Shown here piece by piece: positions 1 through 64,000 of a DNA stretch of 64,000 bases. The number at the start of each line of letters is the position of its first letter. Positions within the stretch are counted from its first letter, which is position 1. This stretch comes from Candidatus Planktophila lacus (GTDB taxonomy: Bacteria > Actinomycetota > Actinomycetes > Nanopelagicales > Nanopelagicaceae), in contig NZ_CP016780.1 in NCBI RefSeq assembly GCF_002288325.1, forward strand, positions 310,001-374,000, given 5' to 3'. The translations under genes and the position numbers were made by a program. The notes under the pieces are model-generated. The model searched no databases, had not been told where the DNA came from, and worked only from the letters and a program-made list of their open reading frames with translations.

Positions 1-253
1 TCTCAGAATCTTTGGCGGTCAACATAATTATCGGTACTTGTGAAGTTGAGCGAATTACGCGACAGACTTCAGTACCAGAAACCTCAGGAATCATCAGATC
101 TAAAAGAATCAGATCTGGATTAAAGGTTTGGAAGCGCTCAATTGCTTCGGCGCCATTTACCGCTACTTCGACTTCATAGCTCTCTTTTTTAAGAAGATAC
201 GCCAGAGCATCGGAGAAGGAGATTTCATCTTCAACAATCAGAACTTTTGTCAT
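1..253 (-). CDS. regX3: Response regulator, RegX3/PhoP-like (partial, N-terminal receiver domain)
   Basis: Only the first 84 residues lie in the window; the C-terminal part runs off the left edge. The translation is a receiver domain: the acidic pair E8/D9, phosphoacceptor D52 in LILLDLM, and a conserved Thr in IIMLTAKD. It starts at ATG 253, overlapping the stop of the upstream kinase gene (ATGA). With the kinase and the divergent phoU-pst genes, the context points to the phosphate-starvation regulator RegX3/PhoP. The DNA-binding domain is not visible, so the OmpR class is inferred from the partner. Confidence 0.88.
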   Translation of the reverse strand, partial: MTKVLIVEDEISFSDALAYLLKKESYEVEVAVNGAEAIERFQTFNPDLILLDLMIPEVSGTEVCRVIRSTSQVPIIMLTAKDSE

Positions 254-1311
254 GCTTCATCCTCTTTAATTGATTGAATTGGAAGCCGGATTGAGAATGT
301 GCTTCCCACATTCTCTGAACTCCAGACTGAAATTTCTCCGCCGTGCTTTGAAATGATGTGTTTAACAATTGATAACCCCAAACCGGTTCCACCGGTCTCG
401 CGTGATCGAGCAGGATCTACACGATAGAAACGTTCAAAAATTCTTTCAATTTCAGCATCGGCGATACCGATTCCTTGATCTGCCACTGAAACGGTCACAA
501 TATTCTGATCAATACTTGTACTTACAGAAACTTGAGTATCTGGTGGTGAGTAATTAACCGCATTCTCAATCAGATTATGAACCGCCATAGTTAGCTGCTC
601 GCGGTCTCCCAAAACACGACAATCAGCACCTTCAGCAAACGTTAGAGCGATTTTTCTAGAATCCGCGGTAGTTCGGCATTGGTCTAGCGCTTCTTTCAAT
701 AAGTCATTAACCGAAAGCGACTGTGCTTCTTGCAGTGGATCAGAATCTTGAACGCGGGAGAGTTGAATAATCTCTTGCACCAAATCAGTTAAACGTTTTG
801 CTTCAATTTGCATTCGGCTAGCAAACTTTGTTACCGCTTCTGAGTCATCCTTGGCGCCGAGCACCGCCTCACTAAGTAAAGAGAGTGCGCCAATTGGCGT
901 CTTTAGTTCATGTGAAATGTTTGCTACAAAATCTCTACGAACTTCATGTACACGTTGTGCTTCACTCTCATCGCGAAGCAGGACGAGAACTAAGTTGTCT
1001 TCGGAAAGTGGAATCACGTTTACTGTGATCTCGCGCTTTCCTTCACCAATTGGCCCGCGTGCAATTTCAACGGTGCCGGTTTGCTTTAAATTTGTGCGAC
1101 GAACAACTCGAACCGAAGCAAGTAGCTCTTCGCTCTGAATCCGACCATCTTTTAAAACGCCTAAATTCTCAGCTTCGGAATTGGCGTAGATAGCGATCTC
1201 ACCCGGGGCGAGAATCAGGCTCGCGCCATCGAGTTGGCCTAGGGTTCTAAGCAATAACTCAGGCAGTTCACGCTCATCACGTTCGGCCAAACTCTTCTCG
1301 CGGCGCCACAT
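250..1311 (-). CDS. senX3: Sensor histidine kinase, SenX3/PhoR-like, without membrane segments
   Basis: Protein of 353 aa with a PAS-like N-terminal region (about 25-115), a HisKA domain with the phosphorylated histidine in FVANISHELKTP (H134), and a HATPase_c domain with N box (HNLIENAVNYS), G1 (DQGIGI) and G2 (GTGLGLSIV). It would autophosphorylate and pass phosphate to the regulator encoded just downstream. SenX3/PhoR proteins usually begin with one or two membrane helices. None is present here, and an in-frame stop (TAG, complement of 1321-1323) lies four codons before the ATG, so the reading frame cannot extend. The protein is therefore predicted cytosolic. It is divergent from phoU-pst, which supports a phosphate role. 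Confidence 0.9.
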   Translation of the reverse strand: MWRREKSLAERDERELPELLLRTLGQLDGASLILAPGEIAIYANSEAENLGVLKDGRIQSEELLASVRVVRRTNLKQTGTVEIARGPIGEGKREITVNVIPLSEDNLVLVLLRDESEAQRVHEVRRDFVANISHELKTPIGALSLLSEAVLGAKDDSEAVTKFASRMQIEAKRLTDLVQEIIQLSRVQDSDPLQEAQSLSVNDLLKEALDQCRTTADSRKIALTFAEGADCRVLGDREQLTMAVHNLIENAVNYSPPDTQVSVSTSIDQNIVTVSVADQGIGIADAEIERIFERFYRVDPARSRETGGTGLGLSIVKHIISKHGGEISVWSSENVGSTFSIRLPIQSIKEDEA

Positions 1312-1317
1312 GTCTAA

Positions 1318-1323
1318 ACTCTA
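1318..1323 (-). promoter_or_regulatory. Leaderless -10 element for the histidine kinase
   Basis: On the minus strand TAGAGT lies 6 nt before the kinase ATG (1311), the spacing expected when transcription starts on the A of the start codon. No Shine-Dalgarno is visible. Confidence 0.5.
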
Positions 1324-1350
1324 TAGCCCCAGCGCATCTGATTCTAAGCA

Positions 1351-1390
1351 GTTCACCTTGCGTTAACCATCTCTTGGGCAGCCGTTAATC
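1351..1390 (+). promoter_or_regulatory. PHO box (11-bp direct repeats) between senX3 and phoU
   Basis: GTTCACC (1351-1357) and GTTAACC (1362-1368) are separated by 4 nt, giving the 11-bp repeat of the actinobacterial PHO box. A weaker third unit, GTTAATC (1384-1390), lies a further 22 bp on, in phase. The site sits in the divergent promoter region of senX3-regX3 and phoU-pst, so the regulator probably controls both directions. The match to the known consensus is strong; binding is inferred. Confidence 0.75.
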
Positions 1391-1399
1391 CGCTCCACC

Positions 1400-1405
1400 T
1401 AGCGT
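1400..1405 (+). promoter_or_regulatory. Leaderless -10 element for phoU
   Basis: TAGCGT is followed by 6 nt and then the phoU ATG at 1412. The third PHO-box unit (1384-1390) lies just upstream of this hexamer. Confidence 0.5.
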
Positions 1406-1411
1406 GCGCCT

Positions 1412-2062
1412 ATGCCTTTAATTAGATCAGTATTCCAAGACGAACTAGATGGCGTCTCCCAAACTCTCTTCGAACTAAGCGTCATGGTTTCGGACTCAAT
1501 GGCTAAAGCAACTCGCGCCATCATGGAGAAGAATTTGCAGCTTGCCGAAGAAGTTATTTCTTACGATGAGAATATTGACACCGTCCAACACGATTTAGAT
1601 GCACGCATTATCGACATCATTGCGCGCCAACAACCAGTGGCATCAGATCTTCGTGCACTTGTTACCGCACTTCGCATGTCAGCAGACCTTGAACGTATGG
1701 GAGATCTTGCACACCACGTTGCCAAGGTAGTCCGTCTGCGCCACCCAGCCCCTGCCGTGCCTGATGCAGTTGTTAATTTGATTGAAGCTATGGGCGTTGC
1801 CGCCGAGAAGATTGCAACAAAGACCGGAGTTGTTATTTCAACTCGCGACACTGTGATGGCTGCCCAGGTTGAAAAAGATGATGACGAAATGGATTTGCTC
1901 CATCGTCAATTGATTTCAGCGCTAATCGCTCCAACTTGGGAACACGGAGTTGAAACTGCGATTGATTTAACTTTGCTTGGCCGTTACTACGAAAGATATG
2001 CAGACCATGCAGTATCTGTATCACGCCGCGTAATCTTTTTGGTAACCGGAAAGTTTGCATAA
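1412..2062 (+). CDS. phoU: Phosphate transport regulator PhoU
   Basis: Protein of 216 aa with the two three-helix PhoU repeats (about 15-100 and 115-205). The family signatures are DLRALVTALRMSADLERMGDLAHHVAK in the first repeat and LLGRYYERYADHAVSVSRRV in the second, with acidic metal-site residues in both (ERMGD, ERYAD). PhoU couples the Pst transporter to the sensor kinase and keeps the regulon off when phosphate is plentiful. It is the first gene of phoU-pstC-pstA-pstB, behind a PHO box and a leaderless promoter. Length is normal. Confidence 0.95.
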   Translation: MPLIRSVFQDELDGVSQTLFELSVMVSDSMAKATRAIMEKNLQLAEEVISYDENIDTVQHDLDARIIDIIARQQPVASDLRALVTALRMSADLERMGDLAHHVAKVVRLRHPAPAVPDAVVNLIEAMGVAAEKIATKTGVVISTRDTVMAAQVEKDDDEMDLLHRQLISALIAPTWEHGVETAIDLTLLGRYYERYADHAVSVSRRVIFLVTGKFA

Positions 2063-2063
2063 A

Positions 2064-3044
2064 GTGTCTCAAACGGTCACTATTCCAAGTCCGCGACAAC
2101 TTTCAACCGAACCACGGCGTTCGGATAAAGTCTTTCGCGGAGTTGTTACCAGCGGAGGACTTTCTTCGCTAGTAATTTTGGGCTTGATCGCGCTCTTCTT
2201 GTTCTATCGCGGCTATGAAGTCTTGCGCGAAGAAGGCTTGAGTTTTATAACAAGTGCAGATTGGTCCATCACACTCGATGAGTCGGCCAACGTTTTAGAA
2301 AGTAATTTTGGTCTTTCGGCAATGCTCGTTGGAACCATTCTCTGTGCGTTGGTTGCCGTTGTAATCGCAGTACCAATTTCCGTTTTTTCAGCCCTATTCT
2401 TGAATTTCTACGCGCCACAGTGGATGAAGAAAATTTTAGTTGCGGTCATCGACATGATGGCTGCCTTTCCTTCAATTCTCTTCGGTATCTGGGGCTTTTT
2501 GGTTTTGATGCCTAGCGTTGAATACTGGGGCAAGTTGATCAATAAGTACTTAGGTTGGATTCCAATCTTTCAGGTCGAACCTTACTTTTTTACGCGCTCA
2601 CCTTTCGTTGCGGGCGTCGTTCTTGCAATCATGATCATCCCGATCATCACATCTGTTTCACGCGAAATTTTTGCCCAAGCACCACTTGATCGAATCCAAG
2701 CAGCCTTTGCCCTTGGTGCAACTCGTTGGACCATGATTAAGGCAGTTGTAATTCCGCATGGTCGAAGCGGTGTAGTTGGTGGAGCGATGCTCGGTCTTGG
2801 GCGCGCCATGGGTGAGACCGTCGCCGTGTACACAGTGCTAAATATTGTCTTCCAGATTAACTGGCACGTATTGCTCGGTGCAGGTGGAAACGTTGCATCG
2901 TTAATTATTCTAAAGTTTGGCGAAGCTAGCGAGTATGAAATTAAGGCTCTGATGGCTGCAGGTCTAGTGCTCTTCTTCCTTACTCTCTCAGTTAACGCGA
3001 TAGCGAATGTAATTGTTAAGCGAACAGGAAAGTCTGGACGATGA
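2064..3044 (+). CDS. pstC: Phosphate ABC transporter permease PstC
   Basis: Integral membrane permease with six predicted helices and the inner-membrane-component EAA-type loop around ALGATRWTMIKAVVIPHGRSGVVGG. It forms the phosphate channel with PstA. I place the start at GTG 2064, one base after the phoU stop, because GGAAAG upstream sits about 10 nt away. A TTG at 2055 in the same frame would overlap phoU and is too close to that site. The stop overlaps the pstA start (ATGA). About 326 aa, normal for PstC. Confidence 0.93.
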   Translation: MSQTVTIPSPRQLSTEPRRSDKVFRGVVTSGGLSSLVILGLIALFLFYRGYEVLREEGLSFITSADWSITLDESANVLESNFGLSAMLVGTILCALVAVVIAVPISVFSALFLNFYAPQWMKKILVAVIDMMAAFPSILFGIWGFLVLMPSVEYWGKLINKYLGWIPIFQVEPYFFTRSPFVAGVVLAIMIIPIITSVSREIFAQAPLDRIQAAFALGATRWTMIKAVVIPHGRSGVVGGAMLGLGRAMGETVAVYTVLNIVFQINWHVLLGAGGNVASLIILKFGEASEYEIKALMAAGLVLFFLTLSVNAIANVIVKRTGKSGR

Positions 3045-4081
3045 GCGCCGTAGCTACTCCGCAGAAGCCTTGGGCAAAGAAGCCGGCCGATCGTATTCGC
3101 GAGATCTCATTTCTTCTCGGATCGCTAGCTTTCTCATATGGATTTGTTGCTGCAACAGAGATGAAAGGCAAGTTAGCCTATGGATTTATCTTCTTCGTGG
3201 CCTATGCAGTGCTTTCATCAACTTACTCATTTATAACAAGAGGCGCACCAGCTGCCAAAGATGCTTTCGTTAAATCACTTGTTGCATTGGGCGCTGTCTT
3301 AACAATTATTCCAATAGGTAGCATTCTCTTTACAGTGCTTCAAAAGGGTTTGCCAGGCCTTCACCTTGGGATTCTTAGCAATGACATGTCGATGGCAACT
3401 TCGACTGATCCAATCCCAACAGGTGGCGTCTTGCACGCAATCACCGGAACTTTAACTTTGGTCGTACTTGCCTTGATCATGAGCGTTCCACTTGGAATTT
3501 TGACAGCGCTTTATCTAACTGAAATCAAAGGTAAATTTGCTGGGCCAATTAGATTCTTGGTTCAAGCAATGTCGGGTGTCCCTTCAATTGTCGCCGGTCT
3601 CTTTATTCTCTCGGCCGTTCTCTATCCAATAACAAAAGGCTTTTCTGCTTTGATGGGTGCCCTAGCGCTGACCATCTTGATGATTCCAACGATTGCTCGA
3701 ACATCAGAAGAAGTTTTATTGCTTATTCCAAATGATCTCCGTGAAGCCGGGACAGCTTTAGGCGGAACTCAATGGCGCACAGTTGCAATGATCGTTCTTC
3801 CCGCAGCGCGAAGTGGCTTGATGACTGCAGTGATTTTGGGCGTCGCTCGCATCGCTGGCGAAACCGCGCCGCTCTTGTTGTTAACAGGCGGCGGAGACAA
3901 GGTAAATCCAAATCCATTTAACGGCTCAGTTGGATCTCTTCCTTATTACATCTGGAAAGCCTTCAACGCAGGTTCACCTGAGGCGATCACACGCGCTTGG
4001 GCGGGTCTCTTAGTTTTGATGGTCCTAGTTCTACTTCTCTTCACTTTGGCTCGTGCACTAACTTCACGAAAGGTTTCCTAA
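3041..4081 (+). CDS. pstA: Phosphate ABC transporter permease PstA
   Basis: Protein of 346 aa with six or more membrane helices and the permease loop near [28 protein letters not shown], which contacts the ATPase. It pairs with PstC. The N-terminus carries extra membrane segments (about residues 25-95) before the canonical domain, as is common in actinobacterial PstA. The ATG overlaps the pstC stop and the TAA overlaps the pstB ATG, showing tight translational coupling. Confidence 0.94.
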
Positions 4082-4956
4082 TGATCCAGACTCCGGAAAG
4101 CGAGAAAGAAATGTCAACTCCTGCGCAACCTAGTTCGCTAGCAAGTGTGGCCAATGCAAAGGCGCCACGAACTCAAGCCAGCACTGCACAAGGAACTGGT
4201 CTAGAAACTCGCGGCATTCACGCCTGGTTTGGAAAGAACCATGTTCTCTCAGATATTAATTTAGATTTCACAGCAGGATCAGTAACAGCGCTGATCGGAC
4301 CATCTGGTTGCGGTAAATCAACATTTATCCGCACGATCAACCGTATGCATGAGTTTATTCCTGGTGCAGCAATGGCCGGTGAAGTACGACTCGATGGCAA
4401 AGATATTTATGCACCAGGAGTTGATGTTACGAAGATTCGTCTTCAGATCGGCATGGTTTTCCAGAAGCCAAACCCATTCCCATCAATGACTATCGGTGAG
4501 AACGTTCTTTCTGGACTAAAGCTGGCGCAACTTAAGGTAGATAACAAAGATGAACTTCTTGAATCTTGCCTAGTTCGTGCTGGACTTTGGAATGAAGTTA
4601 AAGATCGCCTTGATGCACATGGTGGATCGCTCTCTGGTGGTCAGCAGCAGCGCCTCTGCATCGCCCGTGCACTCGCTGTAAGCCCACAGGTACTTCTGAT
4701 GGATGAGCCTTGTTCAGCGCTTGATCCAGGATCAACCTTGCGTATTGAAGAAACTATCCGCGAACTCTCAGATTCAATGACAATCGTGATCGTGACTCAC
4801 AATATGCAGCAAGCAGCCCGCGTATCTGACTACACCGCATTCTTCTTATCTGATGGCGGTCCTGGCGAAATGATCGAAGTTGCCCGCACCAGCGAGATCT
4901 TCTCTCAGCCAAAGGACCAGCGCACCGAAAATTACGTCACCGGCCGCTTCGGATAG
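4081..4956 (+). CDS. pstB: Phosphate ABC transporter ATP-binding protein PstB
   Basis: ATPase of the Pst importer, 291 aa. It has Walker [11 protein letters not shown]-loop in [11 protein letters not shown], signature LSGGQQQR, Walker [12 protein letters not shown] and switch His in VTHNM. The start is ATG 4081, which overlaps the pstA stop (TAATG) with AAGG upstream; another ATG 30 bases on (4111) is possible. About 40 N-terminal residues rich in Ser, Thr, Ala and Pro precede the ABC domain, longer than in the usual ~260-aa PstB. Last gene of the phoU operon. Confidence 0.95.
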
Positions 4957-4968
4957 TCGTAACCTGCT

Positions 4969-5019
4969 GTTCACCTAAAGGTTGACCAACGTTTGCCTCA
5001 AAGAACCAAGTAGTTAACC
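4969..5019 (+). promoter_or_regulatory. PHO-box-like repeat cluster upstream of pstS
   Basis: Four degenerate 7-mers lie between pstB and pstS: GTTCACC (4969), GTTGACC (4981), GTTTGCC (4991) and GTTAACC (5013). Spacings are 12, 10 and 22 bp, close to multiples of 11. They suggest that pstS has its own phosphate-controlled promoter. Less regular than the phoU site. Confidence 0.55.
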
Positions 5020-5074
5020 CGGGATACATAGTTTTCTCCTTGTTCGTCACCTATTTCAAACAAGGGGAAAATTA

Positions 5075-6220
5075 ATGAAAGTTTCAATGCTCGCAAAATC
5101 TGCAGCAGTAGCACTTGCCTTTGGGTTGGTAACTTCAACTCCAGCTCACGCAGTTGATCTATCAGGTTCAGGCGCATCATTTCCTGCGCTCCTAATCGAA
5201 GCTTGCAAGGCTCCATTTGCAACATCTTCAGGACATTCATTTACATATGCATCATCTGGTTCAGGTACTGGCCGCTCAAATTCAGATAAGTCAATTGGAG
5301 ATTTCTGGTTCTCAGATGCAGCACATACAGCAGCAACAAAGCGTGCGAGCATTATTCACGCACCAGTCGTTGCGGCACCTATTGGAATTCTTCACAACCT
5401 TCCATCACGTAATACTCTTTCACTTTCTGCTTCAACTATCGCGGGAATTTTTGCCGGCACAATCACACGTTGGAACGATCCAGCGATTGTTAGAGATAAC
5501 AACCGCGCATACGACAAGATTATTTACAAGACTAAGAATGGCGCAGTAGTTAAGGATGCAAAGGGTGACCCAATCGTTGCCAAGAAGATCGCAACTACAA
5601 CTCGCTACACACTTCCAGATAAGCCAATCAAGGTTGTTTTTCGCTCAGACTCATCAGGTACAACAGAGAACTTCACTAACTACCTAAATAAGTCAGCCCC
5701 AGCAGTTTGGACTAAGGCAAAGGCTTCAGTATTCACAACTTCATTCCCAGGCAATATCAACTCACCTGAGAACTTGGGACGCATCGTTGGAGCTTCATCC
5801 TCAACTGGTGTTTCACAGCTTGCTGGTAAGACACCTTACTCAATCACTTTTGCTGAGGTTAACTACGCTGTTGCAAATAGACTCAAGGTTGCACACGTAA
5901 TTAACAATGCAGGAAACGCTGTTGAGCCAACATCGGTAACAACATCTGCATTCTTGTCACAAGCATCAATTGATGGAAACGGAATCATGTCATTTGATTA
6001 CGCAACAAAAGAAGCTGGTGCTTACACACTAGGTATCGTCTCTTACATGTTGGTTGACACTGCTTACACAGATAAGACAAAGGCGGCTGCTGTTAAGTCA
6101 CTTGCATCATTTATCTTGAGTCCAGCATGCGCAAAGGACAAGGGCGAAGCTCTTGGCTTCAGCGTTCTAGATGGAGCTTTCCTTAAGAAGGCTCAAGAGC
6201 TAGTAGCTAAGATCGGTTAA
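5075..6220 (+). CDS. pstS: Phosphate-binding protein PstS, secreted
   Basis: Substrate-binding protein of the Pst importer, 381 aa. After a Sec-type signal (KSAAVALAFGLVTSTPAHA, cleavage near residue 26) comes the family motif SGSGASFPALL and the phosphate-binding SGSGTGRS and SDSSGTTENF segments. A strong ribosome site (AAGGGG) precedes ATG 5075, unlike the many leaderless genes here. There is no lipobox cysteine at the cleavage site, so it is not an ordinary lipoprotein. It lies after pstB with its own regulatory region, whereas pstS usually leads the operon, and it ends in a strong terminator. Confidence 0.93.
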   Translation: MKVSMLAKSAAVALAFGLVTSTPAHAVDLSGSGASFPALLIEACKAPFATSSGHSFTYASSGSGTGRSNSDKSIGDFWFSDAAHTAATKRASIIHAPVVAAPIGILHNLPSRNTLSLSASTIAGIFAGTITRWNDPAIVRDNNRAYDKIIYKTKNGAVVKDAKGDPIVAKKIATTTRYTLPDKPIKVVFRSDSSGTTENFTNYLNKSAPAVWTKAKASVFTTSFPGNINSPENLGRIVGASSSTGVSQLAGKTPYSITFAEVNYAVANRLKVAHVINNAGNAVEPTSVTTSAFLSQASIDGNGIMSFDYATKEAGAYTLGIVSYMLVDTAYTDKTKAAAVKSLASFILSPACAKDKGEALGFSVLDGAFLKKAQELVAKIG

Positions 6221-6244
6221 TTTTTAACCTATCCACGAGGGGAG

Positions 6245-6276
6245 AACGGCCAGGGAAACCTGGCCGTTTTTCTTTT
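6245..6276 (+). terminator. Intrinsic terminator after pstS
   Basis: A perfect 10-bp stem AACGGCCAGG / CCTGGCCGTT closed by a GAAA tetraloop (6245-6268) is followed by a T-rich tail. It ends pstS transcription. Confidence 0.9.
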
Positions 6277-6280
6277 CCCC

Positions 6281-6286
6281 TAAACT
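6281..6286 (+). promoter_or_regulatory. Leaderless -10 element for the GNAT gene
   Basis: TAAACT, 6 nt, then ATG 6293; it follows directly on the pstS terminator. Confidence 0.5.
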
Positions 6287-6292
6287 CAACTC

Positions 6293-6769
6293 ATGCTTAT
6301 CCGCCTAGCAACTCCCGAAGATACTTCTGATATTCATCGCTTGATATACGAATTAGCGGTCTATGAAGAAGCACCGGATGAAATGGTTGCAACCATCGAA
6401 CAGATTGAGAGCTCGTTATTTAACAGCCACCCAGTTGCCTTCTGTCATGTTGCTGAAGTTGATGGAAAAATTGTTGGCATTGCGCTCTGGTTTTTAAATT
6501 ACTCAACCTGGCTTGGCAAACCTGGCATCTATCTTGAGGACCTTTTTGTGCAGCCGGAATATCGCGGCCACGGAATCGGTAAAGGATTTATGAAGACCTT
6601 GGCTCAGCTCTGCGTTGAACGCGGATACGAGCGTTTCCAGTGGTGGGTTTTGGATTGGAATATGCCATCAATTGATTTCTATAAATCACTTGGGGCCGTG
6701 GCGATGGATGACTGGACTGTCTTTAGACTTTATGGAGATGCCTTAAAGAAATTTGCTAGCCAGTCGTAA
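6293..6769 (+). CDS. GNAT acetyltransferase, diamine/spermidine N-acetyltransferase-like
   Basis: Protein of 158 aa with a single GNAT fold. The acetyl-CoA site is in YLEDLFVQPEYRGHGIGKG, and the C-terminal motif WVLDWNMPSIDFYKSLGA is typical of the SSAT/thialysine acetyltransferase branch, which acetylates small diamines or polyamines. Its stop codon directly abuts the stop of the convergent Orn/Lys/Arg decarboxylase-like gene. That pairing supports polyamine metabolism, but the true substrate is not shown. Confidence 0.8.
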   Translation: MLIRLATPEDTSDIHRLIYELAVYEEAPDEMVATIEQIESSLFNSHPVAFCHVAEVDGKIVGIALWFLNYSTWLGKPGIYLEDLFVQPEYRGHGIGKGFMKTLAQLCVERGYERFQWWVLDWNMPSIDFYKSLGAVAMDDWTVFRLYGDALKKFASQS

Positions 6770-8212
6770 TTACTTCTTTACGACTCTGTAACTCTTGAGC
6801 GTTGGATCAGTGGCGTAGGCAATGCGAACACCCGCTTTTTGAGAGGCGCTTAACCCGTTAACAATCTGCTCTGTTAGAACTTCACCTGGAGCAACGACTG
6901 CAACCCCAGGTGGATATGGAGCGATGAGATCTGCTGAGATGCGTCCAATCGCATCGCTTGAGTCAACCATTTCGGTCCTTGCAAAGTAGGCATCACGCAT
7001 CGAAGTTGCAATCTGCGGAACCACTGACCAACTAAGCGCGGTTGCGCTCTGGCGTGGTGCGCTCTGTAACTTCTTAAGAATTGGGACCAGCGTCATGGCA
7101 AGTGCCTGGAAATCTTCTTTGGTATCGGCCAAGGTGGCTAAGAAAACTATGGTGTCGTTATCTGCCATCTCAACGCGAATACCTTGTGCAATTAAGGCGC
7201 GCTCAATTTCAACGCCTGCCGCGCCAAGTTGCTGAACGCGCAGCACGATCTTTACCGGATCAAATCGTCCAGCAGGAAAGTCGCTTGGATTTAAGAAGAT
7301 TGGTAGGTCAAAGTTTGCCTGCACTGCCAATTTAAATTGCGCCACATTTTCAATTAGCGCACCCAGTAATTCAGGACCACGGGTTTGAAGCAGCGCCCGC
7401 ACCGCATCAATTGAAGCCAGGGGAGCGCCAGCTGGAGACGTCGTGTGCGTAGTTTCAAAGCTCTGCTCAAGTCTTTCGGCGCTAATGAATTTAGTTTTGG
7501 CAAGCAGTAGCGCAGAAGCGCTATATCCAGGAAGCGCCTTATGAACGCTGGTAATCAGCGCATCTGCGCCTTGCGCGATTACATGTTGTGGCAGGTCGGG
7601 ATGAAATCCAAAATGTCCGCCCCAAGCAGCATCAACGATTACCGGAATAGATTTTTCATGCGCCGCAGCAATCAAAGGTTTTAAGTCAGAGAGCGTTCCG
7701 AGATAACCGGGTTCCGTTAATAAAATTGCGATTGGGTTTTCTTTTAAAGCGCGTTGTAATTCGGTTACGGCAATTCCAATCGGCACACCTGTTGCACCAT
7801 CAAGTTCGGGGTTCATCCAAATTGGTTCTAACCCTGCAAGTACTAGCGCGCTTAGAACTGAGCGATGTGCGGTACGCGATACCGCAACTTTATCTCCAGG
7901 TTTTCCAAGCGCCAGGATGACTGCTTGATTGGCATGGGTTGAACCACCTGTTGAAAAACGTGCAAAATCTGCGCCCCAGAATTGCGCTGCAATCTTTTCC
8001 GACTTTGCCAAAATCTGATTAGTTAATTTGATTTCATCTAAGCCACCGTAGAGAGGGATATCAGAATCAACTACGGCGCCTAATCCAGCATCGATCTGTG
8101 AAGCTCTTTGTTTATGTCCAGGGATTGTGAAGGGAGTGTGATCTGCCTCAAAGTAAGTCAGGTATGCATCAAGCAGCGGGGCGCTGCGACGTAGTTCATT
8201 TCTCTTCTCCAC
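6770..8212 (-). CDS. Orn/Lys/Arg decarboxylase family PLP enzyme
   Basis: Protein of 480 aa, PLP fold type I, major domain of the ornithine/lysine/arginine decarboxylases. It shows TIPGHKQ (29-35), the cofactor loop STGGSTHANQA (87-97), D194 in VIVDAAWGGH, and the Schiff-base lysine K225 in TSVHKALPG. The C-terminal region contains the family signature YPPGVAVVAPGE. This is the compact form of the actinobacterial and firmicute enzymes, without the wing domain. It probably makes a diamine (cadaverine, putrescine or agmatine); the substrate cannot be told. The start is GTG 8212 with TAGGCT 6 nt upstream. Confidence 0.87.
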   Translation of the reverse strand: MEKRNELRRSAPLLDAYLTYFEADHTPFTIPGHKQRASQIDAGLGAVVDSDIPLYGGLDEIKLTNQILAKSEKIAAQFWGADFARFSTGGSTHANQAVILALGKPGDKVAVSRTAHRSVLSALVLAGLEPIWMNPELDGATGVPIGIAVTELQRALKENPIAILLTEPGYLGTLSDLKPLIAAAHEKSIPVIVDAAWGGHFGFHPDLPQHVIAQGADALITSVHKALPGYSASALLLAKTKFISAERLEQSFETTHTTSPAGAPLASIDAVRALLQTRGPELLGALIENVAQFKLAVQANFDLPIFLNPSDFPAGRFDPVKIVLRVQQLGAAGVEIERALIAQGIRVEMADNDTIVFLATLADTKEDFQALAMTLVPILKKLQSAPRQSATALSWSVVPQIATSMRDAYFARTEMVDSSDAIGRISADLIAPYPPGVAVVAPGEVLTEQIVNGLSASQKAGVRIAYATDPTLKSYRVVKK

Positions 8213-8218
8213 TCTCTG

Positions 8219-8224
8219 AGCCTA
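8219..8224 (-). promoter_or_regulatory. Leaderless -10 element for the decarboxylase
   Basis: Minus-strand TAGGCT, 6 nt, then GTG 8212. It is divergent from the gabT promoter, 34 bp away. Confidence 0.45.
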
Positions 8225-8257
8225 ACTCGTTGCGCCGCAGAAGTTAAAAAGAGGCTC

Positions 8258-8263
8258 TACAAT
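8258..8263 (+). promoter_or_regulatory. Leaderless -10 element for gabT
   Basis: TACAAT, 6 nt, then ATG 8270; a close match to the TATAAT consensus and no Shine-Dalgarno. Confidence 0.6.
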
Positions 8264-8269
8264 TTATCC

Positions 8270-9610
8270 ATGACCGCAAAGGACCCTCTCCCGCAATCAC
8301 GACACTTGGCCACCGCTATTCCAGGGCCAAAGTCGCAGGAGTTAATTGCTCGTCGTAAAGAGGCAGTTTCAGCAGGTTTAGGTATGGCAATTCCCGCTTT
8401 TATCGAACGTGGTGAAGGTGCAATCCTGCAAGATGTAGATGGCAATCGCATTATCGATCTCGGTGCAGGAATAGGCGTAGTAAATGTTGGAAATGCCGCA
8501 CCTCGCGTTGTAGAACGTGTTGTTGACGCTGTGCAGGCGTTCACACATACAAACTTCACTACCGCTCCATATATGGGATACGTAGAAGTCTGCGAAGCGC
8601 TTAATCTTTTAACGCCAGGCACCCATAAAAAGAAATCTATTTTGCAAAACTCTGGCGCCGAAGCAGTTGAGAATGCGATCAAGATTGCGCGCCATTCAAC
8701 AAAGCGCCCAGCGATTATCGTCTTTGAGCATGCTTATCACGGTCGCACCAACTTGACTATGGCCCTTACCGCCAAGAATGTTCCTTACAAAGAAGGTTTT
8801 GGGCCATTTGCTAACGAGATTTATCGCATGCCGATGCCTTACTCATTCCACTATGAAGGCAATCTCGCAACGATGGCGCAAGATTACTTAGACATTGTTA
8901 CTTCAAAGATTGAAAAAGAAGTTGGCGCACATAATGTTGCAGCGATAATTATCGAACCAATCATGGGTGAAGGCGGATTCATCGTTCCACCTAAGGGTTT
9001 CTTGCCAGGTCTTTCAAAATTCGCAACCGAACATGGCATCGTCTTTATCGCTGATGAAGTGCAGACAGGTTTTGCGCGCACCGGCAATATGTTTGCCTGC
9101 GAAGATGAAGGCGTTGTACCTGACATGATCGTTACCGCAAAGGGAATCGCAGGTGGTTTGCCACTTGCCGCTGTTACTGCGCGCGCGGAAATTATGGATT
9201 CATCACATGTTGGTGGACTTGGCGGAACCTACGGTGGAAACCCAATCGCATGCGCTGCCGCCATTGGTGCTATCGAAACTATTGAAGAAGAAAAACTCGT
9301 CGAACGCGCCCGCCACATCGGAAAGATTCTTAACGAATCACTAACTGCGCTAGCCAAGAAATATCCAATCATCGGCGAAGTTCGCGGTCGTGGTGCAATG
9401 CAGGCGATCGAACTCGTTGAGGCCGGAACAAAGAACCCAAACCCTGCTGCCATGGCTGCGGTAATCAAGTATTGCCAGAGCAAAGGCGTTCTAATTCTTA
9501 CTGCCGGAACTTATGCCAACGTCATTCGCTTCTTGCCACCGATCGTCATCAGCGATGAATTGCTTAAGGATGCGCTCGACGTTCTGGAAGAAGCTTTCGC
9601 CACCCTCTAA
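8270..9610 (+). CDS. gabT: 4-aminobutyrate aminotransferase (class III)
   Basis: Protein of 446 aa, class III PLP aminotransferase. Visible sites are the phosphate-binding NSGAEAVENA (128-137), HGRTNLTMALTAK typical of GabT, D262 in IADEVQTGFARTG, and catalytic K291 in TAKGIAGGLPL. It moves the amino group of GABA (or a similar omega-amino acid) to 2-oxoglutarate, giving succinate semialdehyde. The divergent diamine-forming decarboxylase suggests a polyamine-to-GABA route, but no gabD lies beside it. Related omega-amino-acid transaminases cannot be fully excluded. Confidence 0.9.
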   Translation: MTAKDPLPQSRHLATAIPGPKSQELIARRKEAVSAGLGMAIPAFIERGEGAILQDVDGNRIIDLGAGIGVVNVGNAAPRVVERVVDAVQAFTHTNFTTAPYMGYVEVCEALNLLTPGTHKKKSILQNSGAEAVENAIKIARHSTKRPAIIVFEHAYHGRTNLTMALTAKNVPYKEGFGPFANEIYRMPMPYSFHYEGNLATMAQDYLDIVTSKIEKEVGAHNVAAIIIEPIMGEGGFIVPPKGFLPGLSKFATEHGIVFIADEVQTGFARTGNMFACEDEGVVPDMIVTAKGIAGGLPLAAVTARAEIMDSSHVGGLGGTYGGNPIACAAAIGAIETIEEEKLVERARHIGKILNESLTALAKKYPIIGEVRGRGAMQAIELVEAGTKNPNPAAMAAVIKYCQSKGVLILTAGTYANVIRFLPPIVISDELLKDALDVLEEAFATL

Positions 9611-9622
9611 ATTCACCCGCTT

Positions 9623-9683
9623 GCCTCACCCTATTAGGGTGATTTCTACTAGCCATTTCGCCCCTTCATGCCTCACCCTTAGG
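9623..9683 (+). promoter_or_regulatory. Palindrome and repeated half-sites upstream of the LuxR/MalT-type gene
   Basis: TCACCCTA (9626-9633) and TAGGGTGA (9635-9642) form a perfect 8-bp inverted repeat around one base. A truncated second copy, GCCTCACCCTTAGG (9670-9683), abuts the GTG start at 9685; the first copy reads GCCTCACCCTATTAGG (9623-9638). The hairpin could also end gabT transcription, but the repetition next to a regulator gene argues for an operator. Confidence 0.45.
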
Positions 9684-9684
9684 C

Positions 9685-12294
9685 GTGGCTCCACATCGCG
9701 TTAACTTGGGTCAACCCGCTGGGGTGATCCCTGGGGTGGGGCTCTCTCGCACCTTGCCTCCAGTATTGCCCCCAAACTTTCTATCTAGAAAAGAAATACT
9801 TGCTGAAGTTGCAATAGATCGTGCTGGCCTGACTTTGATTTCGGCGCCATCCGGATTCGGAAAATCATCGCTCGTAGCCGAGTATTTAACCAGCGTTAGC
9901 CACCCAGTTATTTGGTACACCGCAAGCGAACGTGATGGAAGTGCAGATTTTTACGCGCACCTACTGCAAGCAATAAGAAATGTTTTACCTGATTTCGCTC
10001 CTTGGTTCACGGGCCCTGAAGATATTTCTTCTCCTGATTTGCTTGGGAGAATCTTCGGCGAACTTGGAATTACAGGAAAACACTTTGTAATCGTTTTTGA
10101 TAGCAACAGAATGGCAATCGCAGATGATGAGGCCTTATCAAATCGAGTGATAGATCTTCTTCCACAAAATGTACATACAATTGTAATTCGACGGAATAGC
10201 CCAGCTGCCAACTATTCGAGTTTAACAAATATGCCAAATTTTAGGGCTTACGGATTAAATGATTTGAAGTTAAGAGACGAAGAAGTCGAACAGATAGCTA
10301 GATTTTATGGAATTTCCTCTGATGACGAAGAATCCTTCAAGATTCTCAATTCTGCTCGAGGTTGGCCGGCTGCGGTAAATCTCATTGCCTCAAATATAAG
10401 TAGAGGCGTAAAGATAAAGTCAGTGGAAGAAATTGGAAGCTATTCTGCGGAACCACTAAACTTAATTGTTGCCGAGTTATTACGATCACTTGATCCTACA
10501 GACCGCGAGATGCTTGAAACTCTCTCCATTTTCGAAGAGTTTTCTGTAGAAGCAGCAGAAATTGCGCTTCAAGATAAATTCTCACTGGCTAAATTAAATT
10601 CCTTTGCAACCGAGGCGCTATTTCTAATTCATACCTCTGATTCTGTTTACAAGTTTGCTCTAAATCCGTTAATACGGACATCGCTACTTTTACAGTCAAA
10701 ATCAAATAGCCAGGGTAGAAAAAATTTGCATTCGAGGTTGAGCAAGCACTTCCAAGATAAACAGGAGCATATAAAGTCTTTGCATCATGCCAAGGAATCT
10801 GGTGATGCATCGCAGTACCGTTCGCTCTTTCGCGAAAGTATGCGAAATCTAATTGCTACCGGACGAGGTAAAGAGTTGATTCAGATGTCCTCGATAGTCG
10901 GTGATACTTCACCTGTAGGGCTACTTAAGCGCCAGACCGTACAGCTAATCGGCTATGCAGCAGATTTTCAATATGAAAACGCACAGAGCCTCATGGGTGA
11001 AATGCGTTTTGCCGCTCGCGACTCCGAAATGGAGCCCTTCATAGACAAGTTTATTGCTGCTGTAAATATCTACATTGATTTCGCGCTTGGTCTGACAGAA
11101 GAGCTAGAGATTGATTATGGGAGAGTTCGCCGTGAAGATGATTCACCGCTAGATCTTGGTCTAGCCGATAAAATTTCAATTCTCCGCATAATGTCTGCCA
11201 AGGCAGTTATTTATGACAACTCAACTGAACTAGAGTCAATTCAAAAAGAAGCATATGAAATAGCTGGTAATGATAATTCGAATTTAGTTTTGTATTTGTT
11301 AAATGCTATTGAAGCATCAACCTTACTTAGTCGTGGAGAGTTTAAAGACGCTCTTCTAATTGCAAACAATGTGATTGCGCAAGCATCGCGATATGGATAC
11401 TCAGGAATTTTCGGCCCACTTGATGCGATGTATGTTCGGGCACGTTGTTTATTAGAATTTTCACAAGTCACCGAATGCATGACACTTTTTGAACAGATGA
11501 GAAACTTGGCTAATTCATGGTCACAACCGGTCTGGTGTTTCATAGCGGAGAGTTTCATAGCTCGAGATTTGGCGCTTAAAGGTAAGAGTCAGGCAGCGCT
11601 GGAAATAGTTCGTAGAGGTCGAGACCGCGCTGCTGCAATGCACCTTCGAAATGGTCTTATTACATATTGCGACTTGACTGAAATGTTTATCAAATACACG
11701 ATGAAAGACTGGGAACGTGTTGGTGTACTTCTGGGCCGCTTGCCCGACTTCCTAGTAGTACAGCGAATAAGACCAATCCACGCCCAGCAAACTGGAAGGA
11801 AATCTCCGGCCTTTGTAGTCTCTGAGCTTCCTAATCTGACTGCGAAAGATCAAATCTACAAATTGCTTTCAGAGACTGAGGAGAATATTGATAAAGAAAA
11901 GATTGCTGTTGAGTCGATGAAAAAGGCGCTTGAAATAGGCGCACGCGTTGGTGCTAAAGAGACTTTTTTGCGCCAGGATGTCGATATTCTGAATTTGATT
12001 ATAAAGATTGCCACCGAGAAACCCACCGTTTATCTGGAAGAGCTTGCCTCATTGATTACATGGCGCCTAAAGGAGAGGTCGGAAAAAACTGCAAGCCTTA
12101 ACGCCGCTCTAACCAAACGCGAATTAGAAATCTTGCGCCACTTGGCAACGGGGGCGCCGATAAGCGCGATTGCAACCAATCTCCATGTCTCGCTCAACAC
12201 AATGAAGACCCACCTAAAAAATGTTTATCGCAAAATTGGTGCATCAGGTCGGGATGAGGCTGTTGCTAAGGCGAAGAGCCTTTATATTCTCTAG
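9685..12294 (+). CDS. MalT-type (LAL) LuxR-family transcriptional regulator with STAND ATPase
   Basis: Large regulator of 869 aa. The N-terminal NTPase module has Walker A SAPSGFGKSS (K60) and a Walker B-like HFVIVFDSN. A long helical middle (about 330-780) resembles the TPR-like sensor of MalT. The C-terminal LuxR helix-turn-helix spans about 805-865 (LTKRELEILRHLATG, then NTMKTHLKNVYRKIGA). Such proteins bind an inducer, oligomerise with ATP and activate catabolic genes. The GTG start at 9685 is tentative: the conserved region begins near SRTLPPVLPP (21-30), so a shorter form is possible. Palindromes upstream may be its own operator; the inducer is unknown. Confidence 0.85.
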   Translation: MAPHRVNLGQPAGVIPGVGLSRTLPPVLPPNFLSRKEILAEVAIDRAGLTLISAPSGFGKSSLVAEYLTSVSHPVIWYTASERDGSADFYAHLLQAIRNVLPDFAPWFTGPEDISSPDLLGRIFGELGITGKHFVIVFDSNRMAIADDEALSNRVIDLLPQNVHTIVIRRNSPAANYSSLTNMPNFRAYGLNDLKLRDEEVEQIARFYGISSDDEESFKILNSARGWPAAVNLIASNISRGVKIKSVEEIGSYSAEPLNLIVAELLRSLDPTDREMLETLSIFEEFSVEAAEIALQDKFSLAKLNSFATEALFLIHTSDSVYKFALNPLIRTSLLLQSKSNSQGRKNLHSRLSKHFQDKQEHIKSLHHAKESGDASQYRSLFRESMRNLIATGRGKELIQMSSIVGDTSPVGLLKRQTVQLIGYAADFQYENAQSLMGEMRFAARDSEMEPFIDKFIAAVNIYIDFALGLTEELEIDYGRVRREDDSPLDLGLADKISILRIMSAKAVIYDNSTELESIQKEAYEIAGNDNSNLVLYLLNAIEASTLLSRGEFKDALLIANNVIAQASRYGYSGIFGPLDAMYVRARCLLEFSQVTECMTLFEQMRNLANSWSQPVWCFIAESFIARDLALKGKSQAALEIVRRGRDRAAAMHLRNGLITYCDLTEMFIKYTMKDWERVGVLLGRLPDFLVVQRIRPIHAQQTGRKSPAFVVSELPNLTAKDQIYKLLSETEENIDKEKIAVESMKKALEIGARVGAKETFLRQDVDILNLIIKIATEKPTVYLEELASLITWRLKERSEKTASLNAALTKRELEILRHLATGAPISAIATNLHVSLNTMKTHLKNVYRKIGASGRDEAVAKAKSLYIL

Positions 12295-12306
12295 ATGGAC
12301 CTCACC

Positions 12307-12312
12307 TATACT
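12307..12312 (+). promoter_or_regulatory. Leaderless -10 element for the TRIC-family gene
   Basis: TATACT, 6 nt, then GTG 12319; it supports the GTG start. Confidence 0.55.
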
Positions 12313-12318
12313 TATTGA

Positions 12319-12930
12319 GTGGATTTAGAACTTTTAGTTAATCTCCTTGACCTAGCTGGCACCTTTGCCTTTGCTTTAGTTGGTGCGCGTATCGCCGCTG
12401 ATAAAGGTTTGGATTACGGCGGCATCGCATTTATCGCAGCCATTGCCTCGCTTTCTGGCGGAACATTCCGCAACCTGCTTCTGGGGGAGCGCCCACCTTG
12501 GGTTTTACACACTTGGTTATTTGCAGGCGTTGTAATTGCAGTGTTAATTACTTTGGCAATTCAGAGAACAAGTCCAGTCGGTCGATTGGTACTTACTCTC
12601 GACACTATTGGCTTAGCGGTTTGTTCGGTATCAGGTGCGCAATTTGCACTGACACATGGAGCACCATTTGTGGCTGCAGTATTTCTTGGCCTTATCGGAG
12701 CAGTAACTGGTGGGTTGCTGCGAGATGTACTTTGCCAAGTTGAGCCAGTTTTGCTGCACCGTGAAACCATAGGAACATCTTGTTTAGCGGGATCACTTGT
12801 CTATGTCACAGGCGACTACTTTGAATTGAACTCTGGTTTTGTCGCGCTATCAGCAGGTCTAGTCGTCATCATTGTTCGCGAACTTTCTATCCGCTTTGAC
12901 TGGCATCTGCCAAAGGTGGGCGCGCGTTAA
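12319..12930 (+). CDS. TRIC-family (UPF0126) trimeric cation channel protein
   Basis: Membrane protein of 203 aa made of two UPF0126 repeats, with about seven helices. The repeated family motif is visible twice: DLAGTFAFALVGARIA...SLSGGTFRNLLLGE in the first half and LDTIGLAVCSVSGA...GAVTGGLLRDVLCQ in the second. Prokaryotic members form trimeric potassium-permeable channels; their physiological role is unsettled. It starts at GTG with a leaderless promoter, and the next gene begins directly after its stop. Confidence 0.85.
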   Translation: MDLELLVNLLDLAGTFAFALVGARIAADKGLDYGGIAFIAAIASLSGGTFRNLLLGERPPWVLHTWLFAGVVIAVLITLAIQRTSPVGRLVLTLDTIGLAVCSVSGAQFALTHGAPFVAAVFLGLIGAVTGGLLRDVLCQVEPVLLHRETIGTSCLAGSLVYVTGDYFELNSGFVALSAGLVVIIVRELSIRFDWHLPKVGAR

Positions 12931-13494
12931 GTGCATCTGAAGCAACCCGTTATCTCGACTGCAAGACTTGAGCTTCACCATATTGCAGCTGATCGACTGA
13001 TTGATCTCTTTGAAAAGCGTGACGATACTTTTGCGCTTCGTGGCGAGACTTTCACCAATCCGCTTCGTAATTTGATTGATTTTCAAGGACCACTTGCCTG
13101 GCGTGTGCCGCAAGTAAAGGCAGATCCGGCAACCAATAAATGGTTTGTTCGTTGGATTGTTCTAAAGGAAAATCGCGAAATTATCGGTAGCACCAGTTTT
13201 CATGGCGCTCCAGATGAGCAGGGAATGATGGAGATCGGCCTTGGAATAGAGAGCCAATACCAGAACCAGGGTTACGCGAAAGAAGCGTTGCTCGGCATGT
13301 GGCGCTGGGTCTTAACTTTTCCCGAAGTGAAGACGCTGCGATACACGGTAAGTCCTGAAAATCTTCCCTCAATAGCAGTCATCAAATACTTCGGTTTTGA
13401 CTTTAAGGGACAGCAGATTGATGAAGAAGATGGTCCGGAAGATATTTACGAGATGGATCGCGAAACTTTCCTAAAAAAGTGGGGCGCTAACTAA
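12931..13494 (+). CDS. GNAT acetyltransferase (RimJ/RimL-like)
   Basis: Protein of 187 aa. The start is GTG 12931, immediately after the TAA of the TRIC gene, implying coupled translation. It has the RimJ-type layout: opening ISTARLELHHI, then EIIGSTSFHG, and an acetyl-CoA loop GLGIESQYQNQGYAKEALLG. The C-terminal part ENLPSIAVIKYFGFDFKG matches the NxxSxxxxxKxGF motif. The substrate (a protein N-terminus or small molecule) cannot be told. Its end overlaps the convergent tgt gene by 4 bases. Confidence 0.75.
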   Translation: MHLKQPVISTARLELHHIAADRLIDLFEKRDDTFALRGETFTNPLRNLIDFQGPLAWRVPQVKADPATNKWFVRWIVLKENREIIGSTSFHGAPDEQGMMEIGLGIESQYQNQGYAKEALLGMWRWVLTFPEVKTLRYTVSPENLPSIAVIKYFGFDFKGQQIDEEDGPEDIYEMDRETFLKKWGAN

Positions 13495-14744
13495 TCGCGA
13501 GATTGACCAGATCTATGGGTGTAACGCCCTAAGAATTCTTTCTTCATATCTATAAAGTTTCCATCAATGAGCGCCTGACGCATCTGATCTACTAAGCGAA
13601 CCACAAAACGTTCATTGTGGATCGTTGCCAGAGTTGCGGCAACCATCTCTTTACCGCGGAATAAGTGGCACAGGTAAGCGCGTGTGAAATTAGTGCAGGT
13701 GTAACAATCGCATTCGTCATCAATAGGGTTGAAGTCGCGCACATATGGTGCGTTAGAGAGGTTAAATCGCCCCTGCATTGTGTAGACGGCGCTAGAGCGC
13801 GCGATACGTGATGCAAGTACGCAGTCAAATGTATCTACGCCATTTTCAACACCGACAAATAAATCTTCAGGTGCGCCTATGCCGAGTAAGTGTTTCGGCT
13901 TATCTTCAGGCAAGGTGCTATTTACCCAACCAACGATTGTGCCAAGGGATGATTTATCGAGAGCTCCACCAATACCGAATCCATCGAATTCGATTCCGGA
14001 AGATGACATTGTGCCTAAATCATTCGCTGCTTTCTTGCGGAGATCTTCATATTGCGCACCTTGAATAACGCCAAAGAGCGCCTGGTATGGCTTATCGCTA
14101 CGGACATCAGTTAAACGCTTATGTTCATCTAAGCAGCGGATCGCCCAGTCGTAGGTGCGCTCCATCGCCAGCTCTTGATAAGGACGAGTGTTATGTAGCG
14201 TTGTGCATTCATCGAAAGCGAAGATTATGTCGGCACCAATTTTATGTTGGATCTGCATCGATATTTCCGCGGTAAAGCGATGCATCGAACCATCGAGGTG
14301 CGATTTAAATGTAACTCCATCATCATCTACATGGGCTAAACGCTCTTTATTTCCAGCGATAACTTGATCTGATCGGAAAGTCTTGGCATCCATCGCCAAG
14401 ACTTTTTTAAATCCAACCCCCAGTGAGAGAACTTGAAAACCGCCGCTATCGGTAAAGGTTGGCCCTGGCCAACTCATAAATTGGGCTAAGCCACCTGCCT
14501 CATCTAAAACATCAGGGCCGGGCTGTAAATAGAGGTGATAAGCATTGGCCAATAAAGCTTGTGCGCCAAGATCTTGCATCGCTGCAGGTAGAACTGCTTT
14601 AACTGTCGCCTTTGTGCCAACTGGAATAAATGCTGGAGTTTGAATATCGCCATGTGGAGTAGAAAGTGTGCCAACGCGCGCCAGAGAATTTTCTGCGCTC
14701 TTCTTTATCTCAAATGAGAAGTTTTTTGCTGCTGGAGTCGACAC
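13491..14744 (-). CDS. tgt: tRNA-guanine transglycosylase
   Basis: Protein of 417 aa. It exchanges guanine 34 for a queuosine precursor in GUN-anticodon tRNAs such as Asn, Asp, His and Tyr. The substrate pocket DSGGFQVLSLG, the catalytic Asp region DTFDCVLASRIAR, and the zinc site CDCYTC with a later His (AYLCHLFRGKE) are present. The start is GTG 14744; GACAAT on the minus strand lies 7 nt upstream, a possible leaderless -10. No queuosine biosynthesis genes are nearby, so it may use salvaged queuine or preQ1. Confidence 0.94.
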   Translation of the reverse strand: MSTPAAKNFSFEIKKSAENSLARVGTLSTPHGDIQTPAFIPVGTKATVKAVLPAAMQDLGAQALLANAYHLYLQPGPDVLDEAGGLAQFMSWPGPTFTDSGGFQVLSLGVGFKKVLAMDAKTFRSDQVIAGNKERLAHVDDDGVTFKSHLDGSMHRFTAEISMQIQHKIGADIIFAFDECTTLHNTRPYQELAMERTYDWAIRCLDEHKRLTDVRSDKPYQALFGVIQGAQYEDLRKKAANDLGTMSSSGIEFDGFGIGGALDKSSLGTIVGWVNSTLPEDKPKHLLGIGAPEDLFVGVENGVDTFDCVLASRIARSSAVYTMQGRFNLSNAPYVRDFNPIDDECDCYTCTNFTRAYLCHLFRGKEMVAATLATIHNERFVVRLVDQMRQALIDGNFIDMKKEFLGRYTHRSGQSRD

Positions 14745-14764
14745 AAGCGTTATTGTCTCAGATA

Positions 14765-14770
14765 TAGACT
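14765..14770 (+). promoter_or_regulatory. Leaderless -10 element for the MFS gene
   Basis: TAGACT, 6 nt, then ATG 14777. Confidence 0.5.
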
Positions 14771-14776
14771 GCCCTG

Positions 14777-16018
14777 ATGTTCGCAGGAAAAGCGCCCTTT
14801 CAAGAGTTCACTTCTCTTTTAAATCCGCATTCGCGACGCATTGTTGCGGGAATCGCTCTCAGCGCCATTGGTCGCGGAATGACGCTCTCGTTGTTAATGG
14901 TCTATCTCCACGATATCCGCGGATTTTCTATCGCATTTGGTGGAGTCGTAATGGCATGGGGCGCGCTCTTTGGGATTATCTGCACCCCACCACTTGGATC
15001 GCTGGTGGATCGCATCGGACCAAAGATCGTGATGCTTGCCGGCCTTGTTATATCTGGTCTTTCAGCCCTTGCCTTCGCATTTGTTACAACTCAAGCACAT
15101 GCGTTAATTGCAATAACTCTCTTCGCATTTGGTGGTCAATGTGTTTGGCCTTCGCAGATGGTGATTTTGACGCGGGTTACACCGATAAAAGATCGCACCA
15201 AGATCTTCGGCTTTAACTTTATGTTGATGAACCTTGGTCTCGGTGTCGGTGGATTTATATCGGCTCTGATTATTCGTGAAGATTCAATTCTTTCTTATCA
15301 AATTATGTACTTTATTGATTCACTAACTTACTTTGTCTTTATCTTCTTTATTTGGGGACTTAACACCCCTCATGCAGGCAAGTATGTTGCGAAAGAGCAT
15401 GAGCCCGAGAAGGGGAGCTATCGAGAGCTATTTGCGATTAAAGAGTTGTCGATCCTGACTATCGCAGGAATTATTCTCTTAACTTTTGGATATGGACCGC
15501 TGCAATCAGGGCTTCCAATTTATGCCACGCAATATCTTGATTTAGCACCTAACTGGCTGGGGATTATCTTTGGGGTAAATACCTTTGCCATCGTGGCTTT
15601 CCAACCGTTAGTTTTAAAGCTAATCGCGAATTATTCTAAGTACAGCGCGCTGATTGCGGTGGCAATTATTTGGGCGCTTTCTTGGCTGGCCGTTGGTATC
15701 TCGCCATACCTTTCAATGTTTATGGCCGGTATCGCACTTTGTGTTAGCCAATTAATCTTCGCCTTTGGTGAGATGGTCCATGCACCAACTAGCCCGGCGT
15801 TGACGCAAGAACTTGCTCCCGAACATATCCGCGGTCGCGCAAGTGCGCTAACTAGTTTGCAGTGGGGAATTTCTGGAATTGCAGGTCCCGCCGTTGCCGG
15901 GTTAATGATCGGTGCAAATCTAGAACAGCTCTGGGTCTTAACAATGGCTATAGGCGTTCTAGCGCCAATACCTTTATTTACTTACTTAAAGCGCACCACA
16001 AATAAGGCAAAGAAATAG
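14777..16018 (+). CDS. MFS transporter (MdtH/EmrD-like efflux type)
   Basis: Membrane protein of 413 aa with 12 predicted helices. The MFS loop 2-3 motif is GSLVDRIGPKIVMLAG, and DRTKIFGFNFMLMNLG lies in the fourth-fifth helix region. It resembles proton-driven exporters such as MdtH-type carriers. The substrate is unknown and the neighbours give no clue. Its stop codon lies inside a long hairpin shared with the convergent lipoprotein gene. Confidence 0.8.
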   Translation: MFAGKAPFQEFTSLLNPHSRRIVAGIALSAIGRGMTLSLLMVYLHDIRGFSIAFGGVVMAWGALFGIICTPPLGSLVDRIGPKIVMLAGLVISGLSALAFAFVTTQAHALIAITLFAFGGQCVWPSQMVILTRVTPIKDRTKIFGFNFMLMNLGLGVGGFISALIIREDSILSYQIMYFIDSLTYFVFIFFIWGLNTPHAGKYVAKEHEPEKGSYRELFAIKELSILTIAGIILLTFGYGPLQSGLPIYATQYLDLAPNWLGIIFGVNTFAIVAFQPLVLKLIANYSKYSALIAVAIIWALSWLAVGISPYLSMFMAGIALCVSQLIFAFGEMVHAPTSPALTQELAPEHIRGRASALTSLQWGISGIAGPAVAGLMIGANLEQLWVLTMAIGVLAPIPLFTYLKRTTNKAKK

Positions 16019-16048
16019 CCCGCCCACGCAGATTGCGTGAACGGGCTA
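16016..16048. terminator. Bidirectional hairpin between the MFS and lipoprotein genes
   Basis: Outer stem TAGCCCG / CGGGCTA (16016-16022 with 16042-16048) and inner stem CACGCA / TGCGTG (16025-16030 with 16034-16039). T-rich bases follow on the plus strand. It separates two convergent genes and contains the MFS stop codon. Confidence 0.75.
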
Positions 16049-16061
16049 CTTATTTAATTAT

Positions 16062-16607
16062 TTAAGCGAGTTTTCCAGCCACTTCTATCAAAGTAGTTAC
16101 TCCATTTGAAAGAGTTACTGAGATTTCTTCTCCACCCTTACCTGGGCAAGAAAGTCCCCAAGAGAACTTGGCAGATGCACCTGGAGCAAGCGGAGTAATT
16201 GGTGCGCCCTCCATCTGGTTATCGCCATCAAAGATATCGACGCATTCGCCAGTGGTTGTTGAACCCTTAACGATTAGCGTTGCTAAATCTAAATCTGCAG
16301 CAGAGCCATTTTCAACGGTTACATTGAAGCGTTCATTGATCTGACCTGGGAGCATTCCTGATGCAAATTTTCCTGGTGTGAAGCTAGCAGGTGAGGAAAG
16401 TGTGTAACTGACCTTATCTGGCGTCACAACTGGCGCATCAAAACCACCAGATGCCTGTGGCGCTTCCTCAACTTCGGTTACGAGTGATTGGTCATCAACT
16501 TGAGCAACCTCATCGCCGCCACATGCAGTGAGCGTTAATGCGAGGGCAAAGGCGATTCCGGCTGGTACAAATTTAGATCCAGCGCGGGAAGATTTAACGG
16601 TAAACAT
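16062..16607 (-). CDS. Predicted lipoprotein with a DUF4352-like fold
   Basis: Protein of 181 aa starting at ATG 16607, which has a good GGAGG site; a TTG four codons earlier overlaps that site and is rejected. The N-terminal signal ends in a lipobox LTAC followed by GGDE, so it is anchored to the outer membrane face by a diacylglyceryl cysteine. The mature part is acidic at first and then beta-rich. The stretch on extracellular ligand-like motifs (INERFNVTVENGSAADLDLATLIVKGS) resembles immunoglobulin-like DUF4352 or DUF11-type domains. Function unknown. Confidence 0.75.
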   Translation of the reverse strand: MFTVKSSRAGSKFVPAGIAFALALTLTACGGDEVAQVDDQSLVTEVEEAPQASGGFDAPVVTPDKVSYTLSSPASFTPGKFASGMLPGQINERFNVTVENGSAADLDLATLIVKGSTTTGECVDIFDGDNQMEGAPITPLAPGASAKFSWGLSCPGKGGEEISVTLSNGVTTLIEVAGKLA

Positions 16608-16662
16608 TGAGGCCTCCAAGAGAAATTTCAGTATGCAGGTGACTATTTACTAGCCATAAGTA

Positions 16663-16668
16663 TAGAGT
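16663..16668 (+). promoter_or_regulatory. Leaderless -10 element for dppC
   Basis: TAGAGT (within TATAGAGT), 7 nt, then ATG 16676. Confidence 0.45.
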
Positions 16669-16675
16669 AGCCCGC

Positions 16676-17662
16676 ATGTCTCTCAACTCAGCCGCAAACT
16701 CAGAAGTTGACGCACCAGTTAGTGCTAGCCCTGTAATTGCCGGCCGTAGCCCACGCCAAATTGCCTGGAGCCGCTTTAAGCGAAATAAAGTAGGCATGGC
16801 AGCAGCTGGAATCAGTATCTTGCTATTGAGTATGTCGCTCTTTGCTCCGATTGTTTGCCGCATTTTGGGAATTAATCCAAACGACCTGAATCTCGATGGT
16901 TTAGATAGCAGTGGGGTTCCCAGGGGTGATCTTGCTGGCTTCAGTAGAGAACATCCGCTCGGAGTGATTCCAGGCACCGGCCGCGACTTGCTGGCACAAC
17001 TTTTATACGGATCACGAATTTCGTTCATGATCGCAATCCTCACAACCACAACAGCGCTAACTATCGGTTTCTTTGTGGGAATCGTTGGTGGTTATTTCCG
17101 CGGCCGCGTTGATGGATACCTTGGTCGCTTCACCGATTTTCTTCTCGCATTCCCAGCCTTCTTTATGATCGTTGCACTTAGCGAACCGATGGTTGATCGC
17201 ATTGAAAAAACTGGAATCGTTGAAGGAAATGGCGCTCGCGTTCTCTTCTTAATTATTTTCCTATCGTTCTTTGGATGGCCAGGATTTTCTCGACTAATCC
17301 GTTCGCAAGTACTTTCACTTCGCGAACGCGAATTCGTGACTGCCGCACAAGCGATGGGTGCAACTCGTCGTCGCATTATTTTGAAAGAACTCGTTCCAAA
17401 CCTTTGGGCGCCAGTAATCGTGGTTGTCTCACTATCGCTTCCTGGTTATTTGGCATCTGAGGCAGTCTTCTCATTCTTAGGCCTTGGCGTTCAACCACCG
17501 GCATCTACTTGGGGCATCCTTCTTTCCAATGCCACTCGCTTCGTAACCGTTATGCCGAGCTTCTTCCTAATTACCGCAGCCTCCCTAGTCATCGTGGTTC
17601 TGGCCTTTAACTTGGTCGGCGATGCGCTGCGCGATGCGCTTGACCCAAGAGCCGACAAGTAA
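16676..17662 (+). CDS. dppC: Peptide ABC transporter permease, DppC/OppC-like
   Basis: Protein of 328 aa. An N-terminal OppC_N segment (PRQIAWSRFKRNKVGMAAAG, then the first helix) is followed by the permease domain with five helices and the EAA loop EFVTAAQAMGATRRRIILKELVPN. It forms the channel with the DppB-like protein at 19732. It precedes the binding-protein gene instead of following dppB, an unusual order for this family. A large extracytoplasmic loop (about 62-100) carries DLAGFSREHPLG..PGTGRDLLAQLLYG, typical of DppC. Confidence 0.9.
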   Translation: MSLNSAANSEVDAPVSASPVIAGRSPRQIAWSRFKRNKVGMAAAGISILLLSMSLFAPIVCRILGINPNDLNLDGLDSSGVPRGDLAGFSREHPLGVIPGTGRDLLAQLLYGSRISFMIAILTTTTALTIGFFVGIVGGYFRGRVDGYLGRFTDFLLAFPAFFMIVALSEPMVDRIEKTGIVEGNGARVLFLIIFLSFFGWPGFSRLIRSQVLSLREREFVTAAQAMGATRRRIILKELVPNLWAPVIVVVSLSLPGYLASEAVFSFLGLGVQPPASTWGILLSNATRFVTVMPSFFLITAASLVIVVLAFNLVGDALRDALDPRADK

Positions 17663-17807
17663 CGCCTCGATAACGATTCATCTGCGGGGCTTAAATCACC
17701 CCTGCTCCTACCGCCGAGTATTCACTTTTCGGACATTTTCTGCTTAACTCAACCCACTCGTAGTGCGGGTTTGCCCGCCACTACATCCCAATCGAAAGGA
17801 TTACGGA

Positions 17808-19562
17808 ATGAGCCCTCGTTATGCTCTTCGTCGTGCCGTAGTTGTTGCATCTGCAAGCGCTTTGCTTCTCGGAACCGTTGTGGTTGCTGGAACAAACGCT
17901 GCATCTGCTGCAACAACACCAAAGACAGGTGGAATTCTCACTTTTCTTGAGCACGAACCACGTCTTGATCACATGGATCCAAGCCGTATCTACACCGGAC
18001 GCGACCTCGCGTTTATGAATTCATTCCACACTCGTACTTTGGTTGCATACAACCCAGTCCCAGGTGCTGCAGGAGCAAACCTTGTTCCAGATCTAGCAAC
18101 TAACACTGGTGTTCCAAGCAACGCTGCTAAGACATGGAAGTTCACACTTCGTCCAGGCACAAAGTTCGAAGATGGAGTTCCAATTACTTGTGAGCACGTC
18201 CAATACGGTACATCTCGTGTATTCGCACAAGATGTAATCAACAACGGACCTACTTACTTGCTTTCATGGCTTGATATTCCAAAAGATAAAGATGGAAATT
18301 CAATCTACGTTGGCCCATACAAGAGCACCAAGGCAGCACAAGCTGCATTTAATAAGGCAGTCTCTTGCTCTAAGGACAACCGCACAATTACTTTCCAACT
18401 GAACAAGTCAATTGCTGACTTCAACTACTTGGCTACATATGGTGTTATCTCACCTATCCAAAAGAAGAAGGACACAGGCGATAAGTACGACCTAAACCCA
18501 CAGGCAACAGGTCCATACAAGATCGTAGAAAACAGTGCTAACCAGCTTCGTATGGTCCGTAACTCAAACTGGTCAAAAGCATCTGACCCAGTGCGTACTC
18601 CATACCCAGATGAAGTAATCATCCAGTTCGGTCTTGATGAAGAAGTAATCGACCAGATCATGTTGGAGGACACAATTCCTTCAGCTATGAACTTTGGTGG
18701 ACCACTTCCAACAAACAAGGACAAGTTCTTCACCGACGCGAAGTTCAAGAACCGTCGTATGAACAACTCAGATCCATACGCCATCTACATCGCATTTAAC
18801 GTGAAGGCAATGCCTTGCTTGGAAATCCGCCAGGCAATGTATTACTCACGTGATGCAAAGGCGCTTCTTGACTACGCAGGCGGCCCAACTTACGCAGGTT
18901 CATACGCAACCGGTGTAATCAGCCCACTCGTAGCAGCTGACTACGCACCTACCAAGGTCGTTGGTCCAGGAAGCCCTGATTTCAAGCCTGAAGGAAACGT
19001 TGCTAAGGCGAAGGAATTGATGGAAATCGCAAAGACCAAGTGTCCTGCTGATTACAAGAAGGCAACTGAAGATGGAATCACATTGGACGTTCGTCAATCT
19101 GTAACTCTTAACGACACTATTCCAATCAACGAGGCTGCTTACGGTCGCGCTGGAATCAAGGTTAAGTGGAACATCATCAGCTCTGGTTACTACTCAACAG
19201 TTATGAACCCTGACAAGCAGAAAGATATGTCTGCTTCTGGTTGGGGTGCTGACTGGGCAAATGCTTCAACAGTTATTCCAGAACTATTTGCATCATTCGG
19301 TGGATTTAACCTTTCACAGAACAGTGCAGATCCTGCTTACAAGGCCTTTGAAGATAAGGTCAACATTGCGATGAAGACAACTGATCGCAAGAAGCAAGCA
19401 GCGATGTGGAAAGAACTAGATGCATATGCAATGAAGCAGATGTGGGTATTGCCAACAACATTTGGTAAGGCTCAAGAAATTTGGGGCTCACAGCTTGCAA
19501 ACGTCTTCTTCTGGGTACCTCAGGGTAACCCTGCATACGGAAAGATCTGGATTAACAACTAA
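17808..19562 (+). CDS. dppA: Peptide ABC transporter substrate-binding protein (family 5)
   Basis: Exported binding protein of 584 aa starting at ATG 17808, with GAAAGGA upstream. The signal (RRAVVVASASALLLGTVVVA) ends in an Ala-rich AxA site near residue 34 with no lipobox cysteine. The mature protein opens with PKTGGILTFLEHEPRLDHMDP and contains SBP_bac_5 features such as WKFTLRPGTKFEDGVPITCEHV and PYKIVENSAN. It probably binds oligopeptides. Codon use is biased to a few codons, as in highly expressed genes. A strong hairpin follows. Confidence 0.9.
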   Translation: MSPRYALRRAVVVASASALLLGTVVVAGTNAASAATTPKTGGILTFLEHEPRLDHMDPSRIYTGRDLAFMNSFHTRTLVAYNPVPGAAGANLVPDLATNTGVPSNAAKTWKFTLRPGTKFEDGVPITCEHVQYGTSRVFAQDVINNGPTYLLSWLDIPKDKDGNSIYVGPYKSTKAAQAAFNKAVSCSKDNRTITFQLNKSIADFNYLATYGVISPIQKKKDTGDKYDLNPQATGPYKIVENSANQLRMVRNSNWSKASDPVRTPYPDEVIIQFGLDEEVIDQIMLEDTIPSAMNFGGPLPTNKDKFFTDAKFKNRRMNNSDPYAIYIAFNVKAMPCLEIRQAMYYSRDAKALLDYAGGPTYAGSYATGVISPLVAADYAPTKVVGPGSPDFKPEGNVAKAKELMEIAKTKCPADYKKATEDGITLDVRQSVTLNDTIPINEAAYGRAGIKVKWNIISSGYYSTVMNPDKQKDMSASGWGADWANASTVIPELFASFGGFNLSQNSADPAYKAFEDKVNIAMKTTDRKKQAAMWKELDAYAMKQMWVLPTTFGKAQEIWGSQLANVFFWVPQGNPAYGKIWINN

Positions 19563-19614
19563 TCCAAATCTTTACCTGCAAGCGCTTTAAGTAGCGCAAA
19601 TAGCAGTAGAGACA

Positions 19615-19656
19615 GGTACTTCCGGCGCTAAGCAATTGGCGTCGGAAGTACCTTCT
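19615..19656 (+). terminator. Terminator-like hairpin after dppA
   Basis: GGTACTTCCG (19615-19624) pairs perfectly with CGGAAGTACC (19643-19652), with a further GCGC/GCG pairing inside and TTCTT after. It may let dppA mRNA accumulate above the transporter genes. Confidence 0.75.
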
Positions 19657-19695
19657 TACTGGTAGGTTCAACTTTCTTTGAAGACCAACTAAGAA

Positions 19696-19705
19696 TATAA
19701 ATAGT
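19696..19705 (+). promoter_or_regulatory. Putative -10 region for dppBDF
   Basis: TATAAATAGT lies 27 bp before ATG 19732, after the dppA hairpin. A GAGAGGA ribosome site precedes the ATG, so this transcript would have a leader. Confidence 0.4.
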
Positions 19706-19731
19706 AAAAAACGTAAGAGAGGATTGAATAG

Positions 19732-20727
19732 ATGCTGAAATTCATCGGGCGCCGCGCAATATTTGCAGCCTTCACAATCCTGATCGTCTCTGCAGTTGTC
19801 TTTGGAATCTTCTCTCTGCTCCCATTTGATCCAGCCGCCCTTACTTGTGGTCAGCGCTGTACAGATCAGATTGTTGAAGCAAATCGAATTCGCCTAGGTT
19901 TTGATAAACCAATTTATGAGCAGTACTGGCTCTTCCTCTCTGGAATTTTTGCTGGCCGTACCTACGGCGCCGGCAGCGCAGCCTTCACTTGTCCTGCACC
20001 GTCTTTTGGATACTCATTTAATGAAAATGCTTGTGTTACAAATTTATTGGTTGACGCCCTTCCTATCACTATCAGCCTTGCTATCGGAGCGCTTTTACTC
20101 TGGCTTACTGTGGGAATTGGCTTAGGTATTGTCGCCGCTAAATTTAAAAACCGCTGGCCAGATACCGGTTCTTCAGTCTTCGTGCTACTGGCAACTTCGC
20201 TTCCAACATTTGTTACTGGCCTAGCACTGCTTATCTGGGTAACCATTAAATGGAAGTTAGTGCCGCTATCACTACAGGGCTACACCTCACTATTTGATAA
20301 CCCATTTAAATTTGTCGAATATTTCATCTTGCCTTGGATCACCTTGGCGATTGCTTATGCGGCGATCTACACCCGTTTTACTCGTGCCGCACTTCTTGAA
20401 ACCCTCGGCGAGGATTACATCCGCACCGCGCGCGCAAAAGGAGTTGCCGAACGTGTCGTTTTCTTCAAACACACATTACGTGCCGTGCTTGCTCCGTTAA
20501 TTACTTTAGCTGGACTGGACTTTGCTGGACTTATAGGCGGAGCAATCATTACCGAAACGATCTTTAACCTGCCAGGACTTGGCCGCCTAACCCTGCGCTC
20601 GGTTTACGAATTCGATCTATCTGTAGTTCTTGCAACGACCATCTTGGCGGCAACTGTCGTAATCGTGATGAACTTAATCGTAGATATGTTCTATGCGGTA
20701 CTTGACCCACGGGTGCGAATTACATGA
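19732..20727 (+). CDS. dppB: Peptide ABC transporter permease, DppB/OppB-like
   Basis: Protein of 331 aa with six helices and the permease loop GEDYIRTARAKGVAERVVFFKHTLR. The N-terminus MLKFIGRRAIFAAFTILIVSAVVFGIF is typical of DppB. An extracytoplasmic loop (about 35-110) contains four Cys residues (LTCGQRC, FTCPAP, ENACVTN) that could form disulfides, which is uncommon in the family. It overlaps the dppD start by 4 bases (ATGA). Confidence 0.91.
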   Translation: MLKFIGRRAIFAAFTILIVSAVVFGIFSLLPFDPAALTCGQRCTDQIVEANRIRLGFDKPIYEQYWLFLSGIFAGRTYGAGSAAFTCPAPSFGYSFNENACVTNLLVDALPITISLAIGALLLWLTVGIGLGIVAAKFKNRWPDTGSSVFVLLATSLPTFVTGLALLIWVTIKWKLVPLSLQGYTSLFDNPFKFVEYFILPWITLAIAYAAIYTRFTRAALLETLGEDYIRTARAKGVAERVVFFKHTLRAVLAPLITLAGLDFAGLIGGAIITETIFNLPGLGRLTLRSVYEFDLSVVLATTILAATVVIVMNLIVDMFYAVLDPRVRIT

Positions 20728-21758
20728 CCGAACTACTTCGAATTCAAGACTTACACGTCTCCTTTAAAACCGATGACGGCATGGTCCGCGCCGTAGATGG
20801 CGTATCGCTAACTCTTAACGCCGGTGAAACCGTTGCCATCGTGGGCGAGTCAGGTTCCGGTAAAACCGTTACCAGCCTTTCTGTAATGGGCCTTCACAAA
20901 AAGGGATCGGCTCAGATCTCGGGATCAATTTCTCTCAACGATGCCGGCACCTTCAAAGATGTTGTCTCGCTAAACGATGATGCGATCCGCGATATCCGTG
21001 GGCGCGCAGTTGCGATGATCTTCCAGGATCCCATGTCCTCACTGCATCCTTTTTACAAAATCGGTAGCCAGCTTGCTGAGGCTTACTTGGTTCACAATCC
21101 AGGTAAGAAGAAAGAGGCGATGGCCCGCGCAATCGAGATGCTTGATCTAGTTGGCATTCCAGAGCCAGCAAAGCGCGCCGTGGAGTTTCCGCATCAATTT
21201 TCGGGCGGTATGCGCCAGCGCGTAATGATCGCCATGGCTTTGATGAACTCACCACAAATCTTGATCGCAGATGAACCAACAACTGCGCTAGATGTAACTG
21301 TGCAAGCCCAGATCTTGGCGCTACTTTCAAAGCTTAAGAAAGAATTTAATATGGGTATCTTGTTGATTACCCACGATCTTGGCGTAGTTGCACAAGTGGC
21401 CGATCGCGTAAATGTTATGTATGCCGGGCGCATCGTTGAAGAAGGGCCAGTTGATGACCTCTTCTACTCACCTCTTGCTCCTTACACACTCGGACTTCTT
21501 AAATCAGTGCCACGTGTTTCATCAAAGAACGAACGCCTCAAGGCGATTCCAGGACAGCCTCCTTCACTAATTAACTTGCCGGTTGGTTGCCCATTTGCAC
21601 CACGTTGTGAGTACAAGCAACATTCATCAGAATCTGGTTGCAACACAACAAAGCCAGATCTAATCGGCACCTCAGCAACCCATCGCTCTCGCTGCCATAT
21701 CCCTGAATCTCTGCGTAATGATTTATTTGCTAAAGAGTTAAAGGAGTTACAGTCATGA
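20724..21758 (+). CDS. dppD: Peptide ABC transporter ATP-binding protein, DppD-like
   Basis: Protein of 344 aa. Walker [10 protein letters not shown]-loop [12 protein letters not shown], signature FSGGMRQRV, Walker [12 protein letters not shown] and switch LITHDLG are complete. The C-terminal oligopeptide-transporter domain is Cys-rich ([22 protein letters not shown]), as in family members that carry a [4Fe-4S] cluster. One of two ATPases of the importer. Overlaps dppB and dppF by 4 bases each. Confidence 0.93.
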
Positions 21759-22726
21759 GCGATGTAATTCTTAAGGTAGATAATCTTGTTAAGCACTTCC
21801 CAACCGGCAAAGGCAAGCGCGGTGAAAAGGAAGTTGTAAAGGCTGTCGATGGAATCTCCTTCGAGCTAAAAGCTGGCGAGACTCTTGGCCTAGTAGGCGA
21901 ATCCGGTTGCGGTAAAACAACTGCCGGTCGCACAATCTTGAAGCTAAATGAGCCAACCTCGGGCAAGTTGATCTTCGAAGATCAAGACATCACCGATTAC
22001 AGCGCAACTAAGATGCGCGCAATCCGCGCCCAGATGCAGATCATCTTTCAAGATCCATACTCTGCGCTAAATCCACGTCAGACAATCGGCAAGATTATTT
22101 CTGCACCATTTGAAATCCAAGGAATCACTCCACCAGAAGGCGTTAAGACTGCCGTGCAAAACCTAATGGCGCGCGTTGGTCTAAACCCAGAGCACTACAA
22201 CCGCTACCCACACGAGTTCTCAGGCGGACAGCGCCAGCGCATTGGTATTGCACGCGCAATCGCGTTAAAGCCACGTTTTATCGTTGCCGACGAACCAGTT
22301 TCAGCCCTCGATGTTTCGATTCAGGCACAAGTAATTAACTTGCTGGAAGATCTGCAAGAAGAAGAGAAGATCAGCATGGTCTTTATCGCCCACGATTTAT
22401 CTGTGGTGCAACATATTTCAGACCGCGTAGCAGTTATGTACCTTGGCAAGATGATGGAGATCGCAGCAACTGCTGATCTATATGCCAAGCCGCGCCATCC
22501 TTACACAACAGCGCTCTTATCTGCGGTGCCGCTGCCAGATCCACGATCTGAACGCACTCGCGAACGTATTATCTTGACCGGAGATCTACCTAGCCCAATT
22601 AATCCACCATCAGGTTGCGTCTTTAATACCCGTTGCTGGAAGGCGCAAGATAAGTGCCGCACCGAAGTGCCACAGTTGGTACAGCTCGGGGCTTCACAAG
22701 TGGCCTGCCACTTCCCTGAAAACTAG
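21755..22726 (+). CDS. dppF: Peptide ABC transporter ATP-binding protein, DppF-like
   Basis: Protein of 323 aa. Walker [11 protein letters not shown]-loop [15 protein letters not shown], signature [10 protein letters not shown], Walker [12 protein letters not shown] and switch FIAHDLS are present. The C-terminal tail has the usual Cys motif ([16 protein letters not shown]). It is the second ATPase of the importer and the last gene of dppBDF. The stop region holds an 11-bp tandem duplication (22721-22742). Confidence 0.93.
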
Positions 22727-22742
22727 TTCTTAACTAGTTCTT
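22721..22742 (+). repeat. 11-bp tandem duplication at the dppF stop
   Basis: AACTAGTTCTT occurs twice in tandem (22721-22731 and 22732-22742). The first copy includes the dppF TAG stop. It is probably a small slippage event. Confidence 0.8.
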
Positions 22743-22750
22743 AAATCTAG

Positions 22751-24703
22751 CTACCAGATCTCGACTCTCTCGCTTTCAGCCAGCCATAACTTGTCGCCTT
22801 CGGTTACTTCAAAGGCCTCATAGAAATCACTGAGATTGGCAACGATCGCGTTGCAACGGAACTCATATGGAGAATGCGGATCAGTTGCGATGCGCCGGCG
22901 AAGTTCTTCGGCACGAACCTTGCCGCGCCATGCTTGCGCCCACGATAAGAAGAAACGTTGTTCACCCGTTAAACCATCGATTACAGGCGCTGGAGCGCCC
23001 TTTAGAGCCAATTTATAAGCCTTAAAGCCGATTGCAAGGCCGCCAAGGTCTCCAATGTTTTCTCCGACCGTTAGAGCGCCATTTACATGGATATCTGGGG
23101 TCTCTTCTGGATAAAGGGCATCAAATTGTTTGATCAACATATTTGCGCGCTTTTCAAATTCGGTGCGATCGGATTGGGTCCACCAATCGATCATGTTGCC
23201 ATCGCCATCGAATTTAGAACCTTGGTCATCAAAGCCGTGGCCGATTTCATGGCCGATAACCGCACCGATTCCGCCGTAATTGGCTGCGATATCTGCCTCT
23301 AGATCAAAGAACGGTGGCTGCAAGATTGCCGCCGGAAAGACGATCTCGTTCTGGATCGGGTGGTAATAAGCGTTAACGGTCTGCGGGGTCATCAGCCATT
23401 CGGTCTTATCAACTGGCTTACCGATCTTGGCTAATTCGATATCGCGTGAGAACTTGGTGATGCGGCCAATGTTTACGAAGAGGCCGTCTCGGGTAATGGT
23501 TAGCGCTGAATAATCGCGCCACTTGTCGGGAAAGCCGATCTTTGGCGTGAACTTTCCTAACTTATCTAAAGCCTTGGCTTTGGTTTCTGGGCTCATCCAA
23601 GAAAGTTCGTTAATGCTGATTCGGTAGGCCTCGATCAAGTTATCAACTAGTTCGAGCATTGCGGTTTTAGCTGCCTCTGGGAAATGGCGCTGTACATAGA
23701 TGCGGCCGATGGCCTCGCCAAGTGCGCCTTCTACAAAGGAGATAGCGCGCTTCCAGCGAACCCGGATTTCGGGGGTGCCAGATAAAGTCTTGGCATAGAA
23801 ATCAAAGTTCTGATTTACAAATTCATCAGGCAGGTAAGCCGCAGCACCTGAAATCAACTGCCACTTCATCCACGCCTTCCATGGGGAGGGATCGAAATTT
23901 TCTAGGATGCCAGATAAGCCGGCAAAGAATGGTGGCTGTTGCACAACTAGCTCGTCGAAGGCCGCCTTTGGAATCTGGCTGTACTCAAGCCAGGTCGCCC
24001 AATCAAAGTGTGGGGCAAGGGCGCAGAGCTCTTTAAAGGTCATCTTGTTATATGTCAGTTCGACATCGCGATCTTTAACCTGATCAAAATGGTGTGATGC
24101 AATTTGGGCTTCTAGGGCGTAGATCTTTTCTGCTAAATCCGCGCCGTTATCAATCTTGGCAAGTGCGAACATCTTGGCAACATGGACTTTAAAGGCTTTA
24201 CGAATTTCTTCATATTGTTCCTCGCGGTAGTAAGCCTCATCCGGCAAAGACAATCCGCCTTGCCCCAAATAGATAATGTTCATTTCGGAGTTCATGGCAT
24301 CGCCGTAAATTCCAAGACCGAATGCGCCACCTAGCCCGCGCATTTCTAGATCGGCCATCGTCTTAATAAATTGATCACGAGTTTCGATGCGATCGATTGC
24401 GGTGAGATCTTCAAGCAGGGGAGTAATGCCGGCTTTGGTGATCGCATCAGTGTCGAGGAAGCAGTCATATAAATCGCGAATCTTCTGGGCATCGCCTTCG
24501 CCTTTGGCGGTCTCGATGATTTCGCGGACCTGGGCTTCAGCCTCTAAATAAAGTTGGTAGGTAATGCCATCGGAGGAGCGATCTTGTGGGATCTCGTGGT
24601 CCTTGAGCCAGCGGCCATTGAAGTAGCGGTAGAGATCATCTTGGGGGCGAAAAGTTTTATCGATATGTGAAGGATCGATCCCACTGCGTTGCTGCTTAGT
24701 CAT
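22751..24703 (-). CDS. pepO: M13 family zinc metallopeptidase (PepO-like)
   Basis: Protein of 650 aa from ATG 24703, which has an AAGGAAG ribosome site; a longer frame back to 24817 would run through the divergent promoter and is rejected. The zinc motif HEIGH is at 485-489 and the third ligand region ENIGDLGG at 548-555. NAYYHPIQNEIVFPAAILQPPFF is the substrate-side signature. Neprilysin-type enzymes cut short peptides. No signal peptide or membrane helix is seen, so it should act in the cytosol, perhaps on peptides imported by the neighbouring dpp system. Divergent from a MarR regulator. Confidence 0.93.
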   Translation of the reverse strand: MTKQQRSGIDPSHIDKTFRPQDDLYRYFNGRWLKDHEIPQDRSSDGITYQLYLEAEAQVREIIETAKGEGDAQKIRDLYDCFLDTDAITKAGITPLLEDLTAIDRIETRDQFIKTMADLEMRGLGGAFGLGIYGDAMNSEMNIIYLGQGGLSLPDEAYYREEQYEEIRKAFKVHVAKMFALAKIDNGADLAEKIYALEAQIASHHFDQVKDRDVELTYNKMTFKELCALAPHFDWATWLEYSQIPKAAFDELVVQQPPFFAGLSGILENFDPSPWKAWMKWQLISGAAAYLPDEFVNQNFDFYAKTLSGTPEIRVRWKRAISFVEGALGEAIGRIYVQRHFPEAAKTAMLELVDNLIEAYRISINELSWMSPETKAKALDKLGKFTPKIGFPDKWRDYSALTITRDGLFVNIGRITKFSRDIELAKIGKPVDKTEWLMTPQTVNAYYHPIQNEIVFPAAILQPPFFDLEADIAANYGGIGAVIGHEIGHGFDDQGSKFDGDGNMIDWWTQSDRTEFEKRANMLIKQFDALYPEETPDIHVNGALTVGENIGDLGGLAIGFKAYKLALKGAPAPVIDGLTGEQRFFLSWAQAWRGKVRAEELRRRIATDPHSPYEFRCNAIVANLSDFYEAFEVTEGDKLWLAESERVEIW

Positions 24704-24736
24704 GACTTCCTTTGTTCTCGTAACCGTCAAATAAGT

Positions 24737-24752
24737 AGTTGAAAGTTCAACT
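24737..24752. promoter_or_regulatory. 16-bp palindrome, candidate MarR operator
   Basis: AGTTGAA and TTCAACT form a perfect inverted repeat around AG. It lies between the divergent pepO and marR starts, over the expected -35 of marR. Size and symmetry fit a winged-helix MarR dimer. Confidence 0.6.
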
Positions 24753-24767
24753 TTGCGGAAATTAACG

Positions 24768-24773
24768 TATGAT
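24768..24773 (+). promoter_or_regulatory. Leaderless -10 element for marR
   Basis: TATGAT, 6 nt, then ATG 24780; it supports the shorter MARQN start. Confidence 0.55.
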
Positions 24774-24779
24774 TGCCCA

Positions 24780-25262
24780 ATGGCACGGCAAAACGCTACC
24801 TCACCTCGCTGGCTCAATGCTGCTGAAATGAAGGCTTGGCGCCGCTATATCGTGGCTAGCCGGCGATTGCTCGAAGCCCTGGATTTAGACCTAGCCCACC
24901 ATGAACTTTCTATGGCCGATTACGAGATTTTGGCTCAATTAAGTGATGCCCCAGAACGCCGGATGCGTATGTCAGAGCTAGCCGATGTGGCGATGTTGTC
25001 GCGCTCGCGCCTTTCGCATCGCATGAAGGTAATGGAGAAGGCCGGCTGGGTAAAGCGTGAGGCTTGCCCTATAGATAAGCGCGGATATTTTGCGGTGATG
25101 ACCGCTAAGGGTTGGAAGGCGATCGTTGCTGCCGCCCCGGACCATGTAGATAGTGTGCGCTCACGTTTTGTTGATCATCTATCGAAGGGCGATCAAGCAG
25201 CGCTTGCAGAAATTTTTGAGCGAGTTTCAGAATCGTTAAGAAAAGAATTGAAAGATAAATAA
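24780..25262 (+). CDS. MarR family transcriptional regulator
   Basis: Protein of 160 aa from ATG 24780, fixed by the leaderless -10. The winged helix spans about 45-120: LSMADYEILAQLSDAPERRMRMSELADVAMLSRSRLSHRMKVMEKAGWVKRE, then wing residues DKRGYFAVMTAKG. Such proteins bind palindromes and release on binding a phenolic ligand or on oxidation. The divergent pepO and the palindrome between them suggest that it controls pepO and itself. The ligand is unknown. Confidence 0.9.
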   Translation: MARQNATSPRWLNAAEMKAWRRYIVASRRLLEALDLDLAHHELSMADYEILAQLSDAPERRMRMSELADVAMLSRSRLSHRMKVMEKAGWVKREACPIDKRGYFAVMTAKGWKAIVAAAPDHVDSVRSRFVDHLSKGDQAALAEIFERVSESLRKELKDK

Positions 25263-25293
25263 AAAACCCGCCACATAAAGTGGCGGGTTTTTT
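25261..25293. terminator. Bidirectional terminator between marR and the histone-like gene
   Basis: CCCGCCAC (25267-25274) pairs with GTGGCGGG (25280-25287) around ATAAA, flanked by A6 and T6. It is a strong terminator in both directions for the convergent genes. Confidence 0.92.
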
Positions 25294-25306
25294 ATTAAGT
25301 AATGAA

Positions 25307-25810
25307 TTACTTAGCTGCTGCCTTCTTGCGGCGGCGCTTCTTTGGAGCAGCTGCTGGAGCTGCTGCCTTCTTCTTGCGACGCTTTGGAGCTGCCTTCTTA
25401 GCTGCTGCCTTCTTGCGACGCTTTGGAGCTGCCTTCTTAGCTGCTGCCTTCTTGCGACGCTTTGGAGCTGCCTTCTTAGCTGCTGCCTTCTTGCGACGCT
25501 TTGGAGCTGCCTTCTTAGCTGCTGCCTTCTTGCGACGCTTTGGAGCTGCCTTCTTAGCTGCTGCCTTCTTGCGACGCTTTGGAGCTGCCTTCTTAGCTGC
25601 TGCCTTCTTGCGACGCTTTGGAGCTGCCTTCTTAGCTGCTGCCTTCTTGCGACGCTTTGGAGCTGCCTTCTTAGCTGCTGCCTTCTTGCGACGCTTTGGA
25701 GCTGCCTTCTTTGCTACTGCTGCCTTCTTGCGGCGCTTCTTTGGAGCTGCTGCTGGAGCTGCTGCCTTCTTGCGACGCTTCTTTGGTGCTGCTTTCTTAG
25801 CTGCGGCCAC
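25307..25810 (-). CDS. Lys/Ala/Pro-rich histone-like repeat protein
   Basis: Protein of 167 aa made almost only of Lys, Arg, Ala and Pro. It has nine units of KKAAPKRRKK type: eight identical 13-residue units (AAAKKAAPKRRKK) and one variant with AAVA, framed by PKKRRKKAAAPAAAP segments at each end. It has no folded domain and resembles the basic tails of actinobacterial HU/HupB and histone H1-like proteins, so DNA or RNA compaction is likely. The start is GTG 25810 with GGAGAAG upstream. Open frames on the opposite strand are by-products of the repeat. Confidence 0.85.
   Translation of the reverse strand: MAAAKKAAPKKRRKKAAAPAAAPKKRRKKAAVAKKAAPKRRKKAAAKKAAPKRRKKAAAKKAAPKRRKKAAAKKAAPKRRKKAAAKKAAPKRRKKAAAKKAAPKRRKKAAAKKAAPKRRKKAAAKKAAPKRRKKAAAKKAAPKRRKKKAAAPAAAPKKRRRKKAAAK
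25376..25726. repeat. 39-bp tandem repeat array inside the histone-like gene
   Basis: Nine units begin at 25376 and recur every 39 bp up to 25688; the last is a variant. Near-perfect identity at DNA level, including synonymous positions, shows recent expansion or homogenisation. Copy number may vary between strains. Confidence 0.95.
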
Positions 25811-26038
25811 GTACTTCTCCTATCGGAATGGTTCGGATCCGTCACCCAAACCTGTTCGTGGATAAGTGTGACGGAAATGTAAAAATATTGCTAGTACATA
25901 GCGCGAAAAAACGGAGTGCGTGTCGCAATTTATTTTTTTATTTTTTTGTGCATTTAAGAAAAAAATCGCCAAATGATTTACCTAAATCGCCACCGATTTT
26001 TGCGATTTTCTCCGCACTTTTGCGAAAATTGGGAAAAA
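25811..26038. other. AT-rich intergenic region upstream of the histone-like gene
   Basis: A 228-bp gap, long for this window. It contains an inverted repeat TCCGTCAC (25838-25845) / GTGACGGA (25868-25875), which would form a hairpin in the histone-gene leader. It also contains runs of T and A and repeated motifs such as AATCGCCA and TTGCGA. No gene is seen. Confidence 0.5.
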
Positions 26039-27325
26039 TTACTCCGTTTTTTCGTCTTCCGCGCGAATTCTGCGCATTTCAACGGCATATTCGTTCGTTT
26101 CAGAGTCATATTTTCGCAATTTCGGCAGGCAAAGGGCCAAAATTGCGACCGAAACTATGCAGAGAACCCCTCCAAAAGTTACTGAGAAGTTCAATGTGGT
26201 AACCGCCGCCATCGATGCCGCACGCATCTGGCCGGCTAGTGGGCCAATTGAATATGAAAGTAGTTCGATCCCTGCAAGGCGTCCGCGGTATCCATCTGGA
26301 ATTGTTTGGTTCCAAATTACTCCACGGAAAAGCGCACTGACCATATCGGCGGCCCCGGCCATGGCAAGAAATAGCAGAACCAGAATCAAGGAATTGGATA
26401 ACCCGGCAAATGCAATCGCTGCGCCCCAACCGATAGCCGCCCAAATAACCGCCCGTCCATGAAAACGATAGGTGCGCGTCCAACCACTTGTCAGAGTTAC
26501 TGCAACCGAGCCAACAGTTCCGGCGGCATAGAGCAGACCGAGCGCCCAAGGTGCGCCAAGTTGGTCTGCCCAAAATGGAAAGAGCGCAATTGGCATCGCA
26601 AAGAACATCGCAGCTAAATCAACTAGGTAAGTTCCCATTAAATCTTGGCGGCTAAATGCATATCGCACACCCTCGATTAAGCCTGCCAGAGATGGTTTTT
26701 GGGCCTCTGGATTAGCGGGTACGTTTTTAACGCGGGCCAAGAATGCGAGTGAGATAAAGAAGGTTGCGACATCTGCGATGTAACCAACTGAAACGGAGAA
26801 GGTTGCAATTAAAACTCCACCAATTGTTGGACCGATGATCACACCGAGCTGCCATCGCAGTGACATCAACGCACTTGCCGCCGGAAGATCGGCATGGCCA
26901 ACTAGCCGCGGCAAGATGGCATCGGCGCTAGGTCGTTGCAGACCATTGACGGCGGCAAATAAACCGATGACGACATAGATCAAAATTAGATTGGGGTTGG
27001 GAGAGATGGCGTTGACCAACAAGATTGCGACCAGTACCAAGGATGCAAACTCGGTCGCCCAGATCATCTTCTTGCGATCGACGTAATCGGCTAAGACCCC
27101 GCCATAGAGCCCAAAGAGAATCAGCGGCACGATCTCGACCACCCCTGAGATACCAACTGCGATGTAAGAGTTGGTCATCTCTTTGATCTGAAACGGGACG
27201 GCGACGTAAGTAATCATCGACCCGAGGTAGGTAATCAGGCCAGAGGCCCACAAATTTCGAAAATCTGGGTATTTTTTGAGCGGAGTTAGATCAATCGCAA
27301 ATTTTGAACGCTTATCTTCTTCCAC
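26039..27325 (-). CDS. MFS transporter (EntS/DUF894-like exporter)
   Basis: Membrane protein of 428 aa with about 12 helices. YGGVLADYVDRKKMIWATE is the MFS loop 2-3 signature. The pattern FRNLWASGLITYLGSMITYVAVPFQI followed by LQRPSADAILPRLV is that of the enterobactin-exporter (EntS) branch. It starts at GTG, five bases after the panB stop, so it is likely co-transcribed with panB. The exported substrate is unknown. Its 3' end reaches into AT-rich DNA. Confidence 0.82.
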   Translation of the reverse strand: MEEDKRSKFAIDLTPLKKYPDFRNLWASGLITYLGSMITYVAVPFQIKEMTNSYIAVGISGVVEIVPLILFGLYGGVLADYVDRKKMIWATEFASLVLVAILLVNAISPNPNLILIYVVIGLFAAVNGLQRPSADAILPRLVGHADLPAASALMSLRWQLGVIIGPTIGGVLIATFSVSVGYIADVATFFISLAFLARVKNVPANPEAQKPSLAGLIEGVRYAFSRQDLMGTYLVDLAAMFFAMPIALFPFWADQLGAPWALGLLYAAGTVGSVAVTLTSGWTRTYRFHGRAVIWAAIGWGAAIAFAGLSNSLILVLLFLAMAGAADMVSALFRGVIWNQTIPDGYRGRLAGIELLSYSIGPLAGQMRAASMAAVTTLNFSVTFGGVLCIVSVAILALCLPKLRKYDSETNEYAVEMRRIRAEDEKTE

Positions 27326-27330
27326 GTGGG

Positions 27331-28149
27331 CTAGTTAAAGGTATTTTCGGCGCAAGGGAAAGTTCCCCCACGCACATCCGCCGCAAATTCTTGCGCCGCA
27401 GCCGAAATTTCAGAACGCAAGTTTCGATATGCCTTAGCCAACTTTGGTGGATTGGCAGTTAGCCCAACTAAATCTGTCCAGACCAAAACTTGGGCATCGC
27501 AATTAACGCCGGCGCCGATTCCGATAGTTGGAATCGCAAGGGCCGCAGTTATCTTTGCGGCGAGTTCTGCCGGCACTAGTTCCAAGACAATTGCGAAGGC
27601 GCCTGCCTTTTCCAGAGCGAGCGCAGCCTGCAAAATCACTTCGCCATCTTCACGACCCTGAACGCGATAGCCCCCAAGTTGATGAAGTGATTGCGGGGTA
27701 AGGCCCAGGTGGCCCATAACCGGAATGCCGGCAGCGGTTAACTTTTCAACAGTTGCTAAATGCGCACCTTCTAGTTTTACCGCCATCGCACCGGCCTCTT
27801 TAAAGAAGCGGATCGAAGTAGCAAGTGCTTGTTCAGGAGATGACTCGTAAGAACCGAAGGGAAGGTCCGCGACGACAAGTGCGCGCTTTGATCCGCGCAC
27901 CACGGCGCGGGTTAGCGGAATCATTTCATCGACGGTGACTGGGATGGTGTTCTCTTCGCCCAGAAAATTATTGCCAGCGCTATCGCCAACCAGCAGAACA
28001 GGAATGCCTGCGCTATCGAAGATCTCTGCCGTCATCTGCTCGTAAGAAGTGAGCATCGCCCACTTTTCGCCATCGGTCTTGGCCTTCTTTAAATCGAGAA
28101 TCGTGACGCGACGATGTGCCGCGCCACCATAAAGGGTCGTTGTACTCAT
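27331..28149 (-). CDS. panB: 3-methyl-2-oxobutanoate hydroxymethyltransferase
   Basis: Protein of 272 aa, TIM barrel. It adds a hydroxymethyl group from methylene-tetrahydrofolate to 2-oxoisovalerate, giving ketopantoate for CoA synthesis. The magnesium site LLVGDSAGN, KLEGAHLATVEKL, PVMGHLGLTPQS and IGIGAGVNCDAQVLVWTDLVG are family signatures. A good GGAGGAA site precedes ATG 28149. Other pantothenate genes are not adjacent; divergent from nadE. Confidence 0.95.
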   Translation of the reverse strand: MSTTTLYGGAAHRRVTILDLKKAKTDGEKWAMLTSYEQMTAEIFDSAGIPVLLVGDSAGNNFLGEENTIPVTVDEMIPLTRAVVRGSKRALVVADLPFGSYESSPEQALATSIRFFKEAGAMAVKLEGAHLATVEKLTAAGIPVMGHLGLTPQSLHQLGGYRVQGREDGEVILQAALALEKAGAFAIVLELVPAELAAKITAALAIPTIGIGAGVNCDAQVLVWTDLVGLTANPPKLAKAYRNLRSEISAAAQEFAADVRGGTFPCAENTFN

Positions 28150-28228
28150 CTGTTCCTCCAGCCTCGAAGCTTCGCGAGAAGTCTCCGGGTCTTAACTATT
28201 GAGGGTTCTGGGACTAAGGGTATTCCAT

Positions 28229-28234
28229 TACTCT
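28229..28234 (+). promoter_or_regulatory. Leaderless -10 element for nadE
   Basis: TACTCT, 6 nt, then ATG 28241. Confidence 0.45.
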
Positions 28235-28240
28235 TGAAGA

Positions 28241-29905
28241 ATGAAGTTGCGAGTAGCCCTCGCCCAGGTCAACCCAACAGTTGGTGATCTGGTTGCCAAC
28301 GCTGCCTTGGTGCGCACCAACTTCAAGACCGCCCAAGATGCCGGCGCGCATATCGTCGTATTTCCTGAGATGGTTTTGACGGGATACCCAGTTGAAGATC
28401 TCGCCTTACGTCCTTCTTTTCAACTAGCCAGCCAAAGCGCCTTAACTGAATTAGCCGGTCAATTAACCGGTGGATGTGTGGCAATAGTCGGGTATTTAGA
28501 TCAAGTAAATGGCGCCCCACAAAATATGGTTGCCGTCATCAGCGATGGCAAGGTCGCAGCGCGTTATGCCAAGTGCCACCTACCTAACTACGGCGTATTC
28601 GATGAATTCCGCAACTTTGTTCCGGGCGATCAAACTTTGGTCTTGCGCATCCATGGCGCAGATATCGGAATTGCAATCTGTGAAGACCTATGGATCGATG
28701 GCGGAATTACCGCACAACTTGCTGATCGCAAACCAGGGTTAGTTATTGTTCCAAATGGTTCTCCATATGAACGCGCAAAAGATGACACGCGCTTAGCTCT
28801 GGTAACCAAGCGCGCTCGCCAAGCCAAGGCTCCATTGGTCTATGTAAATATGACCGGTGGCCAAGATGATCTGGTCTTTGATGGCGACAGCATTGTGGTT
28901 GGCGCAGATGGTGCGGTCATTGCCCGAGCACCACAATTTGAAGATGGCATCGCGGTAGTTGATATAGATGTTGCAACCAAAACTAGTTCGCCAGATGTGA
29001 TTATTTCTGAAGATGAAGTCAGCGTTGATCGCGCCCTGATTCCTGGTGTGGCTGTTCGCCTTGATGATCGCGAAGAAATTTGGAACGCGATTGTTGTTGG
29101 CTTGCGTGACTATGTAGAAAAGAACGGTTTCCGTAGCGTTGTCGTTGGTTTATCGGGCGGTATTGATTCGGCGCTAGTTGCAGCCTTGGCTGTCGATGCA
29201 CTTGGTGCCAAGCGAGTAAATGGCGTTGCGATGCCAAGTAAATACTCATCCGAACATTCAATCTCTGATGCCCAAGCTTTCGCCGATGCCACCGGTATTC
29301 ACTTCCGCACCGTGCCAATTGCGCCGATGGTTGATGCCTATATGAATAACCTGGTTTTAAAGGGCGTTGCTGAAGAAAATCTGCAGGCCCGTGTTCGCGG
29401 AACAACGCTGATGGGGATCTCAAATCAAGAAGGTCATTTAGTTTTAGCAACCGGCAATAAATCAGAGCTCGCCGTTGGTTACTCAACGCTTTATGGTGAT
29501 GCCGTGGGCGGCTTTGCCCCAATTAAAGATATTTACAAGACCGATGTCTGGGCGTTATCTCGTTGGCGCAATGAAATCGCGCGCGCCCGCGGTGAGGCCG
29601 AGCCAATTCCGGTTAACTCAATTGAAAAAGAGCCAAGTGCAGAGCTTCGCCCTGGCCAAAAAGATACTGACTCACTTCCTGATTACTTATTGCTAGATCG
29701 CGTCTTAACGGCATACGTAGATGATGATCAAGGCTCAGCGGCGTTGATTGCGGCAGGCTTTGATGAGGCTTTGGTTCGTCGCGTAATTGCGATGGTCGAT
29801 AAGGCCGAATACAAGCGCCGCCAATATCCACCTGGGCCAAAGGTTTCTAAGCGAGCGTTTGGAAAGGATCGCAGACTTCCAATGACTTCGCGCTGGGCTG
29901 AATAA
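28241..29905 (+). CDS. nadE: Glutamine-dependent NAD+ synthase
   Basis: Protein of 554 aa. The N-terminal nitrilase-type glutaminase (about 1-260) has the Glu-Lys-Cys triad in FPEMVLTGYP, YAKCHLPNYGVFDE and IAICEDLW. The C-terminal synthetase has the pyrophosphate loop VVGLSGGIDSALVAA and the ATP-site GNKSELAVGYSTLYGD. It makes NAD+ from deamido-NAD+, ATP and glutamine. The next gene is a glutamine synthetase, so the ammonia donor is made next door. Confidence 0.95.
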   Translation: MKLRVALAQVNPTVGDLVANAALVRTNFKTAQDAGAHIVVFPEMVLTGYPVEDLALRPSFQLASQSALTELAGQLTGGCVAIVGYLDQVNGAPQNMVAVISDGKVAARYAKCHLPNYGVFDEFRNFVPGDQTLVLRIHGADIGIAICEDLWIDGGITAQLADRKPGLVIVPNGSPYERAKDDTRLALVTKRARQAKAPLVYVNMTGGQDDLVFDGDSIVVGADGAVIARAPQFEDGIAVVDIDVATKTSSPDVIISEDEVSVDRALIPGVAVRLDDREEIWNAIVVGLRDYVEKNGFRSVVVGLSGGIDSALVAALAVDALGAKRVNGVAMPSKYSSEHSISDAQAFADATGIHFRTVPIAPMVDAYMNNLVLKGVAEENLQARVRGTTLMGISNQEGHLVLATGNKSELAVGYSTLYGDAVGGFAPIKDIYKTDVWALSRWRNEIARARGEAEPIPVNSIEKEPSAELRPGQKDTDSLPDYLLLDRVLTAYVDDDQGSAALIAAGFDEALVRRVIAMVDKAEYKRRQYPPGPKVSKRAFGKDRRLPMTSRWAE

Positions 29906-29912
29906 GGGCCAC

Positions 29913-29928
29913 GTAACACAGCCGTAAC
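29913..29928 (+). promoter_or_regulatory. GlnR-box-like repeat upstream of glnA
   Basis: GTAAC (29913-29917), 6 nt, GTAAC (29924-29928). The half-site pattern and 6-nt gap resemble the actinobacterial GlnR box (GTnAC-n6-GAAAC). It is 23 bp before the first glnA start, just after nadE ends. Short motif, so only a candidate. Confidence 0.4.
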
Positions 29929-29951
29929 TTTGACTTGGCAAGATCTGGGGT

Positions 29952-31277
29952 ATGACTTCCCACGATTCACATCCTGATTCACAGATGAGCAAGCAACAAG
30001 AGTTCGTGCTTCGCACTATCGAAGAACGCAATATTCGTTTTATCCGTTTGTGGTTTACCGATGTCTTGGGATATTTAAAGTCTGTTGCAATTGCACCTGC
30101 TGAGTTAGTTAACGCCTTCGAAGAAGGAATCGGTTTCGATGGTTCAGCGATTGAAGGCTTTGCCCGTGTTACCGAATCAGATATGTTGGCAAAACCTGAT
30201 CCTGCAACATTTTCGATCTTGCCATGGCGCACTGAAGCCCCAGGTGCAGCACGTATGTTCTGTGATATCACCATGCCCGATGGTTCACCTTCACATGCTG
30301 ATCCACGCAACGTACTTCGTCGCACTTTAAACAAGGCAGCCCAAATGGGTTACACCTGTTACACACATCCCGAAATTGAATTCTTCCTGTTTAAAAATTC
30401 ACCAGTAAAAGGCGAACAACCAGTACCGGTTGATCAAGGTGGATATTTCGATCACACACCAGCTGTTGTGGGACATGACTTCCGTCGCCAAGCGATCACT
30501 ATGTTGGAGGCGATGGGAATCTCTGTCGAATTTAGCCACCATGAAGGCGCGCCAGGCCAACAGGAGATCGATCTACGTTATGCCGATGCTTTAAGCACCG
30601 CGGATAACATCATGACTTTCCGCCACGTGATTAAAGAAGTTGCACTTGAACAAGGTTTCTACGCATCTTTTATGCCTAAGCCATTTACCGAGCATCCAGG
30701 CAGCGGAATGCACACCCACGTCTCGCTCTTTGAAGGCGAGAAGAATGCTTTCTACGATGCATCAGCCGAATTTAATTTATCTAAAGTTGCCCGCTCATTT
30801 ATCGCCGGCATCTTGAAGCATTCATCTGAAATCACTGCAGTAACAAATCAATGGGTGAACTCATATAAGCGCCTGCAAGGTGGGGGAGAAGCGCCTTCAC
30901 TGATTTCTTGGGGACATAACGATCGCAGCTCGCTAGTGCGTATCCCGATGTATAAACCAAATAAAGAGAATTCAACTCGTATCGAATTTCGTTCTCCTGA
31001 TTCTGCATGCAATCCATATCTGGCATACGCGGTGATGTTGGCTGCTGGCTTAAAGGGAATAGAAGAGAAGTACGAGCTGGTCGATAACGCCAACCCCGAA
31101 TCACTGCCGGCTAACTTAAATGAAGCAATTGGGGTTATGGAGAAGAGCGCACTGGTTCGTGAGACTTTGGGCGAGCATGTCTTTGAATATGTACTGCGCA
31201 ATAAGCGCGCCGAATGGCAGGACTATCGCCGCCAGGTCAGCGCTTACGAGTTAGACCGTTATTTACCTGTCCTTTAA
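29952..31277 (+). CDS. glnA2: Type I glutamine synthetase, GlnA2-like
   Basis: Protein of 441 aa, full GS catalytic domain: VLGYLKSVAIAPAEL, GFDGSAIEGFARV, PEIEFFLF, EFSHHEGAPGQQEIDLRYADAL, GSGMHTHVSLF, and RVPMYKPN with RIEFRSPDSACNPYLAY. It joins ammonia to glutamate. The sequence follows mycobacterial GlnA2 (EFVLRTIEERNIRFIRLWFTDVLG) and lacks the NLYDLPP motif with the adenylylated tyrosine of GlnA1. By homology the start could be ATG 29985 (MSKQQEF), 11 codons in; neither start has a clear ribosome site. The next gene is a heliorhodopsin, a reported GS-binding protein in actinobacteria. Confidence 0.92.
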   Translation: MTSHDSHPDSQMSKQQEFVLRTIEERNIRFIRLWFTDVLGYLKSVAIAPAELVNAFEEGIGFDGSAIEGFARVTESDMLAKPDPATFSILPWRTEAPGAARMFCDITMPDGSPSHADPRNVLRRTLNKAAQMGYTCYTHPEIEFFLFKNSPVKGEQPVPVDQGGYFDHTPAVVGHDFRRQAITMLEAMGISVEFSHHEGAPGQQEIDLRYADALSTADNIMTFRHVIKEVALEQGFYASFMPKPFTEHPGSGMHTHVSLFEGEKNAFYDASAEFNLSKVARSFIAGILKHSSEITAVTNQWVNSYKRLQGGGEAPSLISWGHNDRSSLVRIPMYKPNKENSTRIEFRSPDSACNPYLAYAVMLAAGLKGIEEKYELVDNANPESLPANLNEAIGVMEKSALVRETLGEHVFEYVLRNKRAEWQDYRRQVSAYELDRYLPVL

Positions 31278-31301
31278 CGCCTAATTAGCCCTAAGGGCTG
31301 T

Positions 31302-31307
31302 TACTTT
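31302..31307 (+). promoter_or_regulatory. Leaderless -10 element for heliorhodopsin
   Basis: TACTTT, 6 nt, then ATG 31314. A small hairpin AGCCC/GGGCT (31287-31299) lies just upstream and may partly end glnA2 transcription, so the rhodopsin could be read both alone and with glnA2. Confidence 0.45.
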
Positions 31308-31313
31308 ATTGGC

Positions 31314-32078
31314 ATGGCTAAAGAGATAACAGATAACGGTTTACGTCGCATCAATTTATTTGCTGGCGTTCTTCACCTCGCGCAGATGGTGGCAGTACTT
31401 GCTCTCGCATCAGATTTCACGCTTCCAATCACTGCGCGATACATGTCTGGTCCACCTGGAAGCACCTACGGAGACCTAATCGTCTTATGGGATGCACCAC
31501 TTGCAATTGGTGTTGCAGTGTTCTTGGGATTGTCTGCTCTCGCCCACTTTATTGTCATTAGCCCGAAGTTCTTTCCGCGGTATATAGCAGGACTTGCAGC
31601 GCACCGAAACTTCTTCCGTTGGGTTGAATATTCAATTAGCTCTTCAGTAATGATCGTTCTGATCGCACAAGTAACTGGAATTTCAGAGGTAACAGCGCTT
31701 ATCTCTATCTTCGGTGTTAACGCTTCGATGATTCTCTTTGGTTGGTTGCAAGAGAAATATGAAGAGCCTGGCAGCGGTGGATGGGTTCCATTTATCTTCG
31801 GTTGCATCACCGGCATCGTTCCTTGGCTAGCACTCGTCTTCTATGTCTTTGCTATCGGTGGGGCTGGCGAGAATAAGGCGCCAACCTTCGTCTACTTCAT
31901 CGTCTTCACCATCTTCGTTCTATTCAACTCCTTCGCACTTGTTCAATTTGTTCAATATAAGAAGATCGGCAAATGGTCGGATTATCTTCGCGGAGAGCGC
32001 ACCTACATCACGCTTTCACTAGTTGCTAAATCACTCCTTGCGTGGCAGATCTTCGCCAATACACTTATCCCCGTATAG
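31314..32078 (+). CDS. Heliorhodopsin
   Basis: Retinal protein of 254 aa with seven helices. The retinal lysine is K239 in SLVAKSLLAWQIFANTL and the Schiff-base counterion is E105 in RWVEYSISSSVMIV, both family signatures. H21 and H78 match the conserved helix histidines. Heliorhodopsins are inverted relative to type 1 rhodopsins (N-terminus inside), have slow photocycles and no shown ion pumping in most members. The short gap after glnA2 (36 bp) is notable because an actinobacterial heliorhodopsin has been reported to bind and modulate glutamine synthetase. No retinal synthesis gene is seen in this window. Confidence 0.95.
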   Translation: MAKEITDNGLRRINLFAGVLHLAQMVAVLALASDFTLPITARYMSGPPGSTYGDLIVLWDAPLAIGVAVFLGLSALAHFIVISPKFFPRYIAGLAAHRNFFRWVEYSISSSVMIVLIAQVTGISEVTALISIFGVNASMILFGWLQEKYEEPGSGGWVPFIFGCITGIVPWLALVFYVFAIGGAGENKAPTFVYFIVFTIFVLFNSFALVQFVQYKKIGKWSDYLRGERTYITLSLVAKSLLAWQIFANTLIPV

Positions 32079-32108
32079 AGATTTAATTAAAATTTTATTG
32101 GAGGATAC

Positions 32109-33062
32109 GTGTCACTACGTTGGGGTTATCTAGGAGCAGGTGGAATTGCTGACATCATCGCGACAGATTTTGGCCATGCTGGTTTAAAGATCCAAGCAGT
32201 TGCAACGCGCGATATGGCGCGCACCAACGCCTTCGCCGATAAGTTCAATATCCCAAACCGCCATCCAGATTACGCATCTCTGGTTGCAGATCCTGAAGTC
32301 GATGTTATTTATATTTCTACCGTTCAGACCTTGCACCGCGATCATGCGCTCTTAGCAATCGAAGCCGGCAAGCATGTCTTGCTAGAAAAACCTTTCACCA
32401 TGAACGCTGCAGATGCTCATGAAATCTACGCAGCAGCTAAGCGCAAAAATGTCTTTGTCATGGAGGCGATGTGGACTCGTTTCTTGCCAACTATGACTGC
32501 AGTATTTGCCGCGATTAACGCAGGAGAAATTGGCACACCACACTTTGTCTATGCCGATCACAGCCAGTATCTGCCAATCGAAAGAGCACCGCGTCTTTGG
32601 AATCGCGAACAAGGTGGCGGTGCGCATTACGATCTCGGAATTTATCCAATGCATATGGCAATTCGCACCTTAGGTTTCCCAGATTCAGTTAGCGGAAAAT
32701 CGATCATGACTGACACCGGGGTTGACTCTGCAACGGCTGCTGTATTGCAATACAACAACGGCAGCCTGGCGCTGATTAACTCTTGCATGACAATGGCAGG
32801 CACACTCACCGCGGCAATTCACGGCGATAAAGGTCGCATTGAAATTGATGGTTGGTTCTTCGAACAGACCACATTTAGCATCTTCGATAATAAGCATCAG
32901 CTAGTGCGCACTTATGAAGAGAAAATTGCGGGACGCGGAATGCAATATCAAGCAATTCACGTTGAAGAGTGCATCGCTAAAGGGCTAACTGAAAGTCCAA
33001 TTCTTAGCCTTGCTGAAACTGTAAAAATTATGGAAGTTATGGAGCAGGTTCACGTCTTTTAA
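32109..33062 (+). CDS. Gfo/Idh/MocA family oxidoreductase
   Basis: Protein of 317 aa. The N-terminal Rossmann fold is WGYLGAGGIADIIATDF; the EKPFTMNAADA motif marks the catalytic lysine region, and GGAHYDLGIYPMHMA is the dimer/active-site segment. It is nearest to trans-1,2-dihydrobenzene-diol/D-xylose dehydrogenase-like members, so a sugar or cyclic polyol is the likely substrate. The start is GTG 32109 with a strong GGAGG. It follows the heliorhodopsin by 30 bp and may share its transcript, though no functional link is known. Confidence 0.85.
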   Translation: MSLRWGYLGAGGIADIIATDFGHAGLKIQAVATRDMARTNAFADKFNIPNRHPDYASLVADPEVDVIYISTVQTLHRDHALLAIEAGKHVLLEKPFTMNAADAHEIYAAAKRKNVFVMEAMWTRFLPTMTAVFAAINAGEIGTPHFVYADHSQYLPIERAPRLWNREQGGGAHYDLGIYPMHMAIRTLGFPDSVSGKSIMTDTGVDSATAAVLQYNNGSLALINSCMTMAGTLTAAIHGDKGRIEIDGWFFEQTTFSIFDNKHQLVRTYEEKIAGRGMQYQAIHVEECIAKGLTESPILSLAETVKIMEVMEQVHVF

Positions 33063-33093
33063 GCCTGGCTTGCCCGTATCTGACTAATCGCGT

Positions 33094-33099
33094 TACTAT
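33094..33099 (+). promoter_or_regulatory. Leaderless -10 element for the leuA leader peptide
   Basis: TACTAT, 6 nt, then ATG 33106, so the leader peptide itself is predicted to be translated from a leaderless mRNA. Confidence 0.65.
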
Positions 33100-33118
33100 T
33101 TATACATGACACTTCGCA

Positions 33119-34952
<1,834 letters not shown>

Positions 34953-34953
34953 C

Positions 34954-34959
34954 TACCTT
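34954..34959 (+). promoter_or_regulatory. Leaderless -10 element for recO
   Basis: TACCTT, 7 nt, then GTG 34967; it lies just past the leuA stop. Confidence 0.4.
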
Positions 34960-34966
34960 TACCTTC

Positions 34967-35698
34967 GTGAGCCTTTATCGTGACGAAGCAATTATTTTGC
35001 GCACCCAGAAGTTGGGTGAAGCAGATCGCATCATCACGCTCTTAACTCGCGAACATGGTCGCGTTCGTGGCGTTGCCAAAGGCGTTCGCCGCACCATGTC
35101 TAAATTCGGAGCGCGCCTTGAACCCGGTAGCCATGTAGATATCCAACTTCATAAAGGGCGCACCTTCGACACGATCACCCAAGTTGAAGCGATCAATAAT
35201 TACGGTGAAGCGCTAACTGATGATTACCAGCGCTGGACAATCGCATCAGCGATTCTGGAAACGGCGGAACGTTTTACTTCGCAGGAATACGAACCAGCGC
35301 TGCAAGAGTTTCAATTGGTTGTTGGCGGCATGAAGGCGCTAGCCGAAAATCGTTATGACGCATCGCTTATCTTGGATGCATTCTTACTGCGCTCACTTGC
35401 TATCGGTGGCTATGCGCCATCAACTACCAATTGTTCACGCTGTGAAAAACCCGGACCACATCGCTACTTCTCACTCGTTGGCGGGGGATCGGTCTGTATG
35501 GAATGTCGTCCATCGGCATCGGCAACTCCCTCCCCCGAGACTCTGCAATTACTTGGCGCGCTTTTGAGTAGTGATTGGGATATCGCGCAAGCAAGTGAAC
35601 CGCGCCATCGCCGCGAGGCTAGTGGTTTAGTCATTGCTTACTTACAATGGCATCTCGAACGTGGCCTACGAAGCCTGCCGATCGTGGAGAGAGTTTAA
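34967..35698 (+). CDS. recO: DNA repair protein RecO
   Basis: Protein of 243 aa. The N-terminal OB-fold is RDEAIILRTQKLGEADRIITLLTREHGRVRGVAKGVRR, followed by the helical C-terminal domain with a four-Cys zinc site (CSRC about 20 residues before CMEC). RecO loads RecA on SSB-coated DNA with RecR in gap repair. GTG start. It is followed, 3 bases after its stop, by a prenyl diphosphate synthase gene, the usual actinobacterial order. Confidence 0.93.
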   Translation: MSLYRDEAIILRTQKLGEADRIITLLTREHGRVRGVAKGVRRTMSKFGARLEPGSHVDIQLHKGRTFDTITQVEAINNYGEALTDDYQRWTIASAILETAERFTSQEYEPALQEFQLVVGGMKALAENRYDASLILDAFLLRSLAIGGYAPSTTNCSRCEKPGPHRYFSLVGGGSVCMECRPSASATPSPETLQLLGALLSSDWDIAQASEPRHRREASGLVIAYLQWHLERGLRSLPIVERV

Positions 35699-35701
35699 GA
35701 G

Positions 35702-36412
35702 TTGAGCAAAAAGATCGAGATCCCAGAACACATCGCGATTGTGATGGATGGCAATGGCCGTTGGGCAAAAGATCGCGGACTCGCGCGCACCGCAGGACAT
35801 GAAGCTGGCGAAAAAGTTCTATTTGATTTGGTCGAAGCAGCAATTGGTTTTGGCGTGAAAGAGCTAAGCGCTTACGCTTTTTCAACTGAAAACTGGAAGC
35901 GCACCCCCGAAGAAGTTAAATTCTTGATGGGTTACAGCCGCGATGTATTGCGCAAGCGACGAGATCGTTTAAATGAGATGGGTGTAAAGATTCAATGGAT
36001 CGGCCGCCCACAGCGTTTATGGAAATCAGTTATCTCAGAGCTCGAAGAAGCCCAAGAGTTAACAAGGAAGAACAAGACCTTAACTTTAAATATGTGCGTT
36101 AACTACGGGGGACGTTCTGAACTCGTAGATGCCACAACTGCACTGGCGCGCGATGTAAAGCGTGGCAAGTTAAAGCCCGATGCGATTACTGAAAAGACGA
36201 TTGAGAAATATCTTTACTCACCGAAGATGCGCGATGTTGATTTGTTCTTACGTTCATCAGGGGAGCAGCGCACCAGCAACTTCTTGCCGTGGCAATCGGT
36301 CTATGCCGAGTTCGTCTTTATGGATGTGTTATGGCCGGATATGACGCCAAAACAACTTTGGAAAGCTATCGAGATTTATTCGGAGCGGGATAGAAGATTC
36401 GGAAAAGCGTAG
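35702..36412 (+). CDS. uppS: Isoprenyl (undecaprenyl/decaprenyl) diphosphate synthase
   Basis: Protein of 236 aa, cis-prenyltransferase. [27 protein letters not shown] holds the catalytic Asp and diphosphate-binding Arg residues; [16 protein letters not shown] and the C-terminal [26 protein letters not shown] are family signatures (usually LxIRTSGExRLSNF). It extends farnesyl diphosphate to the lipid carrier for cell-wall synthesis. The start is TTG 35702 with a GGAGAGAG site in the recO end. Confidence 0.93.
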
Positions 36413-36435
36413 CGATTCCCGAATTGATTGAAATG

Positions 36436-36456
36436 TGGGAAGGCTTGACCTTCCCA
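36436..36456. terminator. Hairpin between uppS and zur
   Basis: TGGGAAGG and CCTTCCCA form a perfect 8-bp stem around CTTGA, between convergent genes. A second partial copy, GGGAAGGCTT, lies at 36471-36480. There is no T tract, so termination is only probable. Confidence 0.45.
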
Positions 36457-36485
36457 ACCGTGGGGATTGCGGGAAGGCTTAAGGC

Positions 36486-36851
36486 TTAGCACTTAGCGCA
36501 GAGGCCAAAGATCTCTGCGGTATGCCCAACATCTCGAAAGCCATGTTCTTCAGCCATCATCTTCGCCCACTTTTCAATTGCGCCGCCTTCAATTTCAACG
36601 GTATCGCCGCAACCTTTGCAGACTAGGTGATGGTGGTGCTCTTCTCCGCATAAGCGATAGATAGCTTCACCGTCATCGCGGCGCAGAACATCAACGATCT
36701 TGTCGTTAACCAAACTCTGCAGCGCGCGATAAACGGTGGTTAAACCGATGCTTTCGCCTTCACGTTGCATGAGGCGATAAATTTCCTGCGCGCTGGCAAA
36801 ACCACCAGCGCGCTCAAGGGTGCTCAGAACCCTTGGGTTGGATCTAGACAA
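36486..36851 (-). CDS. zur: Fur family repressor, Zur-like
   Basis: Protein of 121 aa. A winged helix (about 5-65) with GFASAQEIYRLMQ and GLTTVYRALQSL is followed by a metal domain: HHHH (72-75), C78xxC81, and C118xxC121 at the very end, the structural zinc site. The Zur assignment rests on the coupled ZIP transporter gene and the Zur-type palindrome upstream. The start is TTG 36851, three bases after the ZIP stop; an upstream in-frame stop rules out a longer form. Confidence 0.87.
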   Translation of the reverse strand: MSRSNPRVLSTLERAGGFASAQEIYRLMQREGESIGLTTVYRALQSLVNDKIVDVLRRDDGEAIYRLCGEEHHHHLVCKGCGDTVEIEGGAIEKWAKMMAEEHGFRDVGHTAEIFGLCAKC

Positions 36852-36854
36852 CTT

Positions 36855-37604
36855 TTATTCCATACCGTGGAGCGAACCGACCAGCGCCCACATCACAAGA
36901 ACACCAACGATAGTTGCCATGATTGTGTATCGAGATTTATGTCGTGAATGTGCCTCTGGCAAAATGTGTGAAGTCGCGAGATATATAACAATTCCGGCAA
37001 AGAGCGCCAGATAAAGTCCAACGAAGTTATCGTTGACGGCAAAACTAGAGCCAATCGCGGCACCGCTGATACGGGCAATTGCATCAACGCCAAGGAGCCA
37101 GAGCCCCTTCTTGCTCCATGATCCGCTCTTAATTAAAAATGAAACTGTATTTAGGCCATCAGAAAATGCGTGGACAAGAAGTGCGATAAAAACTGCAACG
37201 CCTAAGTTATTGCTGACTGAAAATGCCACACCTAGTGCAACGCCATCAAGAAATACGTGACCACCCATGGCAAGGGCACCAAATGCGCCAGCGATGTTAG
37301 ATGAGTGTTCATGTTCGTGGCCGTAATCAGATTCGGCGGGTTCGTGTGAACCGAAGAGTTGTTCGTAGAAGTGCAAAAGCAAGAAACCTGCAATCAACGC
37401 AATTGAAGCAGCAGGTGCATGGAGAATCTCTTGGGTATTTAACTCGAAGATTTCTGGAAGAAGATCAAAGGCGACTAGACCAAGGAGTAGTCCTGCCGAT
37501 AGCCCAAGTATGAGATGGAGGCGATCCTTAGATTTAATGGCCAAGTAACCGCCGGTGGTTGTTGCGATTGCAGTCGAAGCTGCCAAGATGATTGCGATAT
37601 TCAT
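36855..37604 (-). CDS. ZIP family zinc transporter
   Basis: Membrane protein of 249 aa with about eight helices. The metal-site helix HVFLDGVALGVAF (His, Asp) and HAFSDGLNTVSF carry the ZIP signature residues. A His-rich cytoplasmic loop, GHEHEHSS (about 93-100), is typical and may capture metal. It imports divalent metal, probably zinc. First gene of the zip-zur operon under a Zur box, so it should be induced by zinc shortage. Confidence 0.9.
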   Translation of the reverse strand: MNIAIILAASTAIATTTGGYLAIKSKDRLHLILGLSAGLLLGLVAFDLLPEIFELNTQEILHAPAASIALIAGFLLLHFYEQLFGSHEPAESDYGHEHEHSSNIAGAFGALAMGGHVFLDGVALGVAFSVSNNLGVAVFIALLVHAFSDGLNTVSFLIKSGSWSKKGLWLLGVDAIARISGAAIGSSFAVNDNFVGLYLALFAGIVIYLATSHILPEAHSRHKSRYTIMATIVGVLVMWALVGSLHGME

Positions 37605-37620
37605 GGCTGGAAGGTATCAC

Positions 37621-37641
37621 AAATGAAAATGGTTTTCATTT
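37621..37641. promoter_or_regulatory. Zur box
   Basis: AAATGAAAA (37621-37629) and TTTTCATTT (37633-37641) are perfect inverted arms around 3 bases. This matches the actinobacterial Zur consensus (TGAAAAT-type palindrome). It lies 17 bp before the ZIP gene and 38 bp before the divergent ABM gene. Confidence 0.85.
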
Positions 37642-37666
37642 CCGTATGCCATCTACGGCGTGGCGC

Positions 37667-37672
37667 TAGGCT
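37667..37672 (+). promoter_or_regulatory. Leaderless -10 element for the ABM-domain gene
   Basis: TAGGCT, 6 nt, then ATG 37679; the Zur box is about 25 bp upstream. Confidence 0.45.
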
Positions 37673-37678
37673 CAAGCC

Positions 37679-37948
37679 ATGATCGCGATCGCAAGATTTG
37701 AGCAGGCGTTGAGCCAAGCTGTGGATTTTCGTGCTGAACTCGAGTCGGTGAAGGCGGTTTTATCAGAGGCAGCTGGATTTATCTCAGCCACGATCGGTCA
37801 GAATTTAGATGAGCCAACCCTTTGGGTCTTAACGACTGAATGGGAGAACGTCGGTTCTTATCGCAGGGCGCTGAGTTCAACTCGTGCAAAGTTAGAGGCG
37901 ATTCCAGTGCTGGCTCGCGCAATCGATGAACCCGGAGCCTACGAGTAA
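37679..37948 (+). CDS. Antibiotic biosynthesis monooxygenase (ABM)-like domain protein
   Basis: Small protein of 89 aa. The ferredoxin-like ABM fold is suggested by FISATIGQNLDEPTLWVLTTEWENVGSYRRALSS, a pattern common to actinobacterial ABM proteins found between zur and glyS. The real reaction is unknown; members include heme-degrading and quinone-oxidising enzymes, but many have no known activity. Its promoter faces the Zur box, so zinc control is possible. Confidence 0.7.
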   Translation: MIAIARFEQALSQAVDFRAELESVKAVLSEAAGFISATIGQNLDEPTLWVLTTEWENVGSYRRALSSTRAKLEAIPVLARAIDEPGAYE

Positions 37949-38012
37949 ACTAAGCACACGATAGCAACGCCCGTTGTGATTCGCCGACAGCCAGCCGGAT
38001 GGAGATTTTGAG

Positions 38013-39392
38013 ATGGCCGTAGATCGTTTAGAAAATATTGTTTCCCTCGCCAAGCGACGTGGATTTGTTTATCCCTCATCAGAAATTTACGGCGGACTTC
38101 GCGCCTCTTGGGATTACGGCCCGCTCGGAGTTGAACTTAAGAACAATGTAAAGCGCCAATGGTGGAAATCCATGGTGATGGGCCGTGAAGATGTTGTCGG
38201 CCTCGACTCATGTGTGATCTTGGCGCGCGAAGTCTGGGAAGCATCTGGACACGTTGCCACATTTAGCGATCCGCTTACCGAATGTACCGCTTGTAATAAG
38301 CGTTACCGCGCAGACCATCTTGAAGAAGCATATGAAGCAAAGCATAAGAAGAAGCTTGAATCACTTGCCGATATGAACTGCCCAGCTTGCGGAAATAAAG
38401 GCCATTTCACAACTCCAAAACAATTCTCTGGTCTGCTAAAAACTTTCCTTGGACCAGTAGAAGATGAATCAGGACTTGCTTATCTGCGCCCTGAAACCGC
38501 GCAAGGAATCTTTATCAACTTTGATCAGGTAATGACGACATCACGTCGCAAGCCACCATTTGGTATTGGCCAGATTGGAAAATCATTCCGTAACGAAATT
38601 ACCCCTGGAAACTTTATCTTCCGTACTCGCGAATTTGAGCAGATGGAGATGGAGTTCTTCGTAGTACCTGGAACCGATGAAGATTGGCACCAGTACTGGA
38701 TCGATACTCGTCTTGCTTGGTATAAAGATCTCGGAATCAATCCTGATCGCTTGCGTATCTATGATCATCCAAAAGAGAAGTTGTCACATTATTCAAAGCG
38801 CACCGCAGATATTGAATACAAGTTTGAATTTGCAGGCACCGAATGGGGCGAGCTCGAAGGTATTGCTAACCGCACAGATTTCGATCTAAAGGCGCACTCT
38901 GCTGCATCCGGTAAGGATCTTTCTTACTTCGATCAAGAGAAGAACGAACGCTGGACACCTTATGTAATCGAACCCGCAGCAGGTGTAGACCGTTGCGCAC
39001 TTACCTTCCTTATGGATGCCTTCACTGAAGATGAAGCGCCAAATGCCAAAGGCGAGATGGAAAAGCGCGCGGTACTTAAGCTCGATCACCGTTTAGCTCC
39101 GGTTAAGGCTGCCGTATTGCCGCTTTCACGTAACGCTGATCTTTCGCCGAAGGCGCGCGATCTTGCGGCGCAGTTGCGTAAGAACTGGAATATTGATTTC
39201 GATGATGCCGGTGCAATCGGTCGTCGCTACCGTCGCCAAGACGAAATCGGTACTCCATATTGCATCACGATTGACTTTGAGACACTTGATGATCAAGCTG
39301 TAACAATCCGCGATCGTGACACTATGGCGCAAGAGCGAATTGCTATTGATCAAGTAGAAGCTTGGCTTGCTCCACGACTTTTGGGTTGCTAA
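38013..39392 (+). CDS. glyS: Glycine-tRNA ligase (homodimeric class II)
   Basis: Protein of 459 aa, the alpha2-type glycyl-tRNA synthetase. Class II motif 1 lies in the first 100 residues ([20 protein letters not shown]), motif 2 in [25 protein letters not shown] and motif 3 in [15 protein letters not shown] zinc site uses CTAC and CPAC within the insertion (about 90-130). The C-terminal anticodon-binding domain begins near [15 protein letters not shown] lies 8 bases before ATG 38013. Confidence 0.96.
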
Positions 39393-39436
39393 CAAGTGTC
39401 GCCAACCCGTCATCTACTAAGTTGCTAACCAGTGTC
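39385..39436 (+). repeat. Short direct repeat bridging glyS end and dusB start
   Basis: GTTGCTAACAAGTGTC (39385-39400) and GTTGCTAACCAGTGTC (39421-39436) differ at one of 16 positions, 36 bp apart. The first contains the glyS stop, the second the dusB GTG start. It looks like a local duplication. Confidence 0.7.
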
Positions 39437-40568
39437 ATTAACTCTGCCGCTTGCAAGTGGTGACCATGTAATTGATCCACCGGTAGTTCTTGCGCCGATG
39501 GCTGGTATTACCAACTCTGCTTTTCGCGCGCTCTGTCGCGAACAAGGCGCTGGGTTATTTGTCTCGGAAATGGTTACTGCACGCGCTTTAATTGAGAGAC
39601 GTCCAGATACCTTGCGCATGATCGCACCCGGCGCCGGAGAATGGCCGCGTTCGGTTCAGTTGTACAGCGTTGATCCGCACACGATGCGCGCCGCAGTAAC
39701 CATGATCGGTAAAGAGAATTTAGCCGATCACATTGATATGAACTTTGGTTGTCCGGTTCCGAAGGTGACTCGCAAAGGCGGGGGAGCAGCTCTTCCTTAC
39801 AAGCGAAAGTTATTTTCATCCATTGTTGATGCAGCGGTACAAGCGGCAAAGCCATTTGGAATTCCAGTCACCGTAAAGATGCGTATTGGTATTGATACCG
39901 ATCACCACACATATTTAGAAGCAGCAAAGTCAGCATCAGATAGCGGTGTTGCTTGGGTAGCACTTCATGCGCGCACTGCAGAGCAGATGTATGAAGGAAA
40001 AGCTGATTGGTCGGCGATCACGCGCTTAGTTGAACACTTGAAGCCAACCGGAACGCCAGTACTTGGAAATGGCGATATCTGGTCAGGCGCAGATGGCATA
40101 GCGATGATGGAGCAGACAGGTTGCGCCGGCGTCGTTGTTGGTCGCGGATGTTTAGGACGCCCTTGGTTATTTGCCGATCTAGTTGAAGCTTTTAAGGGCG
40201 GCGATACGCGAGTCCTGCCATCGCTCTTTGAAGTGCGCGAAGTTATGTTCCGTCACGGCGAATTGATCGTGGATTACTTCGAATCCGAAGATCGTGGATG
40301 TCGCGACCTGCGCAAACATATGGCTTGGTATTTAAAGGGCTTCAGAGTTCCAAGTGAGCTCCGCCGCCAATTCGGAATGCATTCATCGTTAGCCGAACTT
40401 CGCACTCTGCTGGATCAATTAACAGATCAGCCATATCCAGTTGAAGTCGCAGAAAAACCACGTGGTCGCGTCAGCCATGGCCGTCCACCAACCCTGCCAG
40501 ATGGCTGGTTGCTAGATCCAGATGAAGATGTTTCAGTTGAATTAGAAGATGCGTTTTCGGGCGGATGA
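39432..40568 (+). CDS. dusB: tRNA-dihydrouridine synthase (DusB-like)
   Basis: Protein of 378 aa, FMN TIM barrel that reduces uridines in the tRNA D-loop. Flavin and substrate motifs are LAPMAGITNSAFR, the catalytic Cys in MNFGCPVPKVTRKGGGAAL, VTVKMRIGID, and GNGDIWSGADGIAMMEQTGCAGVVVGRGCLGRPWLF. The GTG start at 39432 has no clear ribosome site and lies in a short duplication. Overlaps the next gene by 4 bases. Confidence 0.93.
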   Translation: MSLTLPLASGDHVIDPPVVLAPMAGITNSAFRALCREQGAGLFVSEMVTARALIERRPDTLRMIAPGAGEWPRSVQLYSVDPHTMRAAVTMIGKENLADHIDMNFGCPVPKVTRKGGGAALPYKRKLFSSIVDAAVQAAKPFGIPVTVKMRIGIDTDHHTYLEAAKSASDSGVAWVALHARTAEQMYEGKADWSAITRLVEHLKPTGTPVLGNGDIWSGADGIAMMEQTGCAGVVVGRGCLGRPWLFADLVEAFKGGDTRVLPSLFEVREVMFRHGELIVDYFESEDRGCRDLRKHMAWYLKGFRVPSELRRQFGMHSSLAELRTLLDQLTDQPYPVEVAEKPRGRVSHGRPPTLPDGWLLDPDEDVSVELEDAFSGG

Positions 40569-41188
40569 TCTTCTTTAAAATAATTCGCCGCGTAATTGCT
40601 GCCGTACTTCTAATTGTTATCGCTGTTCCGCTCTATGCGGTTGGTGTTACTTGGCAGGCGGCTAATAATCCACTAACCCGCAATGGCGATGTGATTGTTG
40701 TTCTCGGTGCAGCGCAGTTAAACGGTCGACCAGGTGAAGTTCTAGAAGCGCGTCTGCAAGAGGCGAAACGAATTTATGAACTCGGTCTGGCTCCACAGAT
40801 TATTACCGTTGGTGCCGGCGCTCCTGGTGATCGCACAACGGAAGCAGCATCTGGAAAGTATTGGTTATCAAATAATGGTGTTAAGTCGCGCAATGTAACT
40901 TCGCTCGAAGTTGGACGCGATACTTGGGTCTCAACTGAAAACTATGTAAAGTTTATGAAGGTCAAAGATTGGAAAGATGTAATCATCGTTACCGATCCAT
41001 TTCATTGTCGTCGCGCGATGACGATGGCTAATGATTTAGGGGTGGTTGCAACCTGCTCGCCCGTAAAGACTGGTCCGAACTCCTTAGAAAAATCCGGAAA
41101 GCGCTATTTAGTGCGGGAAACTGGGGCCTATCTCTCGTATGTGACCTTAGGCAGACGCGGCATTCATATCAGCGATCATTTAGGGTAG
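40565..41188 (+). CDS. DUF218 (YdcF/SanA-like) membrane-anchored protein
   Basis: Protein of 207 aa with one N-terminal helix (about 8-28) and an extracytoplasmic DUF218 domain: GDVIVVLGAAQLNGRPGEVLEARLQEAKRIYELG, then GAPGDRTTEAASGKYWL and VIIVTDPFHCRRAMTMAN. SanA-type proteins affect the envelope barrier; the biochemical role is unknown. ATGA overlap with dusB suggests coupling. Confidence 0.82.
   Translation: MIFFKIIRRVIAAVLLIVIAVPLYAVGVTWQAANNPLTRNGDVIVVLGAAQLNGRPGEVLEARLQEAKRIYELGLAPQIITVGAGAPGDRTTEAASGKYWLSNNGVKSRNVTSLEVGRDTWVSTENYVKFMKVKDWKDVIIVTDPFHCRRAMTMANDLGVVATCSPVKTGPNSLEKSGKRYLVRETGAYLSYVTLGRRGIHISDHLG
41181..41186 (+). promoter_or_regulatory. Possible leaderless -10 element for dgt
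   Basis: TAGGGT, 6 nt, then ATG 41193. The overlapping AGGG could act instead as a weak ribosome site. Confidence 0.3.
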
Positions 41189-41192
41189 GGCT

Positions 41193-42422
41193 ATGAGCAG
41201 CGGTACAGAGAATTACTCAGAGAAAGATCAAGAGCGCTTTCTCTTTGAACCTGCCAAGCGCGCAGGTCGTACCGAATTTATGCGCGATCGCGCCCGCGTT
41301 ATTCACTCAGCAGCGCTTCGTCGCCTAGCTGCTAAAACTCAAGTCGCAGTGCCTTGGGAGAATGATTTTCAACGTACTCGCCTTTCACACTCTTTAGAAT
41401 GTGCGCAGATTGGTCGCGAACTCGGTGAATCACTTGGTGCAGATCCCGACTTACTTGAAACTGCTTGTCTCTCGCATGATTTAGGCCATCCACCATTTGG
41501 CCACAACGGTGAAGAAGCGTTAGCTGAAGTCGCTAAAGATTTTGGTGGCTTTGAAGGAAATGCTCAGAGCTTTCGCTTACTTACTCGTATTGAAGCAAAG
41601 ACTGTTGATGAAGATGGTTCAAGTGTTGGCTTGAATTTAACTAGAGCATCACTTGATGCGGCAACAAAATATCCCTGGCCGCGCGCGATTAACCCACGTA
41701 AATTTGGGGTCTATGACGATGATGTCGAGATCTTCAATTGGATGCGTCAAGGTGCGCCTTCTGATCGCAAATGTATCGAAGCGCAGATTATGGATTGGTC
41801 TGATGATTGCGCATATTCAGTTCATGATCTAGAAGATGCGATCTTTGTCGGTCAAGTTAAGGTCGATAACTTTGAACGCGACTTCGATATTTTGCATAAA
41901 GAGATGCGCGATGGATATGGCTCAACCGCAACTAAAGAGGAAGCAGCAGCGGCTTTGCAGCGTCTGCAACAACTTTCTTGCTGGCCGCGTTATTACGATG
42001 GCAGCCATCGCTCACTTGCTCGCTTAAAGGATTCAACTTCACAACTTATTGGTCGCTTTGTACTTGCCGCAGAACTGGAAACACGCAAAGTTCACGGTCA
42101 TGGTGCACTCCGCCGTTACGAGGCAGATCTAGTTATTCCACGTGAACAAGAAGTAGAAGTAGATTTCCTGAAGGCAGTGGCCGGTTATTACTTAATCAAC
42201 GCAGCAATTTCGCAAGAGCGTTATGCCAAGCAGCAGATCGTTATTAAGGAGCTAGTTGAGATGTTGCATAAGCACGCTGCAACTTCACTGGACTCGATCT
42301 TCGTTAAAGATTGGGAACGCTCCAGCGATGAGACCGCGCGCATGCGCATCATCATCGACCAAGTGGCTAGCCTGACCGACCCCGGCGCCTACGCGCTCCA
42401 TGCCCGCTTGAGCGCGCTCTGA
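41193..42422 (+). CDS. dgt: Deoxyguanosinetriphosphate triphosphohydrolase-like protein
   Basis: Protein of 409 aa with an HD domain: RLSHSLECAQIGREL, metal-binding HD in LSHDLGHPPFGHNGE, then DCAYSVHDLEDA. It hydrolyses dNTPs to nucleoside and triphosphate. It precedes dnaG, the standard actinobacterial order, which ties it to DNA replication supply. Four bases after the previous stop. Confidence 0.92.
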   Translation: MSSGTENYSEKDQERFLFEPAKRAGRTEFMRDRARVIHSAALRRLAAKTQVAVPWENDFQRTRLSHSLECAQIGRELGESLGADPDLLETACLSHDLGHPPFGHNGEEALAEVAKDFGGFEGNAQSFRLLTRIEAKTVDEDGSSVGLNLTRASLDAATKYPWPRAINPRKFGVYDDDVEIFNWMRQGAPSDRKCIEAQIMDWSDDCAYSVHDLEDAIFVGQVKVDNFERDFDILHKEMRDGYGSTATKEEAAAALQRLQQLSCWPRYYDGSHRSLARLKDSTSQLIGRFVLAAELETRKVHGHGALRRYEADLVIPREQEVEVDFLKAVAGYYLINAAISQERYAKQQIVIKELVEMLHKHAATSLDSIFVKDWERSSDETARMRIIIDQVASLTDPGAYALHARLSAL

Positions 42423-42438
42423 TATCGGTCTAGAGAGA

Positions 42439-42444
42439 TAACAT
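42439..42444 (+). promoter_or_regulatory. Leaderless -10 element for dnaG
   Basis: TAACAT, 6 nt, then ATG 42451. Confidence 0.5.
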
Positions 42445-42450
42445 GTATTT

Positions 42451-44298
42451 ATGAGCGGACGCATTAAGGAAGAAGATGTTGCGCATGTGCGCGAGCGCTC
42501 ACCTATCGATGAAGTCATCGCAGATTATGTACAACTCAAATCTGCCGGTGGCGGTCAGAAGAAAGGGCTCTGTCCTTTCCACGATGAGAAATCACCTTCA
42601 TTTCATGTAACCCCAAGTAAAGGCTTCTTCCACTGCTTTGGTTGTCAGGCAAGTGGCGATGTAATCGCTTTCTTAATGAAGATAGATCACTTGAGTTTTA
42701 CCGAAACTATTGAACGCCTTGCTGATCGTATGGGCTATCAATTGCGCTATGAGCAAGGAAATTTCACACCAGCACCCGCCGGCAATCGCTCTCGCTTAAT
42801 TGCTGCAAATGCACTGGCCGCAAAGTTCTACCAAGAACAGTTAAATACTTCACCACTTGCCGCACATGCACGCGAGCTAATGACCAAGCGCGGATTCGAT
42901 AAAGGCGCCTGCGAAACTTTCGGTGTTGGTTATGCCCCAGATGAATGGGATGGCCTAACTAAGTTCTTGCGCGAGCAAGGATTTACGATCGATGAACTTG
43001 AAACTGCAGGGCTTTCCAAGATGGGACAGCGCGGACCGATCGATAAATTCCGCAATCGCCTTACCTGGCCAATCAAAGATATCTCTGGTGATGTAGTTGG
43101 TTTTGGTGCGCGAAAGCTCGCCAGTGATGAAGAAGATCAAGGCCCAAAGTATTTAAACACATCTGAGACCCCAATTTATAAGAAGAGCCAAGTCCTTTAC
43201 GGCCTTGATATGGCGAAGAAAGAGATCGCGAAAAAGCGCCAGGTTGTAATCGTTGAAGGCTACACAGATGTAATGGCGGCGCAGTTAGCTGGAATAACAA
43301 CCGCAGTTGCAACTTGTGGCACTGCATTTGGTGCAGACCACATCCGCATCATCCGCCGTTTACTTATGGATGACGATGCTTTCCGCGGAGAAGTTATCTT
43401 CACCTTCGATGGTGATGCGGCAGGCCAAAAGGCTGCGATGCGCGCCTTTACCGAAGATCAAAAGTTTGTAACTCAAACCTTTGTGGCCGTTGAGCCAAAT
43501 GGGTTAGATCCATGCGATCTGCGCCAACAGAAAGGCGATCTAGCGCTACGCGATTTGATTGCTAAGCGCGTTCCGCTATTTGAGTTTGCGATACGTACTG
43601 AGCTTGCGCTTCATAAATTAGATTCTGCCGAAGGTCGCGTTAACGCGCTAAATGCAACTGCGCCGTTAGTTGCGCAGATTCGCGACAAGTCACTTCGCCC
43701 CGAGTACACACGTTTGCTGGCAGGATGGCTTGGCGTTGAAGTCGAGACAGTTTCTTCTGCTGTTGCGCAAGGTGTTAAGCGCCAGCCACAACAGAGCGCG
43801 CCAGTTGTAAATGGTGAAGAAGAAGCGCCACAAGTGCAGTGGCGCCCAAATCCACAAGAGCCGCGTTTAATTCTGGAACGTGAAGTATTGAAGGCGCGTC
43901 TGCAGATGCCATCTTTGATATCAAATTGGCGAGAGATTGAAAGTGGCGCCTTTACACATCCGGCCTACATTCAATTGGCTCAGATAATTGCTGCAGTTGA
44001 TGAGCAGAGTTCGATTGAGATTGAACAAATCTCAGATGAGAATATGCGCGCGCTCTTTACCGAATTAAATGTCGAGCCGATTCGCGCCGATGGTGAGGTC
44101 ACTGGCCATTATGTAGAAAGCATTGTTGCGCGCCTGCGCGAAGTTGGAATCTCGCGAGCGATCGCAGAACTTAAATCTTCGCTGCAACGGTTAAATCCTG
44201 TAGAAAATGAGCAGGAGTACAACCAAGCCTTCGCTAGCCTGGTGGCCCTTGAGACCACCCGCCGCGGTCTGCACGATCTCGCGCTTCGCTCGATTTAG
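42451..44298 (+). CDS. dnaG: DNA primase
   Basis: Protein of 615 aa. The N-terminal CHC2 zinc finger is CPFHDEKSPSFHV...FHCFGC (about 40-65). The catalytic core begins near residue 120, and the TOPRIM acidic residues lie in VIVEGYTDVMAA and FTFDGDAAGQKA. The C-terminal helicase-binding domain follows (about 450-615). It makes RNA primers at the fork. Length and architecture are normal. Confidence 0.96.
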   Translation: MSGRIKEEDVAHVRERSPIDEVIADYVQLKSAGGGQKKGLCPFHDEKSPSFHVTPSKGFFHCFGCQASGDVIAFLMKIDHLSFTETIERLADRMGYQLRYEQGNFTPAPAGNRSRLIAANALAAKFYQEQLNTSPLAAHARELMTKRGFDKGACETFGVGYAPDEWDGLTKFLREQGFTIDELETAGLSKMGQRGPIDKFRNRLTWPIKDISGDVVGFGARKLASDEEDQGPKYLNTSETPIYKKSQVLYGLDMAKKEIAKKRQVVIVEGYTDVMAAQLAGITTAVATCGTAFGADHIRIIRRLLMDDDAFRGEVIFTFDGDAAGQKAAMRAFTEDQKFVTQTFVAVEPNGLDPCDLRQQKGDLALRDLIAKRVPLFEFAIRTELALHKLDSAEGRVNALNATAPLVAQIRDKSLRPEYTRLLAGWLGVEVETVSSAVAQGVKRQPQQSAPVVNGEEEAPQVQWRPNPQEPRLILEREVLKARLQMPSLISNWREIESGAFTHPAYIQLAQIIAAVDEQSSIEIEQISDENMRALFTELNVEPIRADGEVTGHYVESIVARLREVGISRAIAELKSSLQRLNPVENEQEYNQAFASLVALETTRRGLHDLALRSI

Positions 44299-44353
44299 AC
44301 CCACTGCGCCTCGTGCGCTAGAGTGTGCGCCTGCACGACAAGTTGTAAATCTT

Positions 44354-44429
44354 TGCCCCATAGCTCAGTTGGTAGAGCGCCGAACTGTTAATTCGGATGT
44401 CCCTGGATCGAGGCCAGGTGGGGCAGCCA
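44354..44429 (+). tRNA. tRNA-Asn (GTT)
   Basis: A 76-nt cloverleaf with CCA encoded. Acceptor TGCCCCA/TGGGGCA, discriminator G, D-arm GCTC/GAGC, anticodon stem CCGAA/TTCGG with loop CTGTTAA (anticodon GTT at 44387-44389), and T-stem CCTGG/CCAGG. The T-loop reads ATCGAGG, with A at position 54 and G at 60 instead of the near-universal T54 and a pyrimidine at 60. Confidence 0.93.
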
Positions 44430-44436
44430 GCAAGAG

Positions 44437-44459
44437 ATTTAGACCTTAAGGGTCTAAAT
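44437..44459 (+). terminator. Hairpin after tRNA-Asn, overlapping the next promoter
   Basis: ATTTAGACC (44437-44445) pairs with GGTCTAAAT (44451-44459) around TTAAG. There is no long T run. The 3' arm contains the TAAATT -10 of the next gene. Confidence 0.65.
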
Positions 44460-44460
44460 T
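44455..44460 (+). promoter_or_regulatory. Leaderless -10 element for the DoxX-Rieske gene
   Basis: TAAATT, 6 nt, then ATG 44467, inside the terminator stem. Confidence 0.45.
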
Positions 44461-44466
44461 GAGTTT

Positions 44467-45321
44467 ATGAAGTTAAAAGCCTCATGGAGAAATCAACTCT
44501 GGCCGCTGCGCGTTATGCGCCTCTGGCTTGGAGCTACTTGGATCTATGCCGGTTGGGATAAGGCAAGTGATCCCGGATTTTTAACTTCTGGTTCGCCAAC
44601 ATTTATCGGATCACAACTTGCTGCATACGCGCAAAATTCACCGATTGATTTCTTACTCAATAAAATTTTAGATCACGCAACTCAGGTTGGTATTTTGGTG
44701 ATGGCTGCCGAATTTGCAATCGGCTTTGCAACACTTCTTTGGATAGCGCCAACATGGGCAGCCTTTGGCGGTTTTTTAACCTCCCTATTTCTATGGCTGT
44801 CTAGTACATGGAACGTTCAGCCATATTTCTTAGCAAGCAATTCGGTCTACACGGTTTTTTGGTTCACTTATTTCTTATTCCTCTACGGCTCTCGTCGCAA
44901 GAGCAATATCTCAATTGATCGCCGCGGCTTCATCCGCGTTTCATCGATTGCCGCACTTGCCGTTGCGAGTGCTGGGCTTGGGCGCTTGCTTCCTAAGAAA
45001 TCGGCAGCGGTGAGTGCTGGCCCCGCCAAAATCATTGAAGATAGCGCGCTTGCGGTGGGTAAGATTCATAACTTCACATCTAAATCTGGATCACCTGCAG
45101 TTTTATTTAAGAGCAAAACAGGGGTTTATGCATATTCGGCAGTGTGTACCCATGAAGGTTGCACCGTGCAATACAACTCAGCAACTAAGAACCTGCAATG
45201 TGGCTGCCACGGTGCGGTATTTGATCCAGGAAAAGATGGAACAGTTGTGACAGGCCCTACAAATAAGCCGCTGCCTAAGATTAAAGTAGCCGTTGAAGGT
45301 GCCTGGATCGTAGAAGCCTAA
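44467..45321 (+). CDS. DoxX-like membrane domain fused to a Rieske [2Fe-2S] domain
   Basis: Protein of 284 aa. Residues 10-140 form a four-helix DoxX/DoxD-like membrane domain (RLWLGATWIYAGWDKASDPGF). A twin-arginine-like DRRGFIRVSS (151-160) is followed by a fifth helix, then a Rieske domain: ligands C227, H229, C245, H248, plus C232 and C247 for the stabilising disulfide (CTHEGC, CGCHG). The Rieske part should face outside, inserted by Tat as reported for the last helix of actinobacterial QcrA. It may pass electrons from quinol or a reduced sulfur compound; the partner is unknown. Confidence 0.85.
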   Translation: MKLKASWRNQLWPLRVMRLWLGATWIYAGWDKASDPGFLTSGSPTFIGSQLAAYAQNSPIDFLLNKILDHATQVGILVMAAEFAIGFATLLWIAPTWAAFGGFLTSLFLWLSSTWNVQPYFLASNSVYTVFWFTYFLFLYGSRRKSNISIDRRGFIRVSSIAALAVASAGLGRLLPKKSAAVSAGPAKIIEDSALAVGKIHNFTSKSGSPAVLFKSKTGVYAYSAVCTHEGCTVQYNSATKNLQCGCHGAVFDPGKDGTVVTGPTNKPLPKIKVAVEGAWIVEA

Positions 45322-45377
45322 TAATCTTTACACCGAAATCACAGGATTCGCTAAGAATTAAGAGAGATGATCAAGCC

Positions 45378-46493
45378 ATGAAAATCACACGCACACCTCT
45401 AAAAGTAACTATTGCTTTTGTTGCCGGCGCACTCTTAGCCGGAACCGTTGCAACCGCCGCGACCACAACTTCCGCAGGCAGCGTTGTAGTTTGTGCCGAC
45501 AACCGCACCCAGGCTTTGACTTTAGCCAAGAACAACACATGTCCTGTTAATAAAACAGCTATTGAAATTGGCAATAACACTATAAATGCCAAGACAATTT
45601 CAGCGCTAGTCACACCATCTGTGGTTTCTATATCCGTAAAGACTGCAGCAGGCGGCGGAACTGGATCAGGATCAATTTATAAATCCAATTCGACTAGCAG
45701 CTACATCATCACCAATAACCACGTAGTTGAAGCAGCCGCAACTAGCGGCACAATTAAAGTTGAGTTTGCTGATGGCAGTGAAATTGCTGCAACTATTGTG
45801 GGCCGCGATCGCATGTATGACATCGCCGTCTTGCAGGTAAAGAAGGGTAATTTGCCAGCAATTGCACTTGGTGATTCTTCTAAGATCAGCGTCGGTGAAG
45901 AAGTACTGGCAATTGGTTCACCACTAGGGCTTGCAAATACAGTTACCCAAGGAATCATCTCTGCCCTTAATCGCCCAGTTACAGCTGGAACAACTGATTC
46001 CACATCTTATGTAAATGCAATTCAGACTGATGCGGCAATTAATCCAGGTAACTCTGGCGGCGCGCTGGTTGATGCGCAAGGTCGCATCATCGGCGTTAAC
46101 TCTGCAATTGCCACACTCACTTCAGGTGGAGTCAGCGGCAGCATCGGCTTGGGATTCTCAATTCCGATCAATGAAGCAAAGCGCGTGATCGATGAAATCA
46201 TTGCAACTGGTAAGTCAACACGTCCGGTGATGGGCGTCGTCTTCGATGATGTAACAGCAGATACCCAAGCAAAGATCTTGCAGTTAACTCCTGGTGAGGG
46301 CGCAGAAAAGGCTGGCGTCGTTGTTGGTTCGATTATCAAAACAATCGATGGCGTAAAGATCGCAAATCGTGATGCTGCCATTGTGAAGATCCGTTCGTAC
46401 GCACCAGGTGCAGTTATTACAGTGGTAATGACCTTGCCTGATGGATCATCAAAGACCTACAAGGTCACACTCGGAACAGCTCCCGCGGTTTAA
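45378..46493 (+). CDS. Secreted HtrA-like serine protease with PDZ domain
   Basis: Protein of 371 aa. A signal peptide (about 1-27) is followed by a short Cys-pair segment (VVVCADN, NNTCPVNK), then a trypsin-like S1C domain with H115 (TNNHVV), D148 (YDIAVL) and S226 (NPGNSGGAL). The C-terminal PDZ domain spans about 275-365. It should degrade or refold damaged proteins outside the membrane. No membrane anchor other than the signal is visible, so it may be fully secreted. Confidence 0.91.
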   Translation: MKITRTPLKVTIAFVAGALLAGTVATAATTTSAGSVVVCADNRTQALTLAKNNTCPVNKTAIEIGNNTINAKTISALVTPSVVSISVKTAAGGGTGSGSIYKSNSTSSYIITNNHVVEAAATSGTIKVEFADGSEIAATIVGRDRMYDIAVLQVKKGNLPAIALGDSSKISVGEEVLAIGSPLGLANTVTQGIISALNRPVTAGTTDSTSYVNAIQTDAAINPGNSGGALVDAQGRIIGVNSAIATLTSGGVSGSIGLGFSIPINEAKRVIDEIIATGKSTRPVMGVVFDDVTADTQAKILQLTPGEGAEKAGVVVGSIIKTIDGVKIANRDAAIVKIRSYAPGAVITVVMTLPDGSSKTYKVTLGTAPAV

Positions 46494-46495
46494 TT

Positions 46496-46512
46496 CACCT
46501 AAAAGTTAGGTG
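46496..46512. other. Small hairpin between the HtrA and ACT genes
   Basis: CACCTAA and TTAGGTG form a perfect 7-bp stem around AAG, just upstream of the ACT gene -10 (46518). It may be a weak terminator or an operator. Confidence 0.4.
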
Positions 46513-46517
46513 CGCGG

Positions 46518-46523
46518 TAGCCT
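46518..46523 (+). promoter_or_regulatory. Leaderless -10 element for the ACT-domain gene
   Basis: TAGCCT, 6 nt, then ATG 46530. Confidence 0.45.
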
Positions 46524-46529
46524 TCACCC

Positions 46530-46766
46530 ATGGCGTTGTTTAAGTTAGAGATCTCTCTTCCAGATCGCCCAGGCGCTCTTGGGTTGCTGGCATCTGCAAT
46601 TGGCGCAGCCGGTGCAGATATCCGTGGCTTAACTGTTCTGAAATCTGAAGATGGCCGCGGTTATGACGAAGTTACCGTTGCCGTGCCTGGATCTGATCCA
46701 ACAGATTTAATTGAGGTTCTTGGCGCTATCGGTGGCGTTGAAGTTATCTCGTTTAACGCTCTCTAA
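46530..46766 (+). CDS. Single ACT-domain protein
   Basis: Protein of 78 aa, one ACT domain: LEISLPDRPGALGLLASAIGAAGADIRGLTVL, with the Gly at the ligand-binding turn, then the second half VTVAVPG...LIEVLGAIGGVEVISF. Such small proteins bind amino acids as dimers and may sense them, but no partner enzyme is adjacent. It overlaps the convergent galK end by 4 bases. Confidence 0.82.
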   Translation: MALFKLEISLPDRPGALGLLASAIGAAGADIRGLTVLKSEDGRGYDEVTVAVPGSDPTDLIEVLGAIGGVEVISFNAL

Positions 46767-47896
46767 TTACTGATTACAGCTGCGCCGCTACTTGGTAGCG
46801 ATGTGAAAAATCTTGGTTCAGTAAAGCCTGCTGCTTTAAATGCCGCAGTGATCGCCACCTTTGCTTGATCAATATCAGCAACTTTAAAGAGCGCTATAGC
46901 GCTTCCGCCAAAACCGCCACCGATCATTCGCCCACCCAGTGATTTATTGGCGAGAGCAGTTGCAACAGCGAGATCTAACTCGGGGCAAGATATCTCAAAG
47001 AGATCGCGTAACGATGCGTGTGATTGGGTCAAGATTTCGCCAACTGATTTGAAATCAGCGCGCTTCAAGTGTTCAACGCATTGGTGCACGCGGGCAATGT
47101 CATTTACAACATGTTCGGCTCGCATATATTCAAGTTCTGTCAACTTGCTGCGAGAACTTTCTAATTTCGACGCTGAACAATCCCGCAGCGCCTTTATGCC
47201 GAGTTTTGCCGCTGCAGATTCGCAAGAAGCGCGTCGTTCGGCGTAACCACCATCGACTAGCGCGTGGTGGGCTCGGGTATCAATAATTAAAAGCTCAAGG
47301 CCAGAACTTGCTAGATCAAAAGGAATTTGTTCGGTGCTTAGGTCGCGACAATCAAGTAAGAGCGCACTACCTGCCTGCGCCATAAGCGATACCGATTGAT
47401 CCATGATTCCGCAGGGCATTCCTACATATTCATTTTCAGAACGTTGAGCTAAACGCGCTAGATCAGGTAGCGATAGATCTGCTGTAAATAATTGATTGAG
47501 TGCGATTGCGATCGAACACTCCAGTGCGGCAGATGAAGATAAACCTGCGCCGAGTGCGACTCGGCCATCTACCAAGATATCTAAGCCAGTGGTTATGCGA
47601 TCGCCAAAGGCCCAGATAACTCCCAAGATGTAACGCTCCCAATCGCCAGCTTTATCAGGGGATATCTGATCAAGAGAAGTTTCAATTACTTCACCGGGAC
47701 GTTGTGCTGATGCGATTCGGATCTTTCGATCGCTGCGTCGGTTAATAGCGGAATAGGTTCGATCATTTATGGCGAAGGGCATAACAAAGCCATCGCAATA
47801 ATCGACATGTTCTCCGATTAAATTAACGCGCCCCGGCGCCTCGGAAATTATTTCTGGTGCTTGCCCAAAGAGCGCTGTGAAATCAGAGCTCAACAT
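46763..47896 (-). CDS. galK: Galactokinase
   Basis: Protein of 377 aa, GHMP kinase. The galactose-binding signature GRVNLIGEHVDYCDGFVMP (22-40), the ATP loop ALGAGLSSSAALE, and the C-terminal GGRMIGGGFGGSAIAL are complete. It phosphorylates galactose at C1 for GalT. The start overlaps the end of galT by 14 bases, so the two are co-translated. galE is not in the window. Confidence 0.94.
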   Translation of the reverse strand: MLSSDFTALFGQAPEIISEAPGRVNLIGEHVDYCDGFVMPFAINDRTYSAINRRSDRKIRIASAQRPGEVIETSLDQISPDKAGDWERYILGVIWAFGDRITTGLDILVDGRVALGAGLSSSAALECSIAIALNQLFTADLSLPDLARLAQRSENEYVGMPCGIMDQSVSLMAQAGSALLLDCRDLSTEQIPFDLASSGLELLIIDTRAHHALVDGGYAERRASCESAAAKLGIKALRDCSASKLESSRSKLTELEYMRAEHVVNDIARVHQCVEHLKRADFKSVGEILTQSHASLRDLFEISCPELDLAVATALANKSLGGRMIGGGFGGSAIALFKVADIDQAKVAITAAFKAAGFTEPRFFTSLPSSGAAVISN

Positions 47897-48995
47897 CTCG
47901 CAACTGACCTGCAGATTGTTCAGGCTTTAGATCCATGATGAACGCACCCATCGCAGATTCGCTACCTGCTAAATACTTTAACTTGCCAGGTGCGCGGCGC
48001 ACACTAGTGATCTGCCAATGCAGGCGCAGTAAATCGCGACCTTCGCGCACCGGTGCTTGATGCCAGGTTGCGATGTAGGCCATATCAATTCCGAATACGC
48101 CATCTAAGCGACGCATAACTTCAAGCGAAATCCCTGGAAAAGCATCTGCTTGTTCTGGAGTTAGTTCAGCTAAGTCGGCAACTGGATTAAGCGGTGCCAC
48201 ATGTATTTCAAATGGATATCGAGCAGCATATGGAACAAAGGCTACCCAGTGAGCGTTCTTAGCAACGATACGAACCTGGTCTTTTAATTCGCGGGCAAGC
48301 ACATCATCAAATAAAACTTTGCCGGTTTCATCCATATATTTGCGAGCAACAGCGAGCATCTTCTGAACTCGCGAAGGCAGATACGAATAGGCATAAATCT
48401 GTCCGTGTGGGTGAGAGAGAGTTACGCCAACTTCTTCACCACGATTTTCAAATGGTGCGATGTGATGGATATATGGCTCTTGCGAGAGTTCGCGCACGCG
48501 GTCGATCCATGCTTCAAGCAGAACGCGCACGCGTTGTGGCGTTAAATCTTTGAAAGAACCGCCGTGGTTATCGGTAAAGCAAATTACTTCGCACTTTCCG
48601 GCAGCGGTTCCGGCATCTGTTTCTGGTCCGACCATATCGGGGGCGGCCCAATCACCTTCTGGTTTACGTAGCGAAGGTGAGCGATTATCAAAGACCACAA
48701 CTTCATAATTTGTATCAGGAACTTCAGTTAGGAGTTCACCTTTTGTCGGACAGAGCGGACATAACTCTTTCGGTGGCAAGAAGATCCGCCCCTGACGGTG
48801 GGCCGCCATTACAACCCATTCATTTAGAAGCGGATCAAGGCGAAGTTCGCCGATGCCAGGTTGTTCTTCTTTAGGGCGTTGATCTTGCGCTGTGCGAGAT
48901 TGACCTTGCGAGTCGTAATACCGAATGGTGCGGCCATCTGCCATCGCTAAATTGTTGCGAATAACTCCAGCGCTTAGCTTTTTCTGCTCGCTCAT
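47883..48995 (-). CDS. galT: Galactose-1-phosphate uridylyltransferase
   Basis: Protein of 370 aa of the HIT superfamily. The nucleophile histidine is in TLSHPHGQIYAYSY (HPHGQ). A zinc-type CPLCP motif (79-83 region) and the second-domain HWVAFVPYAARYPFEIHVAP with LLRLHWQI are present. It exchanges UMP between UDP-glucose and galactose-1-phosphate. Upstream partner of galK in a two-gene operon. Confidence 0.94.
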   Translation of the reverse strand: MSEQKKLSAGVIRNNLAMADGRTIRYYDSQGQSRTAQDQRPKEEQPGIGELRLDPLLNEWVVMAAHRQGRIFLPPKELCPLCPTKGELLTEVPDTNYEVVVFDNRSPSLRKPEGDWAAPDMVGPETDAGTAAGKCEVICFTDNHGGSFKDLTPQRVRVLLEAWIDRVRELSQEPYIHHIAPFENRGEEVGVTLSHPHGQIYAYSYLPSRVQKMLAVARKYMDETGKVLFDDVLARELKDQVRIVAKNAHWVAFVPYAARYPFEIHVAPLNPVADLAELTPEQADAFPGISLEVMRRLDGVFGIDMAYIATWHQAPVREGRDLLRLHWQITSVRRAPGKLKYLAGSESAMGAFIMDLKPEQSAGQLRDVEL

Positions 48996-49034
48996 AATGG
49001 GTTAACTCTAAGCCTTAACGGGTGCGATTTAGCG

Positions 49035-50534
49035 TTATTCAACCCAGTTAAAGGTCCGCTCCACTGCACGTTTCCATTGCGCTGCGCCAATGGTTCGGGT
49101 TTTCTCATCACTTTCTGCCTGCCATCGCCGATCTTGGCGCCATTGCGCTTTAACTTCATCGGTTGATTTCCAGAAACCAATTGCTAAGCCCGCTGCATAT
49201 GCCGCACCGAGCGCTGTGGTCTCGGTAATTAAAGGTTTAACGATGTCGATGCCCATTACATCTGCTTGTAATTGCATACATAGTTGATTTGCAGTTATAC
49301 CGCCATCAACTTTCATCTCAGTCATTGCAATGCCGCTATCTGCAACCATCGCTTCCATAATCTCCATAGTTTGATAGCAAATTGCATCCAAGGCAGCGCG
49401 GGCTAGGTGTGCCTTAGTTGTTGCGCGCGTTAGTCCAACAATTACTCCGCGCGCATCGCTGCGCCAATATGGTGCAAATAAACCAGAGAAGGCGGGTACA
49501 AAGTAAACGCCACCAGAGTCTTTAACCTGCAGCGCAAGCGCTTCGACTTCAGATGCAGATGAAATTATTCCGAGTTGATCACGTAACCATTGAATAGCTG
49601 AGCCAGTTACTGCAACTGAACCTTCAAGGGCATATTGCGCAGGTTGGTCACCGAATTTAAAGCAGACCGTTGTTAAGAGACCATGTTTGGAGCGAACTAT
49701 TTCGGTTCCGGTATTTAGTAGCGCGAAGTTACCGGTGCCATAAGTAGTCTTGGAACTTCCCTTTTCAAAACAGGCTTGGCCAACCATGGCAGCATGTTGA
49801 TCGCCGAGAATTCCGGCGATAGGGATTTGGGCTGCAAAGGGACCGGTCTTACTGGATTCACCATAAACTTCAGATGATGATTTGATCTCAGGCAAAATAG
49901 CTAATGGGATATCAAAGATTGCTAGCAGCTCGCTATCCCAAGCAAGGCTCTGCAGGTTCATAAGCATGGTGCGCGATGCATTTGTTACATCTGTTATGTG
50001 CAGACCGCCAGATAAATTCCAGGTGAGCCAAGAATCAATCGTGCCAATCCGAAGGTTTCCTGTGGCTAGCGCCTGTTTAACCGAATCCACGTTATTTAGC
50101 AGCCAATTGATTTTGCTCGCTGAAAAATATGGAGCAATCGCAAGTCCAGTGCGGCTAGTTAAGAGCTCTTTATCTGATTGAGATAGGCCATCTAGGAAAT
50201 CAGCTGTCCGTGTATCTTGCCAAACAATTGCGTGATGTAGCGCTTTACCGGTCTGCGCATCCCACGCCACAATTGTTTCGCGTTGATTGGTAATGCCGAT
50301 GGCGCTTATCTCTATCGAAGCCAGACCAGCCTTTTTTTCAGCGGCGGAAATTGCTTCTTTGATCACCGATTGTGTGTTCTGCCAGATCTCACCAGCATCA
50401 TGTTCGACCCAACCAGGGTGAGGGGTGAATTGTTGGTGTTCCTTTTGGGCGATAGCAATGACAGCGCCTGATTTATCAAAGATCATGCAACGAGTGCTGC
50501 TCGTTCCTTGATCAAGACTGGCTATATATGACAT
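49035..50534 (-). CDS. glpK: Glycerol kinase
   Basis: Protein of 499 aa, FGGY kinase: DQGTSSTRCMIFD at the N-terminus, the substrate site GWVEHDAGEIWQNTQ, GILGDQHAAMVGQ, and TTYGTGNFALLNTG. It makes glycerol-3-phosphate. A TAGGCT lies 7 bases before the ATG (50534), with an AGGA that could also serve as ribosome site. It is divergent from glpD, which uses its product, across a 50-bp gap. No glycerol facilitator gene is nearby. Confidence 0.95.
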   Translation of the reverse strand: MSYIASLDQGTSSTRCMIFDKSGAVIAIAQKEHQQFTPHPGWVEHDAGEIWQNTQSVIKEAISAAEKKAGLASIEISAIGITNQRETIVAWDAQTGKALHHAIVWQDTRTADFLDGLSQSDKELLTSRTGLAIAPYFSASKINWLLNNVDSVKQALATGNLRIGTIDSWLTWNLSGGLHITDVTNASRTMLMNLQSLAWDSELLAIFDIPLAILPEIKSSSEVYGESSKTGPFAAQIPIAGILGDQHAAMVGQACFEKGSSKTTYGTGNFALLNTGTEIVRSKHGLLTTVCFKFGDQPAQYALEGSVAVTGSAIQWLRDQLGIISSASEVEALALQVKDSGGVYFVPAFSGLFAPYWRSDARGVIVGLTRATTKAHLARAALDAICYQTMEIMEAMVADSGIAMTEMKVDGGITANQLCMQLQADVMGIDIVKPLITETTALGAAYAAGLAIGFWKSTDEVKAQWRQDRRWQAESDEKTRTIGAAQWKRAVERTFNWVE

Positions 50535-50541
50535 ATCCTTA

Positions 50542-50547
50542 AGCCTA
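50542..50547 (-). promoter_or_regulatory. Leaderless -10 element for glpK
   Basis: Minus-strand TAGGCT, 7 nt, then ATG 50534. Confidence 0.4.
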
Positions 50548-50584
50548 TAACGAAAGTATTCGAGACGGTAGGGCGGGAGAGTAA

Positions 50585-52246
50585 ATGTTTGATTCGCAGT
50601 TAAATCCTGCGCAACGTATCTCCGCCCTCAAGTCTTTGGCATCAGAGGAATTCGATGTATTAATTATTGGCGGGGGAGTCACCGGTGTTGGTGCAGCGTT
50701 AGATGCCGCATCACGCGGATTAAAAGTAGCTCTAGTAGAAAACCAAGATATTGCAGCCGGTACATCAAGTCGATCAAGCAAGTTGATTCACGGTGGACTT
50801 CGCTATCTAGAACAATATGATTTTAAGTTAGTTCGCGAAGCGTTGCATGAGCGCGAGTTAATGGTTTCCTCGCTAGCACCACATTTAGTTAAGCCTGTTG
50901 GATTCTTATATCCGCTCCATGAAAAGTATCGCGAACGCACGTATGTCGGTGCAGGTCTTGCTCTCTACGATGTGCTCCGCGGTTTTCAGCGCGCACTTCC
51001 TTGGCATAAACATTTAAGCGAGAAGAAAATCGCAACCACCGCGCCATCTTTACGTGGCGATCTGATTAATGGTGCAATCAAGTACTTTGACGCTCAGGTA
51101 GACGATGCTCGTCACACCTTGGCTGTTGCACGTACTGCAGCGCGCCACGGAGTAATTATCGCTACCCGCGTTCAGTGCGAAGAGCTAGTTCGCGATGGAA
51201 AGCGCGTAGTTGGCGCGAAGGTTCGCGACCTTAACTCTGGCAAGAAGATAACTGTTAGCGCCAAGGTTACTGTGATGTGCGCTGGTATTTGGAGCGATGA
51301 GCTCCATGAAAAATTTGGAATCAAACCTGGATATAAAGTCGCCATGAGTAAAGGCGCACATATCGTGTTGCCCAAGAGCGCGATTAAATCTGAGGCCGGA
51401 ATCATTCTAAAGACTTCAGTTTCAGTCCTATTTATTATTCCTTGGGCCGATAAATGGATTGTTGGTACAACAGATACTCCATATAAGGCAGATCGCACCA
51501 ACCCGGTCGCCACTAAAGAAGATGTTGAATACATAATTGATCAGGCAAATCGCGTGTTACATCCCAAGATTGATGCCGCTGACATTCTCGGTGTTTATGC
51601 TGGCTTGCGTCCGCTGGTGGCAAACGCAGCAGGAGCCACAACCACAAAACTCTCACGCGAACACACCGTCGATCGCCCAGTCCCAGGATTTGTAAGTATC
51701 GCCGGCGGCAAGTACACCACCTATCGCGTTATGGGTAAGGATGTTATTGATCTAGCCGTTAACGATCTACGTCGCATCGTTGCCGAATCAATTACCGAGA
51801 AATTACCTGCAATTGGCGCTGATGGTTACTTTGCTTTGGTGCAACAGAGTGCGCAGTTGGCACAGATGAGCGGCTTAGCGCAAACAACAATTACTCATCT
51901 CCTAGATCGCTACGGATCGCTAATTAACGAAATATTTGAAATCATCGACGCAGATAAGAAGATGGCAGAACCGCTCACGCCAGAACTTGCCTATCTAAAA
52001 GCAGAGATCATTTATGCAGTAACCCATGAGGGAGCACAGAGCGTTGATGATGTTCTCTCGCGCCGCACGCGAATTGCATTTGAAGCAAGCGATGGCGGCG
52101 AAGCGATTGCCGCAACAGTTGCCACACTGATCGCTCCGATATTGGGTTGGGATGCCGCGGCGAAGAAAGCGTCCGTTTCTGAATTTACAAACCATTTAAA
52201 GAACGAACGAGCTGCGCTAGATAAATTGCTTACTCGTACCCGCTAA
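50585..52246 (+). CDS. glpD: Glycerol-3-phosphate dehydrogenase (FAD, aerobic)
   Basis: Protein of 553 aa. FAD site VLIIGGGVTGVGAALDAASRGLKVALVE, the GlpD signature SSKLIHGGLRYLEQYDFKLVREAL, and WIVGTTDTPY are visible, with the C-terminal cap domain from about 380. It oxidises glycerol-3-phosphate to dihydroxyacetone phosphate and passes electrons to quinone at the membrane. ATG 50585 has a GGGCGGGAGA site. It ends 4 bases into the convergent GH25 gene. Confidence 0.95.
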   Translation: MFDSQLNPAQRISALKSLASEEFDVLIIGGGVTGVGAALDAASRGLKVALVENQDIAAGTSSRSSKLIHGGLRYLEQYDFKLVREALHERELMVSSLAPHLVKPVGFLYPLHEKYRERTYVGAGLALYDVLRGFQRALPWHKHLSEKKIATTAPSLRGDLINGAIKYFDAQVDDARHTLAVARTAARHGVIIATRVQCEELVRDGKRVVGAKVRDLNSGKKITVSAKVTVMCAGIWSDELHEKFGIKPGYKVAMSKGAHIVLPKSAIKSEAGIILKTSVSVLFIIPWADKWIVGTTDTPYKADRTNPVATKEDVEYIIDQANRVLHPKIDAADILGVYAGLRPLVANAAGATTTKLSREHTVDRPVPGFVSIAGGKYTTYRVMGKDVIDLAVNDLRRIVAESITEKLPAIGADGYFALVQQSAQLAQMSGLAQTTITHLLDRYGSLINEIFEIIDADKKMAEPLTPELAYLKAEIIYAVTHEGAQSVDDVLSRRTRIAFEASDGGEAIAATVATLIAPILGWDAAAKKASVSEFTNHLKNERAALDKLLTRTR

Positions 52247-53865
52247 TTCTTAATCTGATTCCTGCATCCATCAGTAGTTGGCTTCTTTGTAGGAGCAACG
52301 GTTGGCTTCGGAGTAGGTGTTGGTAGGTTTGGATCTCCCGGCAAAATCGATAGCGTAATTGGTGATCGACTTTCTGCGTGAGTACCAGTTGCATCTTTAA
52401 ATCCGATTCGCCCCGTCCAAGTTCCCGCTGGCATTCCTTTAATGGTTAGCTTCCAAGATCCGCTAGTTGATCTAACCACCGTCTGAACTGGTTTAGGTTC
52501 GATTGGGTTATCGGAGTTGGTATAGAAACGAACCGTTCCTGTCACAACTGGTTTTCCATCTGGGCGAGTTACATCAACTTCTAACGTCACAGGTTTATCA
52601 CTGGTCGTAAATTTCACATTCTTAAATACCAATGTGCTGGTTTCATTGATTGGCATCTGATCAACTACTTCGGGAAACCAACTTCCCTTTACCAAATCTA
52701 AGAAGGCGCTTGGCTCGCCTCGGAATACATTTAAATCAAGGCGCGATCCGGGAACTCCATACTTTGGTGCGATACCGCAAGATGAGTATTGCCAGATGAT
52801 CCATTGTGATGAGCAGTTAGCAGCGGTCCAAGAGTGCACATAGCAACCACCTTCCTTAAGTCCAGGCTGTCCAAGTGGATCGGCGGGATCAATTCCATAT
52901 TGCGCCAGCCAGAGTGGATATTGGCGCAGCTCGTTATCACGAACCATCGCACCTTCCAGGAAGCTCGGATATGAATACAAGATTGGCATGCGGTCGGTTT
53001 TTTCGCGCAGCACCCTAAGGAAAGTTTTTGCCCAGAGAGTTATCTGCGCCTTTGGTAGATATCTGGCACACGTTTTCCCAGACAGGCGCACACAGTTATT
53101 CTCTAAATCAAGCGCATAAGGAAGGTCGCGATCGTTGTAGCCGCCAAGTGCGCCGAGGCGCCAGATAACTTTCTGTGCCTGGGTTTGCGCATCAGTTATT
53201 ACTTCAGCATCTGTCTTTACATCTGGCAAAACCGCATAATGGTAGAAACCGGTATACATTCCTGCAGCCTGCGCCGCCAATCTATCCATGATCACATATT
53301 TCAAGGCAAGCGCATCTGCTTCATCGCGAGAATCCGATGCTTTGATCATTACAAAGCGCATTCCAGCGCTGTACTTCTTAACAAAATCAATCGGTGCGCC
53401 ATTCGGATGTTGCCATCGACTTACATCAGAGCCATGGATTCGCCCGCCTGGACCGAGCTGATCAATCATTACTGTTGATGAAGCGCTAGAAATTTCAGGA
53501 ACAGAGCGCACTGTTATCTCACGGATATTTGAGTAAATACTCTTTGAGCCTATTTTTACCTTGGCGCGGTATTTAACTTGGGCATTTAGCGCGGTCGCAA
53601 CAGCGACAACTTTCCAAGTTCCCACCCGTGCTGTTCTAGTTGAAAATCTCGTATCTTGCCATTTGCCATTTAACTGGATCTGGATCTCTACCTTTACCGC
53701 AGATTTTGCCGGCTTTAGATTTCCGTAGAGAGTGACAACTGGTTCTTCTCCACCCGGAGTTTGAAGGACGGTCAGGCTCAACTTTGAGGTAGCAGCGTTA
53801 CTTGAAACAGTTTGAATTGAGAAGAGCGCAAGGCTGATGACAAGCACCGAAATTATTTTTTTCAA
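52243..53865 (-). CDS. Secreted GH25 family muramidase-like protein
   Basis: Protein of 540 aa. A signal peptide (about 1-24, SSNAA) precedes a beta-sandwich-like region (30-120), then a GH25 domain (about 140-350): GSDVSRWQ with the first catalytic Asp, FVMIKASDS, GFYHYAVLP and the catalytic pair DLENN. Beta-rich domains of Ig-like type follow, and a Pro/Thr-rich tail. It should cut peptidoglycan for wall remodelling or attack on other cells. The final residues after PTKKPTTDGCRNQIKN show no LPXTG anchor. Confidence 0.87.
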   Translation of the reverse strand: MKKIISVLVISLALFSIQTVSSNAATSKLSLTVLQTPGGEEPVVTLYGNLKPAKSAVKVEIQIQLNGKWQDTRFSTRTARVGTWKVVAVATALNAQVKYRAKVKIGSKSIYSNIREITVRSVPEISSASSTVMIDQLGPGGRIHGSDVSRWQHPNGAPIDFVKKYSAGMRFVMIKASDSRDEADALALKYVIMDRLAAQAAGMYTGFYHYAVLPDVKTDAEVITDAQTQAQKVIWRLGALGGYNDRDLPYALDLENNCVRLSGKTCARYLPKAQITLWAKTFLRVLREKTDRMPILYSYPSFLEGAMVRDNELRQYPLWLAQYGIDPADPLGQPGLKEGGCYVHSWTAANCSSQWIIWQYSSCGIAPKYGVPGSRLDLNVFRGEPSAFLDLVKGSWFPEVVDQMPINETSTLVFKNVKFTTSDKPVTLEVDVTRPDGKPVVTGTVRFYTNSDNPIEPKPVQTVVRSTSGSWKLTIKGMPAGTWTGRIGFKDATGTHAESRSPITLSILPGDPNLPTPTPKPTVAPTKKPTTDGCRNQIKN

Positions 53866-54134
53866 GCTAATTCCTCAATTTCAATCGAAGTAGATAGAAC
53901 TTCTTGGATTGAGGCCTTAAGTGAGTTCTCTAGCTTTACTCTCGTCGGAGAGTATTCATGCCCACCAGAGAATTTGCGGGCATCAGAGAAATCCAATTTC
54001 AAGGTAGTTCCGTCGAATTCGGCAAGGCGAGCATCGAAGTAGGCGATCCAAGCGACGCGATCATGCGACTCAAGATGGTCTAAAACATCATTCCACCGGC
54101 TACGAAGTTCGGCCAAAGTAAGGGAAGTGGACAT
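53862..54134 (-). CDS. Orphan homologue of the DnaX (gamma/tau) C-terminal domain
   Basis: Protein of 90 aa. ELRSRWNDVLDHLESHDRVAWIAYF followed by EFDGTTLKLDF follows the pattern of the small C-terminal domain of actinobacterial DNA polymerase III tau (LRxxWpxIL...R..aw.........fdGttL.l.F). The clamp-loader ATPase is absent. It starts at ATG 54134 with a leaderless -10 and overlaps the GH25 gene by 4 bases. Function unknown; it may bind a replisome partner or be an unrelated use of the fold. Confidence 0.6.
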   Translation of the reverse strand: MSTSLTLAELRSRWNDVLDHLESHDRVAWIAYFDARLAEFDGTTLKLDFSDARKFSGGHEYSPTRVKLENSLKASIQEVLSTSIEIEELA

Positions 54135-54141
54135 GGCACAA

Positions 54142-54147
54142 ACTTTA
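54142..54147 (-). promoter_or_regulatory. Leaderless -10 element for the orphan DnaX-tail gene
   Basis: Minus-strand TAAAGT, 7 nt, then ATG 54134. Confidence 0.45.
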
Positions 54148-54171
54148 GTGGCTGCGTTAAATAAGTTAGAG

Positions 54172-54846
54172 CTAGTGGCGCGGTGCGCCGATCCATTTGA
54201 AGTATTCGCCAGTTAAAACAACGCGCAAATTCTGTGCCCTATCTGGGAGTACTTGTAAATGCTGTGCGATTCGGGCGACTATCTGTTCTACCGATTTCTC
54301 GCTGACAACCCGCACCTTTGCTATCTCAGAGTTACTCAAACCTTTAGCGAGTAAGCGGAAGGTCTCGATCTGGATATCTGTGAATTCATTGAGAATAGAT
54401 GAAAAGGAGTTCTCGTGCAGAGAGCCATGGCTATCTACCCAGGCCATCTTCTCCTTGGCATCTACCGCTGCAATCGAACGCACGATCGAGTGGCTAACGA
54501 CGGTAAGGTCTGCGATTGATTTCTTTAAAACTATCTGCGCACCTTGTGGAATCTGTTTCTCAACTAATCCGAGCAGACGTAGATCAGGGCAGGCCGTAAT
54601 CAACACAACGCCGAGTGAGGGATTTACTTTTCTAAACTTATTTATCAAGGCAAGTGCTTCAGCACCAGCAAATTGCAAATCAATTAGCGCTACTTGAGGC
54701 GATAGAAATTTATATAAATTTTCGGCGATTTCCGTGGTACTTGCTTCTGCTACAACATTTACTGAGTGCAAACGAAGCGCTGCGCTAAGAGTTGCTAACT
54801 CAAAGGCATCATCGCTTGCAACGAGAACTGTTGGAGAATTAGGCAC
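54172..54846 (-). CDS. Response regulator with LuxR-type DNA-binding domain
   Basis: Protein of 224 aa. The receiver domain (about 5-125) has an acidic pair in VASDDAFE, phosphoacceptor Asp in ALIDLQF, switch Thr in LITAC and Lys in VLKKS. The LuxR-type HTH is C-terminal (about 155-205): FTDIQIETFRLLAKGLSNSEIAKVRVVSEKSVEQIVARIAQHL. No sensor kinase lies next to it, so it is an orphan in this window. The target genes are unknown. Confidence 0.85.
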   Translation of the reverse strand: MPNSPTVLVASDDAFELATLSAALRLHSVNVVAEASTTEIAENLYKFLSPQVALIDLQFAGAEALALINKFRKVNPSLGVVLITACPDLRLLGLVEKQIPQGAQIVLKKSIADLTVVSHSIVRSIAAVDAKEKMAWVDSHGSLHENSFSSILNEFTDIQIETFRLLAKGLSNSEIAKVRVVSEKSVEQIVARIAQHLQVLPDRAQNLRVVLTGEYFKWIGAPRH

Positions 54847-54926
54847 AACTCAAGGTAGTGCATCGGTGATGTCAGGGTGAAGTGAAACTTTAAATTAATT
54901 CAAAGAAATAAACTCTGGGGCTAGCC

Positions 54927-55766
54927 CTACTTTATTATTTTTCGAATTGCTTCAGGAATAAACTCAATAATTGATGAAGATGAGATGGGGGCATCCTTAG
55001 ATGCTAAAAGTGCAGCGCTATTGTGAATAAATGCGCCAGTTGCAGCAACGCGCGCTAAATTATTTTCATCATTTAAAATTTCAATGTAATTTGTTGCAAG
55101 AAGCGCGCCAATTATTCCTGCTAATACATCTCCACTTCCGGCTGTGGCGAGCCACGGTGTTGCTTTTGGAAGTTCAATTAAAAAATCTGGTTGCGCAATA
55201 TATGTGGTTGAACCTTTCAAAAGGACTGTAACACCTAACTTGTCAGTAGCAACCATCGACCACTTTTTAGGATCTGCTTCAATCGCCTCTGAAGAGACCT
55301 GAATACCGCGCTTAGCGAGCAGCTTTGCGAGTTCTCCAGCGTGAGGAGTTATCAAAGTGGGCTGAGTTAACTTCCTGGCCCAGTCCAGCGCACCTGCATC
55401 AAGAACTGTCGGCACGCTCTGTGCGCTCATTAACTTAAACCAACGGTGGCGTAGCCAAGTTGTGTAATCGCTATATTTCTTATCGCTCACACCTGATCCA
55501 ACGAGCCAAGCATCGACTTTTCCTGGTTGAACCAGCGCTTCTGGAGCAGCGTGCAGGACAAGGTGAGCCAGTCCAGATGAACTATGGAAGCGCAGAACCC
55601 CAAGGCCAGTCGCCAGCGCTGCCTTTGAAGTTAATACAGCAGCGCCTGGAAACTGCGCAGATCCAGTTATTACTCCAAGGGTTCCGCGTGAATATTTATG
55701 ATCTAACGCGCTTGGAACGATGATGTGCTTCTTTGAATCTTTAGCAGTCCAACGTTGACTCTTCAT
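54927..55766 (-). CDS. nnrD: ADP/ATP-dependent NAD(P)H-hydrate dehydratase
   Basis: Protein of 279 aa, ribokinase-like YjeF C-terminal domain. GTLGVITGSAQFPGAAVLTSKAAL opens the fold; LITPHAGELAKLL, VLLKGSTTYIA and LATAGSGDVLAGIIGALLA are the nucleotide and catalytic segments. It repairs hydrated NADH and NADPH. The epimerase half (NnrE), often fused, is absent here. TAAGAT lies 7 nt before ATG 55766; a 16-bp palindrome separates it from the divergent oxidoreductase. Confidence 0.9.
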   Translation of the reverse strand: MKSQRWTAKDSKKHIIVPSALDHKYSRGTLGVITGSAQFPGAAVLTSKAALATGLGVLRFHSSSGLAHLVLHAAPEALVQPGKVDAWLVGSGVSDKKYSDYTTWLRHRWFKLMSAQSVPTVLDAGALDWARKLTQPTLITPHAGELAKLLAKRGIQVSSEAIEADPKKWSMVATDKLGVTVLLKGSTTYIAQPDFLIELPKATPWLATAGSGDVLAGIIGALLATNYIEILNDENNLARVAATGAFIHNSAALLASKDAPISSSSIIEFIPEAIRKIIK

Positions 55767-55773
55767 GAACTCT

Positions 55774-55779
55774 ATCTTA
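55774..55779 (-). promoter_or_regulatory. Leaderless -10 element for nnrD
   Basis: Minus-strand TAAGAT, 7 nt, then ATG 55766. Confidence 0.45.
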
Positions 55780-55785
55780 CGCCTG

Positions 55786-55801
55786 ATTGGCTAAAGCCAA
55801 T
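55786..55801. promoter_or_regulatory. 16-bp palindrome between nnrD and a dehydrogenase gene
   Basis: ATTGGCT and AGCCAAT form a perfect inverted repeat around AA. It covers the expected -35 region of both divergent leaderless promoters, so one bound protein could control both. Confidence 0.5.
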
Positions 55802-55809
55802 TTTGCAAG

Positions 55810-55815
55810 TATTGT
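55810..55815 (+). promoter_or_regulatory. Leaderless -10 element for the dehydrogenase at 55823
   Basis: TATTGT, 7 nt, then ATG 55823; it favours this start over the TTG at 55787, which lies inside the palindrome. Confidence 0.5.
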
Positions 55816-55822
55816 CCCCGTT

Positions 55823-56800
55823 ATGGAAAAAGCACAAGGAAAAGTACGTTGGGGATTTATCGGCGCAGGTTACATTGCAAAGTTAGCGCTATATCCAGCC
55901 TTACTAAACTCAAAAGATGGTGAGATCTATGCCGTTGGCGCAAAAGATCGCGAAAGAGGGCTAGCACTCTCACCTTCAGGTTTGGTTTACACCGACTATG
56001 ACGAACTCCTTGCCGATCCAAAGGTAGAGGCGATCTACATCTCGCTCCCAAATTCACTTCACATCGAATGGTCAATCAAGGCGATGCGCGCTGGAAAGCA
56101 TGTGCTCTGTGAAAAGCCTGCCGCGATGAACGTTGCACAGTTAAAGGAAGCAATTGCTGTTGCAAATGAAACTGGCTTGATCTTTATGGAGGCGAGCTGG
56201 AACCGCTGGCATCCGCGCACTCTGCGCCTTAAAGAGATTGTTGATTCAGGTGTGATTGGTGAAGTAAAGACAATTCGCTCCGCATTTACTTATGACGGAT
56301 TAGACCCTGCAAATATCCGTGCGATCTACGAACTCGGTGGCGGCGGGCTTTACGACCTTGGACCTTATTCAGTTGCCGCTCCTATCTGGTTAATGGACTT
56401 TGCACCAGTAAGCAATATAAAGACAGATGTGAAATGGCATCCAGGTGGATGTGATGAAACCGTTACGACATCATTTGAAATAGGCGGGGCTCACGCTGAG
56501 GCGCTGACTTCGATGAATACTCCCAACACTCTTTACTTTGATGTCGTTGGCACAAAGGGTCGAGTCTCAATGACCGGAAACGATGCCTTTAACTCGCATA
56601 ACAAACCAAGCACCTTGGAAGTTGAAGTTGATGGAAAGGTAACGGTTGAAAACTTTGCCGCCTGCGATCCTTACCAACTAATGGCTGATGCTATGTCGCG
56701 CCGGATTCGCGGGGGAGAAGGTTGGCTTATGCCACATTCTCAATCGATCGCTTTCGCAGAAGTCTTTGAGCGAGCCTTTGAGGTAATGGGACGACCTTAA
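55823..56800 (+). CDS. Gfo/Idh/MocA family oxidoreductase
   Basis: Protein of 325 aa from ATG 55823. Rossmann motif GFIGAGYIAKLALYPALL, EKPAAMNVAQLKEA with the catalytic Lys, and GGGGLYDLGPYSVAAPIWLM. It resembles the sugar 1-dehydrogenase / dihydrodiol dehydrogenase branch. Followed by an acetoacetyl-CoA synthetase gene 3 bases after its stop; no shared pathway is evident. The substrate is unknown, probably a sugar or cyclitol given the iol cluster nearby. Confidence 0.85.
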   Translation: MEKAQGKVRWGFIGAGYIAKLALYPALLNSKDGEIYAVGAKDRERGLALSPSGLVYTDYDELLADPKVEAIYISLPNSLHIEWSIKAMRAGKHVLCEKPAAMNVAQLKEAIAVANETGLIFMEASWNRWHPRTLRLKEIVDSGVIGEVKTIRSAFTYDGLDPANIRAIYELGGGGLYDLGPYSVAAPIWLMDFAPVSNIKTDVKWHPGGCDETVTTSFEIGGAHAEALTSMNTPNTLYFDVVGTKGRVSMTGNDAFNSHNKPSTLEVEVDGKVTVENFAACDPYQLMADAMSRRIRGGEGWLMPHSQSIAFAEVFERAFEVMGRP

Positions 56801-56803
56801 TTA

Positions 56804-58696
56804 ATGTCTTCACCTCTTTGGAGCCCAGGTAAATCCAATAACCCCTCGCTCATTAAATTAAATGAGCTGGCAAAGGCGAAGGATTTTTCAGAACTTCATA
56901 AGTGGTCGATAGATAACTCTGCTGACTTTTGGCGCTTTGTTGTAAGTGATTCAGAAATAGTCGGCGATTTTGGAGACACTGCAATCTCTGGCTCTGGTTT
57001 TTTTCAAACTGAATTCTTTCCAGGTGCCAAGTTAAATGTAGTCGATACCTTACTTAAGGGAGATCCCGACCAAATAGTTATAACTGAGATCTCCGAATCT
57101 GGGCAGCGCCGCACATTTACAAGAAGTGAAGTCAGGAAGTTAGCTAACCAAGTCGCACAGTCGCTATTGAGCGCTGGTGTTGTAGAAGGTGATGTAGTTG
57201 CAGCCTGCGTAGCAAATACCGCAGATGTGGTTTCTTTTGCTCTCGGTGCGCTAAAAATAGGTGCGATCTTCTCAAGCACTTCTGCAGATTTTGGTGCTGC
57301 AACCGTTTTAGATCGTTTTCAGCAGATATCTCCAAAGGTGCTGTTAGTTACTTCAGGCTATGAGTACAACGGCAAGCAGATAGATTGTCTAGAAAAAGTC
57401 AGTGAAATTGTTGCTGGCCTGCCTTCGCTAGTTAAAGTTGTTTCTATCGGATCAAAACCTAATCCATATCTTTCATTTACTGAGTGGCTCAGTTCAAGTG
57501 ATGGAACGACTGAGATATCAGTTAAGGGTTCCTTTAACCGCCCTGGATTTATCCTCTTTTCATCTGGAACTACAGGTAAGCCGAAGTGCATTGTTCATAG
57601 CGCAGCAGGTGTTCTGCTTAAGACTTTAAGTGAACAGCGTTACCACCTAGATATTCGCGATGGGGATAAAGTCTTTTACTTCACTACTTGTGGCTGGATG
57701 ATGTGGAACTGGTTGGTTGCCTCTCTTGCAACTGGAGCTGGCATTGTTTTATTCGATGGAAATCCAATGCATCCGGCACCTGAAAGGCTCTTTGATATCG
57801 CAGAACAGGAAGAGCTAACCTTTCTTGGAGTTTCTGCAAAGTACATAGATTCACTCCGTAAGATCGAACTTAAGGCGAGCAATTCACACGATCTTTCAAA
57901 GTTAAGAACTCTTGCATCTACTGGTTCACCGCTTAGCCACGAAGGTTTTTCTTACATCTATGGTTCGGTCTCGCCAACAGTTCACCTGGCATCAATTTCT
58001 GGCGGCACCGATATTTGTGGCTGCTTTATGTTGGGCTGGCCAGAACTCCCGGTCTTTGCAGGGCAGATACAAGTTCCCGCGCTCGGCATGGATGTGCAAG
58101 TTTTGAATTCGGATGCAAGCCTGACAAAACCTGGAGATAAAGGCGAGTTAGTTTGCGCCAGTACATTTCCTTCTGCACCACTCTTCTTCTGGGGCGATAA
58201 GGAAAATGAGAAATACCTGGCCTCTTACTTTGAAAAGTTTCCAGATATCTGGACCCACGGAGACTTTGTTGAGCCAACCCAAGAATCTGGTTTCATCATG
58301 CATGGCAGATCTGATGCCACCCTAAATGTTGCAGGTGTTCGAATTGGAACGGCTGAGATCTATCGTATTACCGAGGAGTTTGAAGAAGTTCTGGAAAGTT
58401 TGGCGGTAGCTCAGAAATACGAGAGCGATACGCGAGTAATTCTCTTTCTTAAGTTAAAACCAGGCTCCGAACTAACAACAGATCTTTCCGATCAAATAAA
58501 GCAAGCGCTAAAGCAGAAAGCGAGTCCGCGCCATGTGCCGGCTTTGATATTGCAGGCGCCGGATTTTCCTAGAACAAAGAGCGGAAAATTGGTGGAGCTA
58601 GCGGTTACGCGAGCCGTAAACAAAGAGCCAATTGATAACTTAGGAGCGCTAGCTAATCCAGAATCTCTAGAATGGTTTAAAGACTTAAATCTTTAA
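56804..58696 (+). CDS. Acetoacetyl-CoA synthetase (acetoacetate-CoA ligase)
   Basis: Protein of 630 aa of the ANL superfamily. AMP-binding loop FILFSSGTTGKPKCIVHSAAG, the AACS-type FYFTTCGWMMWNWLVASLATGAGIVLFDGNP, ISGGTDICGCF, and the C-terminal HGRSDATLNVAGVRIGTAEIYR with the acyl-AMP lysine in RTKSGKLVELAV. It activates acetoacetate (or a similar short keto acid) with ATP and CoA. No thiolase is nearby. Its end overlaps the convergent dehydrogenase gene by 20 bases. Confidence 0.9.
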   Translation: MSSPLWSPGKSNNPSLIKLNELAKAKDFSELHKWSIDNSADFWRFVVSDSEIVGDFGDTAISGSGFFQTEFFPGAKLNVVDTLLKGDPDQIVITEISESGQRRTFTRSEVRKLANQVAQSLLSAGVVEGDVVAACVANTADVVSFALGALKIGAIFSSTSADFGAATVLDRFQQISPKVLLVTSGYEYNGKQIDCLEKVSEIVAGLPSLVKVVSIGSKPNPYLSFTEWLSSSDGTTEISVKGSFNRPGFILFSSGTTGKPKCIVHSAAGVLLKTLSEQRYHLDIRDGDKVFYFTTCGWMMWNWLVASLATGAGIVLFDGNPMHPAPERLFDIAEQEELTFLGVSAKYIDSLRKIELKASNSHDLSKLRTLASTGSPLSHEGFSYIYGSVSPTVHLASISGGTDICGCFMLGWPELPVFAGQIQVPALGMDVQVLNSDASLTKPGDKGELVCASTFPSAPLFFWGDKENEKYLASYFEKFPDIWTHGDFVEPTQESGFIMHGRSDATLNVAGVRIGTAEIYRITEEFEEVLESLAVAQKYESDTRVILFLKLKPGSELTTDLSDQIKQALKQKASPRHVPALILQAPDFPRTKSGKLVELAVTRAVNKEPIDNLGALANPESLEWFKDLNL

Positions 58697-59846
58697 CGCG
58701 CTCCCAAGTACGTGAACTCCAAGAGTTGATTAACGCCTGCTGCACGCTGACCACATCAACTGCCTCTTTAAAGCTCTGTCCGAACTTCGTGCCTTCAGCA
58801 ATTGATTGCATAAATGAATAATCTTCAATCGCAACTAGATCTTCAAAGCCAATCGCGTTGGCTTGTCCCGGAACGAAAGCGCCATGGAATGGGAAGCGAT
58901 CTCCGCCATAAATAGTGGTGTAGCCAGTGTTTAACGAAGTACCTAGCTCGTAATACTGAAGTTCATTGATCTTCTCTAAGTTCCACATCAGCGAGCCCTT
59001 AGTGCCGTAAATTTCAAAGGCATTCTGGCTCTCTGGGCCAACCACCGTGCGACTTACTTCAAAGGTACCTGTGGCGCCGTTTTCAAATGTGCAGAGCATC
59101 GATGCAAAGTCTTCGTTTTCAACATCGCCCTTTGGATCAGTTGCCTTACCGCGTGAGTAATGTCCAGCATTTCCTGAAGGAAGCGGGCGTTGCTTAATCG
59201 TTGTGTTCTGCATTCCAACAACTTCAGAGATGCCACCAACTAAGAACTGCGCCATGGAAACGCTATGGCTAAGAATGTCGCTAGATACTCCGTAACCAGC
59301 ATCGGCAAGTTTAAATCTCCAAGTTAAAAGTCCGAGTTCGTCACTGCCATACATACTCAAGAAGCGACCGCGGTAATGAGTGATATCTCCAAGTGCACCA
59401 CTGGCAATGAGATTCTTTGCATGAAGCACTAGCGGTGCCCAGACATAGTTATAGCCAACGCCAGTTGGAACACCAGCGGCAGTGGCTAACTTGTATGCCT
59501 GAACTGTCTGTTCTGGCTTTCCACCAATTGGCTTCTCGCTAAATACTGCTTTGCCAGCTTTAGTCGCCGCTTCGATCATTGGAAGGTGCAACATATTTGG
59601 CGCGGTTACCCAGACAGCATCAACATCATCTGCAGTTGCCGCTTCCATCCAATCACCGGTAGCGCGCTTAAATCCATAATCTGCAACTGCGCTCTTCTGG
59701 CGCGCAGGATCTACATCTGCACAAACCTGCAAGACAGGTTCAAATGAACGATCTGGAAATAGTGAAGGAATACGCAGCGCAGAACGTGAATGCGCCTGTC
59801 CCATCCAACCTAACCCAAGGACGGCGATGCGGATCTCTCTCTTCAT
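58677..59846 (-). CDS. Gfo/Idh/MocA family oxidoreductase of the inositol cluster
   Basis: Protein of 389 aa. Rossmann motif VLGLGWMGQAHSRSALR, SEKPIGGKPEQTVQAYKLA with the catalytic Lys, and GVSSDILSHSVSMAQFLVGG. It resembles dehydrogenases found in actinobacterial iol operons (inositol 2-dehydrogenase or scyllo-inositol dehydrogenase-like). It directly follows iolB (stop and ATG adjacent, TAAATG), so it is co-translated with it. The precise cyclitol isomer is not known. Confidence 0.86.
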   Translation of the reverse strand: MKREIRIAVLGLGWMGQAHSRSALRIPSLFPDRSFEPVLQVCADVDPARQKSAVADYGFKRATGDWMEAATADDVDAVWVTAPNMLHLPMIEAATKAGKAVFSEKPIGGKPEQTVQAYKLATAAGVPTGVGYNYVWAPLVLHAKNLIASGALGDITHYRGRFLSMYGSDELGLLTWRFKLADAGYGVSSDILSHSVSMAQFLVGGISEVVGMQNTTIKQRPLPSGNAGHYSRGKATDPKGDVENEDFASMLCTFENGATGTFEVSRTVVGPESQNAFEIYGTKGSLMWNLEKINELQYYELGTSLNTGYTTIYGGDRFPFHGAFVPGQANAIGFEDLVAIEDYSFMQSIAEGTKFGQSFKEAVDVVSVQQALINSWSSRTWERVKDLSL

Positions 59847-60746
59847 TTACTTACCTTTCCCTACTTTTCCATTGGCAGAAGTCATTGGACAACGTGGATC
59901 TTGTACTTGATCGTTCCAAGAATCTCGGATCCAATGATGTGCTGGATCATCGCAGAAAGCCATGCTGCGCTCGGGTGCAGGCCCGGCCATAACATTCAAG
60001 AAATACATTGGATATTCAGGTGAAGCAATTGATGGGCCGTGATAACCATGAGGCACAACGTAGGTATCTCTATCGTGCAAGGTAACAGTTTCATCGACAG
60101 TTTCATCTACGGTGTAAACATGGAAAAAGCCAACACCTTCAGGATCTCCGTGATCTGATCCATCTTTGCCGATCTGGAAGTAATAAACCTCTTCGTTAAT
60201 TGTTGGGCAACCAGGGAACTTATCGTGGCGATGTGGAGGCCATGATGAGAGATTTCCTCCCGGTGTTAAGACTTCACATACGAGAATCTTGTGGCATTGG
60301 GTAAAGCTAGTTGGAGTTGCAATGTTATTTACCTGGCGAGTTGCTTTGCCTGAACCGCGTACTTCAACCTGAACTTGTTCAGCAGGTGTGTAGCAGACTG
60401 GGAATTTTTCACTAGCTTCTGCAGTAAGCAGGGCAATCTCCCCAGATTTACTGCTAAATGAAACCTTTGAACCAACTGGGAGATAGATCCAATCTGAAAC
60501 TGCTGCAAATACACCAGTTCTACCTTTTAGAGTAAATGCCTGGCCATCAACCGATACTGAAACGTTCTGAGCTGAGAGTGGAAGTAGAACACCTTCGCGA
60601 CCGCTTAACTCAACGCTAAATTCTGATTTAGTTGCAAAGTTATAGGTATAGAAACCACAGTATTCCCAGCCAGAATCTTTTGGCGTCAGTGAGATTTCAT
60701 GTTCTGCCGTCTTTAGCGAGCCCGCGGGTTTATACCAATTACTCAT
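59847..60746 (-). CDS. iolB: 5-deoxy-glucuronate isomerase
   Basis: Protein of 299 aa, bicupin. Signatures of IolB include WEYCGFYTYNF, the metal-binding segment SSWPPHRHDKFPGCPTINEEVYYFQI, and VPHGYHGPSIASPEYPMYFLNVMAGPAPERSMAFCDDPAHHWI. It converts 5-deoxy-glucuronate to 2-deoxy-5-ke-gluconate in inositol breakdown. Sits between the Cgl0159-like gene and a dehydrogenase gene. Confidence 0.94.
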   Translation of the reverse strand: MSNWYKPAGSLKTAEHEISLTPKDSGWEYCGFYTYNFATKSEFSVELSGREGVLLPLSAQNVSVSVDGQAFTLKGRTGVFAAVSDWIYLPVGSKVSFSSKSGEIALLTAEASEKFPVCYTPAEQVQVEVRGSGKATRQVNNIATPTSFTQCHKILVCEVLTPGGNLSSWPPHRHDKFPGCPTINEEVYYFQIGKDGSDHGDPEGVGFFHVYTVDETVDETVTLHDRDTYVVPHGYHGPSIASPEYPMYFLNVMAGPAPERSMAFCDDPAHHWIRDSWNDQVQDPRCPMTSANGKVGKGK

Positions 60747-60761
60747 TTGATTTATCCATTT

Positions 60762-61655
60762 CTAACTAATTTTTCTAACCATTTGTGCGGCACGAGCAAC
60801 TGCTGCTTCAACATCTAACTCATCGCCAAAGAGTAATGCGCGCCCCGGTACTAAGCCGCGGATATTTGGAACTTTCAGAGCGTTATCCCATTTAGCAAAG
60901 ACATCTTCCCAATTACTGCCGGGATCTCCACCTAACAATAAAATTGGGCAGCTAGTGGCCGCTGCAACTTTTTCAGGGTTGGTTGGCGCAGGAATTTTCA
61001 ACCAGGTAAATGCTGAAGACGAACCAAGTCCTGAGGCGATAGAAACTACTTTGATTAACTTCTCTTCAGAAGGATCAAGAACTGCTCTGCCGTTCTCATT
61101 CTTAATATATGGAAGTGGCTCAATCATCGAAACGAGTTCAAAATCTGCAAGTTGTGTTGTAACGGCAGCAACCATCTCGATTGTTCGCGCGGTGCCAGGA
61201 TCGGTCTCATCGATGCGCAGCAAAGTCTTTCCACCATCTAGCCCCATGCTGCGAATATGTTCGGCATCGTAGGCAGTCAGGCGATCATCTAGTTCCCATG
61301 AAGCGCCAATAATTCCGCCGCGGTTCATAGTTCCGATCGCGACTTTGCCTTCCAAAGCACCGAGCCAAGCCAATTCTTCGAGAATATCTGCGCTAGCCAT
61401 TACGCCATCAACGCCTGGAAGAGCTAAGCCTCTAACCAACTTATCGAGCAGAATAAATCGATCTGCGATCGCAGTTGGATTATTTCCTGCCGCAATTATT
61501 CCGCGCGCGGTGTGGTCGGCTGCGAGCAAGAGCAAACGACCATCTTTACCTGCAACGCTGCGACGTGATCTCTTCTTTAGAGCAAGTTGGAAAGATTTAG
61601 GGTTATTGATGCGCGCTTCAATTAGTTCGAGGTAATGCTTTTGCTCTAACTTCAC
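60762..61655 (-). CDS. Cgl0159-family (beta/alpha)8 protein, probable aldolase
   Basis: Protein of 297 aa, class I aldolase-like TIM barrel. LLLLAADHTARGIIAAG, DGVMASADILEELAWLG, the lysine-rich catalytic strand GGKTLLRIDETDP, and LLLGGDPGSNWEDVF are seen. Homologues sit in inositol clusters of Corynebacterium beside iolC and iolB, and are thought to act on phosphorylated deoxy-keto-gluconate in place of the IolJ aldolase. GTG 61655 overlaps the iolC stop (GTGA). Confidence 0.8.
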   Translation of the reverse strand: MKLEQKHYLELIEARINNPKSFQLALKKRSRRSVAGKDGRLLLLAADHTARGIIAAGNNPTAIADRFILLDKLVRGLALPGVDGVMASADILEELAWLGALEGKVAIGTMNRGGIIGASWELDDRLTAYDAEHIRSMGLDGGKTLLRIDETDPGTARTIEMVAAVTTQLADFELVSMIEPLPYIKNENGRAVLDPSEEKLIKVVSIASGLGSSSAFTWLKIPAPTNPEKVAAATSCPILLLGGDPGSNWEDVFAKWDNALKVPNIRGLVPGRALLFGDELDVEAAVARAAQMVRKIS

Positions 61656-62611
61656 CGATTGCTCCCCATCTCTTCTATAAATCTATTTAAAATCTCTAGC
61701 GTTGGCATGGCATCTGCGCACATTAACTCAGATGCCAAATAGGCACCAGCAGCATTTGCGAAGGCACCGATCTTTTCCAGATCCCACCCGCTCAGTAACC
61801 CATGGATTAACGCCCCACCAAAGGCATCTCCGGCGCCCAACCCGCAAACCAATTTTATTGGCAAAGGCTTGACGACATGCACCTTCTCTTTAGTCGCCAG
61901 CAAAACTCCATCGCCGCCCATTTTTACAATCGCTAATGTGATGCCGCGATTCAATAAATCATCTGCCGCCTTATTCGGATCGGTAATCCCCAGTGCAACA
62001 TCGCATTCAGCGATATTTCCAATAGCGATCGTGCAATGTGAAAGCGCACGTTGCGCAGCAGCCCGAGCATCTTCTCTGCTCTTCCAGAACGATGGTCGAT
62101 AATCTAGATCGATAATGGTTTCCTTTGCGCGGCCTCTTATCTCAAGCCACTGGAAGATACTTTCTGCAGTCGTTCCTTGAGAAAGCGCGCAGGCGCTGAC
62201 CCAGAAGTTCTTAGCGCTCTTCAAAGTCTGGTCATCAATATCTGAGGCGATGAGTTGAGTATCAGGTGCTGACGGTTGGCGATGAAAAATTATCTTCGGA
62301 TCTTCAGGTGGATCTTGTGAGGCAAGAACAACGGGAGTTAGTCCGCTTTCAGCAACCTTCACAAAACTTGTATCTACGCCAAAACTTTGCAGCTTATTAA
62401 CTACAAACTCACCAAGTGGATCTACGCCAACCTTGGTAACAATCGCGCTCTTATGACCGAACCTTGCTGCGGCGACTGCAACATTTGTAGGAGATCCACC
62501 AATAGATTTTTGAAAAGTCTGTGGCTGGCTAAAGGAGGTGTTTATCTGCTCCGAGAAAAGATCGACGCTTATTCGACCCACAGTTAACAGGTCGAGAGGG
62601 GATGTCATCAT
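61652..62611 (-). CDS. iolC: 5-dehydro-2-deoxygluconokinase
   Basis: Protein of 319 aa, PfkB/ribokinase family. LTVGRISVDLFSEQ, GGSPTNVAVAAARFGHKSAIVTKVG (substrate site) and the C-terminal VCGLGAGDAFGGALIHGLL with catalytic Asp are complete. It phosphorylates 2-deoxy-5-keto-gluconate. First gene of the four-gene minus-strand iol block, behind a divergent promoter shared with a second dehydrogenase. Two ATGs lie at the start (62611 and 62608). Confidence 0.93.
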   Translation of the reverse strand: MMTSPLDLLTVGRISVDLFSEQINTSFSQPQTFQKSIGGSPTNVAVAAARFGHKSAIVTKVGVDPLGEFVVNKLQSFGVDTSFVKVAESGLTPVVLASQDPPEDPKIIFHRQPSAPDTQLIASDIDDQTLKSAKNFWVSACALSQGTTAESIFQWLEIRGRAKETIIDLDYRPSFWKSREDARAAAQRALSHCTIAIGNIAECDVALGITDPNKAADDLLNRGITLAIVKMGGDGVLLATKEKVHVVKPLPIKLVCGLGAGDAFGGALIHGLLSGWDLEKIGAFANAAGAYLASELMCADAMPTLEILNRFIEEMGSNR

Positions 62612-62658
62612 TTCCTAACTTAAAAGAACGGAGGAGCGCTTCATTATTTATAGCCCAA

Positions 62659-62668
62659 ACTATATAGT
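62659..62668. promoter_or_regulatory. Palindromic AT-rich site in the divergent iolC/dehydrogenase promoter
   Basis: ACTATATAGT is a perfect 10-bp palindrome, 48 bp before iolC and 39 bp before the dehydrogenase ATG. It holds -10-like hexamers on both strands. Confidence 0.4.
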
Positions 62669-62706
62669 GAAGGTCTTGCTTAGTGGAATACGGAGTAGTC
62701 CAGCAG

Positions 62707-63681
62707 ATGAGAATTGCAGTCATTGGCGCTGGTCGAATGGGCGCTATTCGCGCCGAAGATTTGCTTTCAGGTGGCGCTGAAGTAACTCTCTTTAACCGCA
62801 GAGATAATGTGGCGAAAGAGTTAGCTCAGAAATTGAATTGCAGTTCAGCGGAATATTCAGATCTTCTCAAGTTAAGTTTTGATGGTTATGTCGTGGCGAC
62901 CGCGACAAATTCGCACATTGCAATTTTGGATCAGTTGATTCCCCTTGGAAAACCGATACTTTGCGAGAAACCAATTTCACTCACCGTTGAAGAGACAGAT
63001 TTAGTAATTGAGAAATGTAAAAAGCATGGAACAGAAATCCAGGTTGGATTTCAGCGGCGCTTTGATCCACCGATTTCCGTTGCTGCCAACAAAGTTTCTT
63101 CGGGCCAAGTTGGAACGCTCTACGCGATGCACATGTACGCACACGATCACCAACCTTCTACCTTGGAATTCCTAGAAGGTAGCGGCAGTATTTATCGCGA
63201 TCTACATGTTCATGATTTCGATCTTGTTAGATGGATTACTCAGAGCGAGATAAAAAAGGTCTATGCAACACAGTCTGTACGCGAACATCAACAATATGCA
63301 AAATACAACGATGCCGATGTTTCGCTAATCTCCCTAACCACCGAATCGGGAGTTCAAGTTGCAATAACTGGTACCCGCCATAATCCTATTGGCCACGATG
63401 TTCGCTTTGAAGTCTTTGGCTCTAAAGATTCAATTGCCGTAGGGCTAAATTTGAAGACACCGATTCACGATATTGAAGGGGAAATCGGCTTCAGCGAAAT
63501 CAGATACACCGGCTTTATTGAACGCTTCCGCCAAGCATTTGCTGAAGAATCTCACGCCTTCATTAAATTCGTAGAAGGAAAAACTCCAAACCCATGTCCG
63601 CCTATCAATGCGCGCCAAGCGCTTCGCGTGGCCATTGCTTGTGAAGAATCAATTCTTAGTGGTTCTGCAGTAGAATTGTAA
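62707..63681 (+). CDS. iolG: Inositol 2-dehydrogenase-like oxidoreductase (IolG-like)
   Basis: Protein of 324 aa from ATG 62707, where the Rossmann fold begins (RIAVIGAGRMGAIRAEDL). An in-frame GTG at 62683 with AAGG nearby is a possible earlier start. CEKPISLTVEETDLVI holds the catalytic Lys; IQVGFQRRFDPP and YRDLHVHDFDLVRWI fit the myo-inositol 2-dehydrogenase group. It probably begins inositol oxidation for the divergent iol genes. Next gene starts 4 bases after its stop. Confidence 0.85.
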   Translation: MRIAVIGAGRMGAIRAEDLLSGGAEVTLFNRRDNVAKELAQKLNCSSAEYSDLLKLSFDGYVVATATNSHIAILDQLIPLGKPILCEKPISLTVEETDLVIEKCKKHGTEIQVGFQRRFDPPISVAANKVSSGQVGTLYAMHMYAHDHQPSTLEFLEGSGSIYRDLHVHDFDLVRWITQSEIKKVYATQSVREHQQYAKYNDADVSLISLTTESGVQVAITGTRHNPIGHDVRFEVFGSKDSIAVGLNLKTPIHDIEGEIGFSEIRYTGFIERFRQAFAEESHAFIKFVEGKTPNPCPPINARQALRVAIACEESILSGSAVEL

Positions 63682-63685
63682 TCTG

Positions 63686-64000
63686 ATGAAGTTTGTAGCG
63701 ATTGACTGGGGAACTTCATCCTTTCGCGCTTGGTTGATTGAACGCGATCAAATCTCTGACTATCTCCAAACCGATCAGGGCGTTAAGAACTTCGCCTCCG
63801 GCTCTCATAGCGCCTATCTAATTGAAGTCTTAGGTAAGTGGCAAGGACAATACGATCGCATCATCGCAATAGGAATGATTGGTTCGAGTATTGGTCTTTA
63901 TGAGACTGATTTCTCTCCACTGCCGATTGATATCGATGAAGTAAGCAACTCTCTTATTCAAGTACCAAACTTTGAACCAGCTCTTTACATCGTGCCAGGT
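63686..64000 (+). CDS. dgoK: 2-dehydro-3-deoxygalactonokinase, DgoK-like (partial)
   Basis: First 105 residues only; the gene is cut by the right edge. The opening FVAIDWGTSSFRAWLI, then DQGVKNFASG and IAIGMIGSSIG, are the DgoK N-terminal pattern of the ASKHA fold. It would phosphorylate 2-keto-3-deoxy-galactonate before aldol cleavage. Four bases after the iolG-like gene, suggesting one operon and an additional galactonate route. Confidence 0.85.
   Translation, partial: MKFVAIDWGTSSFRAWLIERDQISDYLQTDQGVKNFASGSHSAYLIEVLGKWQGQYDRIIAIGMIGSSIGLYETDFSPLPIDIDEVSNSLIQVPNFEPALYIVPG

Follow-up and report, generated by a model that had tools for sequence, protein, structure and literature searches.

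The window analysed here is a stretch of 64,000 nucleotides from the freshwater lake bacterium Candidatus Planktophila lacus (contig NZ_CP016780.1, positions 310,001 to 374,000), whose genome is a single contig of 1,384,812 bases. On its + strand, a nadE gene (28241–29905; NCBIfam NF010588, 678.7 bits against a cut-off of 479) encodes an NAD+ synthase with an N-terminal amidase-like part, which by family would be a glutamine user. It is followed by an intact open reading frame for a 441-residue ligase of the glutamine synthetase (GS) family (29952–31277) and, after a gap of 36 nt (31278–31313), by an intact heliorhodopsin (HeR) gene for 254 residues (31314–32078). The original prediction of a complete HeR directly 3′ of GS on the same strand, with nadE in the neighbourhood, thus describes the locus correctly. 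Between nadE and the ligase gene lie a GlnR-type box, GTAAC-n6-GTAAC (29913–29928), and the −10-like hexamer CAAGAT (29939–29944), which starts 10 nt after the box and ends 7 nt 5′ of the ATG; a second −10 element, TACTTT (31302–31307), is located in the gap, 6 nt 5′ of the HeR start. In a sub-clade that includes P. lacus, the next gene 3′ of HeR encodes a Gfo/Idh/MocA-type oxidoreductase (32109–33062), a name taken from PMC9529153, as its product reaches no NCBIfam cut-off. The source genome carries two GS-family genes and also encodes a type-1 rhodopsin. In addition, it has a BCD-family oxygenase gene (hit at G000:C1:382546), which could be a source of retinal.

The HeR assignment is firm. 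The protein scores 326.6 bits against NCBIfam NF038020 (cut-off 100) and 314.3 against Pfam PF18761 (cut-off 26.7), and H21, H78, E105 and K239 are all found where they had been predicted. The Schiff-base lysine K239 and the counterion E105 are both kept in 34 of 34 HeR sequences encoded next to GS, and the solved HeR structures nearest by sequence are 9ljj, 6su3 (48C12) and 6uh3. The HeR protein of P. lacus MMS-21-148 is 100% identical to that of the window.

The pairing of HeR with GS is already in print and is not new. The reported actinobacterial example, to which the original prediction had referred, is an orthologue of the present pair: strain IMCC26103 has the same gene order, panB/nadE/GS/HeR/Gfo/leuA, with the same spacing (locus L040), and its HeR is identical to that of P. 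lacus at 234 of 254 positions (92%) and its GS at 96%. Moreover, Cho et al. 2022 (PMC9529153) name the P. lacus HeR in their GS group, one mark of which is a GS gene directly upstream, here at 36 nt. The IMCC26103 HeR (AbHeR) does not pump, has a cytoplasmic N-terminus and binds its GS (AbGS) with a Kd of 6.06 µM in vesicles and 100 µM in detergent, and no binding is seen with AbHeR K216Q (PMC9529153). The kcat/Km of AbGS rises from 5.4 for the enzyme alone to 8.0 with HeR in the dark and 12.2 with HeR in the light (PMC9529153). Its kcat of ~0.15 per s and Km of 27 mM (PMC9529153) are poor for a GS. With glutamate, AbGS rescues a glnA mutant of E. coli slowly and in part; E. coli with both AbHeR and AbGS has a growth-decay half-life that is 1.58-fold longer in light, and this light difference aside, it grows no better than the empty-vector strain (PMC9529153). 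The light effect in E. coli is a partial one.

Other published data place the two genes in one transcript. In freshwater Actinobacteria, GS, NAD synthetase and HeR were found on common transcripts (Bulzu et al. 2021, PMC8612252). The class 1 RNA of that study, assigned to Ca. Planktophila or Ca. Nanopelagicus, unites the three genes as here, as metatranscript fragments, and the passages on the co-transcripts analyse neither promoters nor regulators. In a paper of 2024, HeRs are divided by their neighbours into ten groups, among them GS, NAD synthetase and photolyase (PMC11109279). Cho et al. predicted one promoter, before nadE, whereas in P. lacus a conserved −10-like element of the leaderless kind precedes each of nadE, GS and HeR. 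The main text of PMC9529153 does not use the words GlnR, GlnA2, polyamine or leaderless, and in the literature searched, no paper joins heliorhodopsin with GlnR, Nanopelagicales with GlnR, or leaderless with Planktophila.

The GlnR-type box is a constant feature of the GS promoter. The pattern [GT]TAACA[CT]-n4-G[TA]AA[CT] precedes GS in all 69 genus loci whose upstream DNA is long enough to read; HeR fills the slot after GS in 30 of them and is absent from it in 39. Exactly 10 nt after the box, each of the 69 has a NANNNT hexamer (0.07 expected from shuffling), with an ATG 6–7 nt further on. Measured from the assumed start codon, which is not the right one for every relative, TANNNT is found in 0 of 59 GS loci and NANNNT in 32, and by pattern the GS promoter is weaker than that of HeR. 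A like box is located before glnA1 in all 19 genomes that could be read, out of 20 fetched, and, in the source genome, before amt (TIGR00836, 451.9 bits; cut-off 343.3). The box agrees with published GlnR boxes (PMC10704036, PMC3662644), for which the consensus t/gTAAC-n6-G.AAC is given (PMC10704036). A GlnR is encoded as well: its best PDB matches are 8hih (E 1e-85) and 8hig (6e-84), both named as transcriptional or OmpR-family regulators, and it matches 4o1h, named GlnR, with E 2e-26. Hence, both marks of membership in the GlnR regulon, a box at the promoter and a GlnR gene in the genome, are present. A loose form of the pattern is not enriched genome-wide (41 matches versus 38 in a reversed control). 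When 30 of the 41 were viewed in context, seven were intergenic before a gene: those of GS, glnA1 and amt and four others before genes with no evident nitrogen role. The tight form KTNACAYNNNYGTAAC fits 3 of the 41 sites by eye, GS, glnA1 and amt, a descriptive count since the form was derived from these three sites. Collectively, these data suggest that GlnR probably acts on the GS, glnA1 and amt boxes. Of the proposal that GlnR-type control could be added to the locus, the part concerning GS is supported; the box is an element of the GS promoter, whether or not HeR follows.

HeR has a different upstream signature. TANNNT occurs 6–7 nt before the HeR ATG in 37 of 37 slot loci (shuffled sequences give ~0.05 per locus), and none of the 37 carries a Shine-Dalgarno (SD)-like motif before HeR. 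The same arrangement precedes nadE (59/59) and recO (53/53) in the genus loci read, and it is rare or absent before panB (0/59), uppS (0/51), Gfo (1/13) and leuA (8/65), where SD-like motifs are found instead (58/59, 35/51, 12/13 and 56/65, respectively). The split between leaderless and SD-led genes is not clean for every gene; an MFS gene in these loci has TANNNT in 18 of 30. Of 30 HeRs outside the slot, 16 have TANNNT and 28 have NANNNT. HeR thus most likely has a predicted leaderless promoter of its own, as had been proposed. The published co-transcripts imply that read-through into HeR also occurs. A single operon may hold in the form of such read-through, but its promoter would not be the sole one. 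The −10-only leaderless pattern with its comparative support was used in place of a two-hexamer sigma-70 scan, which over 29800–32300 returned no + strand promoter and one − strand hit (3.5 expected). The weak hairpin predicted in the gap (31286–31300) does not hold up: its z score is 0.15, 104 of 200 shuffled sequences fold at least as well, and 29800–32300 contains three terminator-like sites against 2.8 expected. An attenuator or terminator at this position is rejected, as the fold is at chance level.

How often HeR is found beside GS was counted in 101 genomes of the genus, 32 of them good. A HeR match is present in 72 of the 101 (28 of the 32 good genomes) and a GS-family match in at least 100. 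HeR occupies the GS slot on the same strand in 37 of the 72 HeR-bearing genomes (36 plus G061) and lies elsewhere in 26, ~550 kb from GS in one complete genome (G015); its placement is undecided in the remaining nine, with no GS of this lineage among the matches listed. The fetched GS loci of 24 of these 26 genomes run from GS to leuA with HeR absent (G070 and G096, where the GS genes are broken, were left out). The order nadE-GS-leuA-recO-uppS is preserved in loci without HeR, and in G082, whose GS is 96% identical, Gfo directly follows GS. Where HeR is in the slot, it lies within 64 nt of GS by alignment coordinates in 33 of 37 loci and at 400–976 nt in the other four. In a named collection in which several contigs end early, a GS of this lineage is in the flank of 29 of 79 HeR loci and, again with several contigs ending early, in that of 0 of the 45 loci whose HeR is less than 70% identical. 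The count of pairing in relatives thus gives a divided answer: 37 of the 72 HeR-bearing genomes show it, and with HeR elsewhere in 26 the trait is polymorphic and the pairing is not obligatory within the genus.

Slot occupancy clusters on both trees, as is expected from the relatedness of the rows: the HeR tree (68 rows) requires 5 changes where shuffling gives a mean of 23.0, and a four-gene locus tree (74 rows) requires 8 where it gives 24.9. On these trees, gain is indistinguishable from loss. The interval itself varies. GS-leuA intervals without HeR are at least 400 nt long in 11 of 36, one of which holds a Gfo gene, and some loci have stretches of at least 500 nt between HeR and leuA. HeRs outside the slot keep varied company: of 33 such HeRs, 10 have a peptidase S51 within three genes, 8 a protein that matches MauE below the cut-off and 4 a photolyase-related protein, as judged from profile searches with one representative per cluster. 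Upstream, cysK and cysE sit between nadE and GS in a large clade, as checked in one locus (L187). In G031, a catalase/peroxidase gene (TIGR00198; L125, 1695–3872) is found there on the opposite strand, and in G046 the GS gene appears as two overlapping hits, suggesting a frameshift in the gene or in the assembly (L130).

Of the charged residues named in PMC9529153, those checked in the window HeR (K3, E147, K148, E150, E151, K216, K217, K220, D223, R226 and E228) are all present. K216, K217 and K220 are in the third intracellular loop. They are lysine in 33, 33 and 33 of the 34 GS-adjacent sequences, respectively. For 35 rows labelled as not adjacent, which take in G061 (in fact adjacent) and G008 (a broken HeR gene), the counts are 32, 29 and 34, and for 46 distant HeRs they are 40, 28 and 35. 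The three lysines are thus family-wide and not diagnostic, and as they are common across HeRs, finding them conserved does not speak for a GS-specific surface. A GS-specific interface read from lysine conservation is rejected accordingly, the lysines being about as conserved in HeRs that are not beside GS. Position 151 is glutamate in 18 of 34 adjacent versus 0 of 35 other rows and in 20 of 46 distant HeRs, and it tracks clades. The HeR gene of G008 is broken near its 3′ end, with two pieces in different frames (L147).

Which reaction the ligase catalyses is a separate matter. It passes the type I GlnA model TIGR00653 barely (436.2 versus a cut-off of 429.15) and has neither canonical active-site residue of that type: in the alignment, the equivalent of Ser53 is alanine and that of Asn264 proline. 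Proline at 264 is found in all 72 readable genus rows (76 examined). At both positions, the GlnA1 of the source genome has the canonical residue. Among 15 other actinobacterial orthologues, panB and/or nadE is in the fetched stretch in 14; residue 264 is proline in 13 and tryptophan in two, and residue 53 is alanine in 12 and serine in three. The panB/nadE context and Pro/Trp at 264 place the enzyme in the actinobacterial GlnA2 lineage, in keeping with its designation as GlnA2-type in the original prediction; its fit to the named GlnA2 proteins is by description only. The GlnA2 name draws on the actinobacterial gene order panB-nadE-glnA2 and on the residues described for S. coelicolor GlnA2 (PMC8998196).

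The segment that would carry Tyr/Trp397 is a further difference. The adenylylation loop is deleted to a short segment in 74 of 76 genus rows (two were unreadable), and the 15 other actinobacterial orthologues retain it. GlnE (PF03710) has no match in the source genome and is over the cut-off in none of the 101 genomes of the genus (32 of which are good); G092 gives one weak match below it. In these searches, 3 of 14 controls were positive. With neither the Tyr397 loop nor GlnE found, the enzyme does not fit a type I-beta GS under GlnE control. The adenylation sites are called conserved in the GS group of Cho et al. (PMC9529153), a statement that the Planktophila alignment does not support. The source genome's GlnA1 keeps the loop tyrosine, though no GlnE is over the cut-off in the 101 genus genomes. 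Two known systems differ in the same respect: S. coelicolor GlnA2 (SCO2241) retains W397 (PMC8998196), and M. smegmatis has glnE beside glnA1 and glnA2 (PMC3662644), whereas in Planktophila the loop is missing and GlnE was not found.

Taken together, these results suggest that HeR is a photosensor encoded beside its probable target, the GlnA2-type ligase, with transcription split between GlnR and a HeR promoter, a reading to which we assign a probability of about one half. In this model, HeR loaded with retinal would bind the ligase on the cytoplasmic side and make it more active, more so in light. Under nitrogen shortage, GlnR would switch the ligase gene together with glnA1 and amt. HeR would be transcribed from its own leaderless promoter, possibly with read-through from GS. 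The same binding presumably takes place in the P. lacus strain, by analogy with IMCC26103, and the ligase product would matter for nitrogen supply. The original prediction that light may adjust nitrogen assimilation survives in its first half: a light-GS link is plausible by orthology, to which adjacency and lysine conservation add little. As the ligase is without the two canonical active-site residues, the words "nitrogen assimilation" are not secure.

This last point leads to a tentative alternative, less probable than the model above, in which the target enzyme, like S. coelicolor GlnA2, would make gamma-glutamyl amines (from polyamines), and what light adjusts through HeR would be the use of amines or polyamines, not ammonium assimilation. 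S. coelicolor GlnA2, by description also without both Ser53 and Asn264, is a gamma-glutamylpolyamine synthetase (PMC8998196), and the residues and panB/nadE context of the orthologues, next to a canonical GlnA1 in the source genome, fit such a role. The low GS activity of AbGS points the same way, and Cho et al. allow that AbGS might catalyse another reaction (PMC9529153). However, AbGS did give the E. coli glnA mutant its slow, partial growth with glutamate, and the ligase passes the GlnA cut-off but scores 288.5 bits against the gamma-glutamylputrescine synthetase model NF045547 (cut-off 650). The GlnR-type box shared with glnA1 and amt also argues for a GS role, as do the control of both M. 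smegmatis glnA1 and glnA2 (MSMEG4294) by GlnR (PMC3662644) and the description of mycobacterial glnA2 as a GS gene in a review (PMC10704036). The S. coelicolor GlnA2 promoter itself has a GlnR-type gTnAc motif, which GlnR binds at higher amounts and better if acetylated; older gel shifts found no binding (PMC8998196). An extended form of this idea appears doubtful: the GlnA2-type ligase, lacking the adenylylation loop in a genus where no GlnE is detected, would be under post-translational control by HeR, its real reaction would be amine or polyamine gamma-glutamylation, and light would gate organic nitrogen use while GlnR sets the amount of enzyme.

That the genes are adjacent with no physical or functional link, HeR being autonomous in some lineages in a GS-leuA interval permissive for gene gain, is unlikely: the HeR promoter in 37 of 37 slot loci, the 26 genomes with HeR elsewhere, the long intervals and the lysines that are not GS-specific are in its favor, but the binding and activity measured with the IMCC26103 proteins (PMC9529153), the co-transcripts (PMC8612252), the spacing of at most 64 nt in 33 of 37 loci and the clustering of slot occupancy on both trees stand against it.

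For the photosensor model, the added comparative facts (the GlnR-type box, the private HeR promoter, the family-wide lysines and the unsettled ligase substrate) shift the published picture. What HeRs do is still under debate, and the pair with GS is one of a small number in which the partner has been measured. The present comparison illustrates the limits of adjacency and loop conservation as proof, and the natural loci with and without HeR serve as controls. It also points to a candidate substrate class and to a transcriptional control, through the GlnR-type box and the private HeR promoter, that are absent from the published model.

Two minor observations concern other genes. Adjoining glnR in the source genome is a gene, cut by the end of the fetched locus (L255, 977–1444; G000), that matches mycothiol synthase MshD over the C-terminal portion of that enzyme, with 160.4 bits (cut-off 163.1). 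In the window, 25280–25882 contains open reading frames that overlap on both strands and are built from near-identical short repeats. A Pfam search with the product of the − strand frame (25307–25810) gave no match; this lysine/alanine-rich protein consists of KKAAPKRRKKAAA units and resembles histone H1 by look only.
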